Part shown: positions 1 through 64,000 of the stretch, piece after piece
How the letters are laid out: each line of letters opens with the position of its first letter
Position numbering within the stretch: position 1 is the stretch's first letter
Origin: an uncultured Kangiella sp.
GTDB lineage: Bacteria; Pseudomonadota; Gammaproteobacteria; Enterobacterales; Kangiellaceae
Assembly (NCBI GenBank): GCA_950096615.1
Contig: CATNCP010000009.1
Span: forward strand, 1-64,000
Length of the DNA: 64,000 bases
Reading direction: 5' to 3'
The notes under the pieces: generated by a model
The model's input: only the letters and a program-made list of their open reading frames with translations
Told to the model about the DNA's origin: nothing
The model's database searches: none
Made by a program: the position numbers and the translations under genes

Positions 1-426
1 AATTCCCAAAAACACATTATCCCAGTTTGCTATCACACCTCGTTAGCACCGGACTTGGAGCAAGTTGCCAAACATAACGGGCTTACTGTTGAAGAAGTTA
101 TTGAAGTTCACACCGGTGGGGAGTACCCCGTTTACATGCTCGGTTTCTTACCCGGCTTTTTGTACCTAGGTGGGCTCGATACAAGAATTCATTGCGCCCG
201 TAGAGATGACCCCAGACCGAAAATAGAAGCGGGGGCTGTCGGAATCGGAGGTGACCAAACTGGTATTTACCCTATTGATAGCCCAGGCGGCTGGAATATT
301 ATTGGTAAAACACCCATGCCATTGCTAGACATAACTCGAAAGAGTCACCCCGCTGTCGCTAAGCCCTTAGACACGATTCAGTTTAAAGCCATTAGCCTTG
401 AGGAGTTTCAGCAATATGAGCATTAA
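1..426 (+). CDS. pxpB: 5-oxoprolinase subunit PxpB (C-terminal part)
   Basis: The reading frame is open from base 1, so the N-terminus lies outside the window; 141 C-terminal residues are visible. PxpB works with PxpA and PxpC in ATP-dependent opening of 5-oxoproline to glutamate, a housekeeping repair of spontaneously cyclised glutamine. The visible part has the family motifs YMLGFLPGFLYLGGLD and GIYPIDSPGGWNIIGKTP. The stop codon lies inside the start of pxpC, so the two are translationally coupled. The family was formerly called KipI or allophanate hydrolase subunit 1; pairing with pxpC supports the oxoprolinase reading. Confidence 0.93.
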   Translation, partial: NSQKHIIPVCYHTSLAPDLEQVAKHNGLTVEEVIEVHTGGEYPVYMLGFLPGFLYLGGLDTRIHCARRDDPRPKIEAGAVGIGGDQTGIYPIDSPGGWNIIGKTPMPLLDITRKSHPAVAKPLDTIQFKAISLEEFQQYEH

Positions 427-1363
427 AATACTTAAGGCAGGCTTACAAACCACGATTCAAGATCTAGGTCGTCAGAAATATCGGGAGTTCGGTATTGCAG
501 GCAATGGTGCGCTAGATGAATACAGTCATCAAATTGCAAATTGGTTAGTGGGCAATCCTAAACACAGTCCAACCATAGAAGTCACGCAAATGGGGCCGAC
601 TCTTCAGTTTGAACAAGAAGTTTCTATAGCCATCGCTGGCGCTGAGTTTGAATTACTTATAAATGATCATCAGGCGACTATGAATGAAACACTTCACATG
701 CAACAAGGGGATGTTTTACAGTTTGGTCGACTCAAGTCAGGCGCCAGAGCATATATTGCTCTTTCTGGTGATATCAAAATAGAGTCAATCATGGATAGTG
801 CCTCGACAAATTTAATGGCGGCATTTGGTGGGCATCAAGGCCGAGCACTGCAAGATGGTGATGTCTTAGACATAGAGCCAAGACAGTTTGAAGAAACCCG
901 TTCGACTCCTGTCGAGCTGATGAAAGAGCTTCACCATAATTTACTGCAACAACACATGGTAGTGAGATTTACTGAAGGAAGGGAGTTTGCTCAACTATCT
1001 AAGCCAAGCCAAAAAGCTCTCCATGAGAACAATTTTTCAGTTAGCAGTTACAGCAATCGAATGGCTTTAAAACTGGATGGCGAAGCGTTAAACCTGGCTG
1101 AAGAAATATCCATGACAACTGTGCCAATTGTCTCAGGAACGATCCAGCTTCCTCACGGTGGCAGTCCGATAATAACATTAGCTGATGGACAAACCGCAGG
1201 CGGCTACCCAAGAATTGGACAAGTTATCACCGCTGATCTGAGTTTGCTGGCCCAGCTGAAAGCAGGAGATACTATATCTTTCTACCCGGTAACTACTGAA
1301 AATGCGTTGAGTACTCTGAAAAAGAAGAACCGCTATATCGCGTCCATGCTAAGCGAAAGTTAG
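416..1363 (+). CDS. pxpC: 5-oxoprolinase subunit PxpC
   Basis: This is the partner of PxpB, formerly KipA or biotin-dependent carboxyltransferase-like protein, 315 residues, which is usual for the family. The N-terminus KAGLQTTIQDLGR is the family hallmark, and a conserved GGYPRIGQV segment lies near the C-terminus. I chose the ATG at 416, which overlaps the end of pxpB by 11 bases, because an AGGAG lies about ten bases upstream; a TTG at 398 is possible but less likely. pxpA is not in the window and may lie upstream of base 1. The gene ends two bases before the convergent gene at 1365. Confidence 0.93.
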   Translation: MSIKILKAGLQTTIQDLGRQKYREFGIAGNGALDEYSHQIANWLVGNPKHSPTIEVTQMGPTLQFEQEVSIAIAGAEFELLINDHQATMNETLHMQQGDVLQFGRLKSGARAYIALSGDIKIESIMDSASTNLMAAFGGHQGRALQDGDVLDIEPRQFEETRSTPVELMKELHHNLLQQHMVVRFTEGREFAQLSKPSQKALHENNFSVSSYSNRMALKLDGEALNLAEEISMTTVPIVSGTIQLPHGGSPIITLADGQTAGGYPRIGQVITADLSLLAQLKAGDTISFYPVTTENALSTLKKKNRYIASMLSES

Positions 1364-1364
1364 G

Positions 1365-2042
1365 TTAGTTATTATCATGCAGAAAAATATCGATTTGCCC
1401 GCTATCGGTATCTAAGTTGAAAATTGTATGCATATTAGCGATAGAGCTTTGTTTGGAGTTTATCAGCTTTTCAATGACTGTCATCCCAGCTCCCATCAAG
1501 TGCCCTTGAGATGATCCGCTATAAGGAGAAATGCTGAGTTTGCATACAGTTGTTTTGCAAATCATATCTTTAATCTGAATGTCAGAGCTTAAACCGTTTT
1601 CAACAAACATCTGATCCAGTTTGTTCTTGGTATCATTTGACCACGCATGATCCACAGCTTCATTATCAAACAGTGCCATAATATTTTCTGACTTCTCTAT
1701 CATTTCTCTAGAAGCTTCGGAGTCAGTGCTAGTAGAGAACTTAATGTCTGATACTTTAGTACTGTTGAGCTTTTGTTCCAACTCTACTATTTTTGCTTTT
1801 AATTGACGGTTTTCTTCACGTGACTGAGAAGCAACATCCTCGATAAACTCTTCTTTCAATATTACCTTAGAAGTAGTCTTCTCCTTTATTGCTTCTACTT
1901 TAGCATCAGCACTATTATTAAAAGACTCAAATGCCTCCTTCGGTAACGGCTCTAATGACTCACTCTTTAGTGTTTTTATTAAGAAATATGCATTGAAACC
2001 TAATGACGCAACCAACAAAACCCATACAATCTTATGTTTCAT
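1365..2042 (-). CDS. Unknown membrane-anchored protein with coiled coil and Cys pair
   Basis: I do not recognise this 225-residue protein. Residues about 5-22 form a single hydrophobic segment after MKHK, so it is probably anchored in the inner membrane with the rest in the periplasm. A charged linker and a short coiled coil (around 75-95, REENRQLKAKIVELEQ) follow. The C-terminal third carries two cysteines in ICKTTVCKLS that could form a disulfide. The start ATG has a purine-rich region upstream (GGAAAGGG). It lies immediately downstream of rlmB on the same strand, about 30 bases away, and may be cotranscribed. The function is unknown. Confidence 0.75.
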   Translation of the reverse strand: MKHKIVWVLLVASLGFNAYFLIKTLKSESLEPLPKEAFESFNNSADAKVEAIKEKTTSKVILKEEFIEDVASQSREENRQLKAKIVELEQKLNSTKVSDIKFSTSTDSEASREMIEKSENIMALFDNEAVDHAWSNDTKNKLDQMFVENGLSSDIQIKDMICKTTVCKLSISPYSGSSQGHLMGAGMTVIEKLINSKQSSIANMHTIFNLDTDSGQIDIFLHDNN

Positions 2043-2074
2043 TCCCTTTCCTTTTTTGCGCTTTCAAATATTAA

Positions 2075-2812
2075 TTATTGTCTCTGTCTTACCGCTTCAA
2101 ACAGTGTAACACCGGTTGCCACCGAAACGTTCAAACTTGATACTTCGCCAGCCATCGGAATCTTAATCAAGAAGTCGCAATTCTCTTGAGTCAGTCGACG
2201 CATACCATCTCCTTCCGCTCCCATGACAATAGCCAAGCCACCTTTTAAATTAGCTTGATACATGTCTTGTTCAGCATCACCAGTAGTACCAGCAATCCAC
2301 ACATCTCTTTCTTGAAGCTGCTTCATGGTGCGCACAAGATTAGTTACAGGAATAAAAGGTACTGACTCAGCTGCCCCACAAGCCACTTTTCGTACAACAT
2401 CGGTGATGCTAGCAGCGTTATCTTTCGGCGCTATCACCATATGCACCCCAGCCGCATCGGCGCTACGCAAACAAGCACCTAAATTATGCGGGTCAGTAAC
2501 GCCATCTAAAATCAAAATAAAAGGCGCCTCATCCAACGCATCTAACATTTCGGGGATATGCTTTTCATGATACTGCTTTTCTTTGAGTTGATTGCATTGC
2601 GCAATGACACCCTGGTGTCGCTGTTGCGTCATTTCATCAAGCTCTTCGCGATCCTTTTGCACTACTGGTATATCGCTTGCCTGCGCTAACTTCACTAACT
2701 TATGAGCACGCTGATCATGGCGATTTCTTTGTACGTACAGACATTGCACGCTACTACTGTTTCGCTTTAATAGAACTTCAACGGCATGAACGCCATACAC
2801 TAATTCAGACAT
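2075..2812 (-). CDS. rlmB: 23S rRNA (guanosine-2251-2'-O)-methyltransferase
   Basis: RlmB is a SPOUT-class enzyme that methylates the ribose of G2251 in the P loop of 23S rRNA. It is 245 residues, close to E. coli RlmB (243). The N-terminal substrate-binding domain starts LVYGVHAVEVLL. The three knot motifs are visible: DGVTDPHNLGACLRSA, VMGAEGDGMRR and SSLNVSVATGVTLFEA. It lies 24 bases downstream of rnr, as in enterobacteria, and the two are likely cotranscribed. Confidence 0.96.
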   Translation of the reverse strand: MSELVYGVHAVEVLLKRNSSSVQCLYVQRNRHDQRAHKLVKLAQASDIPVVQKDREELDEMTQQRHQGVIAQCNQLKEKQYHEKHIPEMLDALDEAPFILILDGVTDPHNLGACLRSADAAGVHMVIAPKDNAASITDVVRKVACGAAESVPFIPVTNLVRTMKQLQERDVWIAGTTGDAEQDMYQANLKGGLAIVMGAEGDGMRRLTQENCDFLIKIPMAGEVSSLNVSVATGVTLFEAVRQRQ

Positions 2813-2836
2813 ATAAACCTTTCAATAATTTGTTAA

Positions 2837-5203
2837 CTAACGGCGATTTTTCTTGCCACCTTTACCACGTTTTTTCTTTGAGTTCTTAGCGCCTTTTTTA
2901 TAGCCGCCCTTGTCGCCATCTTTAGCTTTACCATCTTTCTTGGATAAAGATCCGGAGCGCTTAGCTTTGCCATATAACTTTCTTCGTTCAGAGCCTTTAA
3001 CTTCTTCACGTTTTACTTTTTCGCGCTCAAGAAGCTCAAAATCAATATTTCGTTGCTCAAGGTCAACCTTGCCCACCTTAATTTTAACTCGGTCACCGAC
3101 TCTAAAGCTTTGACCTTTTCGCTCTCCAATTAAACGCATTTTAGCCGCGTCAAAGTGGTAATAGTCATCACCCAACTCGCTGATGTGAATCAGCCCTTCT
3201 ACGAAAAGCTCATCCAGCGCAACAAATATTCCGAAACTGGTGACGGTCGCTACTGTTCCCCAATACTCATCACCAACACGCGTCAGCATATACTCGCACT
3301 TTAACCAGTCCACCACATCTCGAGTAGCTAGATCTGCGCGACGTTCAGTCATTGAACAGTGCTCGGTATAATTGACTAACTCTTGGTCTGTATATTTCTG
3401 CCCACTTTCTGCACCAGCTACTTTATGTGTTTGAAGAAGGGCTTTAATAACACGGTGCACTAATAAGTCAGGATAACGCCTGATTGGTGACGTAAAGTGT
3501 GTGTATGAATCAAAAGCAAGTCCGAAGTGACCTTCATTTTGCGGGCTGTATACCGCTTGCATCATCGAGCGCAGCATCATGGTTTGTATTAACTCATAAT
3601 CTGGACGCTCTTTAATGGAATCATGAAGCTCACGATAGTTCTTAGGCTCTGGCTTATCACCACCGAACAGGAAAATGCCTAACTCCCCAAGGAATGCTCT
3701 AAACTTTTCTAAACGCTCGTCGGATGGCCCTTCATGCACCCGGTAAACACCCGGAAAGTCACTTTGCTCAATAAACTCTGCAGCAGCCACATTGGCACAA
3801 ATCATACATTCTTCGATGATTTTATGCGCATCGTTTCGAGTGCGGCCGACAATATCTTTGATTTTGCGGTTTTCATCAAACACAATTTGAGTTTCGGTAG
3901 TCTCAAACTCAATCGCACCACGACCTGATTTCAGTGCCAAGCGAGCTTTGAATAACTCATACAGCTCTTCTAATTCAGGAACTCGATCAGAGAATTCGGA
4001 ACGAAGCTCTTCATCACCACTTAATATGCTCCATACTTTTTCGTAAGTAAATCGAGCATGTGAATGCATCACTGCCGGGTAGAATTGCGAATCGATAACA
4101 TGACCCTTAGCGTCCACATCCATCTCAGCAACCATACACAAACGGTCAACGTCAGGGTTTAACGAACATAAACCGTTAGATAGCAACTCTGGCAACATCG
4201 GTACAACAAACTCAGGAAAGTAAACCGAGTTTCCGCGCTCAATAGCCTCTTTATCCAACGCACTTCCTGGGCGTACATAGTGACTGACATCCGCGATAGC
4301 GACCCATAACTTCCAGCCACCATTTGTTTGCTTTTCGCAATATACCGCATCATCAAAGTCTCTGGCGTCAGCGCCATCAATAGTAACCAAAGGAAGCTTA
4401 CGTAAATCCACACGTCCTTCCCAGTCGCTATCACTCACCTCAACCGGCAACTCAGTCACTTCCGAATTAACCTCGGAAGGCCACTCATGAGGAATTTGAT
4501 GGTTCCGTATCGCAATTTCAATTTCCATCCCCGCCGATAAATGGTCACCTAATACCTCAGTGATAATTCCGCGAGCATGTTTGTTTTTCTTGGGACGTTG
4601 GACAATCTCAGCAACGACTACCTGCCCAACTTTAGCACCTAAGGTGTCATCTTCTGAAATAATGAGATCGTGCAAAATTCGAGGGTCTTCTGACGATACG
4701 AAAACAAGGCCACTCTCTTCGAAAAGGCGTCCCACCACATGATGGGTGGAGCCATCTAAAATCTCAACAATGGCGCCTTCGGTGCGACCTTTCCGGTCAA
4801 TTTTCTTCACTCGAGCAAGCACTTTATCGCCATGAAAAACGCTATGCATTTCTCTTGGCGACAGATACCAATCATCACCGCCTTGCTCTAAGGCTAAATA
4901 CCCATATCCATCACGGTGAGCGAGAACTTTGCCTCGAACCAAATCGGTGGAGTCGACAAGACAATACTTTCCCTTACGGTTACAGATTAACTGTCCGTCA
5001 CGTTCCATAGCATTTAACCGCTTGTGTAAGGCGCGCTTCGATTCTGACTCTTCAATATTGGACTTTTTGGCAATAGTTTCGAAAGATACAGGCTCTCCCG
5101 CCTCTTCCAAAACTTGTAAAATAAATTGGCGACTGACAATCGGGTTGTCATATCGTTTTGCTTCTAGCTCTGCTTGTGGATCTTGATGGGTCTTTTTTGA
5201 CAT
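2837..5203 (-). CDS. rnr: Ribonuclease R
   Basis: This is the 3'-5' exoribonuclease that degrades structured RNA and acts in rRNA and tmRNA quality control. It has 788 residues (E. coli 813). An N-terminal winged-helix region (about 20-85) precedes cold-shock domains and the RNB domain, whose catalytic aspartates lie in IDGADARDFDDA (275-286). An S1 domain with TVTSFGIFVALD follows, then a lysine- and arginine-rich tail of about 70 residues typical of RNase R. The ATG follows an AGGAT ribosome site. rlmB lies directly downstream. NsrR, the usual upstream neighbour in E. coli, is absent. Confidence 0.97.
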   Translation of the reverse strand: MSKKTHQDPQAELEAKRYDNPIVSRQFILQVLEEAGEPVSFETIAKKSNIEESESKRALHKRLNAMERDGQLICNRKGKYCLVDSTDLVRGKVLAHRDGYGYLALEQGGDDWYLSPREMHSVFHGDKVLARVKKIDRKGRTEGAIVEILDGSTHHVVGRLFEESGLVFVSSEDPRILHDLIISEDDTLGAKVGQVVVAEIVQRPKKNKHARGIITEVLGDHLSAGMEIEIAIRNHQIPHEWPSEVNSEVTELPVEVSDSDWEGRVDLRKLPLVTIDGADARDFDDAVYCEKQTNGGWKLWVAIADVSHYVRPGSALDKEAIERGNSVYFPEFVVPMLPELLSNGLCSLNPDVDRLCMVAEMDVDAKGHVIDSQFYPAVMHSHARFTYEKVWSILSGDEELRSEFSDRVPELEELYELFKARLALKSGRGAIEFETTETQIVFDENRKIKDIVGRTRNDAHKIIEECMICANVAAAEFIEQSDFPGVYRVHEGPSDERLEKFRAFLGELGIFLFGGDKPEPKNYRELHDSIKERPDYELIQTMMLRSMMQAVYSPQNEGHFGLAFDSYTHFTSPIRRYPDLLVHRVIKALLQTHKVAGAESGQKYTDQELVNYTEHCSMTERRADLATRDVVDWLKCEYMLTRVGDEYWGTVATVTSFGIFVALDELFVEGLIHISELGDDYYHFDAAKMRLIGERKGQSFRVGDRVKIKVGKVDLEQRNIDFELLEREKVKREEVKGSERRKLYGKAKRSGSLSKKDGKAKDGDKGGYKKGAKNSKKKRGKGGKKNRR

Positions 5204-5285
5204 ATATTCATCCTAATTTTTTGTTATTGTATCTATTATCCCTCCCACTAACCAAGTCTAATTCCATTTTAACTGTCGAATTGGC

Positions 5286-5312
5286 AAAAAAGCGACCATT
5301 TGGCCGCTTTTT
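5286..5312 (-). terminator. Rho-independent terminator
   Basis: The inverted repeat AAAAAGCGACC / GGCCGCTTTTT has one mismatch, a four-base loop and a run of T on the minus strand. It lies just downstream of the small lipoprotein gene (stop at 5335) and separates it from rnr. Confidence 0.8.
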
Positions 5313-5334
5313 CATCTTGTTACTGCTACAGGCG

Positions 5335-5628
5335 CTACTCACCCTTCTTTGACTCTTTAATGTAATAGCGGGCTTTTTCTGCATTTTCAACACAGGCATC
5401 GTAACTTTCAAAGGTCTGGTTAGTTTTAGCCGCCGTTAGTAAACTGGCCGCTTTGGTGTAATTCACCGTTCCTGCAAAACCTTCACTTTTCGCGAAGCTC
5501 AACTCTTCATATGCTGTATCAATGGTTTGACGGCATTGTTCTGCACTGTAACCTTTTCTTGCCCCAGCACACGAGGCTAGTAATAACGCCATCAAGCTGA
5601 TAGTTAGTAACATCATAAAATGCTTCAT
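5335..5628 (-). CDS. Small lipoprotein of unknown function
   Basis: This 97-residue protein has a lipoprotein signal: hydrophobic residues 4-19, then LASC with the acylated cysteine at 20. The mature part is helical and charged, with two further cysteines (EQCRQT and DACVEN), and resembles a single helical-hairpin unit. A GGAGGT lies just upstream of the ATG, which supports the start. It is monocistronic, between a terminator and the divergent hldE gene. I cannot name a partner or function. Confidence 0.75.
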   Translation of the reverse strand: MKHFMMLLTISLMALLLASCAGARKGYSAEQCRQTIDTAYEELSFAKSEGFAGTVNYTKAASLLTAAKTNQTFESYDACVENAEKARYYIKESKKGE

Positions 5629-5783
5629 TGTGAACCTCCAATCTGTATTTATTGCTCAATAGTCTACCTTAAGCTATTTGATATTTAACAAAATATCTCT
5701 CAACTATTACATCGAACTCTTACATCGAATAGGGTAACGCGATATGATTAATATACCCTTAACATTGGCTTTTGAGACACGTT

Positions 5784-7205
5784 TTGAACCTAAGTCTTCC
5801 AAAATTTAACAATTCAAGCGTTTTAGTCATTGGCGATATCATGCTGGATCGCTATTGGTATGGCGATACTGGGCGAATCTCTCCAGAAGCACCCGTCCCT
5901 GTGGTTAACGTCAACAATACTGAAGATCGTGCCGGTGGCGCAGGAAACGTCGCGCTCAATATCGCCGTGCTGGGATGCGAGGTTACGTTATGTGGTATTA
6001 CCGGTGATGACGAAGCGGCGCAAAGTCTGGAAGAGATCCTCCAGCACCAACAAGTAACTTGTGACTTCGAAAAGCGCGCTAATCAACAGACAATTACTAA
6101 ATTAAGGCTAATGAGCCGTAGTCAGCAATTGCTTCGAGCAGATTTTGAGAAAGATTTCTCACTGACCAACGGTCTAGATATCGAACGATTAACTCAACTG
6201 ATAGAGCAACATGACGTCGTCGTGTTGTCTGATTATGGCAAAGGCACCCTTGCTGATCCTCAGCCAATTATTCAAGCTGCGCTTATTGCTAACAAGCCAG
6301 TTATCGTAGATCCCAAAGGCTCTGACTTTACCAAATATCGCCAAGCAACATTAATTACTCCTAACCAGTCAGAATTTGAAGCTATCGCTGGGAAGCCTGA
6401 ATCAGAAGAAGCTTTCTTGCAGCTGGGTAAGAAAACTCGAAAAGAACTTAGCATTGATAGCTTATTGGTTACTCGAAGCGAAAAAGGCATGGCGCTATTT
6501 AGTGCTAATCAGGAACCCTACTTACAACCGACCCAAGCTCGTGAAGTTTTCGACGTTACAGGCGCAGGGGATACCGTTGTCGCCACTTTAGCTGGCTCTA
6601 TGGCAGCGGGCGGGTCAATGAAAGAAGCGGTACAAATTGCAAACTTGGCCGCAGGTGTCGTCGTCGGCAAGCTTGGAACGGCTACCGTAACGACTCAAGA
6701 GTTAAGCTATGCCATGTTACAGCAACAACCATTACAACAAGGCGTCACTAGCGAGCTGGAGCTAGAAGAACTTATCAAGCAGGCTAAAGCTTCTGGCGAG
6801 AAAATCGTTATGACCAATGGTTGCTTTGATATTTTACACTCGGGTCACGTCACCTATCTCAAACAAGCAGCAAAACTCGGCGACAGACTTATTGTTGCGG
6901 TAAATAGTGACGAGTCTGTTAAACGATTGAAGGGTAATAGCCGCCCCATCAACCCAAGTAATCAGCGCATGACCGTATTGGCCGAATTGTCCAGTGTCGA
7001 TTGGGTTGTAGAGTTTACTGAGGACACCCCAAAAAGGCTCATAGAAGCTCTCAACCCAGATGTTTTGGTCAAGGGCGGAGATTACAAGGTTGAAGACATT
7101 GCGGGCTCAGATAGCGTCTTAGCAAACGGTGGCGAAGTCATTATTTTAGACTTTGTAGATGGCGTTTCGACCACTAAAATTATAGAAGCCGCGAAGAACA
7201 AATAA
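5784..7205 (+). CDS. hldE: Bifunctional heptose-7-phosphate kinase / heptose-1-phosphate adenylyltransferase
   Basis: HldE makes ADP-heptose for the LPS inner core. It phosphorylates D-glycero-D-manno-heptose 7-phosphate at C1 and later adenylylates heptose 1-phosphate. The ribokinase-type half (about 1-315) carries DRYWYGDTGRISPEAPVPVV and the catalytic DVTGAGDTV. The nucleotidyltransferase half (from about 335) carries TNGCFDILHSGHVTYL with the HxGH signature. I place the start at TTG 5784, because the encoded MNLSLPKF matches the family N-terminus; an in-frame TTG at 5772 is the alternative and there is no suitable ATG. It converges on argH. Confidence 0.95.
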   Translation: MNLSLPKFNNSSVLVIGDIMLDRYWYGDTGRISPEAPVPVVNVNNTEDRAGGAGNVALNIAVLGCEVTLCGITGDDEAAQSLEEILQHQQVTCDFEKRANQQTITKLRLMSRSQQLLRADFEKDFSLTNGLDIERLTQLIEQHDVVVLSDYGKGTLADPQPIIQAALIANKPVIVDPKGSDFTKYRQATLITPNQSEFEAIAGKPESEEAFLQLGKKTRKELSIDSLLVTRSEKGMALFSANQEPYLQPTQAREVFDVTGAGDTVVATLAGSMAAGGSMKEAVQIANLAAGVVVGKLGTATVTTQELSYAMLQQQPLQQGVTSELELEELIKQAKASGEKIVMTNGCFDILHSGHVTYLKQAAKLGDRLIVAVNSDESVKRLKGNSRPINPSNQRMTVLAELSSVDWVVEFTEDTPKRLIEALNPDVLVKGGDYKVEDIAGSDSVLANGGEVIILDFVDGVSTTKIIEAAKNK

Positions 7206-7227
7206 ACCATTTAGTCGATAGATAAAT

Positions 7228-7252
7228 GTCATGGTGACTGTGTCACCATGAC
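7228..7252. terminator. Bidirectional hairpin between hldE and argH
   Basis: A perfect 11-base inverted repeat, GTCATGGTGAC and its complement around a TGT loop, lies between the convergent ends of hldE and argH. The T tract is weak on either strand, so its use as an intrinsic terminator is inferred from position and symmetry. Confidence 0.6.
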
Positions 7253-7285
7253 TCTTCTTACAAGACCTATCATAAAATAGAAAGC

Positions 7286-8593
7286 CTAAGTCAAACCTTC
7301 CAATCGCTCCGAGATTTCATGCAGCATCAAGTTTCCACAAGCCCCAGGCGACACTCTATCTTTAATTGACTCAATTGCTTGACGATTTTCCAGCTCTTGA
7401 TAATTGTTTTTGATATGACGATAAGCATCTCTGAATGGCATACCCTCTTCAATCACCAACTCAACAGCTTTATCCGTAGCAAACATGCTTGGATCAATCG
7501 CTTGCTCACATTTCTCGATATTAATGGTCAAAGACTTGAGCAAGTCTGGCACTAAATCCAAACATTGAAGCGACGCAGACACTCCTTTTAATAAAGCCCC
7601 TTTTGTATTCTGTAAATCACGTTGATAACCGCTGGGTAAGGATAGTAATGACTCCAGTTCATTGTAAGCGCCCACCAATGTCGAGTAAGACGCCCGCATG
7701 AGTTCCACAGCATCAGGGTTATGTTTATTTGGCATGATAGAAGAGCCGGTACTAAAATCATCACCAACTTCAACGAAGCCATACTCAGCTGTCGAAAAAA
7801 GACTCAAATCCCAAGCCATACGACGAATATCTAGCAGTGCATTTTTGAAACTACCCAGTACCTGAAGCTCTATTTTTCCTCGACTGTTTTGCGCGTACAT
7901 CGGATTGATCTGCTTTCGATTAAAGCCTAGGGCTTGAGTAGTGTAATCTCTATCAAGCTCAAGGTTTACGCCATAACCAGCCGCTGTTCCTAAAGGGTTA
8001 CTATTCACTAAGTGATAAGTATTATTAGCATCCGAAGCATTATCACAAAACGATTCTGCGAATGAGGCAAACCACATTCCCCAGCTCGAGACAACGGCTC
8101 TTTGTAAATGCGTATACCCAGGAAGCACATCATACTCATGCTGCTTAGCTAGGGTTAAACAGGTGTCAGCAACAGCCAGACATTGCCTCTTTAATTGATT
8201 TAGTGCATCACGACAGTAGAGCCTTGTTGCTACCGAAACTTGATCATTTCGACTTCTTCCGGTATGAATTTTCTTGCCCGTTTCACCGAGTTTTTCTGTT
8301 AAATACCACTCTATTGCCGAGTGTCCATCCTCAAAACGCTGATCTAGCTCAAACTCACCCTTAACAAAAAGCTCAGATAGCTCTAGTAATGCTTCAGTGA
8401 TTTGCTGAAGCTCAACTGACCGAATAACTTTTATCCTTTCTAAGCCCTCAGCATGAGCTTGACTGGCCTTGATATCATAAATAAACAATTGACGGTCCAG
8501 AAGAACATCTCCTCCCGACATAAAGCTACTAATTTTGTCCTGTAACTCTGATTGTTTAGCGTTATTTTTTTTACTCCAAAGGGGCTGTGCCAT
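7286..8593 (-). CDS. argH: Argininosuccinate lyase
   Basis: ArgH splits argininosuccinate to arginine and fumarate, the last step of the pathway. It has 435 residues. The fumarase/aspartase superfamily signature GSSIMPNKHNPD is present, as are THLQRA and the HTGRSRNDQV substrate loop. It is the last gene of the arginine operon, four bases after argC. The family is usually about 430-460 residues, so it is complete. Confidence 0.96.
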   Translation of the reverse strand: MAQPLWSKKNNAKQSELQDKISSFMSGGDVLLDRQLFIYDIKASQAHAEGLERIKVIRSVELQQITEALLELSELFVKGEFELDQRFEDGHSAIEWYLTEKLGETGKKIHTGRSRNDQVSVATRLYCRDALNQLKRQCLAVADTCLTLAKQHEYDVLPGYTHLQRAVVSSWGMWFASFAESFCDNASDANNTYHLVNSNPLGTAAGYGVNLELDRDYTTQALGFNRKQINPMYAQNSRGKIELQVLGSFKNALLDIRRMAWDLSLFSTAEYGFVEVGDDFSTGSSIMPNKHNPDAVELMRASYSTLVGAYNELESLLSLPSGYQRDLQNTKGALLKGVSASLQCLDLVPDLLKSLTINIEKCEQAIDPSMFATDKAVELVIEEGMPFRDAYRHIKNNYQELENRQAIESIKDRVSPGACGNLMLHEISERLEGLT

Positions 8594-8597
8594 AAGG

Positions 8598-9533
8598 TTA
8601 CCTGCCTTGCTTTAAACCCTCAAGCTGAGGCAGCTCGAAGGCAATGTTAATATTCTGAACAGCTTGTGACGCTGCTCCTTTCAATAAATTATCGAGTGCA
8701 CAACTAACTGCTAGATGCTGACCATCGGGAGATAGCTCAAAGCCGCCAATTATCACGTCAAAAGTATTTGAAACTTGTCTGATTTGAGGCGGCGGTTCCT
8801 GTACTTTAATCAGGGTGCTTTTCTGATAAAAATCTTCATAGCATGATTTAATGTCAGTCAGGGACAAGGGCCGCTTCAACGGTATATGCGAGGTTAAAGT
8901 TATGCCTCTAAAATACTCAGCCACGTGCGGCGAAAACTTTATGTCCATCGACAAATGATGCGACACTTCTTTTTCATGCAAGTGATTAGCCAAGCTATAT
9001 GGCATCACGTTATTGTTAAGTAACTCGGTATTATTTTTGTCTGAAGGTGTAGTTCCAGCACCGCTATAGCCCGAAATACCAAAGCAACTTACTCGCCCCT
9101 GCACTAAATGTTTTACTGGTGCAATACTCAGTTGCATCGCTGTAGCATAACAACCAGGATTACTGATTCGAGTCATAGTTTGCGGTTGGTAAACCTCCGG
9201 CAAGCTATAAGACCATCCTTCCTTAAAACGATAATCAGCACTTAAATCGATAATGGTGGTATCGCCTCGTTTTTGTTCTAGGGATTCAACAAATTGAGAA
9301 GCCAAGCCATTAGGCAGCGAAAGAATAACGAGATCTGCCGAAAGCTCTGCCACATCTTCTGGTGTTAAGTTACCGTACGTCAGTTTACTCTTGGTGTACT
9401 GTTGTACAGTTTTTCCCTCAAGCTCCCTTGAGCTAGCGGCAATAAGTTCTATCGAGGCATGCTGAGACAAGATACTTATTAACTCAGAGCCAACATACCC
9501 TCTAGCACCAACCAGCACCGTTTTAATAGTCAT
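8598..9533 (-). CDS. argC: N-acetyl-gamma-glutamyl-phosphate reductase
   Basis: ArgC reduces N-acetylglutamyl phosphate with NADPH to the semialdehyde. It has 311 residues, a little shorter than E. coli ArgC. The Rossmann motif VGARGYVGSEL lies at 8-18 and the active-site cysteine at 128 in ISNPGCYATAMQ. The start ATG overlaps the stop of the upstream argBA gene in ATGA, so the two are translationally coupled. Confidence 0.95.
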   Translation of the reverse strand: MTIKTVLVGARGYVGSELISILSQHASIELIAASSRELEGKTVQQYTKSKLTYGNLTPEDVAELSADLVILSLPNGLASQFVESLEQKRGDTTIIDLSADYRFKEGWSYSLPEVYQPQTMTRISNPGCYATAMQLSIAPVKHLVQGRVSCFGISGYSGAGTTPSDKNNTELLNNNVMPYSLANHLHEKEVSHHLSMDIKFSPHVAEYFRGITLTSHIPLKRPLSLTDIKSCYEDFYQKSTLIKVQEPPPQIRQVSNTFDVIIGGFELSPDGQHLAVSCALDNLLKGAASQAVQNINIAFELPQLEGLKQGR

Positions 9534-10855
9534 GATGTTGGCTCCTTCTGCTCAACGGTTTTTACTTTTGACGTTGCGAAATCAATACATTGCTGTATTT
9601 CACCAAAGTCCGTCATGCCAACCCAATAAACATTCCAATCGTCACATCTCATAAAACCGTCGGAAACACTGGCATAGAATTTATTCACAGGGTTATTGAG
9701 ACTCGCCCTCCAAAATATCTTTTTATGCTTCCAAGTTACTTTCTCCCACAGTGCACGTCCTATTCCCTCACCTTTAGCGTCATCACTCACCACAAACTTA
9801 TCCAAGTACGGAATGCTTTTCGTTTCTAACAGAATAATTGCAGCTCGATAACATTCCGTGACATAAACGTTGTATAAATTCGTACTGGTAAAGTAATTAG
9901 CATCAAGACTCTTGTTGAAAGAAGATTCAATTAATTTTTTAAGACGGATTTGATCAATCTCGTTCCATGAATCAAATACTAGAGCTCTCTCTCCCATATT
10001 GACTAAGGTGCCCGATCCTTTATCGGTAAACAGCTCCTTGGCTAGTAATTCTGGCTTTGTTATCGACACTGACGTTGCCGATGGCATGGCCTCAAGAATA
10101 TCTTTCACTTTTTCGAGCTTAAGCTTCATTCCAGAGTGAACCCAAGGTTGTTCTATTAAGTATTTATAGTTGTTCACAATGCTGATATTCGAAATGATCT
10201 TCCCATCTTGATCTAATACCCCACCCGTTTCGGTTAAGAAAATAATTTTATAAGGCTGCACCGCCTTCGCCAGACTAAAGGTGGCAGAGTCCGCATTCAC
10301 ATTAACAATCTGGCCTTCCTGAGTTTCACCCAGCGGACTGACTACTGGTACGCGACCTTTCTTGACCGTTTTTAATAACTGCTCTATTTCTACAGACGAA
10401 ATGGTTCCTACTAACCCCAGAGTATCTTGATGTTGAAGCTCACACTCAAATACACCTGAGTAAAAAGACGTCGCGTCCACGCCGACTTCTTTTAATTGAG
10501 ACGTTAAATTATGATTTTCATCAATAAATACTTCACGCGCCGCTTTAAGTACTTCGGGACTGGTGACTCTTTGTCCATCGACAAATTCTGCTTTGATATT
10601 TTTATCATCCAAGTGCGCAGTTAGTTGAGGGCCTGCACCATGAACAATTATAGGCGTCAGCCCCACCTGTTTTAGGAAAGATAGCGATGCTATAAGATTC
10701 TCCATTTCCTCTTTCAGAATTTTTCCACCGACTTTGATCACGGCAAACTTCAAACCTTCATCCGAAGAGAAACGTTTAAGGTATTTCCGAATCTGGGTTT
10801 CACTATCCATAACGGTGAGTAGTTTATAAACAGTATCTTTCACTGAGTTAGTCAT
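9530..10855 (-). CDS. argB: Bifunctional N-acetylglutamate kinase / N-acetylglutamate synthase
   Basis: One 441-residue protein combines the first two steps of arginine synthesis. Residues about 35-290 form an amino acid kinase domain (KVGGKIL, IVHGAGPQLT, VNVNADSATFSLA). The C-terminal 150 residues form a GNAT acetyltransferase with the acetyl-CoA loop SDDAKGEGIGRALWEK and NPVNKFYAS. This arrangement is the NAGS-K type known from Xanthomonas and resembles the vertebrate synthase. It explains why no separate argA is present in the operon. The start overlaps the end of argE by eight bases, with a GGAGG upstream. Arginine feedback on such enzymes is known for the family; no regulatory residues were assigned here. 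Confidence 0.94.
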   Translation of the reverse strand: MTNSVKDTVYKLLTVMDSETQIRKYLKRFSSDEGLKFAVIKVGGKILKEEMENLIASLSFLKQVGLTPIIVHGAGPQLTAHLDDKNIKAEFVDGQRVTSPEVLKAAREVFIDENHNLTSQLKEVGVDATSFYSGVFECELQHQDTLGLVGTISSVEIEQLLKTVKKGRVPVVSPLGETQEGQIVNVNADSATFSLAKAVQPYKIIFLTETGGVLDQDGKIISNISIVNNYKYLIEQPWVHSGMKLKLEKVKDILEAMPSATSVSITKPELLAKELFTDKGSGTLVNMGERALVFDSWNEIDQIRLKKLIESSFNKSLDANYFTSTNLYNVYVTECYRAAIILLETKSIPYLDKFVVSDDAKGEGIGRALWEKVTWKHKKIFWRASLNNPVNKFYASVSDGFMRCDDWNVYWVGMTDFGEIQQCIDFATSKVKTVEQKEPTS

Positions 10856-11957
10856 GGCTTAGAATCCTCCAGTACTCTGCTAAGACGCTTTCTAAGTCCT
10901 TAACATCAACCCACTCATTTGCCGTATGCGCTTGCTCGATTGATCCGGGACCATAGACAATGGACGGATAATCAGCCTCAGAAAATAATGCGGCTTCCGT
11001 CCAGAAGTTTACAGGGGGCGCAACGGTTAGCCCCAAATCCTGCGCTAAGACTCGGTTCTGCTGGTAGTTGTTATCCGCAGGAAGTGATGGCGCTTTAAAG
11101 CCGATGGATAATTGCTCACTGTTTAACCCTGTGGCGCGGACTAATTCATCGAATGTCGCAGTTACTGAATGTCCCGGTAAAGGTCTGAGTCCAAACTTGA
11201 TGTTAGTCAAAGGAGCAATAATATTCGGCTTAATCCCTCCCTCAACCTTACCGACGTTAAAACAGGTCCCTTTTAATGACTCAAAGTTGTCTTCAAGTTT
11301 TTTATCAGCCCAACCAATAGCCTTAGTGATCCACTTTGCAGCTTGATGATTGCTGTTATCGGCCAAAGCTCTAGGTTCTGAGCTGTGACCACTTTCGGCC
11401 TCAAATTGCACGCTTGCGGTAATAATACCTCGATGAGCTAACACCGCTTTTGCTTGAGTCGGTTCTGCGACGATGACACCTTTATAAGAGTGCTTATCTT
11501 TTAGAAAAGATCTGACACACAAGCTACTACCGTGTTCTTCGTCTGATGAAAAAAGTACCGCATAATCATCAACTCCAACTTCGATGCAGGCCAACATACA
11601 AGCTGCGGCACCTTTAATATCACAAGCCCCCAACCCAATAAACTTGTTATCCTTTTCAACTAAATCAAACGGATCAGTAACCCACCCGTCGGTTACAGGA
11701 ACCGTATCAATGTGATAGTTAAATAAGTATTCTGGGTTACCCTTGGTCGCTAAAACATTAACTGAGCCGTTACCATAATCGACAATATCAATATTGGCTC
11801 CTAGCAAGTTAGCTTCCAAATATTGGATAATCCCTGACTCTATAATCTTTCTAGGCGGGTTTGTGGTATCAAAACTAATTAAAGCTTTTAAATGTTTCTT
11901 AACCTGCCCAATACAGGGAGACTTCTTTGAGATTTGTGGTGTGTTTGTTAGAACCAT
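10848..11957 (-). CDS. argE: Acetylornithine deacetylase-type peptidase, probable N-acetylcitrulline deacetylase
   Basis: This is an M20 metallopeptidase of 369 residues. Metal and catalytic motifs are visible: NYHIDTVPVTDGW, GLGACDIKGA and SSDEEHGS. The dimerisation domain region contains SGHSSEPRALADNSNH. Because the operon encodes acetylornithine carbamoyltransferase, the expected substrate is N-acetylcitrulline, giving citrulline for ArgG; this is inferred from context and the Xanthomonas pathway. I chose the ATG at 11957, six bases after a GGAGG and overlapping the argG stop (TGATG), over TTG 11963. Confidence 0.92.
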   Translation of the reverse strand: MVLTNTPQISKKSPCIGQVKKHLKALISFDTTNPPRKIIESGIIQYLEANLLGANIDIVDYGNGSVNVLATKGNPEYLFNYHIDTVPVTDGWVTDPFDLVEKDNKFIGLGACDIKGAAACMLACIEVGVDDYAVLFSSDEEHGSSLCVRSFLKDKHSYKGVIVAEPTQAKAVLAHRGIITASVQFEAESGHSSEPRALADNSNHQAAKWITKAIGWADKKLEDNFESLKGTCFNVGKVEGGIKPNIIAPLTNIKFGLRPLPGHSVTATFDELVRATGLNSEQLSIGFKAPSLPADNNYQQNRVLAQDLGLTVAPPVNFWTEAALFSEADYPSIVYGPGSIEQAHTANEWVDVKDLESVLAEYWRILSHD

Positions 11958-13165
11958 CACCAACCTCCATTACCTTGCTGAACACTAGACCAAGTAGCTG
12001 TACTTTGACCAAAGAGCTTGATAAACCCAGTCGCTTCTTCAATACCCCAATTAGCTTTCTGAGCATACTCAACATCTTGATCAACAATCATATTTGGACT
12101 ATCAACAGCCACCGCCTCAATATGTCCTGCTGATACTTTTAACGTCACTTTACCCGTAACGTTTTGCTGCGATGATTTTAGAAACTGCTGAACATTGGTG
12201 GTTAATGGGTCGAAGTAAAATCCTTGATAGACTAAATCAATCCACTTCCTAGCAAGACTTGGTTTAAAGTGGTTTTGTTGCTGAGTCATCACCACCTCCT
12301 CTAGAGCTTTATGTGCTGTGAGTAAGCCCAACAACGCGGGAGCTTCAAATACTATTCTCCCTTTTAGTCCAATAATCGTATCCCCTGTATAGATCCCACG
12401 ACCGATCCCCTGACCTCCCAGTGTTTGATTTAACTGTTGCATTGCCTCTACGCCATTGACGTTTTCTCCACTCAGTGTCTTCAATTCACCAGCGACAAAC
12501 TCAAAAGTTATATGACTCGTTTCTTGTTGAACCTCTTCCGGATTCTTGGTCAGAATATAGGTATTACTCTCAGGTTCTTGCCACTTATCGATTGCCCCAC
12601 CGGATATGGTGACCCCCAATAAATTTTCGTTCACACTGTAACTCTTGTGCACAGCTGACACCTGATGCCCTTTTTGACTCAAGTAATCAATTTCATATTG
12701 CCTAACATCACTGACACTTTTTTGAATATCACGAATCGGTGACAAAATCGTTAGATTGCTTAAAGCCTTAATCGACAAGTCGAAACGAACCTGGTCATTA
12801 CCCATACCAGTACAACCATGTGCTACCAATGTTGTATTTAATTGTTTACACAGCTGTACCGCTTCTTTAGCAATGAGATAACGATCTGCACACAACACTG
12901 GATATTGGTCTTGATACAAAGCACCACCCCATACGAGCGGCTTTACAATGGTATCCCACAGCTCTTGCTGCCCATCCACCGTCCAGTGCTTTGCTGCACC
13001 CAGCTTCATAGCCGTGCCTTCAATCTCATCAATGGTCTTTGTGCTCACTCCGCCCGTGTTAACGAATAAGGTATGCACTTCAAACCCTTGGTCAATTAAA
13101 TATGGCACACAAAAGCTTGTATCCAAGCCGCCTGAAAATGCTAACACTACTTTTTCTTTGCTCAC
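11957..13165 (-). CDS. argG: Argininosuccinate synthase
   Basis: ArgG condenses citrulline and aspartate with ATP. It has 402 residues. The PP-loop AFSGGLDTSF lies close to the N-terminus, and AHGCTGMGNDQVRFD and EPESNTYILTKNPEE follow. I chose GTG at 13165, which has an AGGTG six bases upstream; an in-frame GTG at 13174 almost touches the argF' stop and lacks a ribosome site. It overlaps argE by one base. Confidence 0.95.
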   Translation of the reverse strand: MSKEKVVLAFSGGLDTSFCVPYLIDQGFEVHTLFVNTGGVSTKTIDEIEGTAMKLGAAKHWTVDGQQELWDTIVKPLVWGGALYQDQYPVLCADRYLIAKEAVQLCKQLNTTLVAHGCTGMGNDQVRFDLSIKALSNLTILSPIRDIQKSVSDVRQYEIDYLSQKGHQVSAVHKSYSVNENLLGVTISGGAIDKWQEPESNTYILTKNPEEVQQETSHITFEFVAGELKTLSGENVNGVEAMQQLNQTLGGQGIGRGIYTGDTIIGLKGRIVFEAPALLGLLTAHKALEEVVMTQQQNHFKPSLARKWIDLVYQGFYFDPLTTNVQQFLKSSQQNVTGKVTLKVSAGHIEAVAVDSPNMIVDQDVEYAQKANWGIEEATGFIKLFGQSTATWSSVQQGNGGW

Positions 13166-13175
13166 TGTATTCACC

Positions 13176-14177
13176 TTAAGAATGATTAATTAATGTATTC
13201 ATGATCGATTTCTGTACATGTAGGCGATTTTCCGCTTCTTGAATCGCAATACAGTTTTCTGAATCGACAACACCGTCCGTCGCTTTAACATTCCTTCTCA
13301 TTGGTAAGCAGTGACTAAACAAGGCGTTGTTAGTTTTCGCCATCTTTGCTTCATCAACCATGAAGTGCTTGTACTGATCGCGGATAGGCTTTTCACTTTC
13401 CCACTGACCAAAATATGTCAACGCACCCCAGCTTTTGGCATACACCACATCTGCGCCTTCATAAGCGCTATCAATATCATGCGATACCGTCAGTTGATTG
13501 CCATGTTGTGCGCTGTAAGTTTGACCAAGATCCATGTAATGCTGGTCTAGCAAATAATCCTCATTAGGACATAACAAAGTGACGTCCATACCAAACTTTG
13601 TGGCGATCATGAGGGAAGAGTTAGCCACTGCTGTATTGAGTGGCTTGGGGTGATAAGTCCAAGTCAGCACATATTTCTTACCGTTTAAATCGCCAAGATT
13701 TTCTTGCAGAGCCATGATGTGGGCTAACTCTTGGCACGGGTGGGTAATGGTTTCCATATTAATAACAGGAACTGTCGAAAACTGCGCAAGACTTTTAATT
13801 AGCTTGTCCTGACGCTCCTCATGCCAGTTCTGGAACTTTGGAAATGCTCTAACAGCGATAATGTCACAGTAAGCTGATAACACCTGCGCTACTTCCTGTA
13901 TATGTTCTTCCGCCTCACCATCCATAATGGAGCCAAGCTCAAACTCAATCGGCCAGGCATCTTTCCCAGGCTGCAGAACGACGGCCTGACCGCCCAGTTG
14001 ATGAACGCCCAACTCGAAGCTAGTACGAGTCCGAAGCGACGGATTGAAAAAGAGTAGTGCTACGGACTTATTTTTTAGCAAAGGCTGAAACTTCTCTTTC
14101 TTCAGATCTTTGGCAAAGTCGATCATCTGCTGCAAATCATTTTGCGGCCAATGCTCAGTGGTCAAAAAATGTTTCAT
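13176..14177 (-). CDS. argF': N-acetylornithine carbamoyltransferase
   Basis: This enzyme carbamoylates N-acetylornithine to N-acetylcitrulline, replacing ornithine carbamoyltransferase. It has 333 residues. Carbamoyl-phosphate motifs are SLRTRTSF (47-54), HPCQE (146-150) and HCLP (289-292). The stretch LTWTYHPKPLNTAVANS is diagnostic of the Xanthomonas-type enzyme. Glu90 and Lys298 align, from memory and by hand, with Glu92 (acetyl versus succinyl selectivity) and the carboxylated Lys302 of the X. campestris enzyme. I chose ATG 14177 with AGGA upstream, giving MKHFL as in the family; an in-frame ATG at 14201 has no ribosome site. It is the first gene of the operon, directly behind the attenuator. 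Confidence 0.95.
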   Translation of the reverse strand: MKHFLTTEHWPQNDLQQMIDFAKDLKKEKFQPLLKNKSVALLFFNPSLRTRTSFELGVHQLGGQAVVLQPGKDAWPIEFELGSIMDGEAEEHIQEVAQVLSAYCDIIAVRAFPKFQNWHEERQDKLIKSLAQFSTVPVINMETITHPCQELAHIMALQENLGDLNGKKYVLTWTYHPKPLNTAVANSSLMIATKFGMDVTLLCPNEDYLLDQHYMDLGQTYSAQHGNQLTVSHDIDSAYEGADVVYAKSWGALTYFGQWESEKPIRDQYKHFMVDEAKMAKTNNALFSHCLPMRRNVKATDGVVDSENCIAIQEAENRLHVQKSIMNTLINHS

Positions 14178-14226
14178 GGCAATTCCTGCTCGTCTTGCCA
14201 TCGGGAGGGAGTTTTTAGAGGTGCAT

Positions 14227-14254
14227 AAAAAAACCCAGCCGATGGCTGGGTTTT
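14227..14254 (-). terminator. Attenuator terminator of the arginine operon (segments 3:4)
   Basis: On the minus strand AAAACCCAGCC, an ATC loop and GGCTGGG are followed by seven T. This is a strong intrinsic terminator 50 bases upstream of argF' and downstream of the leader peptide stop. Segment 3 (CCCAGCC) can alternatively pair with an identical copy of the 3' arm, GGCTGGG, inside the leader peptide gene (14300-14306), which makes it a conditional terminator. Confidence 0.9.
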
Positions 14255-14275
14255 AAATTCTGTTGTTTTAAACGA

Positions 14276-14380
14276 TTATTTAGACAACAAGGTGCTACTC
14301 CCAGCCGGATTAATACGGCTGCGACGTCGCTGTTGTACTGTAGTAGCTTCTGCTACATTAAAACTGTTCACAGTTGTCAT
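14276..14380 (-). CDS. argL: Arginine-rich leader peptide of the arginine operon
   Basis: This short frame encodes 34 residues starting MTTVNSFNVAEA and containing QQRRRSR, with arginine codons CGA CGT CGC at 18-20 and CGT at 22. A GC-rich hairpin (CAGCCG at 14321-14316 with CGGCTG at 14307-14302) overlaps the last arginine codons. When a ribosome stalls there for lack of charged tRNA-Arg, this hairpin is blocked, GGCTGGG is free to pair with CCCAGCC, and the terminator at 14227-14254 cannot form. The logic is that of the trp and his attenuators. The gene symbol is descriptive. The frame, hairpins and terminator are seen directly; regulation by arginine is inferred. Confidence 0.85.
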   Translation of the reverse strand: MTTVNSFNVAEATTVQQRRRSRINPAGSSTLLSK

Positions 14381-14419
14381 CGTGTATAAAAACCTAATCG
14401 TTTTAAAAATTGGCACTGA

Positions 14420-14448
14420 CTCTAAGCTGTAGAATCAATTAAGTGCAA
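14420..14448 (-). promoter_or_regulatory. Candidate promoter of the arginine operon
   Basis: On the minus strand TTGCAC and TTAGAG are separated by 17 bases, about 40 bases upstream of the leader peptide start. The -10 element is poor. I see no clear ArgR operator pair here, which fits control by attenuation. This is a guess from spacing and position. Confidence 0.4.
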
Positions 14449-14510
14449 AGCGAATTTACCGCTAAAAATACTAGGTGTAAACCCTTTATTTCAAAAAATT
14501 ATATCAGCCG

Positions 14511-14544
14511 CTGTCATGACAGTGTCATATTGCCACTTGATAAT
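14511..14544 (+). promoter_or_regulatory. Pho-box-like promoter of the gene at 14577
   Basis: CTGTCAT and GTGTCAT are directly repeated with a four-base spacer (14511-14528), which matches the PhoB box pattern of two 7-base repeats at 11-base period with one mismatch. Ten bases later a -10-like GATAAT occurs at 14539-14544, the spacing known for PhoB-activated promoters. The start codon of the lipoprotein gene follows about 30 bases downstream. Confidence 0.6.
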
Positions 14545-14576
14545 TGGCCTAATTTACTGATAAATAACATACTATT

Positions 14577-16325
14577 ATGAACTATTTGCGCACTTTTTTT
14601 ACACTCTTACTGTTAGCCTTAGTGCTCGCTGTCAGCTCTTGTAAGACCACAACAGCGCCGCAGAGTCAATTGAACAGCCAAGGGCTTCAATTAGACTTAA
14701 TCGCTCGTCACGTCAGTAATCAATATGGTGAAGGCGCTGCTGAAATCGTTGCTCACGATCATCAACATCAAAAGCTTTACGTCGTTAACGGCGCGAATAA
14801 AGCCATTGATATTATCAGTATTGCACAGCTTCCTACGCAACCTCTTAAGCTTCCCTACAGTGGTAGCAACCTTCAAAGCCGTCAGCTAATCCTGCCTAAA
14901 ACAATCTCACTAGAGCAGTCTCAATCGATCGAAATTGGCGGACCAAATTCCTTAGCAATATACGATGATATGCTTGCAGTGGCCGTTGCAGCGAAGAACA
15001 AACAAGCCAATGGCGTGATTCTATTTTATTCGATAGGAGAAGAGAAACCTTCATTAATCAAAGGCGTATCAGTCGGCGCTTTGCCTGATATGGTGACCTT
15101 TAGCAAAGACGGTTCGAAAGTTATTGTCGCGAACGAAGGAGAGCCTAGCAAAGATTATCGCGTCGATCCTGAAGGCAGTATCAGTATTATTACTACCCGC
15201 CCTAATATTTCCAGCCAAGCAAAGCACTTGAGGTTCACTGACTTCAACAATCAACGTTCAGAACTTGAAAAATCTGGCGTTAAGTTCGCCAGCCCAGAAG
15301 GAACATCAGTCTCTCAAGATTTAGAACCAGAATACATCACAGTTAGCGATGATGGTTCCAAAGCCTACGTTAGCTTACAAGAGAATAATGCGATTGCTAT
15401 TATCGATCTGCACCAGGAGTCTCTATTGGAGGTTCAAGGCTTAGGCTTTAAAGACTGGGGGCAGTACAAAATCGATGTCAGCAACAAAGATGGTGTTAAT
15501 GCCGCTAATTACGAAAACGTTTATGGCATGTACCAGCCTGATGCAATCGCTTCTTATGACGTAAACGGTAAGACCTATATTTTAAGCGCCAACGAAGGTG
15601 ATGCTCGCGAATACATTTATCAAGCGACTGAAGCAGACTGCAAAGCAGCTAGTCATACATTCGATAAAGAAGATGGCTGCATCAGTTACACCGAAGAATA
15701 CCGTGCAAAAAAACTATCATTAAAGTCACCCTCTGTCATTGATTCCTACTACCATAAAAATGGTATTGGCCGCTTAAAAGTCACTAATGTGCTGGGTGAT
15801 GAAGATGGCGATGGCATGTATGACAAGCTCTACAGCTATGGCGCTCGCTCTTTCAGTATCTGGAATCAAGATGCTGAACTTGTGTTTGATAGTGGCGACG
15901 ATTTCGAGCAGCTACTTATCCAACGCTACGGCGAAAACTTCAACAGTAATGAAAACGAAAACAAAGGTGATGCCCGCTCTGACGATAAAGGTGCAGAACC
16001 TGAAGCCATCACTGTAGGTATGGTCTACGGCAAAACCTATGCTTTTATCGGTCTAGAACGTCATGGCGGCATTATGATTTATGATATCAGCAATCCTCAC
16101 CAGCCATCGTTTGAGAGCTATATTAACAACCGTGACTTCGATAAATCCTTCGAGATTGACGACGATGCGGATCCTGTATCTTTAAAAGGGGCTTACGACC
16201 AAGTTGGTGACCTAGCCCCAGAAGGGTTAGCCTTTATTGATGCAAAAAACAGCCCTACAGGAAAGCCCTTGTTGGCCGTAGCCAATGAAGTAAGTGGAAG
16301 CATTTCTATCTACCAAATACGATAA
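14577..16325 (+). CDS. Choice-of-anchor I family beta-propeller lipoprotein
   Basis: This is a 582-residue exported protein. The N-terminus is a lipoprotein signal ending VSSC (Cys22). The rest contains repeated blade-like segments (HQKLYVVNGANKAIDII, DGSKVIVANEGEPS, DGSKAYVSLQENNAIAIIDL, YILSANEGDAREY) of the choice-of-anchor I family, related to atypical secreted phosphatases and phytase-like esterases. An Asp-rich loop (DEDGDGMYDKLYSYGARSFS) may bind calcium. The Pho-box-like promoter upstream suggests a role in phosphate acquisition; the catalytic activity itself is not demonstrable here. A strong terminator follows. Confidence 0.85.
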   Translation: MNYLRTFFTLLLLALVLAVSSCKTTTAPQSQLNSQGLQLDLIARHVSNQYGEGAAEIVAHDHQHQKLYVVNGANKAIDIISIAQLPTQPLKLPYSGSNLQSRQLILPKTISLEQSQSIEIGGPNSLAIYDDMLAVAVAAKNKQANGVILFYSIGEEKPSLIKGVSVGALPDMVTFSKDGSKVIVANEGEPSKDYRVDPEGSISIITTRPNISSQAKHLRFTDFNNQRSELEKSGVKFASPEGTSVSQDLEPEYITVSDDGSKAYVSLQENNAIAIIDLHQESLLEVQGLGFKDWGQYKIDVSNKDGVNAANYENVYGMYQPDAIASYDVNGKTYILSANEGDAREYIYQATEADCKAASHTFDKEDGCISYTEEYRAKKLSLKSPSVIDSYYHKNGIGRLKVTNVLGDEDGDGMYDKLYSYGARSFSIWNQDAELVFDSGDDFEQLLIQRYGENFNSNENENKGDARSDDKGAEPEAITVGMVYGKTYAFIGLERHGGIMIYDISNPHQPSFESYINNRDFDKSFEIDDDADPVSLKGAYDQVGDLAPEGLAFIDAKNSPTGKPLLAVANEVSGSISIYQIR

Positions 16326-16344
16326 CTTACTGATAATACTCACC

Positions 16345-16370
16345 AAAGGCACTGCTCTCAGTGCCTTTTT
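16345..16370 (+). terminator. Rho-independent terminator
   Basis: AAAGGCACTG and its complement around a CTCT loop are followed by a T tract, 20 bases after the stop of the lipoprotein gene. Confidence 0.88.
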
Positions 16371-16484
16371 CACATCTTGTTACGATTTATTTCGTCAATA
16401 TCCCTAACTTCAAACTTTGCGCCTCACCACTAACTTGGTAGTCTCTACTATTACTCTGTTACACCGCTTGCTTGGGGAGACACC

Positions 16485-17987
16485 ATGAAACAACTCGCTT
16501 ACTCTGCGCTAATCGCAATCAGCCTAACATTTGGTCAAATATCATCAGCCGACGATAAAAAAGACGCATCGCCAAATCCTTATCCAGAAGAAAAAACGGT
16601 CGTGACTGAACACACGACTGACGTCGGCGGCAAAAGCATTAAATATAAAGCCACCACTGGAAACTCTTTTGTGTATAACGATAAGAATGAAGTGATGGGC
16701 TCTATTTTCTTTACCGCCTACACCAAAAAAGGTGCCAACCCTAAAAACCGTCCGATCACTTTCGCTTATAACGGTGGCCCTGGCTCTGCATCAGTTTGGT
16801 TACACATGGGCGCACTTGGCCCAAAACGTGTGGTAATGGATAAAGAAGGGTTTCCATTAAAGCCACCCTTTGACCTGATTGATAATGAGTACTCGATTCT
16901 CGACCTAACCGATATCGTCTTTATCGATCCTGTCGGTACCGGCTACAGCCGTGCACACGATAAAGGAAAAAACGAAGACTTCCATGGCGTTTGGGAAGAC
17001 ATAGAAACAGTATCTGAGTTTATTCGCCTTTACATGACGCGCAACGAACGCTGGAGCTCTCCAAAGTTTCTAGCGGGTGAAAGTTATGGTACTACTCGTT
17101 CTGCAGGTATTGCCTATCACATGGGACAAAATCATGGCGTTTACTTTAACGGTGTCATGTTGATTTCGAGTGTTCTAGACTTCCGCCTAGATGACTTTAA
17201 TGACCAAAACGGCATCTTAGCGCCAGTAACTATGTTACCGAGCTACACCGCAGCGGCCTGGTACCATAAAAAATTAAAAGCTCCGCTGAACAGTGATTTA
17301 GAAGCGTCTATTGAGCAAGCAAAAGAGTTTGCCCTAAATGAATATGCATTAGCACTATTACAGGGTGACAATCTTGAGCCTCGTCGCAAGCTTGCTATTG
17401 CCGAACGTGTTGCTGACTTTACTGGCCTATCCGTTGACTTGGTGCTGGAAAAGAATTTACGCATAACGTTGAACGACTTCCTTCACAACATCAAGCGCAA
17501 AGAAGGTGAAACAGTGGGACGTCTAGATAGTCGATTCACTACTCCTGAGCTGGATGCAATGAACAAAAGTGGTTACCGTGACCCAAGCTATATGGCTATC
17601 CACGGTACCTACACCGAAACCTTGATGACCTACTTATCACAAGAACTCAACTACAAGTCTGATTTGCCCTATTATATTCTTGGCGGCGGTGTGAAAAGCT
17701 GGAACTACAAAGATTTTAACCGTCAAAGCAACGATATCAGCGATAAGCTGACTAGTGCTATGTTAAGAAACCCTGACATGCAGGTGTATGTCGGCAATGG
17801 ATACTACGACTTCGCAACGCCGTTCTTCGCTACAGAATACACCTTCTCACACATGGGTCTACCAGAAGAGCTGCAGGACAATGTCCACATGTCTTACTAC
17901 GAATCAGGTCACATGATGTATATCCGTGAGCATGACTTAGTTAAGTTGAAGAAGGATTTGGCGGAGTTCTTTAAAAAGTCTCTGTAA
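16485..17987 (+). CDS. Secreted S10 family serine carboxypeptidase
   Basis: This 500-residue exported peptidase has a signal peptide at about 1-22. The S10 alpha/beta hydrolase features are clear: FAYNGGPGSASVW (93-105), DPVGTGYS, and the nucleophile in GESYGTTR with Ser200. The charge-relay Asp is probably in GNGYYDFATPFF and the His in ESGHMMYIREHDL near the C-terminus. It would release C-terminal amino acids from peptides in the periplasm or outside. A GGGGAG ribosome site lies upstream of the ATG. It is monocistronic, consistent with a protein- and peptide-feeding marine bacterium. Confidence 0.92.
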   Translation: MKQLAYSALIAISLTFGQISSADDKKDASPNPYPEEKTVVTEHTTDVGGKSIKYKATTGNSFVYNDKNEVMGSIFFTAYTKKGANPKNRPITFAYNGGPGSASVWLHMGALGPKRVVMDKEGFPLKPPFDLIDNEYSILDLTDIVFIDPVGTGYSRAHDKGKNEDFHGVWEDIETVSEFIRLYMTRNERWSSPKFLAGESYGTTRSAGIAYHMGQNHGVYFNGVMLISSVLDFRLDDFNDQNGILAPVTMLPSYTAAAWYHKKLKAPLNSDLEASIEQAKEFALNEYALALLQGDNLEPRRKLAIAERVADFTGLSVDLVLEKNLRITLNDFLHNIKRKEGETVGRLDSRFTTPELDAMNKSGYRDPSYMAIHGTYTETLMTYLSQELNYKSDLPYYILGGGVKSWNYKDFNRQSNDISDKLTSAMLRNPDMQVYVGNGYYDFATPFFATEYTFSHMGLPEELQDNVHMSYYESGHMMYIREHDLVKLKKDLAEFFKKSL

Positions 17988-18024
17988 ATTACAACGAGTC
18001 TTAAATATCAGCTCTTTTTTTATG

Positions 18025-18075
18025 TTCCTTTTCTTGTGCTAGTGGCTTTCCTGTGGTCACTCTCAAGAAAAGGAA
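18025..18075 (+). promoter_or_regulatory. Hairpin in the efpL leader
   Basis: TTCCTTTTCTTG (18025-18036) and CAAGAAAAGGAA (18064-18075) form a perfect 12-base inverted repeat around a 27-base loop. The 3' arm contains AAGGAA, a possible ribosome site for a small frame starting at 18078. There is no T tract after it, so it does not look like a terminator of the S10 peptidase gene. Confidence 0.55.
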
Positions 18076-18077
18076 TC

Positions 18078-18167
18078 ATGAAAATACTGCCACTTTCCAA
18101 TATTCGCCCAAGCCTTTACAATAAACTCAATTTAAAACTTAGAGACCATAGCAATGGCAAAAGCTAG
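18078..18167 (+). CDS. Possible 29-codon upstream ORF of efpL
   Basis: An ATG three bases after AAGGAA opens a frame of 29 codons (MKILPLSNIRPSLYN at its start) that ends in TAG at 18165-18167, 14 bases inside efpL. The efpL start itself has only a weak ribosome site, so coupling is conceivable. Nothing but position, ribosome site and the hairpin supports translation. Confidence 0.3.
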   Translation: MKILPLSNIRPSLYNKLNLKLRDHSNGKS

Positions 18168-18723
18168 CGATATCAAAAGAAACATGGCCGTTGAGCATAA
18201 CGGTAAACTATTAGTCGTAAAAAATATCGAAGTCAGTAGCCCCAGCGCTCGTGGCGCAGCTACTTTGTATAAGATGCGCTTTACCGATGTGCAGGCAGGC
18301 TCTAAAGTTGAGCAGACCTTTAAAGGCGACGATCAGCTGACTTTAGTTGACCTGACAAAGCGTGCAGCAACCTACTCGTATGAAGAAGGCGATACCGTTA
18401 TTTTCATGGACAGCGAAGACTACAGCCAATACACCTTTAATCGCGAAGACATCGAAGACGAGCTACTGTTTATTACTGACGATATTCAAGACTTAAAAGT
18501 AGTGATTGCAGATGAAAAAGTCGTTGGTCTTGAGTTACCACAATCTGTTGAAATGGTTATTGAACAAACTGACCCTTCGATTAAAGGCGCTTCGGCTACC
18601 GCTCGAACCAAACCCGCTGAATTTTCCACAGGCTTAACCATCCAGGTTCCTGAATATATTTCGACTGGCGAGAAAGTCAAAATCAACGTCGAAGAAAAGA
18701 AATTTATGAGTCGCGCGGACTAA
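18154..18723 (+). CDS. efpL: Elongation factor P-like protein EfpL (YeiP)
   Basis: EfpL is a paralogue of elongation factor P that binds the ribosomal E site and helps at difficult proline-containing motifs. It has 189 residues and aligns along its length with E. coli YeiP: NGKLLVVKNIEV, SPSARGAATLYKMRF, FKGDDQLTLVDLT, ELPQSVEMVIEQTDPSIKG and IQVPEYISTGEKVKI. The loop tip carries Arg33 instead of the modified lysine of EF-P. The upstream hairpin and small frame suggest leader control. Confidence 0.95.
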   Translation: MAKASDIKRNMAVEHNGKLLVVKNIEVSSPSARGAATLYKMRFTDVQAGSKVEQTFKGDDQLTLVDLTKRAATYSYEEGDTVIFMDSEDYSQYTFNREDIEDELLFITDDIQDLKVVIADEKVVGLELPQSVEMVIEQTDPSIKGASATARTKPAEFSTGLTIQVPEYISTGEKVKINVEEKKFMSRAD

Positions 18724-18730
18724 TAATCCT

Positions 18731-19213
18731 GTGAACTATTTTATCCTTTTAATAACCTGTCTTATCTCAACTCAGAGTATCGCTTCTGAAAACTCAAAGA
18801 AGTGCATTGACTTTATTTCTGAAAATCAAAACTATAAAAAAGCGCACCTTAACAAAAGCTGTCAACTTGCAGCTTTAGATGGTAACCCCAGAATTCAGTA
18901 CTCTGTTGGTATGGGGTATGGTTTTGAAGGCTTACACGATCTTGAACAAGAATATTATCGGTTAGCAGCTAATAGTCGGCTCGTTGATGCTTACTTAGCT
19001 TTAGGCCATACATTAAGTAACAATGAACCTTGGGAAGCAATTTATTGGTACCAGAGATACTATTACTCCAAAATTGATGGCTATGGTTACGCAGCCTTCA
19101 GAATAACTGACATATTTGAAAAACTGAATAAACCAAAACAAGCAGAATTTTGGTGGGAGCGTTGTTTAGAGTCTCCCTATCAAGGCTGTAAAGAAAATGC
19201 ACAAGAGAGTTAG
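18731..19213 (+). CDS. Exported Sel1/TPR-like repeat protein
   Basis: This 160-residue protein begins with GTG seven bases after efpL and has a signal peptide of about 18 residues (TCLISTQSIASE). The mature part has Sel1-like helical units: IQYSVGMGYGFEGL, EQEYYRLAANSRLVDAYLALG, NEPWEAIYWYQRYY and KPKQAEFWWERC. Cysteines at the ends of units may form disulfides. Such proteins usually act as adaptors in the periplasm; the specific role is unknown. The stop codon lies within the 5' arm of its terminator. Confidence 0.75.
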   Translation: MNYFILLITCLISTQSIASENSKKCIDFISENQNYKKAHLNKSCQLAALDGNPRIQYSVGMGYGFEGLHDLEQEYYRLAANSRLVDAYLALGHTLSNNEPWEAIYWYQRYYYSKIDGYGYAAFRITDIFEKLNKPKQAEFWWERCLESPYQGCKENAQES

Positions 19214-19231
19214 CTTACCTAACTCTCTTGT
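19201..19231. terminator. Bidirectional terminator hairpin
   Basis: A perfect 13-base inverted repeat (ACAAGAGAGTTAG and complement, five-base loop) overlaps the stop of the Sel1-like gene and precedes the end of the convergent catalase gene. It has little T tract on either strand. Confidence 0.65.
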
Positions 19232-19238
19232 CTATCCA

Positions 19239-20723
19239 CTAAGACTTAATCTCTTCCACATCAATACCCATCGCTTTTGCGACACCTTCACCATAAGCAG
19301 GATCGGCTTTGTAGCAGTTACGGGCATGGCGGATTTTGATGTGTTCTTCCGCGCCGTCGATGGCTCTGGCAGTATTTTCAAACAGTACTTGTTGTTGTGC
19401 TTCCGACATTAAGCGGAACAAGTCACCAGGCTGGCTGTAGTAATCGTCATCGTCTTCACGGAAATCCCAGTTCTTGGCATCACCATTAATTTTTAACGGC
19501 GGCTCTGCGAAGTCTGGTTGCTCTTCCCATAGACCATAGCTATTTGGGTTATAGGCTTTCGTAGCACCAAAGTTACCGTCGGTTCGCATCGCGCCGTCGC
19601 GGTGGTAGCTGTGGACTGGACACTTCGGGCTGTTAACCGGAATATGTGCGTTGTTCACGCCTAGACGATAACGCTGGGCATCGCCATAAGAGAACAAGCG
19701 CCCTTGTAGCATTTTGTCTGGTGAAAACCCAATACCCGGAACCACATGCGCAGGGTTAAAAGCTGCCTGCTCGACATCGGCAAAATAGTTCTCTGGATTA
19801 CGGTTCAACTCCAATACGCCAACATCGATTAGCGGATAATCGTCATGAGGCCATACCTTACTAAGATCAAAAGGATGGACGTTATAAGTTTCTGCGTCTT
19901 CTTCTGGCATGATTTGGACTTTCATTTTCCATTGTGGGAAGTCGCCATTATCAATACTATCAAGTAAATCTTTTTGATGACTCTCACGGTCTTGCCCGAC
20001 TAACGCTTCAGCTTCTTGGTCAGTCAAATTTTCAATACCCTGTTGCGTCTCGAAGTGAAATTTAACCCAGTAGCGTTTATTATCAGGACTAATGAAACTA
20101 AAGGTGTGGCTACCAAAGCCATGCATGTGTCGGTAGCTTTTCGGAATACCACGATCACTCATGACGATGGTGACTTGGTGCAACGCCTCGGGCAACATCG
20201 TCCAGAAATCCCAGTTGGTATTAGCCGAACGCATGTTGGTGCGCGGGTCTCGCTTTACGGCATGGTTTAGGTCGGGAAACTTCAAAGGATCGCGCAGGAA
20301 AAATACGGGGGTGTTATTACCCACTAGGTCCCAGTTACCTTGCTCAGTGTAAAACTTAACGGCAAAACCGCGAATATCGCGCTCCGCGTCCGCGGCACCA
20401 CGCTCACCAGCAACAGTAGAAAAACGCACGAACACATCGGTTTTCTTACCAACTTCGGAAAAGAGTTTAGCTTTGGTGTATTTTGAAATATCGTGCGTTA
20501 CGGTAAAGGTTCCGAATGCACCGGAACCTTTAGCATGCATCCGGCGTTCGGGGATCACTTCGCGATCAAAGTGCGCCATCTTTTCTAGAAACCATGCATC
20601 TTGTAATAACAACGGGCCACGAGGTCCCGCGGTCATAGAGTTTTGATTATCGGCAACGGGTGCGCCGTTACTTTGCGTTAAAAACGGGCATCCTGAATTG
20701 TTGGATTTATCTTTTTTGCTCAT
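19239..20723 (-). CDS. katA: Haem catalase, small-subunit monofunctional type
   Basis: This enzyme disproportionates hydrogen peroxide. From ATG 20723 it has 494 residues, typical of small-subunit catalases. Catalytic His63 lies in [13 protein letters not shown] and the partner Asn near 136 in [13 protein letters not shown]. The haem-ligating Tyr is in [15 protein letters not shown] chose this ATG because AGGA lies six bases upstream; the frame extends 12 codons further without a better start. It is monocistronic. A palindrome upstream may be operator-like. The clade and hence the symbol are uncertain. Confidence 0.94.
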
Positions 20724-20804
20724 GGTAGGTCCTCTCCTGCTATAAACAATTCTCACCATGGGATATACCCACAGCTGTTTACTATATGACCTACTCTAAC
20801 AACA

Positions 20805-20818
20805 AACTATCGATAGTT
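20805..20818. promoter_or_regulatory. Palindrome upstream of catalase
   Basis: AACTATCGATAGTT is a perfect 14-base palindrome about 85 bases upstream of the catalase start. The CTAT/ATAG halves recall OxyR half-sites, but the spacing differs from the OxyR consensus. Confidence 0.3.
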
Positions 20819-20899
20819 ATATTGCTTAATTATTATGATTGTAATAGGTATTATTAATCAATACTGATTTTCTATTACTAAATATCTATAACCTTAGGT

Positions 20900-21166
20900 T
20901 TAACTTTCTGCTACATACTCAAAGCGCTTCAATCTTTTGCCGTCTCTAACGATAGTTTCGTCAAACATTTCCAACGGTCGAGCCCAAATACCGTAATCAC
21001 CATAAAGTGCTTTATAGATCACAAGCCATTCGCGCGTTTCAGAGTGTCTAGCCAAGTTATAAACTTGGTACCTCTGGCCTTTAAAGTGTTGATAAATCCC
21101 AGGCCTTAATCGCGTTTCCGCTTGGCTATTGTCTTTGTTGTTTTCGTTGTAATCGTCTTCAATCAT
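20900..21166 (-). CDS. DUF1653 domain protein
   Basis: This small protein (88 residues from ATG 21166) is almost entirely a DUF1653 domain: LRPGIYQHFKGQRYQVYNLA, SETREWLVIYKALYG, GIWARPLEMF and the C-terminal RFEYV. The function of the family is unknown. An alternative in-frame ATG at 21211 would overlap the upstream DUF418 gene by 23 bases and has no spaced ribosome site. It is probably cotranscribed with that gene. Confidence 0.82.
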   Translation of the reverse strand: MIEDDYNENNKDNSQAETRLRPGIYQHFKGQRYQVYNLARHSETREWLVIYKALYGDYGIWARPLEMFDETIVRDGKRLKRFEYVAES

Positions 21167-21188
21167 AATGTTTTCTTTCGAAAGCTGA

Positions 21189-22388
21189 TTAATGCTTTGC
21201 AGCCCATTCATACCCTTTTCGCCAAATCGATTCTAAAGGACCACGCTTAAAGTATTTAAACCATACCGCCACAAACATTAGCTGGAATGCCCAAATTGCT
21301 AGAACAAAGATCCATAATTCGCTACGGCTGACTTTGCCAAACCAATCAAAGCCATAGCCGTAAAAAAGAACCGCACAAATAACGCTCTGCATAATGTACA
21401 GTGAAAAAGCCATACGCCCTGCTTTGGCTAAGATATTTTGTATCGGAGTTAAAAAGCGTGTGCGCCCCCATAACATGATAAGGCCAAGGTAGCCTAGAGC
21501 TAAGATGATGCTCCCCAAATAAAAGCCTAAACTGTTTACTCCCACAAACACCGTGTACTTAAAGCCTGAACTTACCAACTCCCAAGTGGCGCCAAGTGAT
21601 ATCACTAACCCCACAAGAAGCCCCCAGATAGCAAACTGCTTAAGCGCTGTTTTGGAAGTTAATACTCCAAGTTTCCACAAGCCCATACCAAGCATCATCA
21701 GGCCGCTACACCGCCACACGGTAAAGTAAATAAAATCTAATGACTGACGTTGCCACGCTTCCTTGATTCTGTTGGGCGTCAAATCCCACCAGGAACCTTG
21801 GTACTGTTGCAAAGCTTGCTGCTGCGCCGAAGCGGCCTCAGGCGACCACCACTCAGGAGTAGCAGGCGGGTTAGTCATAGCATGGATTGCATTCCACATA
21901 TCGGGAGCAACTGAGCCAAAAGCAAGCAAGACACCTAAGCCTACTAATAAATAGGCCGGCGCTGCTCGTAACCAAAACACGAGTAGCCCACAAATAGCAT
22001 AGGCCACCAGAATATCGCCATCCCAAATTAAATAAGCATGTGCCAAGCCAAGTAGTATGAGTATTAAAGAGCGAAAAATAAAAGGTTTCGTCGGGCTTGT
22101 CCCTAGTTTTTCATACTTAGCGACGAACAACATAATGCCGACGCCGTATAACAAGGCTAATAACGTCATAAACCGCTGCTTGACCAGACTGTACTCTAGA
22201 AACCATGCCCACTGATCAACACTAGAAAATTCACCAAAAGCTAATGGGTTGTACCGAAGCAAGCTAGGGGTCGAGAAATAATTGATATTAATAATGAGGA
22301 TAGCCAGGATGACGACTCCGCGAAGTATATCCAAGTTCGCCAACCGTGAAGTTTTAAATTCCATTGCTTCTGCATGCGATTGTGGCAT
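21189..22388 (-). CDS. DUF418 family membrane protein (YeiB-like)
   Basis: This 399-residue polytopic membrane protein belongs to the YeiB family. It starts with a cytoplasmic stretch and the family motif NLDILRGVVILAILIINI. About ten hydrophobic segments follow, and the C-terminal DUF418 part contains GRMAFSLYIMQSVICAVLFY and the tail FKRGPLESIWRKG. These proteins resemble acyltransferase-3 membrane folds; the substrate is unknown. The DUF1653 gene follows directly. Confidence 0.88.
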   Translation of the reverse strand: MPQSHAEAMEFKTSRLANLDILRGVVILAILIININYFSTPSLLRYNPLAFGEFSSVDQWAWFLEYSLVKQRFMTLLALLYGVGIMLFVAKYEKLGTSPTKPFIFRSLILILLGLAHAYLIWDGDILVAYAICGLLVFWLRAAPAYLLVGLGVLLAFGSVAPDMWNAIHAMTNPPATPEWWSPEAASAQQQALQQYQGSWWDLTPNRIKEAWQRQSLDFIYFTVWRCSGLMMLGMGLWKLGVLTSKTALKQFAIWGLLVGLVISLGATWELVSSGFKYTVFVGVNSLGFYLGSIILALGYLGLIMLWGRTRFLTPIQNILAKAGRMAFSLYIMQSVICAVLFYGYGFDWFGKVSRSELWIFVLAIWAFQLMFVAVWFKYFKRGPLESIWRKGYEWAAKH

Positions 22389-22462
22389 ATAGCATAGTCC
22401 TTATTTTGTTATTACTTCGTGTAAATAAAGCGTGCACATCAATATACATTTTTGTTGGGCAT

Positions 22463-22492
22463 AAAAAAAGCGACTCGAAAGTCGCTTTTTTT
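22463..22492 (-). terminator. Terminator of purA
   Basis: AAAAAAAGCGACT and AGTCGCTTTTTTT form a perfect 13-base stem; the minus-strand loop is the stabilising TTCG tetraloop. It lies 21 bases after the purA stop. Confidence 0.95.
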
Positions 22493-22512
22493 ACTGTATT
22501 GCTGATATTGCG

Positions 22513-23829
<1,317 letters not shown>

Positions 23830-24026
23830 CTACTTTTGTAGATGAATCGTTCGTTGTCCAAACACGGACACCAAACCGCGCATTTTACCGTTATCGTCAG
23901 CGAAAATCCCCCTTTTTTTTATAAAAAGGCTAAATTTTCATCACTTCAAAATTCGATTAAGTTATAGGCCCTGTATTTCAACAAGTTACTTATAAAATCT
24001 ACAGGCTGCTTTAACACTCACTGGAA

Positions 24027-24212
24027 CTAACTTATTAAAAATACCCAGCCCAGACCCAGCAGCATCAAGACTAAACCAATCATACGCAACTGGCCATCCG
24101 GTCTGCTCGACATATCGCTAACCATCTTCTTCCAAGCTTTAGGAGCAAGCGTTGGAATCAAACCCTCTAGCATCAATACCAAACCCATCGCTATTAACCA
24201 CTCTTCTGACAT
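24027..24212 (-). CDS. yjeT: DUF2065 inner-membrane protein YjeT
   Basis: This 61-residue protein has two hydrophobic helices (about 5-22 and 42-60) joined by the conserved basic loop PKAWKKMVSDMSSRPDGQLR. It matches E. coli YjeT in sequence and in its place between hflC and purA. Its function is unknown; association with the HflKC complex is only suggested by position. It is separated from hflC by a terminator. Confidence 0.9.
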   Translation of the reverse strand: MSEEWLIAMGLVLMLEGLIPTLAPKAWKKMVSDMSSRPDGQLRMIGLVLMLLGLGWVFLIS

Positions 24213-24228
24213 AAAACCTCCAGCTCAT

Positions 24229-24256
24229 AAAAAAGGCCAGCTAGGCTGGCCTTTTT
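24229..24256 (-). terminator. Terminator after hflC
   Basis: AAAAAGGCCAGC and GCTGGCCTTTTT form a 12-base stem with a three-base loop and a run of T on the minus strand, 13 bases after the hflC stop. Confidence 0.93.
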
Positions 24257-24269
24257 ACGATCATCAAGA

Positions 24270-25160
24270 TTAGTTCTTACCTTCAGCGTCTTTAAAGTAT
24301 TTAAAGAATTCGCTATCAGGCTTAATCACCAAAACATCATCTTTGCTTTTGAATGACTCTTTATAAGCATCTAAACTTCTTAAGAAAGCGTAGAAGTCAC
24401 GGTTCTTATTGTAGGTATTAGCATACATTTCAGCGACTTCTGCATCAGCTTCACCACGACGGGTTCTTGCGTACTCATCCGCCTCAGCAAGTGTCTGCTT
24501 AACATCTGCATCCGTCTCTGAACGAATAATGTTTGCTTTTTGCTGACCTTCGCTTCGAATTGCGATAGCTTTAGCTTTACGCTCAGAAATAATCTGGTTG
24601 TAAACGTCAGCCAAAACTCTCGAAGTATAGTTAACCTTCTTAACGCGCAAATCTACAAGCTCGATACCGTATTCTTTTACTCTAGGGTTAACAAAACCTT
24701 TGATATCATCCATCAAGTCATCACGTTGTTCAGAAATAGCTTCTTCTAAAGTTCGCTGACCAAATTGATTTCGTAAACCGTTATCAATAAAACGCTCTAA
24801 ACGACCTTCAGCTTCTTTAAAGTCACCATTGGTCTTCAAATAAAACTGTGAAAAGTCATTAATACGCCATTGAGCATAAGTGTCTACATCTAAAAACTCT
24901 TTATTCTCAGTGGTAAAAACGTCAGGCTGACCATCCATTGTTTGTGTACGGGCATCAAGTTTAATCACACTTTCAATATAAGGGAATTTGAAGTGTAAGC
25001 CTGGTCCGTAGACCGTTGGCATATTATCAGCGTCTCGAGCCACTTTACTGAATCTAAGTTTTAAAGCACGCTCACCCTCGTCAATAACGAAAAGAGAGCC
25101 AGACAATATTAACACCACGATGACAACGATGATCGCAACAAAGAAGTTTTTATTTGGCAT
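24270..25160 (-). CDS. hflC: Protease modulator HflC
   Basis: HflC is an SPFH-domain protein that forms with HflK a large periplasmic-facing cage around FtsH and limits its proteolysis. It has 296 residues. One N-terminal membrane segment (about 6-25) precedes the SPFH domain (DEGERALKLRFSKV, FPYIESVIKLDARTQTMD) and an Ala/Glu-rich coiled coil (SERKAKAIAIRSEGQQKA). The start overlaps hflK by 11 bases. Confidence 0.96.
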   Translation of the reverse strand: MPNKNFFVAIIVVIVVLILSGSLFVIDEGERALKLRFSKVARDADNMPTVYGPGLHFKFPYIESVIKLDARTQTMDGQPDVFTTENKEFLDVDTYAQWRINDFSQFYLKTNGDFKEAEGRLERFIDNGLRNQFGQRTLEEAISEQRDDLMDDIKGFVNPRVKEYGIELVDLRVKKVNYTSRVLADVYNQIISERKAKAIAIRSEGQQKANIIRSETDADVKQTLAEADEYARTRRGEADAEVAEMYANTYNKNRDFYAFLRSLDAYKESFKSKDDVLVIKPDSEFFKYFKDAEGKN

Positions 25161-26187
25161 TGTTTACTCCTTTTGATTTTTTCATAATACTATCAAGAGG
25201 GATATACATCATGTTGTTACCACCTTCCACATCAAGAATTACTTTCGAAGTATTAGTCATCACTTGTTCCATCATATCGATGTATAAACGAGTACGAGTA
25301 ATTTCAGGGGCAGCTTCGAATTGAGGTAATAACTGCTCAAAACGAGCAACCTCACCTTTCGCCTTACCCAGAACTTGTGAGTAATAACCGTTAGCTAGCT
25401 GCTTTATTTCTTCGGCTTTAGATATTGCCAATGGCAGCTCTCTATTTCTATAAGCATCCGCTTCTTGCTCCAAGCGCTTTGCGTCCTGAGATGCTCTATT
25501 AACTTCCTCAAAAGCATCATTAACTTCTTTCGGCGGTTTCGCGCTTTCTAAGGTGATGGTTCTGACCAGCAAACCACTATTATAAGAAGCCAATATTTCA
25601 GGTAATAATGCTTGTAACTCTGCCTGAATTTTTGCTTTACCATCAGTCAGGATTGGATCAACGTCCGAGTTACCCACTACTTGTCTTAAAGCACTTTCAG
25701 AAGCTTGTATCAGTGCCGTTTTAGGATTCTTTAAATTAAATAAATAATCTTTTGGCTTATTGACCTGGTACTGAATACCGATATCAACTTCAATGATGTT
25801 GATATCTTTGGTCAACATAATCGCGCTGATTCTCTCTTCACGGATTTGGTCAATATTAACTTTTTTAATCTTTTGCACACCAAAAGGAAGCCAGCCTAAG
25901 CCTGGTTCAACGGTTCGTGAATACTCACCAAAGTGTAATATCACACCTCTTTCAGCTTCTTTTACGGTGTAAAAACCTTTAATAATATAGAAAACGGCAA
26001 AGATCACTATACCGATAACTAAAAAGTTTCTACCTCCGCCATCCGACTTACCTTTGCCACCACCAAAAATGCCGCCAATCTTTTCACCGGCTTTTTTGAT
26101 CATGTCATCAAGGTCATTATTATTGTTGTTAGGGCGTTTTTTACCCCATGGGTCTTGATTGTTATTACCCGGTTCATTCCAGGCCAT
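25150..26187 (-). CDS. hflK: FtsH protease activity modulator HflK
   Basis: HflK is the partner of HflC in the FtsH-HflKC membrane complex. It has 345 residues. A Gly/Asn-rich cytoplasmic N-terminus (MAWNEPGNNNQDPWG, as in E. coli) is followed by a membrane segment (about 55-75), the SPFH domain (VKEAERGVILHFGEY) and a coiled-coil region. I chose ATG 26187 with GGAG eight bases upstream; a start two codons earlier is less likely. Confidence 0.96.
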   Translation of the reverse strand: MAWNEPGNNNQDPWGKKRPNNNNNDLDDMIKKAGEKIGGIFGGGKGKSDGGGRNFLVIGIVIFAVFYIIKGFYTVKEAERGVILHFGEYSRTVEPGLGWLPFGVQKIKKVNIDQIREERISAIMLTKDINIIEVDIGIQYQVNKPKDYLFNLKNPKTALIQASESALRQVVGNSDVDPILTDGKAKIQAELQALLPEILASYNSGLLVRTITLESAKPPKEVNDAFEEVNRASQDAKRLEQEADAYRNRELPLAISKAEEIKQLANGYYSQVLGKAKGEVARFEQLLPQFEAAPEITRTRLYIDMMEQVMTNTSKVILDVEGGNNMMYIPLDSIMKKSKGVNNAK

Positions 26188-26236
26188 AGACACTTCTCCA
26201 ATTACTGTTAAATTTGAATAACCATAAATAAATTAA

Positions 26237-26250
26237 GGGCTAAATAGCCC
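26237..26250 (-). terminator. Weak hairpin between hflX and hflK
   Basis: GGGCTA and TAGCCC are directly opposed and followed on the minus strand by TTAATTTATTT. It may partly terminate hflX transcription. The stem is short. Confidence 0.35.
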
Positions 26251-26287
26251 CAGCAAATCGTGATTTCTCGTTCTGATAGCTATACTA

Positions 26288-27577
26288 TCATGAACTCAGG
26301 ACAAACTGGCTCAAATCTTTTTCCAGTTGCTTCCCTAAACGAACCCAATCCGCTTGCTCAAGCCTGATATCTAACAGCATGTCACCATTGTCGGCGACAC
26401 CCTCCTCTTCAATCGCTTGTAGCTCGTACAATAAACCACGCAAACGCCCTTCTTGTGGCGGTAAGCGCAATTTGGCACTGAATTGCTTCTCCTCTGCAAG
26501 CTCTTCTATCGCTTCGAGTAACAACTCAATACCTTGTTCTTTGACCGCTGAAGTCCACACTCGAATGGGCACGCCTTCATCGTCGCGCTCAATTCTCGGC
26601 TCAGCGCCCTCTATCATATCAATTTTATTGTAGACTTCTAAAGTCCGTATTTCATTAGCACCAATATCTGACAGAACTTCCCACACCTGCTCAATATTTT
26701 CATCACGGCGTTCGCTCGCGGCATCAATCACATGCAAAAGAATGTCAGCTTCAACTGACTCTTCTAAGGTAGCTCGGAAAGCCGCGACTAATTCGTGCGG
26801 CAAGTGCCGTATAAACCCTACGGTGTCCGCTAAGATTACGTCGCTACCTTGTGGCAAAGAAACTCGGCGCAATGTTGGGTCAAGCGTTGCGAACAATTTG
26901 TCTTCCGCCAAAACATCCGCTTTTGTGAGCAGGTTAAACAAAGTGGACTTACCAGCATTGGTGTAACCCACAATAGAAACCGTTTTAATATTTGCACGCT
27001 TTCTAGAGCGACGCCCTTGCTCACGTTGACGCCCCACTTTATCGAGTCGCTTTTCAATATGCTTAATACGATCGCGTATCAGTCGTCTATCCGTTTCTAA
27101 CTGGGTTTCACCCGGACCACGCATACCGATACCACCTTTTTGGCGCTCAAGGTGAGTCCAACCTCTAACTAGGCGCGTCGCTAAATGGCGTAGTTGGGCC
27201 AGCTCAACTTGTAATTTACCCTCAAAAGTAAAAGCACGCTGCGCAAAAATGTCCAGAATCAAGCCAATACGGTCAATCACACGGCATTTCGCGACCTTCT
27301 CAATATTACGCTCTTGGGTCGGCGAAAGGTTGTGGTTAAAAATAATGACATTGGCTTCGGTCGCTTCTTTAACGCTTTGAATCTCTTCAATTTTACCCTT
27401 ACCAATGAAAAACTTAGGATCGGGCGAATGGCGCTTGGCGGTGACGATATCCATCACTTTAAGCCCCGCAGAGCGAACGAGTTCTACAAATTCTTGTAAG
27501 TCTTCTTGATTAGATTCCTGATCGAAATCTATATGAACCAAGATGGCGGATTCGCCGCCACTATGACGGTCAAACAA
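26288..27577 (-). CDS. hflX: Ribosome-associated GTPase HflX
   Basis: HflX binds the 50S subunit and splits stalled ribosomes after stress. It has 429 residues. An N-terminal HflX domain (KRHSPDPKFFIGKGK, FNHNLSPTQERN) is followed by a coiled coil and the G domain: GYTNAGKSTLFN (G1), the G2 threonine in FATLDPTLR, DTVGF (G3) and NKID (G4). The start is TTG at 27577 with GAGG upstream. It follows hfq, as in enterobacteria. Confidence 0.96.
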   Translation of the reverse strand: MFDRHSGGESAILVHIDFDQESNQEDLQEFVELVRSAGLKVMDIVTAKRHSPDPKFFIGKGKIEEIQSVKEATEANVIIFNHNLSPTQERNIEKVAKCRVIDRIGLILDIFAQRAFTFEGKLQVELAQLRHLATRLVRGWTHLERQKGGIGMRGPGETQLETDRRLIRDRIKHIEKRLDKVGRQREQGRRSRKRANIKTVSIVGYTNAGKSTLFNLLTKADVLAEDKLFATLDPTLRRVSLPQGSDVILADTVGFIRHLPHELVAAFRATLEESVEADILLHVIDAASERRDENIEQVWEVLSDIGANEIRTLEVYNKIDMIEGAEPRIERDDEGVPIRVWTSAVKEQGIELLLEAIEELAEEKQFSAKLRLPPQEGRLRGLLYELQAIEEEGVADNGDMLLDIRLEQADWVRLGKQLEKDLSQFVLSS

Positions 27578-27620
27578 TAAACAACCTCAAAAGTCGGTAG
27601 TTAATTTAAGATAGGATAGT

Positions 27621-27656
27621 GTAAAACGACCTGCCGAAATAAACCAGCAGGTCGTT
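27621..27656 (-). terminator. Hairpin between hfq and hflX
   Basis: AACGACCTGC and GCAGGTCGTT form a 10-base stem around a 12-base loop, followed on the minus strand by TTT. It may be a partial terminator that lowers hflX relative to hfq. Confidence 0.55.
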
Positions 27657-27693
27657 GTATCAGAATATGTAAGATAGGTGTTTGGGTAAGATG

Positions 27694-28047
27694 TTACAGA
27701 CCGCCCATTGGGCCACCTGTGTATCCACCACCGCCACCAGAGCCGCTAGACATTGGGCCACCCATGCCACCAGAGCTACCCATGCCCCCTTGGCTGCCTT
27801 GGTCTTCGCGTGTTCCACCGTTTTCGTTCTGGTAATGACCACGAACATTACGGATAGGCACTACAGTCGAAATGGCGTGTTTATAAACCATTTGACTCAC
27901 GGTGTTCTTTAATAAAATGACGAATTGGTCAAAAGATTCGATTTGGCCTTGTAGCTTGATGCCGTTAACCAAGTAAATCGATACGGGTACTTTCTCGCGT
28001 CTAAGTGCGTTCAAGAAAGGGTCTTGTAGTGATTGCCCTTTTGACAT
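27694..28047 (-). CDS. hfq: RNA chaperone Hfq
   Basis: Hfq is a hexameric Sm-like protein that binds small RNAs and mRNAs. It has 117 residues. The core (1-70) is almost that of E. coli: [20 protein letters not shown] (Sm1) and [10 protein letters not shown] (Sm2). The C-terminal tail is a glycine-, serine- and methionine-rich low-complexity stretch ([12 protein letters not shown]). The AGGAGAG upstream fits the ATG. It lies between miaA and hflX in the conserved order but has a 180-base upstream gap, enough for its own promoter. Confidence 0.97.
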
Positions 28048-28228
28048 TACTCTCTCCTGTTCTTTATAAATTTATGTTTATTCAGATTAGCTTTTCTTAT
28101 TGAAACTGTTTTAAAACTAAACTGCTCTTTATTTATTACTTCTACAAATCGTTTGGAACAAATTCCAAGTAAAAGTGTACATCATTTGTTCAAGCAGATC
28201 GAGATATATCAAGGGGATATAGTCGTTT

Positions 28229-29176
28229 TTAAGCCAATTTTAACAATTGCGTCACGTCTTGATAAATCTCAGATGGAGGCTTTTGAGAGTTGACCCAATG
28301 CAAATTTGGCCAACTTCTGAGCCATGTAAATTGACGTTTTGCCAACTGCCGAGTGGCGATGACACCTCTCTCGACTGCTTGCTCTAAACTCAACTCTCCG
28401 TCTAAATGTTGCCACATCTGACGGTAACCCACCGATCGAATCGCGGGTAAGTCGGCGTTAAGATCTGCTCTTTGGTGCAATGTTTTGACCTCGTGCAAAA
28501 AGCCTTGTTCCATCATAATTCGGAACCGTGTCTCAATTCTTTGATGAAGAAAAGCACGCTCTTCGGGCGTGATTGCAATCTGCGTCACGTCATAAGGGAA
28601 CTCTTCTTGTTCCTGCTCTTGGTGCAGTTTTGATAAGGTTTTTCCTGTGATTTGATACACCTCAAGCGCTCTTAGAGTTCGCTGAGGGTCATTCTCATGA
28701 ATACGTTTCGCAGAAATAGGGTCGATAGTAGCTAACTCTTGATGTAAGACGGCGAGTCCTTCGGTCTCTAGGCGCTTCTGTAGCTGCTCACGAATCATCG
28801 GATCGGAATCAGGCAGGTTGTTCATGCCCTCTAGCAATGCTTTGTAATAAAGCATTGTGCCTCCGACCAGTATCGGCGTACGCCCATTATCAGTAATATC
28901 CTGCATTTCACACAGTGCATCGTCTCTAAATTGCGCAGCTGAGTATGGTTCAGCCGGATCACAAATATCGATCAGTCGGTGCGGTGCCAGCTCGAGTTCT
29001 TCCTTAGATGGCTTGGCGGAACCAATGTCCATTCCCTTGTAGACCATCGCAGAATCAACGCTGATGATGTCGCACTGATGTTCCTGCACAAGACGTATTG
29101 CTAAGTCAGTTTTACCTGACGCTGTTGGCCCCATGATAAAAAAAGCTTTAGGCTTATTTTCTACATTCGAACTCAC
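28229..29176 (-). CDS. miaA: tRNA dimethylallyltransferase
   Basis: MiaA adds a dimethylallyl group to A37 of tRNAs reading UNN codons. It has 315 residues. The P-loop is [11 protein letters not shown] (about 16-26), followed by [17 protein letters not shown], the [14 protein letters not shown] segment and [14 protein letters not shown]. The start is GTG at 29176 with GGAG seven bases upstream, four bases after mutL. Confidence 0.96.
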
Positions 29177-29180
29177 GCCG

Positions 29181-30989
29181 TTACTCCGCCTGAGACTCAG
29201 ACTTTTGCTTCAAAGCTAGCCAACTAGCGAGCTGCTCCGCCGACACTCGCTGACAGTACGATGACTCCTGCCAGTTATGGGGCGCTAATAATTCGCTCCA
29301 AGCTTGCTCTGACTCCGCCTGCCAATAGTCATCAAGAGACTGAATCAGCCTATTTTTAAGCTGCTCTAGGTTAACTGTTGCTGCTTCTTGGGCCATTGTA
29401 TAAAGCAGATCTTGTGTTAGTTGTTTAATATTAACATGAAGTATAGAGGCCGGAATTTTTCTTAAAGCGACCGACTGCGGCCCAGTAACATTTAAATCAA
29501 ACCCAAGCTTAGCCCAATTTGAAAGCTCTTCGTCGGAAAGCGTGTCCACAGGAATACCTAAGCGCTCGGGAATCAACAAAGGACGCTGTTTAACGTCGCC
29601 ACTTTGCCACTCGCTACGTAACAGCTGAGCAGTGTAATCCAACCAGAAACCTCGAACATCCAGCACTTGTAGTCCTTTCTCTTTAGGTTGCATGAGAAAA
29701 CGGTCTGCGACCAGAATAGCCTCCCCAGCCTTGCTAGGCTTTCTAGTTGCATAGGATTTAGGTGCGTAGGACTGAAAGTGACGTTCTCTTCCTGTTTGCT
29801 GCCGCGCTTGAGGGGCGGCTGAAGAGATCGATGAATCCTGCTCTATGGAAACACCCGCCTCCAATCGCGGATGATAATATTCATCCCTAGACCTAAACCT
29901 AAACTCAGACTCTTGGCTTTGCGGAATATAGGCTCTCTGAACTTCTTCCACTTGGCTTAATTCTTCGGCCTGCAACACCTCATTTTGGGGTTGCAGGCAG
30001 TCAGAAACAGCTCTCGAAATAAAGTCATGGACTTGCCTCGCATCTGAAAATCGAACTTCGTGCTTAGTTGGATGGACATTCACATCCACCTTTTCAGCAT
30101 CCAGTTCAAGGTAAATAACGTAAGCAGGAACTCGCCCTGTCGGCAGCAACTCTTGGTAGGCTTGTCGAATGGCATGATTCAATGTGCGGTCTCGAACCGC
30201 GCGTCCGTTGACGAACACATATTGGCTCATGTTCGAGTTTTGGTGAAAATCCGGGTGCGACAACCAGCCCCATAAACGTAAATGCTCAACGCTGGCGTCC
30301 AATGCTAAGGACTGGCCTAGAAAGCTATTGCTAACAATCGCGCCTATACGCTGCTTCTGTTGCTCTTCAGACAGCGCAGCTGGGATTCGTTTGGTGACTT
30401 TGCCATTGTGCTTTAACGTAAAAGCCACTTGCGGCGAAGCCAAGGCCACTCGCTTCATGGTTTCTTCAATATGCACATACTCAGTACGTTCAGCGCGCAA
30501 AAACTTTTGCCGGGCTGGCGTATTAAAGAATAAATCCCTGACCTCAACGATAGTCCCGACGGGCATTGGTCGCGGCTGAATATCTACCGCCATATCTTGA
30601 CCTTGTGCAATTGCGGACCAACCGGTGGCATCGTCATTAGCGTTGCTGGCTTTGGAGCTTAAGGTTAATCGAGCAACGGAGCTAATACTGGCCAAAGCCT
30701 CGCCGCGGAAACCCAGTGTATGAATAGCCTTTAGGTCTTCCGTGCGTTCGATTTTGCTGGTGGCATGGCGCGCCAGAGCTAACTCCAGCTCTTCACGCTC
30801 AATACCATGACCATCATCAGTAATCCGAATCAGCCTCGTACCGCCTCGCTCAATATCCAACTGAATACGAGTGGCGCCAGCATCTACCGCATTTTCCAAC
30901 AACTCCTTGACCACTGACGAGGGCCGCTCTACGACTTCGCCAGCAGCAATCTGGTTCGCTAACAGTGGGGAAAGCTTTTTAATGTGCAT
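29181..30989 (-). CDS. mutL: DNA mismatch repair protein MutL
   Basis: MutL couples MutS mismatch recognition to strand cleavage. It has 602 residues (E. coli 615). The GHKL ATPase domain shows [27 protein letters not shown] and [13 protein letters not shown]. The C-terminal dimerisation domain starts near 420. I see no DQHAxxERxxYE endonuclease motif, so nicking would depend on another protein, as with MutH. It is embedded between amiB and miaA. Confidence 0.96.
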
Positions 30990-31006
30990 ATCAGTGTGTG
31001 TAGCAG

Positions 31007-32323
31007 TTAACTACGAGGAATCACTAATTTTTGACCGATTCGAACCGTATTCGAAGTCAATTTATTAGCTCTTTTGATTTCAGTAACGCTCGTATTGAAG
31101 CGCTTTGCTACCTTGATAAGGTTATCGCCACGCTTTACATGATAAATGTTTTTTCGGTATAAGCTGGCAAACTTAGTGCCGTCGGGCGCATGTTGCTTGA
31201 AGTAGTCAACGATACCGTCCCTGACCGCGCCAGCAAGTTTGCGGCGATACGATGAGGTTTTCAGTAAACGTTCTTCACCAGGATTAGAAATAAATCCTGA
31301 CTCAACGAGAATTGAAGGAATATCAGGATTTTTAAGAACCAGCAGTGAGTTCTCTTCCACATAATGTTTGTGCATCTTTGGAGCAACACGCTTCATCGCC
31401 GAGTGAACTTCTTTGCCCACCTTAAAGCTTTCGGCAATAGAGCTTTCCATCTGCAAATCTAACAATACTGAGCGCACTGAATTATCGTACTCTGATAAAA
31501 CCACGGTGCTATCAACACCACCCAACAATTCCGACTTCTCTTCCTGCAACTTCATCCAGCGAGCAACTTCAGACTTAGCACCATAAAGATTCAAAACCCA
31601 CACTGATGCGCCTCTAGCCTTTGGGCTTTTAAAGCCATCCGCGTGCACCGATACAAATAAGTCAGCACGGTGTTTGCGTGCAATGTCTGTACGCTTACGG
31701 TGTGGAATATAGTAATCCCCTTCACGCACCATAATTGCTTTTAAGCCATTAACCGAGTTGATGGCATCAACCAAATCTTTTGACAGCTTAAGTACAATAT
31801 CTTTTTCTTGAGTGCCGCTAGGCCCTAGAGCACCAGGGTCTTCACCGCCGTGACCAGCATCTACTGCAATAACAATATCCCGTTCCGCGCCGAGCGCAGA
31901 CTCAGGAGGCTTGATCACTTCGCGTTTTTTATCCAGCAAGTCGATGACGAGGCGATCGCTGTACTCTTGATAAGGTTTTAAAGAAAAGCTCTTTGGCTCC
32001 GCACTTTTATTCAAATCAAGAACCAGTCTCAACACACCTTCTCGTGGAGGTTTGCTTTGACGCACGCGCTTGACCAGATCACTTTTAATGTCTAGCTGAC
32101 TCAAATCAACAGAGACGCGAGATTCAGGGATATCGACAACAATTCGATCAGGGTTTGTTAGGACAGTTAATTCGTGCTCAACAGGAGAAGTCAGGTCGAA
32201 AACAACCCGTGTTGATTCTGGAGATTGCCAAAACCTCATGCTTTTGATGACTGCAGCTTGAGCTGCAAAGCCGAACATCAAGGCGGCGGCAAATAGTGTT
32301 TTTGTCAGATGCTTTTTTATCAT
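31007..32323 (-). CDS. amiB: N-acetylmuramoyl-L-alanine amidase with AMIN and LysM domains
   Basis: This periplasmic enzyme cleaves septal peptidoglycan for daughter-cell separation. From ATG 32323 it has 438 residues and a signal peptide ending AAQA. An AMIN domain (about 25-125) precedes the zinc Amidase_3 domain with AVDAGHGGEDPGALG, SVHADGFKSP and LVESGFISNPGEERLL. A C-terminal LysM motif (YHVKRGDNLIKVAKRFNTS) binds peptidoglycan, as in E. coli AmiB. The frame continues 17 codons upstream, but those would precede the signal peptide. Confidence 0.94.
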   Translation of the reverse strand: MIKKHLTKTLFAAALMFGFAAQAAVIKSMRFWQSPESTRVVFDLTSPVEHELTVLTNPDRIVVDIPESRVSVDLSQLDIKSDLVKRVRQSKPPREGVLRLVLDLNKSAEPKSFSLKPYQEYSDRLVIDLLDKKREVIKPPESALGAERDIVIAVDAGHGGEDPGALGPSGTQEKDIVLKLSKDLVDAINSVNGLKAIMVREGDYYIPHRKRTDIARKHRADLFVSVHADGFKSPKARGASVWVLNLYGAKSEVARWMKLQEEKSELLGGVDSTVVLSEYDNSVRSVLLDLQMESSIAESFKVGKEVHSAMKRVAPKMHKHYVEENSLLVLKNPDIPSILVESGFISNPGEERLLKTSSYRRKLAGAVRDGIVDYFKQHAPDGTKFASLYRKNIYHVKRGDNLIKVAKRFNTSVTEIKRANKLTSNTVRIGQKLVIPRS

Positions 32324-32378
32324 TGTCACTTTGCAGTTACTGCTCCATTTGATTTTGGCACAAATTAGCGTCACTTGG

Positions 32379-32879
32379 CTAGTTTTTGCCTAACTTTTGC
32401 CGTATTTTCTGTGCCAGATCTTGCCCTAACACCGAATCGGTAAAAGCGAAGTCCGCTTTTCGCCCTAAGTCTTGATACATCAGCTCTATCACTAAGTCAG
32501 CGTTTGGGATCATGCCATGACCTTTATCGGGCCACTCAAAAATCAGTAATGAGTCTTCATCCTGATATTCCCGAATACCGATAAACTCCAGTTCTTCAGG
32601 GTCTGCGAGGCGATATAAATCAAAGTGATACACACTGTGCCCTTTGAACTGGTAGGGCTCAACCAAGGTATAAGTTGGGCTTTTTACGGCACCTGAATGA
32701 CCAAGCCCCTGCAACAGACCGCGAACGAAGGTCGTTTTACCCGCTCCCAAATCGCCATACATATAGATAGTAAAAGGCAGCGGTAACAATTCTGATAAGG
32801 CAAAACCTAAAGCTACCGTTTCAGTTTCATTGTCTAATAAAAAGCTTAATTTCGGTTTATCTAATACCGTAGTTTCCAC
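32379..32879 (-). CDS. tsaE: tRNA threonylcarbamoyladenosine biosynthesis ATPase TsaE
   Basis: TsaE is the ATPase that resets the TsaBD complex making t6A37 in tRNA. It has 166 residues. The Walker A motif is GDLGAGKTTFVRG (about 42-54), with SPTYTLVEPY, YHFDLYRLADPEEL and the LLIFEWPDKG segment. The start is GTG 32879. It is next to amiB and nnrD in the widely conserved order. Confidence 0.95.
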   Translation of the reverse strand: METTVLDKPKLSFLLDNETETVALGFALSELLPLPFTIYMYGDLGAGKTTFVRGLLQGLGHSGAVKSPTYTLVEPYQFKGHSVYHFDLYRLADPEELEFIGIREYQDEDSLLIFEWPDKGHGMIPNADLVIELMYQDLGRKADFAFTDSVLGQDLAQKIRQKLGKN

Positions 32880-32915
32880 CCAATACTCCCAAACTCTTCC
32901 TAAAAACTTTAGCCA

Positions 32916-32945
32916 GTCGAAGACTCTAACTGGTCGAAGACTCTA
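32916..32945. repeat. Short tandem repeat at the nnrD stop codon
   Basis: GTCGAAGACTCTA occurs twice at a 17-base period (32916-32928 and 32933-32945). The second copy includes the nnrD stop codon. It looks like a local slippage duplication that may have trimmed or extended the C-terminus. Confidence 0.7.
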
Positions 32946-34532
32946 GCCAGTTGATTGCTCCAGCTGCTTAATCCAAACCACTAACTCATCAATAACTTCT
33001 GACGCCAGTAAGCCTCGTCGTCTACCACCAGCAATGCCAATGGCGGCTTCGAAATGCAGTTGTGTCGCGAGCAAAGTAGCGTCGAGTACCGACGAACCTT
33101 GCGCAATAAAGCTGGTGATTAAACCAGTTAACACATCTCCTAAACCCGCGGTAATTAACGCAGGGTGTGCGCCTGCCACAACAAAGCTTTGTGAACCATC
33201 ACTGACCACAGTTCCCGGTCCCTTTAGCAAACAAACAGTACCGTACTTTTTCGCCAGCGACTGCGCCACTTTAATTCGATTTTGCTCTACGTAAGCTGTA
33301 TCCACGCTTAACTGTGGTTCAATACGCCCGGATGAAAAAACATCTTCTTCTTGCGCATTCAAAAGACGGCAGGCTTCGCCTATATGTGGCGTTATCACAC
33401 ATTGCGCGGGTAATTCTACCGAAGCGTGTTGCGCCAGCCAATACAAGCCATCAGCATCTAGCACCATTGGTATCTCAGCGTTTTTAATAACGCTCGAACC
33501 ATCAAGAAACAACTGCTCTGCTGTAGCATCGCGTCCTAAGCCAGGACCAAACCCTACCGCTTGATAGCGATCCATGGAGCTAAAGTCACAAGTATCGGAA
33601 TAGCCCTGCCACATGATTTCTGGGCAATAACTTAAGGCTGCCGCTTGGTTTGTGCGGTGCAACCAACAAGACACTAAGCCAGAGCCTGACTTAATCGCAG
33701 AGGTTGCCGCTAATAGTGCAGCACCGCCCATCCCGTCGCCACCGCCAATGATCAAGCTATGGCCACAATCAAACTTAGAGCCGACCGCGGTTCGCTGCGG
33801 AAGCTTATCTTTTAAATGCTCGATGTCACTCCACCAAGCTTGAGGCATTTCACTATATGCCAGCGGGTTTCTCATCCCTAAAGTCTCCAAGAACAATTGC
33901 CCTTGGTACTCCAGCGCATGACCCAGTCTTTGTCCCGCTTTAAGAGCCACAAAGCTCACCGTCGCATCAGCTTTAAAGGCTATCGCTTGACCATTTTTTT
34001 GCGAGCAGCAACCATTTTCCGCATAAATGCCCGTAGGGATATCCAGCGCCAACTTATTAGCTTTAACCTCGTTAAGCTTCTCAATCAGCTGACAATACTC
34101 ATCCCTAAGCTCGCCGTTAACGCCCGTACCCAGCATTGCATCTACGACCACATCAGCGAAAGGCAACTCCTGCTCTTTAGCTTCTTCAATGCCTAAAATA
34201 TCAAACGTTTGATGAGGTTCTTTTTTTATAGAGAGCAGCTCTTGCCATGCCTTTTGCGGATCACCACTAAACTCCGAGTACGCTTTAAGCGCTATTAAAG
34301 TCACGTTAAATCCAGCTTGGAGCGCATGTTTAGCAACAACCAAGCCATCGCCAGCATTATTACCAGCACCCGTTGCAATGAGCCAGTGGCTGGCTTGCGG
34401 CCATAATCGGCGAGCCCGCTCAAAAGCACTCGCGCCTGCTCTTTGCATCAGTTCATACAGCTTAATACCTTGGTCTTTTACAAAGGCTTGTTCAATCTGC
34501 TTGATACTGTCAACGGAGAACAAAGGTTGCAT
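32943..34532 (-). CDS. nnrD: Bifunctional NAD(P)HX epimerase / dehydratase
   Basis: This 529-residue protein repairs hydrated NADH and NADPH. The N-terminal YjeF-N epimerase half (about 1-225) contains GAGNNAGDGLVVA and DAMLGTGVNG. The C-terminal ribokinase-like dehydratase half (from about 240) contains GGGDGMGGAALLA, GFGPGLGRD, LDADGLYWLA, KGPGTVVSD and ALITAGLGDVLTG. It is the usual gene between orn and tsaE. Its stop codon sits inside the second copy of a short tandem repeat. Confidence 0.95.
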   Translation of the reverse strand: MQPLFSVDSIKQIEQAFVKDQGIKLYELMQRAGASAFERARRLWPQASHWLIATGAGNNAGDGLVVAKHALQAGFNVTLIALKAYSEFSGDPQKAWQELLSIKKEPHQTFDILGIEEAKEQELPFADVVVDAMLGTGVNGELRDEYCQLIEKLNEVKANKLALDIPTGIYAENGCCSQKNGQAIAFKADATVSFVALKAGQRLGHALEYQGQLFLETLGMRNPLAYSEMPQAWWSDIEHLKDKLPQRTAVGSKFDCGHSLIIGGGDGMGGAALLAATSAIKSGSGLVSCWLHRTNQAAALSYCPEIMWQGYSDTCDFSSMDRYQAVGFGPGLGRDATAEQLFLDGSSVIKNAEIPMVLDADGLYWLAQHASVELPAQCVITPHIGEACRLLNAQEEDVFSSGRIEPQLSVDTAYVEQNRIKVAQSLAKKYGTVCLLKGPGTVVSDGSQSFVVAGAHPALITAGLGDVLTGLITSFIAQGSSVLDATLLATQLHFEAAIGIAGGRRRGLLASEVIDELVVWIKQLEQSTG

Positions 34533-34539
34533 AATAAGC

Positions 34540-35097
34540 TTAACTGGATTCGGTTAAATCAATAAAGTGCTCTCGGTAGTAAGCACACTCTGCGATCGAC
34601 TCACGGATATCGTCTAGCGCCAAATGCGTCGCGCTTTTCTTAAAGCCTGGGAGAATCCCTGGTTTCCAACGTTGAGCCAACTCTTTTAAGGTGCTCACAT
34701 CGACATGGCGATAGTGAAAATACTGCTCCAATTCAGGCATATGCTTGACCATAAAGCGGCGATCTTGGCAGATTGAATTGCCACACATTGGCGACTTTCC
34801 TTCTGAAACCCACTGCTTTAAGAACTCGATAGTCTGACGAGAAGCTTCAGTCTCATCAACGCTACTATCTTTAACGCGCTGAGTAAGCCCTGACTTACCG
34901 TGTTGTTCAACACACCACTCATTCATGTTTGCGAGCGTGTCATCATCTTGATGTATTGCTAGCACAGGGCCTTCCGCCAGAATATTTAAATTCTTGTCCG
35001 TAACAATAGTCGCAATCTCAATGACTTTATCCGTTTCAGGATCCAAGCCCGTCATCTCTAGGTCGACCCAGATTAAGTTGTCCGCTTGTTGCGTCAC
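34540..35097 (-). CDS. orn: Oligoribonuclease
   Basis: Orn is the DEDDh exonuclease that clears 2-5-nt RNAs and the linear pGpG from c-di-GMP breakdown. It has 185 residues. Exo I motif [10 protein letters not shown], Exo II with SICQDRRFM and Exo III with [12 protein letters not shown] are present. It begins the minus-strand cluster and is divergent from phhB. Confidence 0.97.
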
Positions 35098-35204
35098 AAA
35101 GCACTCCTCTTTATTGAGTTTTGCTAAAAAAAACCGTTCGTTTCAGTTATTATAGACACAATTTAAAACACATACAGATCAAAGCAACGATTTTTGGAGT
35201 AATT

Positions 35205-35588
35205 ATGGAACAGTTAGCCTCAGTGCAACTCTCTCAGCAAGAGTGTGTACATAACGACGATTCTAAAAAGCCTTTGGACAATGACACTCGCGATTCATTA
35301 TTAAAAGAACAGCTCCCTGAATGGAATTACAACGCTGAGAAAGGCGAAGTTTCGCGTAAATTCAAATTCAAAAACTATTATCACACCATGGCTTTTGTTA
35401 ATGCTGTGGCTTGGATTGCCAATAAGCAAGCGCATCACCCAGATCTCGAAGTGAGCTATGGCCACTGTTTAGTACGTTACACCACGCACGATGCAGGAAA
35501 CAGTTTATGCCTGAATGATCTTATTTGCGCCGCACACATTGATGCACTAGAAAACAACGGCAATTTCGGCCCGAACTTTCAAGACTAA
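35205..35588 (+). CDS. phhB: Pterin-4a-carbinolamine dehydratase
   Basis: This enzyme recycles the pterin cofactor of phenylalanine hydroxylase. From ATG 35205, with GGAG six bases upstream, it has 127 residues. The catalytic region NKQAHHPDLEVSYG and the TTHDAG segment are typical; the C-terminal LNDLICAAHIDAL completes the fold. The longer frame back to 35121 adds 28 codons with no family similarity. phhA is not in the window. Confidence 0.92.
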   Translation: MEQLASVQLSQQECVHNDDSKKPLDNDTRDSLLKEQLPEWNYNAEKGEVSRKFKFKNYYHTMAFVNAVAWIANKQAHHPDLEVSYGHCLVRYTTHDAGNSLCLNDLICAAHIDALENNGNFGPNFQD

Positions 35589-35634
35589 CCAGTGATTCTA
35601 CAACGATAACGCTCTCTAAATAATAGGCCAGACT

Positions 35635-36630
35635 TTGGGTAAAAAACGTAAACAGCAACATAAGAAACGCCAAAACGTAGAAGGCGTTTTATCGCAAGAC
35701 AATCAACCTAAAGTCGATACTGATACACTTGGCCCAGAAGAACAAGGTATCGTTATCAGCCGTTTTGGTCAGCAAGTCGATATCGCTGACCAAAACTTTA
35801 ATACTATTCGCTGTTTTCTAAGACGCGCCAAAGAAGTCCCCGTTGTGGGTGACAAAGCGACATTCCAAAGACAAGACAAGCTGGACACCGGCGTCTTGGT
35901 TAAATTTGAAGAGCGAACATCGTTACTCAAACGCCCAACGCCACACCATGGCATTAAGCCCGTGGCGGCTAATATTGACCTCATAGCCCTTCTATTAGCA
36001 CCTGAACTCGGCTTTTCAGAAATGCTACTCGATCGCTACTTGGTCGCGGCTGAATCGAGCAATATTCCCGTGTGGCTTGTTTTTAACAAATGGGACCTGC
36101 TCGATGACGAGCAAAAAACAGTGATTCAACAACGCCTGAAGACCTATCAAGACGTTGGCTATCCGATTTACTTCATTAGCGCCAAGCATGGTGATCAAGT
36201 GGATGAGTTAGTCAAGGATTTGCGTGGGAAGCAACTGCTATTAGCAGGACAATCGGGCGTGGGTAAATCCACACTGATTAAATACCTATTCCCAGATCTC
36301 GAAGTCGCCACTGCGGATATTTCAGAAAACTCAGGACTCGGCACGCACACCACCACCGCCTCAAGACTCTACAAACTCGACGATGATACTTATCTCGTCG
36401 ACTCGCCAGGAGTTCGTGAGTTTGGTTTATGGCATCTCGAAGATCATGATATCCAGCAAGGTTTTGTGGAAATCTACAAGCTCGCTGAAAACTGTAAATT
36501 CCGTGACTGTAAACATATTAAAGAACCCGGCTGCGCTGTACTCGCTGCCGCTAAAAGTGGCGATATCGCAGAATCACGCATAAACAACTATCACCATCTC
36601 ATCCAAAATTACGATCAGCAGTTTAATTAA
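35635..36630 (+). CDS. rsgA: Ribosome small-subunit GTPase RsgA
   Basis: RsgA is a late 30S maturation GTPase. It has 331 residues starting at TTG 35635 (GKKRKQQHKKRQ, the basic N-terminal tail of the family). An OB fold (about 35-100) precedes a circularly permuted G domain: NKWDLL (G4), AGQSGVGKSTL (G1), GLGTHTTT (G2) and DSPGVREFGL (G3). The zinc site is CKFRDCKHIKEPGC. A diverged copy of its last 26 codons occurs at 36973-37050. The gene lies near orn and psd as in E. coli. Confidence 0.96.
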   Translation: MGKKRKQQHKKRQNVEGVLSQDNQPKVDTDTLGPEEQGIVISRFGQQVDIADQNFNTIRCFLRRAKEVPVVGDKATFQRQDKLDTGVLVKFEERTSLLKRPTPHHGIKPVAANIDLIALLLAPELGFSEMLLDRYLVAAESSNIPVWLVFNKWDLLDDEQKTVIQQRLKTYQDVGYPIYFISAKHGDQVDELVKDLRGKQLLLAGQSGVGKSTLIKYLFPDLEVATADISENSGLGTHTTTASRLYKLDDDTYLVDSPGVREFGLWHLEDHDIQQGFVEIYKLAENCKFRDCKHIKEPGCAVLAAAKSGDIAESRINNYHHLIQNYDQQFN

Positions 36631-36684
36631 CGAGTTTAACTGAAGGTTAGCTTGAGAATTAAAATTAAGGGCTAAATAATAAAA

Positions 36685-36885
36685 TTACGCAGCAATTTCT
36701 TTTTTACTGCCCAAAATCGCTAAACAAACCATGCTGAGTGGAGGAATAAACGCCAAGAAAAAGTGCAAAACAACCGTTGCCTTAAGACTTTTAACCCTTG
36801 TCTTCCCAAGAAAGTAAGCAAGTGGCGTGGCAATTAGAACCCACATAAAAACCAAATTCACGGCTAAAGTTACACTAATATTCAT
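36685..36885 (-). CDS. Small two-helix membrane protein
   Basis: From ATG 36885 (AGGAT just upstream) this frame encodes 66 residues with two hydrophobic segments (about 5-25 and 36-56), joined by a basic loop GKTRVKSLKATV. I do not recognise a family. It sits between rsgA and the remnant of an older rsgA end, so it may have arrived with the incoming allele. Confidence 0.6.
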   Translation of the reverse strand: MNISVTLAVNLVFMWVLIATPLAYFLGKTRVKSLKATVVLHFFLAFIPPLSMVCLAILGSKKEIAA

Positions 36886-36972
36886 AATCCTATTTTTTCC
36901 CTTATTGTTCCTTATTTTATGCAATTCGCTACAGTGGCGACGCGGTAAATATTATCGGTTGGTCTTTATAGT

Positions 36973-37050
36973 GTCAACGGCGACATCGCAGAGTCACAAA
37001 TAAAGAACTATCACCACCTAATTCAGCACTAAGATCAGCAGTTTAGTTAG
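36973..37050 (+). pseudogene. Remnant of the 3' end of a diverged rsgA
   Basis: This stretch matches the last codons of rsgA (36556-36630) at roughly 79 % of bases by hand comparison. In frame it reads VNGDIAESQIKNYHHLIQ, then a TAA where rsgA has TAC, then DQQFS and a stop. Most differences are in third positions. It lies about 420 bases downstream of the intact copy. The pattern points to replacement of rsgA by a related allele with the old 3' end left behind. Confidence 0.8.
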
Positions 37051-37118
37051 ACATAGCTTATTAGGTACGCTCTTTCCCGCCCCTTAAAGTTAGCCGCAAT
37101 GAAATGAATTTATAGTGC

Positions 37119-37293
37119 AAATTAGGCAGGACAGCCTAATTTAGTCAAAACGAAACAGGACGTTTCGTTTGACGGCACGTCATAAATTAATGAATAAGGG
37201 TAGCCCGAAGGGCCTAACGTCACGGGGCGTCTTTTCTTTTCCCCCTTTTCTTTGGACGAGCAAAGAAAAGGGTAAGGAAGACTATCCATAGTC
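37119..37293. repeat. Composite palindromic intergenic element with AGGAC-loop hairpins
   Basis: The gap between the rsgA remnant and psd is built from successive inverted repeats. They are AAATTAGGC / GCCTAATTT around AGGACA (37119-37142); AAACGAAAC / GTTTCGTTT around AGGAC (37148-37170); GACG / CGTC (37171-37181); GCCC / GGGC around GAA (37203-37213); CCCTTTTCTTTG / CAAAGAAAAGGG around GACGAG (37243-37272); and GACTAT / ATAGTC (37280-37293). The structure is seen directly. Similar hairpin-rich intergenic repeats are known in other gammaproteobacteria. Copy number in this genome cannot be judged from one window. Confidence 0.8.
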
Positions 37294-37364
37294 TGAATAC
37301 AATATTTAAGTTACAATTCAATCAATTAAAGTAAACACCCACTAGAGTAACGGTCAAAAACAGC

Positions 37365-38228
37365 ATGGCTGATAAATTAAAAGTCTTATTACAGTACCTA
37401 ATCCCTCAACACGGCTTATCGATTTTGATGGGCAAGGTGGCTGAGAGCAAGAATCCAACCATTAAAAACACTTTTGCTAAATGGTTCATCAAAAAGTACG
37501 GCATTGATATGAGTATCGCCGAACGTGAAAAGCCTGAGGATTATGAAACGTTTAATGACTTTTTTACCCGAAGCTTAAAGCCTGACGTTCGCCCTATTGC
37601 CGATGGTGATGACGTCATTGTTAACCCAGCAGACGGCAAGGTGAGTCAACTGGGCCCAATAGATAATGATTTCATCTTCCAAGCGAAAGGACATCGTTAT
37701 AGCGCTAAGACGCTACTAGGTGGCGATGCTGAGCTGGCCAAGCCTTTCGAGAATGGCGAGTTTGCGACTATTTATTTGTCCCCGAAAGACTACCATCGTG
37801 TGCATATGCCAATGACGGGTAAGCTGACGAAAATGTTGCATGTCCCTGGAAAACTATTCAGCGTAAACCCTTTAACTGCGCGTAATGTTCCCAATCTGTT
37901 TGCTCGCAATGAGCGCGTAGTCGCCATGTTCGATACTGAGATCGGCCCAATGGCGATGGTGTTGGTTGGCGCGACCATTGTCGGTAGCATCGAAACCGTT
38001 TGGGAAGGCACTATCACGCCACCCACACGTGATGATATCAAAGTGTGGGATTACTCTAATAACAGCAAAGATAAAACCATCACTCTCGAAAAAGGTGAAG
38101 AAATGGGGCGCTTTAAACTGGGCTCTACAGTGATTTTGTTATTCCCGAAAGACACCATAGAATGGGAAGACTCAATGAAGGCTTATGCTCCTACCGTCAT
38201 GGGGACCGCGCTAGCTCACAAAAAATAA
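37365..38228 (+). CDS. psd: Phosphatidylserine decarboxylase proenzyme
   Basis: Psd converts phosphatidylserine to phosphatidylethanolamine at the inner membrane. It has 287 residues. It self-cleaves at the LGST motif, here [11 protein letters not shown] near residue 250, giving a pyruvoyl alpha subunit. [24 protein letters not shown] and [12 protein letters not shown] are family landmarks. It follows rsgA, as in E. coli, but with a 730-base gap holding the small gene and repeats. Confidence 0.96.
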
Positions 38229-38269
38229 GCCCCAGACAGCAACAACCGCTGACAGCCTCCTCATTAGAT

Positions 38270-38299
38270 AGTAGGCGCTAAGACTACTTAGCGCCTACT
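38270..38299 (+). terminator. Hairpin after psd
   Basis: AGTAGGCGCTAAG and its complement form a perfect 13-base stem with an ACTA loop, 41 bases after psd. The T tract that follows (TGCCTTTCC) is imperfect. Confidence 0.7.
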
Positions 38300-38370
38300 T
38301 GCCTTTCCAAAACATCTCTGCCATTCTTTAAATCAAGACGTTGATAATTAAAGCAATTAGAGGCAAAACT

Positions 38371-38910
38371 ATGGCAGAAGAGAAGACTAAATACACCCTG
38401 TTAATGCGAATCTTACACTGGCTTATCGCCATCCTAATTCTAGGGATGATTGGCGTGGGATGGTACATGGCGGGCTTGCCCGACGAGCACCCTACGAAAT
38501 ACGACATTTACCCTATCCATAAATCAATCGGTATTACCCTACTAGGATTAGTAGTCATTCGCTTACTGGTTAGGTTCTTCAGCCCAGTCCCTAAAATTCC
38601 TCAAGAACTCGCGTGGTGGGAAAAACTATTAACTAAAACCGTACATTTCTTACTTTACCTATTGATGCTATTGGTGCCCATTTCTGGTTATCTGATGTCT
38701 GACTTCGCTGGCTTTCCAGTAGAATGGTTCGGCATTGAAGTGCCTGGTTTTGTTGAGGACAACATGGATAGCTCGCAGGGTGCGCTGGATGCTCATGGTA
38801 TTTTGCCATACATCCTCTTGGGGTTAATTGTGCTGCATCTCCTCGGTTCTTTGAAGCACCGTTTTCTGGATAAAGACAAAAATACCGATGTGTTAAAGCG
38901 AATGCTTTAG
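38371..38910 (+). CDS. Cytochrome b561 family protein
   Basis: This 179-residue inner-membrane protein has four transmembrane helices. Conserved histidines likely ligating two haems are visible in MRILHWLIAIL, IYPIHKSIGI, LLTKTVHFLLYLLM and DAHGILPYILLGLIVLHLLGSLKHRF. The family (E. coli CybB/YceJ) passes electrons between quinol and acceptors such as oxygen or superoxide. I chose ATG 38371 with GAGG upstream; the frame extends ten codons earlier. The electron acceptor is not known. Confidence 0.92.
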   Translation: MAEEKTKYTLLMRILHWLIAILILGMIGVGWYMAGLPDEHPTKYDIYPIHKSIGITLLGLVVIRLLVRFFSPVPKIPQELAWWEKLLTKTVHFLLYLLMLLVPISGYLMSDFAGFPVEWFGIEVPGFVEDNMDSSQGALDAHGILPYILLGLIVLHLLGSLKHRFLDKDKNTDVLKRML

Positions 38911-38934
38911 CAAACGCTCCCATTTACCACAAAT

Positions 38935-38976
38935 AAGTGTATAGGTGTCAATAACTTATACACTTCTCCTATACAC
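38935..38976. promoter_or_regulatory. Nested inverted repeats upstream of the VpsR-like regulator
   Basis: GTGTATAGG (38937-38945) is matched by an inverted CCTATACAC (38968-38976). AAGTGTATA (38935-38943) is matched by an inverted TATACACTT (38957-38965). The three GTGTATA units could be operator sites or alternative RNA stems. They lie 100 bases upstream of the regulator gene. Confidence 0.5.
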
Positions 38977-39023
38977 AACATTAAAACTCTGTGGCACAAT
39001 CAGTCATAGGAGTTGGTTGTTTT

Positions 39024-39065
39024 ATGAACAACAATAATGAGTTCAATAGGGATTTAGAACAATAG
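39024..39065 (+). CDS. Possible 13-codon upstream ORF
   Basis: An ATG opens a 13-codon frame (MNNNNEFNRDLEQ) whose TAG stop is the first part of the TAGGAGG ribosome site of the regulator gene at 39075. A ribosome site AGGAG lies 12 bases before it, a little far. This geometry allows translational coupling, but nothing else supports it. Confidence 0.3.
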   Translation: MNNNNEFNRDLEQ

Positions 39066-39074
39066 GAGGGCGCA

Positions 39075-40427
39075 GTGGTTAATTTACTTGAGTCAAATGG
39101 GAAGGCTCGAGCCACACTCATACTGGATCACGATAATGTCTCAGGAAGTCTGAGACAACAGCTAGAAACTAGTGGTTGGTGTGTTCACGTGGCGCAAGGT
39201 ATCAAAGAATTTAAGCGGTTTTTCCAACAAAACCGTTTCGAAGTCGTGGTTGTGTACTTTAATGATAACACCACCACCGAAACCTCTGAGCTCGAATCCT
39301 TAGCCAGCCTGAACATCATTACCAAATGGATCGCCATCATACCCTCTGAACGCTGGCTAGACTCGCATCCCAGTGTCCTATTCAGCCACCTTTTTTATGA
39401 TTACCATCGTCAACCACTACGCTACGACCACCTATTAGCCACCATTGGCCATGCATATGGTATGGCAAAGCTTCAACATCAAAAACTAAAACGCTTAAAG
39501 GTTCAACATAAAGACCATGACATTATTGGGGTTTCGTCAGTTACTGAAAAGCTCAGAAACAGGATCAATATTGTCGCCCAGCAAAACACCCCAGTCTTAA
39601 TTAACGGTGACAGCGGCGCAGGAAAGCAATTCACCGCTAGGTTGGTTCATAAGCATTCTGCTCGAAGTCGCGGTAAATTAAGTAGCATTAATTGCGGAGC
39701 AATTCCTGAACACTTAGTAGGTTCTGAGTTATTTGGGCATGAAGCCGGTAGCTTGCACGCTGGGTGCGAAAAAAAACTAGGCCATGTCATGCAATGTACC
39801 GATGGCACATTACTGCTGAACGATGTTGAGGAGTTACCGCTTCATTCACAGTCAAGCCTGGCTCGATTTATAGAACAAAAAGAATTCTATGCCGTTGGTG
39901 CTAGCGAAACATCGAGCAGTAATTGTCGAATTATCGCGACCACTAGTAGTGATTTACGGCAGTTAGTACAAGCAAAACAATTTAGGAGCGACCTCTACCT
40001 AGCCTTATCGACCACAACGATAGAAGTCCCTACTCTCAATGAACGCCATCAAGACATCAGGAGTTTGGCCGAATATTACTTATCTCAGTTCTGTGAAAAC
40101 AGCGAGGTGAAACGCTTTAGTCAATGTACCATCGATGCAATGCAACATTACCATTGGCCGGGAAACGTTAGAGAATTGATGAATCGAATTCGCCGAGCAA
40201 TTATTTTGTCAGAGGGTGAAATAATTAGTGAGTCTCACTTAGAGCTACCCAATAACAATAACCTTCAGAATCTAACGCTAAAGGACGCCCGAGATAAGGT
40301 CGAAAAAGAAATTGTTATACGAACCATCGCACAAACAGGTTATAACCACTCGCAGGCGGCTAAAGAGCTGGGGATCTCACGAACTAGCTTGTATCGTCTT
40401 ATTTCCAAACACCAGCTTGCTATTTAA
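39075..40427 (+). CDS. VpsR-like regulator with degenerate AAA+ ATPase domain
   Basis: This 450-residue protein has the layout of a sigma-54 activator: a receiver-like N-terminal domain (1-150), an AAA+ domain (about 155-375) and a Fis-type helix-turn-helix (NHSQAAKELGISRTSLYRLI). The N-terminal part, ending YDYHRQPLRYDHLLATIGHAYGMAKL, resembles VpsR of Vibrio, a c-di-GMP-responsive biofilm activator. Key motifs are altered: Walker A ends GAGKQ, the GAFTGA loop reads GSLHAG, and Walker B reads LLLNDVEEL instead of DE. It therefore probably does not open sigma-54 promoters. The start is GTG 39075 behind AGGAGG. Confidence 0.88.
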   Translation: MVNLLESNGKARATLILDHDNVSGSLRQQLETSGWCVHVAQGIKEFKRFFQQNRFEVVVVYFNDNTTTETSELESLASLNIITKWIAIIPSERWLDSHPSVLFSHLFYDYHRQPLRYDHLLATIGHAYGMAKLQHQKLKRLKVQHKDHDIIGVSSVTEKLRNRINIVAQQNTPVLINGDSGAGKQFTARLVHKHSARSRGKLSSINCGAIPEHLVGSELFGHEAGSLHAGCEKKLGHVMQCTDGTLLLNDVEELPLHSQSSLARFIEQKEFYAVGASETSSSNCRIIATTSSDLRQLVQAKQFRSDLYLALSTTTIEVPTLNERHQDIRSLAEYYLSQFCENSEVKRFSQCTIDAMQHYHWPGNVRELMNRIRRAIILSEGEIISESHLELPNNNNLQNLTLKDARDKVEKEIVIRTIAQTGYNHSQAAKELGISRTSLYRLISKHQLAI

Positions 40428-40474
40428 ACTCAAGAAGTTGCAGCAAACCTGAATTCTAGGCTTGCTGCATTATT

Positions 40475-40996
40475 TTACCTAAATAACTTGCTCGCCATCC
40501 CAGCGACATCATCCAATACAGAACCGTCATTATCAGAATCGAGTAATCCTTGTAAGAAACCTTGCTGACTTTGTTGGCTATTCGTTTCCTTGGTTAACGA
40601 GCCCATCAACATATTTGCAGCCAAAGGTAAGATTTGTTTTAAAATACCGCTATCAATCCCTGTTTTGCTTGAGGCCTGCTCAGCGACTTGGCGACTGGTT
40701 TCTTTACTTCCCAACAAATGACCTAATATTGCATTACCATTGTCAACGGCTTGTGGCTCCGCTAACCGCTTTGGCTGTTCGACGTATTCTTGATTCTTAC
40801 TATTCGACAAGGCTCCGAGTAATGATTCGAGACCGCCCTGTTGCTGAGTGTTATGTTGTATCCCTTTTTTCAAAGACGGTAGCAGCTGCTCTAATGCGTT
40901 GCTGGTTTGCTGTTTATCTAAATTAAATTGTTTCGCTATTTGCTCTACAGCCCCTGAGTTTTGTGACCCTAAAACCATATTCACTAAATCCTGCAT
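40475..40996 (-). CDS. DUF937 domain protein
   Basis: From ATG 40996 (AGGAG five bases upstream) this protein has 173 residues. It is glutamine- and leucine-rich, with the family N-terminus MQDLVNMVLGSQNSGAVEQI, paired repeats LEQLLPSLKKGI and LKQILPLAANMLMGSL, and the C-terminal LLDSDNDGSVLDDVAGM. Related proteins resemble YidB. The function is unknown. It converges on the VpsR-like gene with only 47 bases between. Confidence 0.85.
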   Translation of the reverse strand: MQDLVNMVLGSQNSGAVEQIAKQFNLDKQQTSNALEQLLPSLKKGIQHNTQQQGGLESLLGALSNSKNQEYVEQPKRLAEPQAVDNGNAILGHLLGSKETSRQVAEQASSKTGIDSGILKQILPLAANMLMGSLTKETNSQQSQQGFLQGLLDSDNDGSVLDDVAGMASKLFR

Positions 40997-41175
40997 ACCC
41001 ACTCCTAAAGATTCCATACAAAAAATCACTATACTCCCAGATGAATTTGTTGGCAAAACTGCTATCCTAAGTTTTAACCTTATTTACCTTTTATTGGATT
41101 TCTTTATTCTCGAGTACTAGAGTTATCAAATAACTAGAATCATCGAGTCCAATAAACACAATAGAGAGAAATTCT

Positions 41176-41559
41176 ATGAGCGAACGAATGGAGGATTTCA
41201 AACAGCAGGTTTATTACTGGGTTAGTAAAATACCTAAAGGTAAAGTCACCAGTTACGGTGCTATTGCCAAATTATCCGGATTCCCCCGTCATGCTCGCCA
41301 TGTCAGCAAAGCGCTTGGTGCCGCTCCGAATAGAAAGCAACTTCCTTGGCAACGAGTCATTGGTGCTGATGGAAAAATAGCCTTTAACCCTGATAGCGAT
41401 CACTTTGCTATCCAGCAAACTTTATTGGAGCAAGAAGGCGTTAAAGTGGTAAAAGGTAAAGTGGATCTAAAGCAGTATGCTTGGGAACATCCCCTTGAAG
41501 GAAAAGCCAACTCATCAAAAAATAAGAAAGGGATGCAAGCCGAAGAGTTCTTTAGGTAA
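41176..41559 (+). CDS. Alkyltransferase-like protein (ATL)
   Basis: This 127-residue protein has the DNA-binding domain of O6-methylguanine methyltransferase: GKVTSYGAIAKLSG, ARHVSKALGAAP and the active-site region LPWQRVIGADGKI. The usual PCHRV cysteine motif is PWQRV, so it cannot accept an alkyl group. Known ATL proteins (E. coli YbaZ, fission-yeast Atl1) bind O6-alkylguanine and recruit nucleotide excision repair. It is longer than YbaZ owing to a C-terminal lysine-rich tail. Confidence 0.93.
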   Translation: MSERMEDFKQQVYYWVSKIPKGKVTSYGAIAKLSGFPRHARHVSKALGAAPNRKQLPWQRVIGADGKIAFNPDSDHFAIQQTLLEQEGVKVVKGKVDLKQYAWEHPLEGKANSSKNKKGMQAEEFFR

Positions 41560-41564
41560 GAAAG

Positions 41565-41927
41565 TTAAAGCGGCTGTCCTTGTTCTTGTATCGATTGGCA
41601 CTCTAGGCAAAGTTCAGTTTCAGGCGCTACATCAAGCCGTTTCACATTAATATCTTCGCCGCATTCTAAACACCATCCAAAATCATCAGATTCAATTCGC
41701 TTCAAAGCTTTTCTCACAGCAATTAAACGCTTTTCATCACGCTGATGAGCCGCACTAACCATCGCCTGCTGCTGCATGGCGTCACCTCTGGAAACTCTTC
41801 CCATTCGAGCTTGGTCCAGCTCAACAGCTTCGCTCGCCTTAGAGGACAAGCCTAAGAACTCCATCAGCTCAGTTTCTAGCTGCATCAGGTCTTGTTGATA
41901 TTGTCGAACTTGAGTCTTGGTCATCAA
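41565..41927 (-). CDS. DksA/TraR-type zinc-finger protein
   Basis: This 120-residue protein has an N-terminal coiled coil and a C-terminal four-cysteine zinc finger, CLECGEDI and CLECQ, with the linker NVKRLDVAPETELC. It is of the short YbiI/TraR type rather than full DksA and may modulate RNA polymerase through the secondary channel. The coiled-coil tip residues of DksA are not obvious. The ATL gene ends five bases away on the other strand. Confidence 0.88.
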   Translation of the reverse strand: MMTKTQVRQYQQDLMQLETELMEFLGLSSKASEAVELDQARMGRVSRGDAMQQQAMVSAAHQRDEKRLIAVRKALKRIESDDFGWCLECGEDINVKRLDVAPETELCLECQSIQEQGQPL

Positions 41928-41933
41928 TCAAAG

Positions 41934-42278
41934 TTAGTGCAAGTGACTCAAGTGAGACACCTCATCAAACTTCCGAATAGCACGAATCAATTTGTCAGAG
42001 TCAGGGGTTTCTTTAAACGCTTCTTGTGCAATAGGGGCTATTTGCGCCGGACCGGGCGGCAACTGCTTACGCTCCACACTGCGACGCATTCTTGGCAAAA
42101 AGACAAACTGCAACCACTGCTCCAGTTTTAGGGTATCCACACAAAAAGGCATCGAGCTTTCCAGAGCTTCGGGCGCTGGCCGTTTCTGTGACCAAAGCCC
42201 CAGTTCCATTAGGCGTTTTTCGATCGTATCGAACACACTTAAATATTCATCAAACCAGTCTATCTGTTTCATCCGCAT
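41934..42278 (-). CDS. YqcC family protein (DUF446)
   Basis: From ATG 42278 this protein has 114 residues. It matches E. coli YqcC over its length: an N-terminal helix, then PFCVDTLKLEQWLQFVFLPRM and PPGPAQIAPIAQEAF. The function of the family is unknown. It overlaps no gene and lies six bases upstream of the DksA-type gene, so the two are likely cotranscribed. The frame continues 16 codons upstream. Confidence 0.85.
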   Translation of the reverse strand: MRMKQIDWFDEYLSVFDTIEKRLMELGLWSQKRPAPEALESSMPFCVDTLKLEQWLQFVFLPRMRRSVERKQLPPGPAQIAPIAQEAFKETPDSDKLIRAIRKFDEVSHLSHLH

Positions 42279-42381
42279 CACTAAGCTTCTTCTATTAAGA
42301 TTAATGTTACACCATTTGATGCACAATTTCAGTTTAGGTTACACCCACGTAGGTATGAAAATCAGGTTTTAATACAGGCAC

Positions 42382-42407
42382 AAAAAAGCCCGCCATGAGG
42401 CGGGCTT
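42382..42407 (-). terminator. Terminator of the TonB receptor gene
   Basis: AAGCCCGCC and GGCGGGCTT form a nine-base stem with an ATGA loop and six T on the minus strand, 20 bases after the receptor stop. Confidence 0.93.
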
Positions 42408-42426
42408 CCGAAGCAATTGAACGAGC

Positions 42427-44652
42427 TTAGAAAGATAACTTAACGCCAACTTTCGCTGTTCTAGGTTTGTCTGGACGCGCACCATAAGGCTCGCGAGCCA
42501 CGATAGTGTCTTCGTCTGTGATATTTTCGATTGTTGCATAGAAAGCAACATTATCATTCGCTTGAATTTCGCCTGATAAGTCCACTAAAGTACGCTCATC
42601 AGTACGCTCAAACTCACCACAGGCTGGTTTTGTGCACACGCCATCAGAATAGTTAATGCTCGTTAAAACACTCCACTCTGCATTGTCATAACCGAACATT
42701 AATTGAGCTTGGTTCTCAGGAATGTATGGAATCGGTTGACCCGCGTCGACACTTCCCCACACATTACTATCGAATGAACTACCGAACTCAGTCTCAGTGA
42801 ATGTGTAACTTAAACGTGCAGGCCAGTTCTCAGCAAACTCACCCGTAACCAAAAGCTCAACACCTTTAACTTCAGCTTTACCGCCGTTAAATTTATCGCC
42901 TTCGTTGTTAATGTCACAACCACTGTTAGCTAGAGTACACTCGCCAAGTAAGTTTTCGTAGTCGCTGAAGAATGCGATCAACTCACTTGAGTACTGTGAA
43001 CCACTGAAGCGTAGGCCCATCTCATAGTTCCAGCTTTCTTCAGGCTTGTCGTCAGCGCTGCTTCCTGGAGGTGCAAAACCTTTATGTGCGCCGAACAATA
43101 CGCTTGTCGTATCATTAATCGCCCACACGGCACCGAAACCTGGAAGTACTTCTGAAACGCTGTTAGTACGAACGCTTGCCGCCGCTGAACGATCAGGAGC
43201 AGAACCCCAGTTTTCACGCTTAAGTTCTACGTCTTCGTAACGCACGCCCGGAGTTAACGTCCAGTCGCCCCAAGTAATGGTATCCGTTAAGTAGTAAGAA
43301 TTAGCTTCCGCCGAGTCAATGCGGTTACCAGCATCGCCCCAAACACCCGCATCAACAACCACTAACTGGCCATTCTCTTGTGCGAAGAAACCGCGACGCT
43401 GAAAGCGATCTGCATCATCTTCATGCACGCGAATACCCAGCTGCATGTAGTGGTCTGCATCACCCGTCATAAAGTTCCAGTCTAGTCGAGCCTGAATACC
43501 TTCACTTAAATAAGAACGGTTACCGTCAACTTTATCAATTAAGTCATTACCACTATCTGCGCCATTAAGGATTGACTGGTAATAATTCGCTAACGAACTG
43601 CCTCGGTTAGTATTAATTTCACCAATCACCGACGACCAACTAACACTGTTATAGCTACCAGGATTAGCCGTATCTTCTACATAAAACTTACCCGTTTTAT
43701 ACCAGTTACGCGCGAAATCATTCTGATAAGCAGTAACGTTCAAGTCAAAGCTATCACTCAAATCAGCAAAGTAGCTCAATACAACTTGCTGATGCTTACC
43801 CTTGAAGTTATCACCAGCTGAAACACCGTACATTCTGTATGGATCAGCTGCAAAATCAACGTCAGTCAAACCCATGTAAGACTGGTCTGATTCTTCATAA
43901 GAATTCTGTAACTTAATATCAAGCTGCTGGTAAACGTTGGCATCTGAGTCTGTGTTAAAACGTAGCTTTACGATTTGATCAGACTTTTCGAAGCCTGTGT
44001 CCTGACCAATGCGATCAATCGTTTTAAAGCCGTCAGACTGATGATCATTCACTTCAACTAAATAACCGAAGTTATCGAAGCTGTCGCCATAATAGAAATA
44101 GCCATGTAACTCTTCATGCTGACCTTTTTCTAACTTCAACTGACCTTCGCCATCTTGTGGAATTTGACGAGAAATCAAGTTAACCGCGCCGCCTACAGTA
44201 AAAGGACCATACTTAATATTCGCAGGGCCTTTTAAGACTTCAATACCGGTAATGCGGTCGAACGTTGGGAAATAGTACGCTGATGATGCTGCATAAGGTG
44301 CTGGAGCAATTAGCACGCCATCTTCCATCAAGCTTACGCGTCCAGTACGACTCGTACCCGTACCGCGTAAACCAATATTAGGACGCAAACCTAAACCGTC
44401 TTCAAGCTGGACATACACGCCAGGAACTTGGCGAACAGCACGATTAACATCACTATACTTGAATTGCTCTAACTCCGCTTCCGTTACGATATGTGCAGAA
44501 CCCGCAACTTTTTTCGCGTTAGAACTATCACCGATAATAGTGATGGTCTCTAAATCTTCCTTTTGTTTCTCTTCAGCAATTGCCGGTGATGCAGTTGCTA
44601 TCCCCAATACCACGGCAGACGCCACAATACTAAAATGAAAAGGAGCTTTCAT
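42427..44652 (-). CDS. FecA-like TonB-dependent outer-membrane receptor
   Basis: This 741-residue protein imports a ferric chelate or similar ligand. It has a signal peptide (about 1-26, ending AIA), a TonB-box-like ETITI near 35, a plug domain (RAVRQVPGVYVQLED, RPNIGLRGTGTSRTGRVSLMEDG, IEVLKGPANIKYGP) and a 22-strand barrel ending KVGVKLSF. The length and plug resemble FecA-type receptors without the extra signalling domain. A Fur-box-like site lies upstream. The ligand cannot be deduced. Confidence 0.92.
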   Translation of the reverse strand: MKAPFHFSIVASAVVLGIATASPAIAEEKQKEDLETITIIGDSSNAKKVAGSAHIVTEAELEQFKYSDVNRAVRQVPGVYVQLEDGLGLRPNIGLRGTGTSRTGRVSLMEDGVLIAPAPYAASSAYYFPTFDRITGIEVLKGPANIKYGPFTVGGAVNLISRQIPQDGEGQLKLEKGQHEELHGYFYYGDSFDNFGYLVEVNDHQSDGFKTIDRIGQDTGFEKSDQIVKLRFNTDSDANVYQQLDIKLQNSYEESDQSYMGLTDVDFAADPYRMYGVSAGDNFKGKHQQVVLSYFADLSDSFDLNVTAYQNDFARNWYKTGKFYVEDTANPGSYNSVSWSSVIGEINTNRGSSLANYYQSILNGADSGNDLIDKVDGNRSYLSEGIQARLDWNFMTGDADHYMQLGIRVHEDDADRFQRRGFFAQENGQLVVVDAGVWGDAGNRIDSAEANSYYLTDTITWGDWTLTPGVRYEDVELKRENWGSAPDRSAAASVRTNSVSEVLPGFGAVWAINDTTSVLFGAHKGFAPPGSSADDKPEESWNYEMGLRFSGSQYSSELIAFFSDYENLLGECTLANSGCDINNEGDKFNGGKAEVKGVELLVTGEFAENWPARLSYTFTETEFGSSFDSNVWGSVDAGQPIPYIPENQAQLMFGYDNAEWSVLTSINYSDGVCTKPACGEFERTDERTLVDLSGEIQANDNVAFYATIENITDEDTIVAREPYGARPDKPRTAKVGVKLSF

Positions 44653-44712
44653 GTTATTACCTAATTCGTTATCTATAGAATATGACTTTCGGGCGGGATT
44701 ATAAATCTAAAT

Positions 44713-44728
44713 GATAATGATTACTATC
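44713..44728. promoter_or_regulatory. Fur-box-like site
   Basis: GATAATGATTACTATC matches the Fur box well (GATAAT GATTAC TATC in hexamer form) and is 60 bases upstream of the receptor start. This suggests iron-repressed expression. Confidence 0.75.
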
Positions 44729-44735
44729 ACATATT

Positions 44736-45272
44736 TCATTTTTGTGACGGTTTCTTAGCGAGTTTTCGTTGAAGGGTTCTTCGATGCATGCCCAAAGCTC
44801 TGGCGGTTGCAGAAACATTACCATCATGCTGGGCCAATACCGCTTGTATATGCTCCCACTCCAACCTATCAACCGATAGAGGCTCTGCCTCATGTTCTTT
44901 ATCGACTTCTGTTGGTGATTCTTCTAGAGCCTGCAATATTTGCTTGGCATTAGCGGGTTTTGGCAGGTAATTATCCGCGCCTAACTTAATCGCCTGTACC
45001 GTAGTTGCGATACTGGCGTAGCCGGTTAAAACGAGGATATTACTGCTAGGGTGATGCTCTCGAAGTTCTGTTAATATTGAAAGTCCCGAGTCATCTCCTA
45101 GAAAGAGATCTAAAATGATGTAATTCAGTTGAAGCGTGCGATGCCGCTGTTTTGCTTCCTCGATCGAGTAACACACAATGACATCAATGTCTTTTGTAGC
45201 CAAAGAACGGCTCAGTATCTGTGCAAAGACTTGGTCATCTTCAACCAGCAACAGTTGCTTCTTCGCGGTCAA
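44736..45272 (-). CDS. regA: Redox response regulator of the RegA/PrrA/ActR family
   Basis: This 178-residue regulator has a receiver domain with phospho-acceptor Asp55 (IILDLFLGDDSG), the conserved switch residues in VLTGYASIATTVQA and Lys in NYLPKPA. A flexible linker is followed by a Fis-type helix-turn-helix (GNVSATARALGMHRRTLQRKL), the RegA signature arrangement. RegA families control respiration and redox balance genes. Its start lies two bases after the regB stop. Confidence 0.93.
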   Translation of the reverse strand: MTAKKQLLLVEDDQVFAQILSRSLATKDIDVIVCYSIEEAKQRHRTLQLNYIILDLFLGDDSGLSILTELREHHPSSNILVLTGYASIATTVQAIKLGADNYLPKPANAKQILQALEESPTEVDKEHEAEPLSVDRLEWEHIQAVLAQHDGNVSATARALGMHRRTLQRKLAKKPSQK

Positions 45273-45274
45273 AG

Positions 45275-46528
45275 CTACTCTCCCTCGCCTTTGCCGTGAT
45301 TCTGCGTCTGTAGAGGTAAAGCAACGCGGATCTTAGCTCCCGGCTTGTGCGGCATAACTCTTAAGTGCCCACCGACCTGCTCAATGCTGGCATTAGAAAT
45401 TAAAGTGCCAATCCCCATCCCGCCAGGGCTGGTGCGTTCATCACGAGGACGCCACCCGTAGTGCTCGATAACATCTTCCGCTAAACCTGCTCCTTGGTCG
45501 ACGATATCGATATAGCAATAATTTCCATCATCACTCAGTTGCAAGTGGACCTCATGCTTATCCAAGCTTTGTGATGCTTTCGCAGCATTATCCAGTAAAT
45601 TCAATAACGCGCTTTGTAAGCCAATATGGCTGTGTACCCAGCCCTGCAAGGTACCATTCTCGATCACCAGCTGAATCTCAGGATAAAGTAGCCGGAAATT
45701 GCGAGCCACAAGGCCAACCAACTCTTTAATCGCGATAGTTCTGAATTCGCCTGACTTAAGCTCATCAAAATGCTGCTGTATCGATTGTGTGATGGTATGA
45801 CAACGCTGAACTTGTTGTTGCATTAAACGCATGTCTTGATTGTTATGTGTGTTACTGTCCATCATGTCATCCAGTAATACGGTTAAAGATGACAATGGCG
45901 TATTCAACTGATGGGCAGCGTCTGCCGCCGAGAGCCCCAAAGCGGTTAAATAGTCGTCCCTTAATTGACGCTGTTCATGCTGCTGAATACGCTTTTGTTG
46001 CATTCGAATGGCGTTGGACAAGTAACTCGCGACATAAAAGATCAGGCCTGCACTGGCAATAAACACCAGCCACATACCGAGAAGATGCGATGAAAAGCTA
46101 CTGGCATGATGATGCTGCGGTTGATCAATAACATATAACAAAGAATACACCAGGCCAGCCACGATGAGCACCACCACCGCTAGATAGCGCTTTAACGCCA
46201 CTGAAGCGGTAACAATCGGCAATAATAATAAGGAGATCAGTGGGTTAGAGGCGCCACCAGTCAGATAGACATAACCACCAAGAAGCGCCACATCCAACAA
46301 TAAATTTATTAATAGTGCTTTTTGACTCAGGCGCAATTTCTGGTTAATCCAGCCCGATAGTAGCAGACAAACCTGGACCACGATCAGCACCCACACCATC
46401 ATATGAATGGGGTTAACAAACCACAGCATGTAAACCACTTGCATGATGAGCGCGATTGCTCGAATCCAACTCAAGGAAATTAAAATGCTCTGTGTAAATT
46501 TCTTATGATCGATCACGACGTTTAGCAC
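45275..46528 (-). CDS. regB: Redox-sensing histidine kinase of the RegB/PrrB family
   Basis: This 417-residue membrane kinase has about six transmembrane helices (20-170). GGASNP at 91-96 corresponds to the quinone-binding motif described in RegB. The phospho-acceptor is His206 in AADAAHQLNTPLSSL. Cys243 in QQVQRCHTI corresponds by position to the redox-active cysteine of RegB. The ATPase domain has NLLDNAAKAS, DQGAGL and GGMGIGT. The start is not ATG. It is cotranscribed with regA and divergent from the gene at 46693. Confidence 0.92.
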   Translation of the reverse strand: MLNVVIDHKKFTQSILISLSWIRAIALIMQVVYMLWFVNPIHMMVWVLIVVQVCLLLSGWINQKLRLSQKALLINLLLDVALLGGYVYLTGGASNPLISLLLLPIVTASVALKRYLAVVVLIVAGLVYSLLYVIDQPQHHHASSFSSHLLGMWLVFIASAGLIFYVASYLSNAIRMQQKRIQQHEQRQLRDDYLTALGLSAADAAHQLNTPLSSLTVLLDDMMDSNTHNNQDMRLMQQQVQRCHTITQSIQQHFDELKSGEFRTIAIKELVGLVARNFRLLYPEIQLVIENGTLQGWVHSHIGLQSALLNLLDNAAKASQSLDKHEVHLQLSDDGNYCYIDIVDQGAGLAEDVIEHYGWRPRDERTSPGGMGIGTLISNASIEQVGGHLRVMPHKPGAKIRVALPLQTQNHGKGEGE

Positions 46529-46613
46529 TCGCAGTTAATACAGCAGTTATTCTGGCTGATTATAATTCAACCAAGCCCTATTCCCTATACCTAGAGCTCA
46601 CTTTATGGCTTGC

Positions 46614-46630
46614 TGCGACAATTTGTCGCA
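46614..46630. promoter_or_regulatory. RegA-box-like palindrome
   Basis: TGCGACA and TGTCGCA are inverted around ATT. GCGAC...GTCGC pairs of this kind are described for RegA, PrrA and RegR sites. It lies between regB and the divergent outer-membrane gene, so it could serve both. Confidence 0.6.
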
Positions 46631-46692
46631 TGTTCAGATTAACCATAAAACACTAAAATCATCTCAGTTTTATTAATCACCCCACGATCATA

Positions 46693-47676
46693 ATGAAAAT
46701 TTCGCTTAAAACATTATTTGCGTTATCAGCAACGCTGTTAACTTCAACAGCCCTAGCAGATAACAGTTCACGACCCGACAGCCACGCACCGATTTCAATT
46801 ATGGGCGATCACACCCATGATGAAGGCGAGTGGATGGTGTCGTACCGTTTGATGACCATGAGCATGGCGGACAACTATATAGGTAGCAATAAGGTAAGTG
46901 CTCAGCAGGTGTTGCAAAACTTTATGGTTTCCCCTGAAAGCATGGACATGGATATGCACATGATAGGCGCTATGTTCGCGCCGAGCGATGATGTGACATT
47001 CATGCTAATGGCAAACTACCTCAGTACTTCCATGGATCATATCACGCGTATGGGCATGAACTTTACCACTGAAACATCTGGAGTGTCAGACACTAAGTTA
47101 GGTGCGCTGCTGAATATTAACAAAGATGGAAACTCAGCGAGTCATATTAATCTTGCTCTGTCCCTTCCTACAGGTAGCGTCAAAGAGCAAGATCAGACGC
47201 CAATGGGTTATGCACGTCTACCCTACCCCATGCAGCTTGGTTCAGGTACCTACGACATCGAAATAGGCGCCACGCATACCGAGTTTTTTGAACAGTCATC
47301 TTGGGGCATACAAGGTAAACAGCTTTTCAGAACGGGGTATAACGATCTCGATTATCGTTTAGGAAATCGCTTTAACCTAAATAGCTGGTATGCGCATAAC
47401 CTAAACCAGAGCGTATCGTTAAATACAACGATTGCTTACACCAACCAAAGAGATATCAAAGGTCAAGATAGCGCATTAAACCCTATGATGGTACCTACCG
47501 CTCGAACGGACCTTCGCAGTGGTTATTTTTGGGACTTTGCGCTAGGTGCCAATTTCAAGCTGAATGGTCACCAACGCTTAGCAATCGAAGTAAAGAAAAC
47601 GGTTCATCAAAGTCTTGATGGCCCACAGTTAGGCCATGACTGGGCTGCGACTGTTGGCTGGCAGTATGCTTTTTAA
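46693..47676 (+). CDS. Methionine-rich outer-membrane protein
   Basis: This 327-residue protein has a signal peptide ending TALA (about 1-22), then APISIMGDHTHDEGEWMVSY, a start found in transporter-like outer-membrane proteins of the phenol-degradation MetA family. The first 122 residues hold 17 methionines, with clusters MTMSM and MDMDMHM that suggest copper contact. The rest is a beta-barrel-like pattern ending with an aromatic residue (GWQYAF). Divergence from regBA with a shared palindrome suggests redox control. The function is uncertain. Confidence 0.8.
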   Translation: MKISLKTLFALSATLLTSTALADNSSRPDSHAPISIMGDHTHDEGEWMVSYRLMTMSMADNYIGSNKVSAQQVLQNFMVSPESMDMDMHMIGAMFAPSDDVTFMLMANYLSTSMDHITRMGMNFTTETSGVSDTKLGALLNINKDGNSASHINLALSLPTGSVKEQDQTPMGYARLPYPMQLGSGTYDIEIGATHTEFFEQSSWGIQGKQLFRTGYNDLDYRLGNRFNLNSWYAHNLNQSVSLNTTIAYTNQRDIKGQDSALNPMMVPTARTDLRSGYFWDFALGANFKLNGHQRLAIEVKKTVHQSLDGPQLGHDWAATVGWQYAF

Positions 47677-47771
47677 ATGCTCACCCTAGACAATTACTGA
47701 ACTTACAAAGTTTCTACTATAGATTTCCTACAACAAGATTCACCACAATAAGACAAGTCTCCACTACAGTT

Positions 47772-47796
47772 GCTGGCCTTTGGCCAGCTTTTTTTT
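47772..47796 (+). terminator. Terminator of the Met-rich gene
   Basis: GCTGGCC and GGCCAGC around TTT are followed by eight T, about 95 bases after the stop. Confidence 0.93.
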
Positions 47797-47878
47797 GTCC
47801 GTCATAGTTGCCAACTCAACCCTTGTTGATACTCATAACCCTTTTTATAATGACGTTTTACATTACCTGGGTGACCTT

Positions 47879-48091
47879 ATGAATTACCGAACTTTACTCA
47901 CTTTATTGACGGCGTTGCTGCTGCTCGCTGGTTGTAACTCAGAGAAAGAAGAAAGAACTGAGCTGAGTGATTACAAACAACAGCAACTCGATAAAGCCAA
48001 GGCTGTGGAAGATGAGATGAATAAGCGAGTTGATAATATCAATAAACAACTAGAACAACAGAATCAAGAAAAAGACGACGACACGCAATAA
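47879..48091 (+). CDS. Small lipoprotein with charged coiled coil
   Basis: From ATG 47879 (GGTGA upstream) this frame encodes 70 residues. The lipoprotein signal ends LLAGC (Cys about 18). The remainder is a highly charged, glutamine-rich helix (QQLDKAKAVEDEMNKRV). It lies nine bases before greB and may be cotranscribed. The longer frame back to 47780 crosses the terminator and is unlikely. The function is unknown. Confidence 0.75.
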   Translation: MNYRTLLTLLTALLLLAGCNSEKEERTELSDYKQQQLDKAKAVEDEMNKRVDNINKQLEQQNQEKDDDTQ

Positions 48092-48100
48092 TTTAATACC

Positions 48101-48586
48101 ATGAAACGATCGAACCTGATTACAGCGGCAGGCGCTGTTCGCTTGCGCAATGAGTTAGCTCACCTGTGGAAAAACTTACGACCAGAAGTAACTCGTGCAA
48201 TTAATGCTGCCGCTGCGGAAGGTGATCGCAGTGAGAACGCCGAATATATTTATCGCAAAAAACAACTTAGAGAAATCGATCGTCGAGTTCGGTATCTACA
48301 AAAAAGAACGGCCGAAATGCAAGTTATAGAGCATATTCCTAATAACCAAAGTAAAGTGTTTTTTGGTGCTCAAGTAACGGTATCAGATGCCCACAATAAC
48401 GAAACCGTCTACCGGATTGTCGGCTCTGATGAGTTTGATGCAGAACCCGAGTACATTAGTGTCGACTCGCCAATGGCTCGAGCATTGTTAGGCAAAGAAC
48501 TAGATGACGAAGTTGTTGTTAAACTTCCCGAGGAGACAAAAAGGCTATGGATAGTGGATATACACTACCCAAGCCCGAATGATTAG
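48101..48586 (+). CDS. greB: Transcription elongation factor GreB
   Basis: GreB enters the RNA polymerase secondary channel and stimulates cleavage of backtracked RNA. It has 161 residues. The N-terminal coiled coil starts NLITAAGAVRLRNELAHL, with the acidic tip in AAAEGDRSENAEYIYRKKQL. The C-terminal FKBP-like domain has FGAQVTVSD and SPMARALLGKELDDEV. The YIYRKK variant supports GreB rather than GreA. Confidence 0.95.
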   Translation: MKRSNLITAAGAVRLRNELAHLWKNLRPEVTRAINAAAAEGDRSENAEYIYRKKQLREIDRRVRYLQKRTAEMQVIEHIPNNQSKVFFGAQVTVSDAHNNETVYRIVGSDEFDAEPEYISVDSPMARALLGKELDDEVVVKLPEETKRLWIVDIHYPSPND

Positions 48587-48617
48587 AGTTGGGACAGTTC
48601 GTTACTGGGACAGTTCG

Positions 48618-49643
48618 CTAAAAACGGTAAGTAACACTCAGTGAACCAAATCGCCCTTTACCTTCTCTTTCTTCAAAGGTAGAGCTTGTTTCAGCAACTG
48701 AAAATAACATTCCCCACTGTTCCCAATTCCACACAGCCCCAGCCGAAACAATAAAACCTTCATGTTTTAAAGTCACCGAATGACTATCTCGAAACGTGTT
48801 GCCGTCAACAAAGATATCATTAAACACGTATCGCGCTTGCGCCCCTAAGAACATATAAAAGTGATCGCCCGCAGAGCCAGCCAAAGGATTGATATCGCGA
48901 CCGGGCAAAATGCTTACCGCTGGGAATGTTTCTTCCAAACCAGAACCGTAACGAATCATGGCAGAAGCAGCGACCTCTGAATTATAAGTGCCGACACTAC
49001 CGCTTGCAAAAGTAAGGAAGTCGGTACCAAAACCTTCACCATTACTCATATCAAAACGCCAACTACGCTGGCCAGTAATGCTGAACACTAATTCATTGTG
49101 CAGTTGATTGTCCCAGCCCTGCGGCTTTTCCGACCCAGTCATTCGATGAACCACTTTCTGCGTATCTTCTGCTAAGGAAGCTGGGCCGACAATACCTAAA
49201 ATAACGGAAAACTGATCGGCAACATCATTATCCCAAGCGTACAATGTACTGCGCCAACCGAGTAAGCCAGCATAAGGTAAGTCGTCTTCAATTAACGCTT
49301 CCGCCTGAATATTCTCAGGCGTCTGCATTCCCTGAAAAACGCTAAAACTCACTGCTTTTTCTCGAGGGTCATCGCGTTCAATAAACAAGTAATCGCTCAT
49401 GCCAATGAACCAGTCCGGTGCACTGGTATCAGCATAGTCATCATAAGGTCCATAACCCCAGCTATAACCAATGCCGTTGGTATAGCCGCCATCTTTTCCT
49501 GCGAAAAGATCATTTTCCAAGGTTAATGTCGCAAAAGCTCCAACACCGGGTTCCTCACCTGTAAAAGCTTCTTCTTTTGGTTCTGCCTTTAGCGCACTAA
49601 GAGGCAACAATCCTAAACCGAGTACCGCTACTAGATACCGCAT
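48618..49643 (-). CDS. LpxR-family lipid A deacylase
   Basis: This 341-residue outer-membrane protein has a signal peptide (about 1-20) and the LpxR (DUF2219) signature: LTLENDLFAGKDGGYTNGIGY with the Asn-Asp pair, DDLPYAGLLG, and QKVVHRMTGSEKPQGWDNQL with the likely catalytic His. LpxR removes the 3'-acyloxyacyl chain of lipid A in a calcium-dependent way. The barrel ends SLSVTYRF. The gene ends shortly after a small direct repeat (GGGACAGTTCG twice, 48591-48615). Confidence 0.9.
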   Translation of the reverse strand: MRYLVAVLGLGLLPLSALKAEPKEEAFTGEEPGVGAFATLTLENDLFAGKDGGYTNGIGYSWGYGPYDDYADTSAPDWFIGMSDYLFIERDDPREKAVSFSVFQGMQTPENIQAEALIEDDLPYAGLLGWRSTLYAWDNDVADQFSVILGIVGPASLAEDTQKVVHRMTGSEKPQGWDNQLHNELVFSITGQRSWRFDMSNGEGFGTDFLTFASGSVGTYNSEVAASAMIRYGSGLEETFPAVSILPGRDINPLAGSAGDHFYMFLGAQARYVFNDIFVDGNTFRDSHSVTLKHEGFIVSAGAVWNWEQWGMLFSVAETSSTFEEREGKGRFGSLSVTYRF

Positions 49644-49677
49644 GTGGGGTTTCCTTTTAAATTAGTCTTGACGAAAC

Positions 49678-50082
49678 TTATCTTTCTTGACGAAATTGTG
49701 TTTTAACACGCTGCTTAATGGTTTCTACTAACTGCTGGGTATTTTGCGATTGTTTAACATCTTTTTTCAAAACGTCTTCCACGATATCCGCTAAATCATC
49801 CACAGTAACCGATTTTTTCTGGTCAAAAGACTTGTGTTGAAAAAGGTTAATGTGATGGTCGCTTTGACGCCCCCACTTCATTAATCGATTCCAGTAATAG
49901 TCATCTTTTCTATCACTCACTAAATCCATTAAATAACACACAAAACCTATTGGCATTAATGCAAAATCTCGCAACGCATCAATCCACAGCTTGAGTTGTA
50001 ATAGCAATAAATTGCGTGTCTTGCGCCAAGTGCTCGACGACTCTTCTTGAGTCAATACCAGCACTTTCTCTTTCTGTGACAT
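49678..50082 (-). CDS. Unknown amphipathic/membrane-associated protein
   Basis: I do not recognise this 134-residue protein. A hydrophobic stretch around 35-55 (WIDALRDFALMPIGFVCYLMDLV) may be one membrane helix or an amphipathic region. The C-terminal half is charged and helical (VDDLADIVEDVLKKDVKQ, ETIKQRVKTQFRQ). It lies nine bases after the Smr gene and is probably cotranscribed. Confidence 0.7.
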   Translation of the reverse strand: MSQKEKVLVLTQEESSSTWRKTRNLLLLQLKLWIDALRDFALMPIGFVCYLMDLVSDRKDDYYWNRLMKWGRQSDHHINLFQHKSFDQKKSVTVDDLADIVEDVLKKDVKQSQNTQQLVETIKQRVKTQFRQER

Positions 50083-50091
50083 GGTTAATCC

Positions 50092-50673
50092 TTAAGTCGT
50101 TTTATTATAGGCTTCGCGGTTTAACTGCTTATCCAGTTCATTTTTCTTAAGTAGTACGTAAACGGAACCTAAACCACCGTGCTTTTGTTGTGCACTGTGG
50201 AAAGCCATCACTAAGTCATGTTGTTGCAACCAGTGATTAACATGACTCTTTAACACAGCTTGAGGCATACTTCTTTCACCTTTCCCGTGGGTAATCAATA
50301 CCATTCGCTTACCACGTTTAACGCAGGCCTTGATAAAATAAAAGACTTCATCTCGCGCCTCTTTAACGGTCAGGCGATGTAAATCCGTATGGGCCTGTAT
50401 ATCATACTTACCCAACCTCAATTTTTTGTAAACGCCCTCTTGAACACCTGAGCGCTTATATTCCAACCAGGTATTTGGCTCAACAGGCTCGACAAAATCG
50501 GTGCTTAAATAGTTAGGGTCGTGGTTCGGCTTACGCCCTACTGCTGACTCTTGTCGCGCTAGTTGTGATAAAGATGGTTCATCCTTTGGCTGATGCAAGT
50601 TGACACGATCATTCTTAATTCGCTTAACACCGCCAAGTTCTTTTTTAAATAAATCTACATCATCTTGTGCCAT
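50092..50673 (-). CDS. Smr domain protein
   Basis: This 193-residue protein has a disordered N-terminus and a C-terminal Smr (small MutS-related) domain, with TDLHRLTVKEAR and ITHGKGER as the two signatures and a final GSVYVLLKK strand. Smr proteins are nucleases; E. coli SmrB cleaves mRNA between collided ribosomes. Which paralogue this is cannot be decided from sequence alone. It lies downstream of uup. Confidence 0.92.
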   Translation of the reverse strand: MAQDDVDLFKKELGGVKRIKNDRVNLHQPKDEPSLSQLARQESAVGRKPNHDPNYLSTDFVEPVEPNTWLEYKRSGVQEGVYKKLRLGKYDIQAHTDLHRLTVKEARDEVFYFIKACVKRGKRMVLITHGKGERSMPQAVLKSHVNHWLQQHDLVMAFHSAQQKHGGLGSVYVLLKKNELDKQLNREAYNKTT

Positions 50674-50728
50674 AACATCACCAACTTTATTCCAACAATG
50701 ATTACCATCATCGTTGACCTATGTCTGA

Positions 50729-52627
50729 TTAACCACCAGTTTCGAGTGCTTCTTTTTTAGCTTCCAGCTCTTCCCAGCGTTCAAAGTAGTGTTCTAATTT
50801 TTGCTCCAGATTTTCTAAATCATTATTCACTTGAGCAATTGTGTCCTTATCTTGTTGGTAGAACTCTGACGACGCCATCTCCGCCTGCACCGACTCAATC
50901 TTTTTCTCAACGGTAGCAATATCAGCGGGCAATTTATCAAGCTCGCGCTGGTCTTTATAACTCAGTTTAGCAGATTTCTGACGAGGCTTAGCTTTCGCAG
51001 CTTGGTCTTTACTGGCTTTATCATTGTTTGACGCTTTCTGCTGTGACTTCCTTTGGCGCAGCCAGTCATCATAACCACCAATATATTCTTTAACCTGCCC
51101 CTCACCTTCAAACACAATGCTGCTCGTGACCACATTGTTAATAAAGTCACGATCGTGCGACACCAGCAACATAGTGCCGCCATAATTCTCCAGCATATCC
51201 TCGAGTAATTCTAAGGTTTCAATATCGAGGTCATTGGTGGGCTCATCCAGAATTAATAAATTTGACGGTCTGGCGAGAATTTTTGCCAGCAGTAAACGGT
51301 TACGCTCACCGCCTGATAATGCCGTAATCGGCGCACGAGCTCTTTCTGGCGTAAACAAGAAATCCTGCATGTAACTGATAACATGACGCTCTTTTCCATT
51401 AATCATCATCATGTCTTTGCCTTCAGACACATTATCCATTGCCGATTTAGTTTCATCCAGCTGCGCTCGGTGTTGATCAAAGTACGCAATATCTAACTTT
51501 GTGCCTAAGGTTACCGTTCCCTGATCGGGCTTTAAATCACCCAGTAGGATTTTAATCAGAGTAGACTTACCACAACCATTAGGCCCGACGATACCAATTT
51601 TATCGCCTCGCATAATCAGCGTAGAAAAGTCATCAATCAGTTGACGCCCTTGGTAATTCATACTGACACTCGTCGCTTCAATCACTTTCTTGCCAGAAAG
51701 CTCAGCTTGTTGCGCTTTCATGTCAACATTACCAATCAAGTTTCGTCGCTCTGACCGTTCTTTACGGGCTGCTTCCAAGCGCCGGACGCGTCCTTCGTTA
51801 CGAGTACGTCGAGCTTTAATCCCTTGTCGGATCCACGTCTCTTCCTGTGCTAGCTTTTTATCAAACTCAGCATTTTGTTTTTCTTCAGCAGCTAAGCGCT
51901 CTTCTTTTCGGCGCAGATAATTACTATAGTCACCCGGCCACGACGTTAATTCACCCCGATCGATTTCAACGATACGAGTCGCCAAGCTTTTTAGGAAACG
52001 ACGATCGTGCGTAATAAATAGAATGCTACCTTTATAGGCTTTTAGGAAACCCTCTAACCATTCAATAGATTCGATATCCAAATGGTTGGTCGGCTCGTCC
52101 AGTAACAAGACGTCAGGTTGCTCGACTAACGCTTGTGCTAGTAATACACGGCGTTTCATACCGCCTGACAAAGCTTTAAAGTCAGCATCGGCTTCAAGAC
52201 CTAGACGGTTGATCACTGACTGAACCCTTTGATCCATCGCCCAGCCATCTTCGGCTTCGATTTTCTGTTGCACTTGAGCCATTCTATCCAGTGCCGAATC
52301 CTCAGTACTGACGCTGAGTTGACGGAACTGCTGCAATAGCTCTCCGACATGGCCTAACCCAGAGGACACCACTTGGAACACCGAGCCAGTCGTATCCGAT
52401 GGAACTTCTTGCGTGAGCTTGGCGACTTTGACGCCTTCTTGAAAGCGCAAAGATCCGTCATCAGGAATAATTTCACGGTTAACGACTTTAAGCAGCGTTG
52501 ACTTACCGACGCCATTACGGCCGATAATACAAATTCTTTCGCCTGGTTCTATGGTGAAATCGACTTTATTCAGCAGCGCTGGACCGCCGTAGCCAACCTC
52601 GACTTGTTGTAAGGTAACTAAAGACAT
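50729..52627 (-). CDS. uup: ABC-F ATPase Uup
   Basis: Uup is an ABC-F protein without a membrane part, acting at the ribosome and affecting transposon excision. It has 632 residues. Two ATP-binding cassettes carry Walker A GRNGVGKSTL and GPNGCGKSTL, signatures LSGGMKRRVLLA and LSGGERNRLLLA, and LLLDEPTNHLD / LILDEPTNDLD. A basic interdomain linker and a C-terminal coiled coil of about 85 residues are typical of Uup. It is divergent from the methyltransferase gene. Confidence 0.95.
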   Translation of the reverse strand: MSLVTLQQVEVGYGGPALLNKVDFTIEPGERICIIGRNGVGKSTLLKVVNREIIPDDGSLRFQEGVKVAKLTQEVPSDTTGSVFQVVSSGLGHVGELLQQFRQLSVSTEDSALDRMAQVQQKIEAEDGWAMDQRVQSVINRLGLEADADFKALSGGMKRRVLLAQALVEQPDVLLLDEPTNHLDIESIEWLEGFLKAYKGSILFITHDRRFLKSLATRIVEIDRGELTSWPGDYSNYLRRKEERLAAEEKQNAEFDKKLAQEETWIRQGIKARRTRNEGRVRRLEAARKERSERRNLIGNVDMKAQQAELSGKKVIEATSVSMNYQGRQLIDDFSTLIMRGDKIGIVGPNGCGKSTLIKILLGDLKPDQGTVTLGTKLDIAYFDQHRAQLDETKSAMDNVSEGKDMMMINGKERHVISYMQDFLFTPERARAPITALSGGERNRLLLAKILARPSNLLILDEPTNDLDIETLELLEDMLENYGGTMLLVSHDRDFINNVVTSSIVFEGEGQVKEYIGGYDDWLRQRKSQQKASNNDKASKDQAAKAKPRQKSAKLSYKDQRELDKLPADIATVEKKIESVQAEMASSEFYQQDKDTIAQVNNDLENLEQKLEHYFERWEELEAKKEALETGG

Positions 52628-52670
52628 TAAAATACATCATCAAAATTTTGGGACATTTTAACGCAAAACC

Positions 52671-53315
52671 ATGACTATCGCTTGCCCTCTTTGCCTATCA
52701 GCCCAGACTGAGGCCTATTTTCAAGACAAAACAAGGTCTTATCTTGCTTGTAGTCGTTGCGATTTAATTTTTGTCCCTGATAAACACCACCTTGATCCTT
52801 GCCAAGAAAAGCAAATCTATGACCTCCACCAAAACTCGCCTGAAGATCTGGGATATCAACAATTCCTCAATAAGCTACTGACTCCATTAACCTTAAAGCT
52901 CCCATCCGCAGCTCGCGGGCTCGATTTCGGATGTGGCCCAGGACCGGCAGTTAAGCCAATGCTCGAATCAAAAGGTTATAGCGTTAGCAACTACGATGTC
53001 TATTACCCGAGTGATGAAGGAGCTCTTGAAAGCCACTATGACTTTATAACTTGCACCGAAGCCATCGAGCATTTCAACCTGCCACGCAAAGAATTAATAC
53101 TAATGAACTCGCTGCTAAAGCCAGAGGGCGTGCTTGGTTTTATGACTAAGCGGCCGACGGATAAAACAGCCTTTGCCAAGTGGCACTATAAGAACGACTT
53201 AACGCATATCTGCTTTTTTTCTGAAGATGCTTTCCAGTGGATTGCCGACTGGTTAGGTTACAGCCTTGAGTTTCCCGGCAAAGATACCGCTATCCTACAA
53301 AAGCAGCCTGGTTAA
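52671..53315 (+). CDS. Class I SAM-dependent methyltransferase with N-terminal zinc motif
   Basis: This 214-residue protein starts with two CxxC pairs (CPLC and CSRC, 5-30) that likely bind zinc. A Rossmann methyltransferase domain follows, with motif I GLDFGCGPGPAVKPML near residue 83 and the later EAIEHFNLP. The C-terminus YLEFPG-like part closes the fold. Its substrate is unknown. It starts 43 bases from uup on the opposite strand. Confidence 0.88.
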   Translation: MTIACPLCLSAQTEAYFQDKTRSYLACSRCDLIFVPDKHHLDPCQEKQIYDLHQNSPEDLGYQQFLNKLLTPLTLKLPSAARGLDFGCGPGPAVKPMLESKGYSVSNYDVYYPSDEGALESHYDFITCTEAIEHFNLPRKELILMNSLLKPEGVLGFMTKRPTDKTAFAKWHYKNDLTHICFFSEDAFQWIADWLGYSLEFPGKDTAILQKQPG

Positions 53316-53321
53316 AATAAA

Positions 53322-53347
53322 AAAAAGCGACCTATAGGTCGCTTTTT
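53322..53347. terminator. Bidirectional terminator
   Basis: AAAAAGCGACC and GGTCGCTTTTT form a perfect 11-base stem with a TATA loop and T runs on both strands. It serves the methyltransferase and the convergent DUF4097 gene. Confidence 0.93.
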
Positions 53348-53368
53348 AGATGTGGCTGAGAGCTCACA

Positions 53369-54136
53369 TTAGTTCTTACGAACGTCAATATCACCATTCA
53401 CGGTATCGAACTTCAGGCTGGCACCACCACTTTTGTAGCTGCCATCCATGTCCGCACCGACGTATTCACCTTCATCCACTTCGATTCCAAAGTCGTTACT
53501 TAAGTCGCCATTCACCGTTTCAGAGCGTAACTCAAACCCATCATTCTCAGGCAAGTAAACTTCAATATCACCATTCACACTATCGCCTTTAACACGATTA
53601 GAACTACCTAACTGGTCTAGGTGTACTTCGATATTGCCGTTAACAGTACCAAACTTCACATCTTGTGCAGCGTTTTTAATCACAATATTGCCGTTGACGG
53701 TTTCAGCTTTAATTTCACCTGAAACGCTGACAATTTTGATATTGCCATTAACCGACTCAATAGACTTTAAACTTGCGCCTTGTGGCACCTTTAAAGAGAA
53801 AGATACTTCCCCAGATGAGCCACCCCAGTTCATAAAGCCACCTGAGTCAATATCGACTTCAACATCAAAGTCTCGTTCGCTGTGATCTATCTCAACCTTA
53901 ACATTCTCGATATCGTCAGCACTGTCAGCGGTAATAGTGTATTCCAAAAGAATTTCATCTTTGTCCCAGCCAGACACTTCAACGTGACCATTAATATTAT
54001 CTAGGTTAATGTTACCGCTCTGAGAGAAGTCGTAAGTCTTAGAGAACTTCTTAGTTTCATTCGCTAATACAGCCAATGAAGTTATTCCCAGTGTTACAGC
54101 AGAAACCACAGCTAACCATTTATTTACTGTTTTCAT
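53369..54136 (-). CDS. DUF4097 beta-strand repeat protein
   Basis: From ATG 54136 (GAGGT upstream) this exported protein has 255 residues with a signal peptide ending about residue 21 (AVLA). The mature part repeats a strand motif SVNGNIKI, TVNGNIVI, TVNGNIEV, SVNGDIEV, TVNGDLS and TVNGDIDV, which builds a right-handed beta helix. Such proteins are often extracytoplasmic adhesion- or surface-related, but the role here is unknown. Confidence 0.9.
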   Translation of the reverse strand: MKTVNKWLAVVSAVTLGITSLAVLANETKKFSKTYDFSQSGNINLDNINGHVEVSGWDKDEILLEYTITADSADDIENVKVEIDHSERDFDVEVDIDSGGFMNWGGSSGEVSFSLKVPQGASLKSIESVNGNIKIVSVSGEIKAETVNGNIVIKNAAQDVKFGTVNGNIEVHLDQLGSSNRVKGDSVNGDIEVYLPENDGFELRSETVNGDLSNDFGIEVDEGEYVGADMDGSYKSGGASLKFDTVNGDIDVRKN

Positions 54137-54204
54137 GACATACCTCAATTATTGCTACCATTTACTCCTTTGATGCAAACGGTAGCAAAAGGGTTTACTA
54201 GTCT

Positions 54205-56049
54205 TTATCTTTTTTTCCTATTGAAGATATCACCGAGCTTATCTTTCAACTCATCCTTAGCTTTATCTTCAAGCTCTTTTTTCTTCTCATCAATCTTTCC
54301 CTGGTACTCTGCTTTTAGCATGGCTTCAATATCAATGCTCGCTTTCGGCTCCGCCCAAGTCCCTTTCAGCTCAAACGGCAGTTTTTTTCCTTTGAGCTTT
54401 GGATATTTTTGTTCCACCACCTCTTTGAGCTTGCCCTTTAAAACTAACTGGAAATTACCAGCCAACGTTTCTTGGTTGGCATTAGTCGATGCTTTACCAA
54501 CCAAATCAAACACTGGGGAGTTTAACTTAAAGTCAGGCATTTCAATTAATCCCTGCTTGGCTTTAATATTACTGCTCAGGTTAGCAAAACTGGTTTTTCC
54601 GCTGTAGTTCTCTTTATTCAAAGATTGCAAGCTCAAGCCCGACTGAATCAGTTTCTCAATATCAATGCCGTTAAAGGCGCCATCACTTAATGTCAGATTA
54701 CCTGTACCATTAAGGTTCTGAAGCATCTGTTTGACGTCAACACCTTTGGTTTTCATATTCAAGTCTAACTCACCCAGACCCGATAATTTATCCAGCTCAA
54801 AGAACGCCGCCAGCAAATCACCAATCTGAATATTATCGAAGTCAGGTTGCACAGAAAGGGCTAGTGGTTGTGACGCAAAATTAACACTAGCAATCGTTTC
54901 CATATGCCCTTGAAAAGCATCAGCTTTAAAAGGATCTAAGAAAAGCGTGGTGCCTTTATTGCGCAAGTTCGCAGAGACATTGCTAAACGTTACGTTTTTC
55001 AGTATTAGTTCACCAACCTCTAACTGACCTTTTACCCGAGCGCGTTTTAAGAAATCCGCAACAGGCGACAGATCTAACGCACCAGATTGCGCCGGCGCTT
55101 TCTCACCACCTGTAGCTGCCAAGAAGTTTTCTAACTCCAAGCGCTCAGTGCTAAGCTTAACGTCGATATCTTTAAACGTGCTAAATCCAGCATTTAATTC
55201 GAGGTTAATCGGCTGTCCATTTAGATCGACCTTACCTTTATGACTAAGTTTGGTGGTTTTGTTTTCCATACTTAGCTCAAGATCGCCGGTTAAACCAATG
55301 TTTTGTAATTGCTTGCTCAACCCTTCCAGCTCAGCATCTAATTGACTCACTTTGAATTGCTTGAAGTCTGCACCAACCCATAAATCACCTGACAGGCCCC
55401 ACTCCGACTGAGAATCACCAGCTTTTAAACTGCCTTCAGCGGTTACGGGAGTGACTGATTCAGGCTTAAAGTCGCTGACCTCAAGACTGGTGAGGTGGAA
55501 GCTCTGACTCAGTTGTTGGTTGTAGTCATATTGATTAAGGGTGAAATCATTTAGCGATAAGCTATCAAGGCTCAAAGCGCCAGGCTTACTCGAGCTATCC
55601 GAGGTATCTTCACTGGTTGCAGGCTGACTGTCTTTAGCATTCACTAAAGCTTCGATATTGGAACGTCCACTCTTATCACGTAACAAGTTTAACTCTGCTC
55701 CGGATAACTCTACCGAACCAACTTCAATATCGCCGCTCAGCAACGGCATTAATTTAATACTGGCTGCAACTTGATCTACTTTAAGTAACTGTTTGTCACT
55801 GTTAAAAGTAGTTGGTTGAGACAAGGTTACGCCGCCTGTTTCGACCTGTAACCAAGGGAAAAAGCCTAATGAAAGCTCCTGCTCAATCACCAGATCCGCT
55901 GTAGTTTCAGCTTTTACTTTCTTAACTATTTGATTTTTAAGCTCATCGCTATTGAAGAATATAACCGCTACGATGCCTAAAACTAGGATTAAAGCTACCA
56001 ATGTGCCAAGTAGACCTAAAATCCATTTAAATAATCGTTTCATAATCAC
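54205..56049 (-). CDS. AsmA family protein
   Basis: This 614-residue protein has one N-terminal membrane helix (about 7-30) and a long periplasmic part. The AsmA N-terminal domain is visible (LSLGFFPWLQVETGGVTLSQP), and the C-terminal AsmA-like region contains GTGNLTLSDGAFNGIDIEKL. AsmA proteins are bridge-like lipid conduits between the membranes. A highly charged KDELKDKLGDIFNRKKR tail ends it. It is probably monocistronic with its own promoter. Confidence 0.9.
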   Translation of the reverse strand: MIMKRLFKWILGLLGTLVALILVLGIVAVIFFNSDELKNQIVKKVKAETTADLVIEQELSLGFFPWLQVETGGVTLSQPTTFNSDKQLLKVDQVAASIKLMPLLSGDIEVGSVELSGAELNLLRDKSGRSNIEALVNAKDSQPATSEDTSDSSSKPGALSLDSLSLNDFTLNQYDYNQQLSQSFHLTSLEVSDFKPESVTPVTAEGSLKAGDSQSEWGLSGDLWVGADFKQFKVSQLDAELEGLSKQLQNIGLTGDLELSMENKTTKLSHKGKVDLNGQPINLELNAGFSTFKDIDVKLSTERLELENFLAATGGEKAPAQSGALDLSPVADFLKRARVKGQLEVGELILKNVTFSNVSANLRNKGTTLFLDPFKADAFQGHMETIASVNFASQPLALSVQPDFDNIQIGDLLAAFFELDKLSGLGELDLNMKTKGVDVKQMLQNLNGTGNLTLSDGAFNGIDIEKLIQSGLSLQSLNKENYSGKTSFANLSSNIKAKQGLIEMPDFKLNSPVFDLVGKASTNANQETLAGNFQLVLKGKLKEVVEQKYPKLKGKKLPFELKGTWAEPKASIDIEAMLKAEYQGKIDEKKKELEDKAKDELKDKLGDIFNRKKR

Positions 56050-56398
56050 TCACAATATCAATAACTTGGATAATACTGATTAGAGTACATGCCTTAAATA
56101 AATGTTCCAACCGAATTTATCACTATTTGTTTGAACTATTTGTAAAAACTGATGACTAATCTAGTGAAAGGATAAGATTTCTTTGTTGTTGTTCTTCGAA
56201 AGAAGAGTTTTTAAGAAGCAAGTTTTAAGATACAAGTTATTGAAAGTGCTACAAAGTTTTGTCGTGTAAATTTTCTTTGTAAGTGTTTAAAGAGTGTTTT
56301 AAAGAGTTGTTAGTCATAAAGAATCAGGCCAACCCACGGGTTGGCCTTTCTTTTATCTGAATGTTTTTAATTGCATTTTTTACAATTAAATCAGTATG
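56050..56398. other. 349-base gap between the AsmA gene and glnS
   Basis: I see no protein gene. The right part (56160-56320) is poor in C on the plus strand and has short near-repeats. AGGCCAACCC and GGGTTGGCCT (56326-56347, ACG loop) form a strong stem followed by TTCTTTT on the plus strand; on the minus strand the T tract is weaker. It may terminate glnS or mark a plus-strand RNA. Confidence 0.5.
56326..56354. terminator. Terminator hairpin near the glnS end
   Basis: AGGCCAACCC and GGGTTGGCCT form a 10-base stem with an ACG loop, followed by TTCTTTTA on the plus strand and by GATTCTTT on the minus strand. glnS ends 45 bases away on the minus strand. Confidence 0.75.
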
Positions 56399-58081
56399 TT
56401 AACCATTCCAAGAGTCGCGCAACGTCACTGTCCGGTTCAACACCAAGTTGTCCGAGCTATTCTCATAACGATCGGTGGTAAAATAACCTTCTCGCTCAAA
56501 CTGAAAACGTGTTTCAGGCTCGGCATCGGCCACACTCGGCTCAACCATCGCTTTGATCACTGATAATGAGTCAGGATTAAGAGCTTGATTGAAGTCATCC
56601 ATGGCACCAGGGTTAGGCACATTAAATAGGCGATCATATAAACGCACGGTCGCTTCTTTAGCATATTTTGCCGAAACCCAGTGGATCACGCCTCGAACCT
56701 TCCGCCCTTCTGGATTTTTACCCAAAGTATCAGGGTCATACGTACAGTGAAGCTCTTTAACCTCACCATTATCGTCCAGTATCGCTTCATCAGCGCGGAT
56801 CACGTAAGCGTTGCGCAATCGTACCTCGCCATCTTTAACCAAACGCTTGTACTTTTTATTGGCACTTTCGCGGTAATCAGCACGGTCAATATACAGCTCA
56901 CGAGTAAATGGTAGATCACGCGTGCCCATTTCTTCGATTTTCGGATGATTCATGCCCTGAACCGTTTCTTCTTTATCTTCTGGATAATTAGTAATAATGA
57001 CTTTTATCGGGTCTAGCACCGCCATTCGACGTTCCGCAGTATCGTTTAGATCATTTCGGACAGCATCTTCTAGTAGCGTCATGTCACTGACACTATTCAC
57101 TTTGCTGATTCCAACAGCTTTACAAAAATCTCGAATCGACTGAGGCGTATAACCGCGACGACGCATGCCTGCAATAGTTGGCATACGCGGGTCATCCCAG
57201 CCATCCACTTTTCCGTCGTCGACCAACTGTGTCAGTTTACGCTTAGAAGTAATGGTGTAAGCTAAATTTAAGCGCGAAAATTCAATTTGCTGTGGGCGTG
57301 CAGGCGCATCAATATGGTCCAATACCCAGTCGTATAACGGACGATTGACTTCAAACTCCAAGGTACAAAGAGAGTGCGTAATGTTTTCAATTGCATCAGA
57401 AATACAGTGAGTAAAGTCATACATCGGATAAATGCACCACTTATCACCCGTGCGAATATGGTGTAAACGACGAATACGGTACAAAACAGGGTCACGCATC
57501 AGCATATTCGGATGGGCCATATCAATTTTGGCGCGTAACACCATCTGCCCATCGGCGTACTCGCCCGCTTTCATCTTACGGAACTGCTCTAAGCTCTCCT
57601 CCGAAGGACGCTCACGATAAGGGCTATTTTTCCCTGGCGTTTGGAAGTTTCCTCGGTTCTTTGCAATATCATCAGCCGGCTGCTCATCAACGTAAGCCAA
57701 GTCTTTACTGATCAACTCTTCAGCAAACTGATACAAGTCATCAAAGTAATCTGATGAGTGGCGCACGTCACCATCCCACTCAAAGCCTAGCCAACGAACA
57801 TCATCTTCGATGGAGCGAGCGAACTCTTCGCTTTCTTTCGCGGGATTCGTGTCGTCAAAACGCAAGTTACATGGCGCTTGGTAGTCTTCAGCAATTCCGA
57901 AATTTAAACAAATTGATTTGGCGTGTCCCACGTGCAAATAGCCATTCGGCTCGGGTGGAAAACGCGTATGCACACGACCATCGTTTTTACCGTCGGCCAG
58001 ATCTTGGTTGATCTTATTACGGATAAAGTTCGTTGGTGTTGAATTTTCAGTGGTTTTTTCCGTTGAGTTAGTCTCAGACAT
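56399..58081 (-). CDS. glnS: Glutaminyl-tRNA synthetase
   Basis: GlnS charges tRNA-Gln. From ATG 58081 it has 560 residues (E. coli 554). The class I motifs are [15 protein letters not shown] (HIGH) and TSKRKL (KMSKS-type), with the Rossmann region and the two C-terminal anticodon-binding beta barrels. The frame can start at GTG 58096, five codons earlier; neither has a strong ribosome site. Confidence 0.97.
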
Positions 58082-58250
58082 ATTGGAATTGCTCACACAG
58101 TATCAAGTTGATTCAATCAAGCCACAGGCTTGTCGCCAGTCCTAGTAAGAACAGGCAAGTTCATTTCACAAGCCAGTGATTTTAACGGGATTTAAAGACT
58201 AATGCGATAGCTATTAGCCTAAAATGGGTGCTTTACGCAAAAAAGCAAGA

Positions 58251-58826
58251 CTATTGCTGTTGGACGATTTCGGCTATTTGTTTTGCGAGCTGCTGTAGCA
58301 AACGACGTTCAGCAGACACCACAGCGGCATAATTATTGCCGCTCAAGCTTTCGGTAATCGCAAAAGCACGGGCAATGGACGGCCCCTGCGGACTCGTCAA
58401 CACCATCTTCGCCTCTAAATAAGCTGATGACTCATCAAAACTGGCATCAAAGCGCTTAATATCCAACTGAATAGCATAATCAACTTGATCCGATTTACGC
58501 CACGGGTATTCGAATACATCGTCGGTATTTAATTGATTCGCCAAATCGTACTGCAATGAACTGATAATCAATCCCCTTAGGTCAGACGCCCAACGGTCAA
58601 ACTCAGAAAATATAATTTGGCTGGTATTAGTCCGAATAGCAATTTGCGGTTTATGTAAATAATCAGCAACACTGACTGGGCCTAGGCCAACTCGAAGGTT
58701 ACCTGTTCTCTCAGTTTGGCTCAGTTCATTTTCCAACAAATAAAAGTTGGAGCTGGGTGAGCGCGTTGAGCAAGCACTTACCAGCAGTAACGCTGATGCC
58801 GTCAAACTAATCAGTAAATATTTCAT
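58251..58826 (-). CDS. PqiC-like auxiliary lipoprotein of an MCE transporter
   Basis: This 191-residue protein has a lipoprotein signal ending VSAC (Cys19). The DUF330/PqiC-like domain starts SNFYLLENE, with VGLGPVSVADYLHKPQI typical. In PqiABC and related systems this lipoprotein sits at the outer membrane at the end of the lipid tunnel. It is the last gene of a four-gene MCE operon and overlaps the MlaD-like gene by four bases. Confidence 0.9.
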   Translation of the reverse strand: MKYLLISLTASALLLVSACSTRSPSSNFYLLENELSQTERTGNLRVGLGPVSVADYLHKPQIAIRTNTSQIIFSEFDRWASDLRGLIISSLQYDLANQLNTDDVFEYPWRKSDQVDYAIQLDIKRFDASFDESSAYLEAKMVLTSPQGPSIARAFAITESLSGNNYAAVVSAERRLLQQLAKQIAEIVQQQ

Positions 58827-59800
58827 TGCTTATCCTTACCATAAATCAATGCTTCTGGATGACGCTCTAAGTAATCCGTCAATAAACGTATAGAGTGAGC
58901 AGCTTTGGACAATTCTTCTAAGGTTTGATTGAGCTGGAACTGAACCTCTGAGTCTTGACCATAAGTGTGCTCAACCGAAGCGACTAATTGTTGGGTCTCC
59001 GTTAATACCTTCTCCAAGCCCTCAAAACGCTGCTCCATACTAGTAACGAGCTTTGGAACGGTATCATTGAGATTCTTAGCAAACTTTTCGTATTCATCCA
59101 TAGTCTGCTTGAACTCAATAGCCACCGGCTTGATTTCATTATTGAACGTATCGGCGACCTCACGATAGCGATTGATGGTTTCATTTAAGTTCGTCAGGCT
59201 GCTATTTAAATCGGTGCTGGTAATCAGGGTATTAGCATTCTCCAGCAAGGTATTCATATTTTCCGCGATATCAGCCAGCGGTAACTTTGATACCTCGTCC
59301 GCGAAGACACTTAAGGCGCTCGGAGCTGTTGGAAACTCAGTCACGTCCTGAATAATACCCCGTCTTTTGATAGGGACTTCCGGACGAAACTCTAAAGCAA
59401 TTCTCATCTTACCGGTGACCAAACTTTGAGTTTCTAATGTCCCCTTTAACCCCTTCTCGACAATACGATTGGTGATGTCCTTCATGTCCTCTTCGCCGGC
59501 ATGCCCATTTAAGCCTTTGAAGCTATCAGGGTAAATATTGACGTAAACTGGGGTGTAAATATCCAAACTTTCACGATCAGAAACGACTTCGATCTTCTTC
59601 ACTGAGCCGACTTTAACGCCTTTGAACACCACTGGAGAGCCTTCATCCAACCCCGCTAAAGAACCATCAAAAAACATCACAAAATGATTCACAGGCTCAT
59701 TGAACCGCGCTTTTGCAAAAAACAAAATGGCTCCAACCAGCAACACGATGGCTCCTAAAACAAAGCCGCCAATAGCTGTGGATTGTGATTTATTACTCAT
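58823..59800 (-). CDS. MlaD-family MCE protein
   Basis: This 325-residue protein has one N-terminal membrane helix (about 10-30) and a single MCE domain (about 38-120, GLDEGSPVVFKGVKVGSVKKIEV). A long helical C-terminal region (LNETINRYREVADTFNNEI, LETVTQQLVASV-like) could form a needle. MCE rings carry phospholipids across the periplasm. The start lies 19 bases after the ATPase gene. Confidence 0.92.
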   Translation of the reverse strand: MSNKSQSTAIGGFVLGAIVLLVGAILFFAKARFNEPVNHFVMFFDGSLAGLDEGSPVVFKGVKVGSVKKIEVVSDRESLDIYTPVYVNIYPDSFKGLNGHAGEEDMKDITNRIVEKGLKGTLETQSLVTGKMRIALEFRPEVPIKRRGIIQDVTEFPTAPSALSVFADEVSKLPLADIAENMNTLLENANTLITSTDLNSSLTNLNETINRYREVADTFNNEIKPVAIEFKQTMDEYEKFAKNLNDTVPKLVTSMEQRFEGLEKVLTETQQLVASVEHTYGQDSEVQFQLNQTLEELSKAAHSIRLLTDYLERHPEALIYGKDKQ

Positions 59801-59819
59801 CGTTTGTTATTCCTTACCT

Positions 59820-60620
59820 TTACTCACCCTCACCGCGAGTTAAAAACCGTCTAACCGTTTCGTGCTCAGAATGCTTCACTAATTCGTTGGGATCGCCGGT
59901 GGTTAACATGGTTTTTGTCTCCGCGTCTAAAAACACCGAATTATTACCAATCGTAAAAATGCTGGCTAACTCGTGTGTTACCACCACCAAAGTGCAGCCC
60001 AAGTTATCTCTTAACTGTAATATCAGATCATCCAACAGTCGAGCGCTAATCGGATCGAGCCCCGCTGAAGGCTCGTCTAAAAATAAAATATCCGGCTCCA
60101 GTGCTAATGCTCTGGCTAAACCGGCGCGCTTGCGCATACCACCACTGATTTCAGCAGGGTAATAATCCTCAAAACCATTCAGCCCAACCAAAGCCAGCTT
60201 AAGAGACGCCAAGTGCAAAATATCCTTTTCCGACAAATCCGTGAACTCGCCGAGTGGCAGAGCAATATTTTCCGCCAGTGTCATTGAGCTCCATAAGGCG
60301 CCACTTTGGTATAAAACGCCGCATCGCTGCATTAATTGTTGTCGCTGACTATCGGCGCACTGCCAAAAGTCGATGTAATCAGAGTCCAGCTGTGCCTGCC
60401 CAGGGTCTGAGTGAAATAGCACACGCCCTTCTGCTGGCTGCTTTAAGCCTATAAAATGCTTCAATAAAGTACTTTTACCGCAACCACTGCCGCCCATGAT
60501 GATAAAAATATCTTGCGGCTTTATATCGAACGTTAGGTTCTTCTGCACTACATAGTCGCCATAGGCCATGGCCAAGTTATCTGCCTTGATAATGCTGTTA
60601 TTTAACGACTTATCGGCCAT
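59820..60620 (-). CDS. MlaF-type ABC ATPase
   Basis: This 266-residue ATPase energises the MCE transporter. It has Walker A GGSGCGKSTLLKH, signature ISGGMRKRAGLARA (the MlaF-type GGM), Walker B DILFLDEPSAGLDP and the switch His in VVVTHEL. It ends with a charged tail. It is translationally coupled to the permease gene, whose stop is two bases upstream. Confidence 0.94.
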   Translation of the reverse strand: MADKSLNNSIIKADNLAMAYGDYVVQKNLTFDIKPQDIFIIMGGSGCGKSTLLKHFIGLKQPAEGRVLFHSDPGQAQLDSDYIDFWQCADSQRQQLMQRCGVLYQSGALWSSMTLAENIALPLGEFTDLSEKDILHLASLKLALVGLNGFEDYYPAEISGGMRKRAGLARALALEPDILFLDEPSAGLDPISARLLDDLILQLRDNLGCTLVVVTHELASIFTIGNNSVFLDAETKTMLTTGDPNELVKHSEHETVRRFLTRGEGE

Positions 60621-60622
60621 GA

Positions 60623-61741
60623 CTAGATCCCTAACAAGCTGGTAACGATGGCGAATAATCCATCAATAACAATAATGAACACCACCCCAGCGACCACAGC
60701 CGAAGTCGCCGCATCGCCTACAGCCGAAGCGCTTCGGCCCGATAACATTCCATTCATACAGCCAGTTATCGCAATAACAATGCCAAAGATAAACGCTTTA
60801 ATCAGCCCTAAGCTAATATCCGTCATATCAATGGCATTAACCGTTTGTGTCCAGTATTCGGTAAAACTCAAGCCCATTGCTCCGATACTGATCATGGCGC
60901 CGCCTAAAATACCCAGCACATTGGCGTAAAGGCAAAGTAGCGGCATCATGATAATCAGCGCTAGAATTCGTGGTAACACGATAAAGTCCATGGGTGAGAT
61001 ACCCAAGGTCTTATAGGCATCAATTTCCTCATTGACCTGCATAGTGCCGATTCGAGCAGCAAAGGCAGCGCCAGTCCGTCCCGCCATAATGATGCCGGTC
61101 ATCATGCACCCCATTTCGCGCACCATGGCAATTCCTACCAAATCGGCCACATACACTTCCGCACCAAACTGCTTTAACTGCACCGCGCCGACAAACGCTA
61201 GAATGATGCCGATGAGAACGCTAATCAGCGTGACAATGGGTAAGGCTTCGGGGCCTGTGTCAGAAAGAATCTCTCTAAGGTCCCGAGCGCGGAACCTTGC
61301 GCGCCCCCTGATGAGGCGATAAAAACTTTTAACGCTCTCTCCCAGAAAGAAGAAAAAACCTAAGGCTTCACGATAATCGGTTAAAACCTTATCCCCGATG
61401 TGTGCGAGTAATGTTGGCTGCGTCTTTTCTTTGCCTGCGCCTTGACGCTCCGGTACCTTATTAGCTAACTCAACTAATTCCAAAGCACCATTTGGCAAGG
61501 ACTGAAAGTTCAGATCCTGTGTTTGTTCCTTGCCCAAATTATCCAGCCGTAATAGCAAGCTGATCAGCGAACTATCCCAACTAGTAATAGCGCCGCCATC
61601 AACCAAAATAAAAGGAGTCTGCCTGTAATAATCCAGAATAGCTTCGGCATCTCTACCATCATGCCGAATCGTCCAATCGCCACAAAGCTTCAATGCTTTC
61701 TGACCATTGTCATCACTAATCTGATATCGGCTGGTGTTCAT
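60623..61741 (-). CDS. MlaE-type ABC permease with N-terminal STAS domain
   Basis: This 372-residue protein has an N-terminal STAS-like domain (about 1-95) and a MlaE permease of five to six helices, with PIVTLISVLIGIILAFVGA, FAARIGTMQVNEEIDAYKTLG and the C-terminal VVAGVVFIIVIDGLFAIV. The fused STAS domain replaces a separate MlaB. It is the first gene of the operon. I chose ATG 61741; TTG 61747, with a better-spaced GGAA, is possible. Confidence 0.93.
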   Translation of the reverse strand: MNTSRYQISDDNGQKALKLCGDWTIRHDGRDAEAILDYYRQTPFILVDGGAITSWDSSLISLLLRLDNLGKEQTQDLNFQSLPNGALELVELANKVPERQGAGKEKTQPTLLAHIGDKVLTDYREALGFFFFLGESVKSFYRLIRGRARFRARDLREILSDTGPEALPIVTLISVLIGIILAFVGAVQLKQFGAEVYVADLVGIAMVREMGCMMTGIIMAGRTGAAFAARIGTMQVNEEIDAYKTLGISPMDFIVLPRILALIIMMPLLCLYANVLGILGGAMISIGAMGLSFTEYWTQTVNAIDMTDISLGLIKAFIFGIVIAITGCMNGMLSGRSASAVGDAATSAVVAGVVFIIVIDGLFAIVTSLLGI

Positions 61742-61935
61742 TCCCAAATTTTTATTCCATTAAGAGTCTAAGTTGTTGATGGTGATAATTTTTCTAGTCG
61801 CAATCAGTTCATAGTAGCTAAGGAAAGGGTTAGCCGCAACTCAACAAGCTTTATGCATCATCAGGGCGAGTTGCTTTTCTTTTAAGCCACAATATAGGAC
61901 AATAGCAAGCCTTAATGAATTCTTCGTGAAGACCT

Positions 61936-62214
61936 ATGTCTGCAAAACAAGTGCCTGCAAAACAATCTTCCAAAACTAACTTTGAAACTCAACTCACGGA
62001 ATTAGAGTCGATCGTCGAACAGTTAGAGTCTGGCGAGTTACCATTAGAAGATGCGCTAAAAGTCTTTGAAAAAGGCGTCAAGCTGTCTCGACAATGCCAG
62101 CAATTGTTATCTGAAGCTGAACAAAAAGTTACGATCTTAATGGACAATGACTTGGTGGACAGTGATTTGGCAGATAACCAAGAGCAAGACTTCGACGCTC
62201 CTGACGAAGCGTAA
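61936..62214 (+). CDS. xseB: Exodeoxyribonuclease VII small subunit
   Basis: XseB is the small subunit of exonuclease VII and binds XseA as a coiled coil. It has 92 residues with the family core FETQLTELESIVEQLESGEL, PLEDALKVFEKGVKL and CQQLLSEAEQKV. It lies nine bases before ispA, the usual xseB-ispA-dxs order, and no xseA is nearby. Confidence 0.95.
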   Translation: MSAKQVPAKQSSKTNFETQLTELESIVEQLESGELPLEDALKVFEKGVKLSRQCQQLLSEAEQKVTILMDNDLVDSDLADNQEQDFDAPDEA

Positions 62215-62223
62215 GCCACGACC

Positions 62224-63114
62224 ATGACCATTGAACAACACTTGCAGCAATGGCAAGAGCAAGTCGCACAGTTGCTCGAAGCACGCCTACCGCAAAGCGA
62301 CTCGGTCCCGCATACGTTACATCAAGCCATGCGCTACGGTGCTTTAAATGGCGGCAAGCGTATTCGCCCGATCCTCGTTTTCGCCACTGGCGAGGCCTTA
62401 GGCGCCGATCAGCACGATCTTAGCTCGCCAGCCCTAGCCGTTGAGCTAATCCATTGCTACTCGCTGGTGCATGATGATTTGCCGGCCATGGACGATGATG
62501 ATTTGCGTCGCGGCAAGCCGACTTGTCATATTCAGTTTAATGAAGCCACCGCCATTCTTGCTGGTGATGCCTTGCATACACAAGCGTTCCAAGAGTTATC
62601 ATCGTTTACATTCAGCTCACAAGCTCAGCCACAACAGCTGGAAATGATTCGCGTGTTGGCCGAAGCTAGCGGCTCATTGGGTATGGGCGGCGGACAGGCG
62701 ATTGATTTAGAGTCGACTCAAAAAGTCATCGACTTGCCGATGTTGGAAAACATGCACCGCATGAAAACGGGCGCCTTAATTAAAGCCAGCGTCTTGCTGG
62801 GTGCATTAAGTGCCGGACCGCTGAAAGCTAACGAACGCCAAGCATTGATCGACTATGCCGATGCTATCGGCTTGGCTTTTCAAGTCAAAGACGATATTTT
62901 AGACATTGAGTCAGACACCGAAACACTGGGTAAGCCACAAGGTTCTGACCTTGAGAAAGAAAAAAACACTTATCCCGCGCTACTCGGTATTGAAGGATCA
63001 CGTCAAAAACTCGACGATTTATTACAATTAGCGCTACAAGCTTTGGCTCAGTTACCCTACAATACGCAGTTATTAGCCGATTTGGCTGAATTTATTGTCC
63101 ATCGAAAATCTTAA
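62224..63114 (+). CDS. ispA: Farnesyl diphosphate synthase
   Basis: IspA condenses isopentenyl diphosphate with dimethylallyl and geranyl diphosphate. It has 296 residues (E. coli 299). The first aspartate-rich motif is HDDLPAMDDDDLRRG, and GGKRIRP precedes it. The second is FQVKDDILDIESDTETLGK. It is cotranscribed with xseB and dxs. Confidence 0.97.
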   Translation: MTIEQHLQQWQEQVAQLLEARLPQSDSVPHTLHQAMRYGALNGGKRIRPILVFATGEALGADQHDLSSPALAVELIHCYSLVHDDLPAMDDDDLRRGKPTCHIQFNEATAILAGDALHTQAFQELSSFTFSSQAQPQQLEMIRVLAEASGSLGMGGGQAIDLESTQKVIDLPMLENMHRMKTGALIKASVLLGALSAGPLKANERQALIDYADAIGLAFQVKDDILDIESDTETLGKPQGSDLEKEKNTYPALLGIEGSRQKLDDLLQLALQALAQLPYNTQLLADLAEFIVHRKS

Positions 63115-63132
63115 TGGCATCTATCTAGACCT

Positions 63133-64000
63133 ATGAGCACTGATCTTTACCCACTATTGACGCACATCAATAACCCACACGACCTAAGAAAACTTGATAA
63201 AAGTCAACTGGTTGACGTGGCGGATGAGCTTCGCCAATACCTCATCAATACGATCAGTCAATGTGGCGGTCACTTCGCAGCAGGCTTAGGAACGGTAGAG
63301 CTGACGGTGGCACTGCACTATATGTTTGAGACGCCGGAAGACCGAATTGTATGGGACGTAGGTCACCAAGCTTACCCGCATAAAGTCTTAACCGAGCGTC
63401 GAGAGCAGCTACACACCATACGTCAAACCGATGGCCTACACCCTTTCCCGGTTCGCACCGAGTCTGAATACGACACTTTTGCTGTTGGACACTCCAGTAC
63501 GTCTATCAGTGCTGCTTTAGGCATGGCTTTAGCCGCCAAGCAACGCGGAGAAGACCGTCAATGTGTCGCAGTCATTGGTGATGGCGCTCTAACGGGCGGC
63601 ATGGCGTTTGAAGCCATGAATCATGCAGCCGATACTGACGCCAACTTGCTTGTGATCCTGAACGACAACGAAATGTCGATTTCCGAAAACGTCGGCGGCA
63701 TGAACCGCTATTTAGCCAAGCTGCTTGCCGGTCGTTTTTATCAGCGCGTTCGTGAAACGGGCAAAAAAGCACTCCATGGCATCAAGCCGTTATCTGAATT
63801 TGTCAGTCGTGCCGAAGAGCACATGAAAGGCATGGTATTACCCGGGACTCTATTTGAAGAGCTTGGCTTTAACTACAATGGTCCGATCGATGGTCATGAC
63901 CTTCCGACGCTACTCAGCACGCTGAATAACATTAAAGAGTTAAAAGGTCCGCAGTTTTTACACGTGGTCACGCGTAAAGGTAAAGGCTACGCACCCGCGG
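63133..64000 (+). CDS. dxs: 1-deoxy-D-xylulose-5-phosphate synthase (N-terminal part)
   Basis: Dxs makes DXP from pyruvate and glyceraldehyde 3-phosphate with thiamine diphosphate, the first step of the MEP isoprenoid route. The frame starts at ATG 63133, 19 bases after ispA, and runs off the window at 64000 with 289 residues visible. The TPP motif is [15 protein letters not shown], with [30 protein letters not shown] and [14 protein letters not shown] also present. The C-terminal two thirds lie outside. Confidence 0.96.

Follow-up and report, generated by a model that had tools for sequence, protein, structure and literature searches.

The 64,000-nt stretch of DNA analysed here (the window), from an uncultured Kangiella sp., carries on its minus strand an arginine-biosynthesis operon with the order argF'-argG-argE-argB(A)-argC-argH, in which argH is assigned by translation alone. 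Its first gene, argF' (13176–14177, ATG at 14177), encodes N-acetylornithine carbamoyltransferase (NF003384, 575.8 bits against a cut-off of 288; PDB 3kzc, 1.9e-158) and would be the first gene under the control described below. It is followed by argG (11957–13174; NF003385, 614.1 bits, cut-off 603); argE, for acetylornithine deacetylase (10848–11963; NF006439, above cut-off); argB(A), for a 441-residue form of an argB-type acetylglutamate kinase (9530–10855; NF003387, above cut-off); argC (8598–9533; TIGR01850, above cut-off); and a putative argH (7286–8593), which we take to be this gene from the family features of its translation. Successive reading frames overlap by 4–8 bases at argG/argE (11957–11963), argE/argB (10848–10855), and argB/argC (9530–9533), which fits one transcript. 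On the other side of the leader region, the neighboring gene (14577–16325) lies on the plus strand and is divergent, so that a terminator upstream of argF' serves no upstream gene on the minus strand.

Between these two genes, a 34-codon minus-strand ORF (14276–14380; ATG at 14380, stop at 14276) would encode the leader peptide MTTVNSFNVAEATTVQQRRRSRINPAGSSTLLSK, which contains the stretch QQRRRSRINPAG. Codons 18–20, CGA CGT CGC (14321–14329, with CGA at 14329–14327), form a run of putative regulatory arginine codons that is conserved in relatives, and codon 22, CGT (14317–14315), specifies a further arginine; the run reads CGACGTCGC in 11 of 12 Kangiella rows and CGACGCCGC in the remaining one. 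The same strand can form alternative helices, namely (i) segment 1, CAGCCG (14316–14321), with 14307–14302, as seen in folding; (ii) segment 2, GGCTGGG (14300–14306), with segment 3, CCCAGCC (14244–14250), a pairing conserved in the alignment; and (iii) segment 3 with segment 4, GGCTGGG (14234–14240), the covarying 3′ arm of a terminator that ends in a run of seven T (14227–14233). Folding adds an inner antiterminator helix, formed by the arm TTGTTGTC (14283–14290) and the arm ACAACAG (14260–14266). What the initial annotation had stated of the leader, the arginine codons, the segments, and the seven T is exact to the base, and alignment and covariation place the intrinsic terminator between the leader ORF and the first gene.

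A predicted promoter, TTTACA-17 nt-TAAATT (14453–14481, minus strand), lies outside the region that the initial annotation had delimited. The motif was spotted by eye first and counted afterwards, and its consensus, TTTAC(A/T)-17-TA(A/C/G)A(T/C)T, recurs in 12 of 12 Kangiella loci tested, a 13th locus being incomplete. By eye, no strong Shine-Dalgarno sequence was seen ahead of the leader start in the Kangiellaceae leaders. The stretch 14222–14381 folds at −50.1 kcal/mol, compared with −33.9 (sd 3.4) for 200 dinucleotide shuffles (z −4.8), none of which was equally low; conservation is nevertheless stronger evidence for a leader element than any single-sequence statistic. When scanned with a generic terminator finder, the hairpin was reported for the plus strand alone. 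Its minus-strand form can pair four of the seven U with four A in a stem of 11 bp, and the three U that remain fall short of the rule applied by the scan. Rfam returned no match at threshold for the window; the best subthreshold hit, Phe_leader (25.1 bits against a gathering threshold of 55), was set aside, its alignment resting on the terminator hairpin, and RF02242 (Xoo5, threshold 50 bits) was absent among matches up to E 10 in 14150–14550.

Occurrence of the leader upstream of argF'

Among 40 Kangiellaceae genomes, argF' was called at E<1e-100 in 25, and the close relatives named among the matches listed were Kangiella and Aliikangiella. In 23 of the 25 argF'-bearing genomes, both an arginine run and a T run are found no more than 400 nt from argF'; in the 24th (G012), the leader, RHDRRRREVACWVE, is found ~430 nt upstream of the gene; and the 25th (G026) shows two RNA-model matches, a full one and a partial one, each at a different contig end. 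A leader is hence present upstream of argF' in all 25 argF'-bearing Kangiellaceae genomes (24 read in sequence, one by model match alone). Every one of the 24 leaders read contains a short ORF with clustered arginine codons, ~22 to 56 codons long depending on the start chosen. Its N-terminal part is unrecognizable from genus to genus, and the peptides have little in common except the arginine run and an AG over segment 2.

Attenuators before other genes were sought with two RNA models, R1 and R2, both built on argF' leaders, which other designs would escape; the searches scored the top candidates, 96 per genome in the family and 9–10 per genome in the class. R1 found no arginine leader in the 15 family genomes without argF', some of which are incomplete (G015, 73%; G028, 86%): its matches at E≤1e-6 in three of them are his leaders, and the other 12 stayed below that level. 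Second R1 matches in Kangiella were first taken as further arginine leaders; of 15 such stretches, nine are his leaders upstream of hisG, one is the arginine leader of G012, and five are, by eye, terminators without an arginine leader. In a sample of 369 genomes spread over the class, argF' occurs in five, and leader-model matches at E≤1e-19 fall in those same five (R1 in the window's own genome, G000; R2 in G071, G224, G333, and G426), about 50–130 nt upstream of argF'. Three weak class matches (G347, G170, and G349; E 2.8e-6 to 9.9e-6) were rejected by eye as apparent plain terminators. That of G349 lies between a membrane-protein gene and an argD-looking gene, and the out-of-frame ORF MLKLLTKQRQRRR, ~80 nt before it and inside the upstream gene, was taken as chance. 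The other class-wide match below 1e-5 is the his leader of the window's genome.

This genome also has a his attenuator of similar build. At all nine Kangiella loci inspected by eye (L120–L128, of which L120 lies on contig C4 of G000, about 84.6–84.9 kb), two his leaders stand in tandem ahead of hisG, exemplified by MKTLLNTSHHHHHHTNVLAVSCCL with its terminator for the first and by MRVISQLHHHHHTLRERRWDEWYVIK with its own terminator-like hairpin for the second. The linker between segments 2 and 3 of the arginine leader (14290–14240) resembles that of L120 (GTTGTCT..AATAATC).

Beyond the family sample, we collected 74 further argF' loci (L042–L115) from the best 80 of 554 confirmed relatives, a set that leans to close relatives and from which six Kangiella loci (L036–L041) were kept out. 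A second leader form, …GMTSRARRP…AG, precedes argF' in 65 of these 74 loci, most of them from the Xanthomonas order; 64 were recognized by pattern within 350 nt of argF', and L103, lying further up, was added by eye. Their record titles are mostly Xanthomonas, Stenotrophomonas, Luteimonas, Lysobacter, Pseudoxanthomonas, Rhodanobacter, and relatives. The rest of the 74 comprise three Kangiellaceae loci (L056, L062, and L089), one locus in a metagenome-assembled genome (MAG) labelled Aeromonadales with an RRR leader (L057, 52.3 bits with R1), and five loci in which the leader is absent (L042, L048, L064, L067, and L079), from MAGs labelled Myxococcales, Alphaproteobacteria, and Phycisphaerales. 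The T run is interrupted in three of the 64 pattern-recognized loci (L049, L086, and L113). One locus with a Stenotrophomonas-like leader and argF' (L069) sits on a contig titled Bacillus subtilis SK7B5, probably a contamination or a mislabelled record. In the Dokdonella MAG of L103 and in G012 (L129), several hundred bases, partly repeat-like, separate the arginine terminator from argF'. In a midpoint-rooted tree of 46 chosen argF' rows and four ornithine carbamoyltransferase rows, leader presence maps as one change among the argF' rows with moderate support (79/87; 95% of 200 bootstrap trees), and the leader may therefore have had a single origin, with which the tree is compatible.

Part of this second form is already catalogued. 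Rfam RF02242 (Xoo5) matches three of the 11 loci given to it, two from Xanthomonas and one from Stenotrophomonas, at 103.6–148.2 bits against its threshold of 50; these are three of the seven second-group loci given, and four of the eight unmatched loci belong to the same group. The matches lie within the argF' leaders (1234–1357 in L087, 1229–1352 in L112, and 1225–1348 in L111), with model position 1 falling, at 1234–1236, 1229–1231, and 1225–1227, respectively, 2 nt before the leader ATG. By eye, many Lysobacteraceae loci have a −10-like box some 10 nt upstream of the ATG. If model position 1 corresponds to the mapped 5′ end, the leader message at these three loci would probably be leaderless. 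In Xanthomonas oryzae, sRNA-Xoo5 is described as a 124-nt RNA, its 5′ end mapped by RACE and its 3′ end taken from clones, lying between PXO_00354 and PXO_00353, the latter encoding N-acetylornithine carbamoyltransferase; Northern blots gave bands of ~130 and ~100 nt, both in early growth and the short one alone later (PMC3039613). No attenuation role is given for it in the part of that paper available to us. The 124-nt model ends ~28–30 nt short of the T run, and the terminated RNA is expected at ~157 nt, so that the shorter bands are not simply the terminated leader. Xoo5 has also been predicted in Herbaspirillum, outside the argF' contexts known to us. The prediction is listed in a table, in the row for H. 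hiltneri (PMC6337395).

Alternative pairings and the position of the ribosome

In the Kangiellaceae alignment (A1; 23 rows, with L012 and L025 left out), segments 3 and 4 are paired in 98.8% of cells, with three pairs and 11 cells changed on both sides, and none of 500 shuffles equalled either the pairing or the covariation score. Segments 2 and 3 are paired in 96.3% of cells, compared with 17–57% at slid registers. Double-sided changes of the 2:3 helix, as read from the alignment, affect three pairs in one row each (two in L017 and one in L022), and segment 4 of L017 changes along with its 2:3 pairs. The 2:3 covariation score was reached by 65 of 500 shuffles, a weakness explained by segment 2 hardly varying in this family; the sequence linking segments 2 and 3 is freely variable. 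The second-group alignment (A3) comprises 43 leaders, taken from 57 distinct ones that satisfied filters on length and terminator (the 57 being from the 64 loci drawn from the best 80 of 554 relatives), the 14 left out being ten near-copies and the divergent L059, L072, L075, and L080. Here, one position changes jointly in segments 2, 3, and 4, and reads U-A in 25 rows, C-G in 12, U-G in two, and unpaired in four for 2:3, with A-U in 25 and G-C in 18 rows for 3:4. The 2:3 pairing is hence kept in both groups, with weak covariation in Kangiellaceae and clear covariation in the second group. Hairpin 1:2 forms in single-sequence folds of the Kangiellaceae leaders, and A3 lends no covariation support to a 1:2 helix in the second group; a 5′ hairpin located within the ORF of the second group reached 83.3% pairing, but 111 of 500 shuffles were as high, and it was rejected. 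Relatives thus keep the arginine codons, the terminator, and the complementarity of segments 2, 3, and 4, with co-ordinated changes, as the initial annotation had anticipated for a working attenuator. The converse, arginine codons replaced beside a retained terminator, is not what the leaders show, the arginine run being conserved and most of the peptide not.

We modelled the folding of the nascent RNA as far as segment 3 while moving a ribosome footprint codon by codon; counted from the first base of the A-site codon, the footprint extended 15 nt upstream and 12 nt downstream. When 40 nt of upstream RNA was included for the 23 Kangiellaceae leaders, the mean probability of the 2:3 helix, P(2:3), was 0.91, 0.94, and 0.95 with the ribosome on the first three arginine codons, and it exceeded 0.5 in 22, 23, and 23 leaders, respectively; without upstream RNA, the mean was 0.96 on each. 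It fell to ≤0.03 six to thirteen codons past the arginine codons (≤0.01 with the 40 nt included), and at the stop codon it was 0.10 with or without upstream RNA (>0.5 in two of 23 with 40 nt). In the absence of a ribosome, the mean was 0.32 with 40 nt of upstream RNA (>0.5 in seven of 23) and 0.47 without it. The window's own sequence gave 0.64 when free, 1.00 at each arginine codon, and 0.04 at the stop; at the free value of 0.64, the untranslated state would not be clearly terminating. Moreover, the first arginine codon lies 20–26 nt from segment 2 in all 23 leaders. By this model, the Kangiellaceae leaders closely fit a scheme in which a stalled ribosome masks segment 1 and frees segment 2, and a ribosome at the stop codon blocks the 2:3 helix.

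Most second-group rows have a stop codon that overlaps segment 2, and in the stop state the mean P(2:3) was 0.00, with none of 43 leaders above 0.5. In the stalled state, 39, 40, and 40 of the 43 exceeded 0.5 without upstream RNA (29 when free), and 20, 22, and 25 did so with 30 nt of it (17 when free). The modelled half in which a finishing ribosome blocks segment 2 is accordingly the better supported in this group, and the stalling half depends on the RNA context.

The third arginine codon of the second group is CGA in 48 of 53 distinct leaders (64 loci, from the best 80 of 554 relatives), whereas CGA makes up 0.8% of the 1135 arginine codons in argF' of the 65 loci; in Kangiella, all 12 rows have CGA as the first arginine codon, as against 11% of 100 arginine codons in their argF'. 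The alanine between the arginines is present in all 53 distinct second-group leaders through four codons, that is, with synonymous third-position changes. The arginine codons in question would be read by one tRNA. In theoretical work, how sensitive an attenuator is depends on which of the synonymous codons it uses, with arginine not treated in the part of that work available to us (PMC1183508).

ArgR and the control of the arginine operon

Repressor control is commonly illustrated by arginine biosynthesis and its repressor ArgR. The family PF01316 had no match in the window's genome or in the 25 Kangiellaceae genomes that encode argF', and the absence of a clear ArgR operator remarked on in the initial annotation is accounted for by ArgR itself not being found in this genome. 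Matches occur in six of the 40 family genomes, none with argF' (Fisher p 0.0013, the six coming from two genera and so not being independent events). There were likewise none in 20 genomes behind second-group loci and L057 (loci from the best 80 of 554; completeness unstated). In the class sample, 35 of 369 genomes matched, 33 of them over the cut-off, and none of the five argF' genomes (four besides G000) did so; since most class genomes lack ArgR, its absence from argF' genomes is consistent and at most suggestive.

Amino-acid leader-peptide attenuators include those of trp, his, leu, ilv, thr, and phe. The element upstream of argF' resembles them in (i) regulatory codons that follow one another in a leader ORF, (ii) a 2:3 antiterminator opposed to a 3:4 intrinsic terminator, and (iii) a stop codon near segment 2, and it differs from all six in its amino acid and operon, which are those of arginine. 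The fungal arg-2 arginine attenuator peptide shares with it the name and the amino acid, but is a eukaryotic arrest peptide that controls translation. The ArgR regulon likewise provides arginine feedback on arginine genes, but through a repressor protein, which was not found in the argF' genomes tested. In the Salmonella speF leader orf34, consecutive arginine codons sense arginine through ribosome pausing; this leader acts, however, on a putrescine-making gene through Rho, opening of the ribosome-binding site, and RNase G, with no intrinsic terminator before arginine biosynthesis (PMC6386406). Pseudomonas carA similarly has a leader peptide and possible attenuation before a gene feeding arginine synthesis, but there the gene is carA, not argF', attenuation is ascribed to pyrimidines, and arginine control to transcription (PMC4997734). 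T-boxes are the only RNA control named for arginine genes in the part of PMC1262725 available to us, and argF, argG, and argC are unnamed in the main text of PMC2965389. The initial annotation knew of no description of such a leader. This holds insofar as we found no leader-peptide attenuator of arginine biosynthesis in the open-access literature, with subscription papers as a place that could hold one, but part of the element already stands in Rfam, where the argF' leader of Xanthomonas and Stenotrophomonas is described as the sRNA Xoo5 (RF02242).

We consider it highly probable that the element is a ribosome-mediated transcription attenuator specific for arginine. The trp-type logic first proposed for the locus draws support from the conserved arginine codons, terminator, and 2:3 pairing, and from the modelled footprint. 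We infer that transcription would start downstream of 14481–14453, with a ribosome translating the leader ORF behind the polymerase. A shortage of charged arginyl-tRNA would stall this ribosome at codons 18–20, where it would cover segment 1 and leave segment 2 free; segment 2, together with the inner helix, would then capture segment 3, no terminator would form, and argF'GEB(A)CH would be transcribed. When arginine is ample, the ribosome would reach the stop codon and cover segment 2 or the inner arm, so that the 3:4 terminator would form and transcription would end at the T run.

An ordinary intergenic terminator accompanied by a chance ORF has almost no chance of being the right reading: such hairpins are common, and our models weakly match other terminators too, but a leader is present in 25 of 25 Kangiellaceae genomes and 65 of the 74 further loci (best 80 of 554), the upstream gene is divergent, and the arginine run, its spacing, and the 2:3 complementarity are conserved, so that sequence comparison already contradicts it. 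It is also highly improbable that a protein or a metabolite, by way of an antiterminator protein or a riboswitch, decides between 2:3 and 3:4 with no ribosome. The alternative helices would exist regardless of translation; however, no conserved unpaired core is seen besides the arginine codons, the sequence between segments 2 and 3 is free to vary, and the switch point of the folding model coincides with the arginine codons.

Two further readings draw their support from the second group. Arrest by a nascent peptide in the exit tunnel, with arginine, ornithine, or N-acetylornithine as ligand and not through a shortage of charged tRNA, could explain why this group keeps A-x-M-A-x-G-M-T-S-R-A-R-R-P beyond the arginine codons with synonymous third-position changes. 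We regard it as unlikely, given that the Kangiellaceae peptides share little beyond the arginine run and the AG over segment 2, that starvation at an arginine run with the rare CGA is simpler, and that arrest by excess arginine has the wrong sign for feedback. That the upstream RNA is instead a trans-acting small RNA ending at the terminator, as Rfam treats Xoo5, with unregulated read-through, appears very unlikely. An RNA of ~130/~100 nt does arise from the site on Northern blots of X. oryzae (PMC3039613) and the Rfam model matches three loci, but this RNA covers a conserved arginine-rich ORF with synonymous changes, starting 2 nt before its ATG, and strong R2 matches in the class sample lie exclusively before argF'. 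An attenuator would release such an RNA anyway, and both may hold.

In summary, a conserved arginine attenuator working as first proposed, mechanistically of a known kind and new in its amino acid, is very likely. A wider reading is offered tentatively, as less likely than not: an arginine attenuator of one origin might travel with the argF' operon and replace ArgR in two distant gammaproteobacterial groups, with the Xanthomonas leader being leaderless, its core GMTSRARRP adding nascent-peptide stalling, and the catalogued sRNA being an arginine sensor. Nearly the whole pathway, argF'GEB(A)CH, seems to be under ribosome stalling where ArgR was not found, the Xanthomonas group included. If true, an orphan Rfam sRNA family would acquire a function, arginine would join the amino acids served by leader-peptide attenuators, and the rare CGA, nearly fixed at one control position, would provide a natural test of attenuator codon choice.
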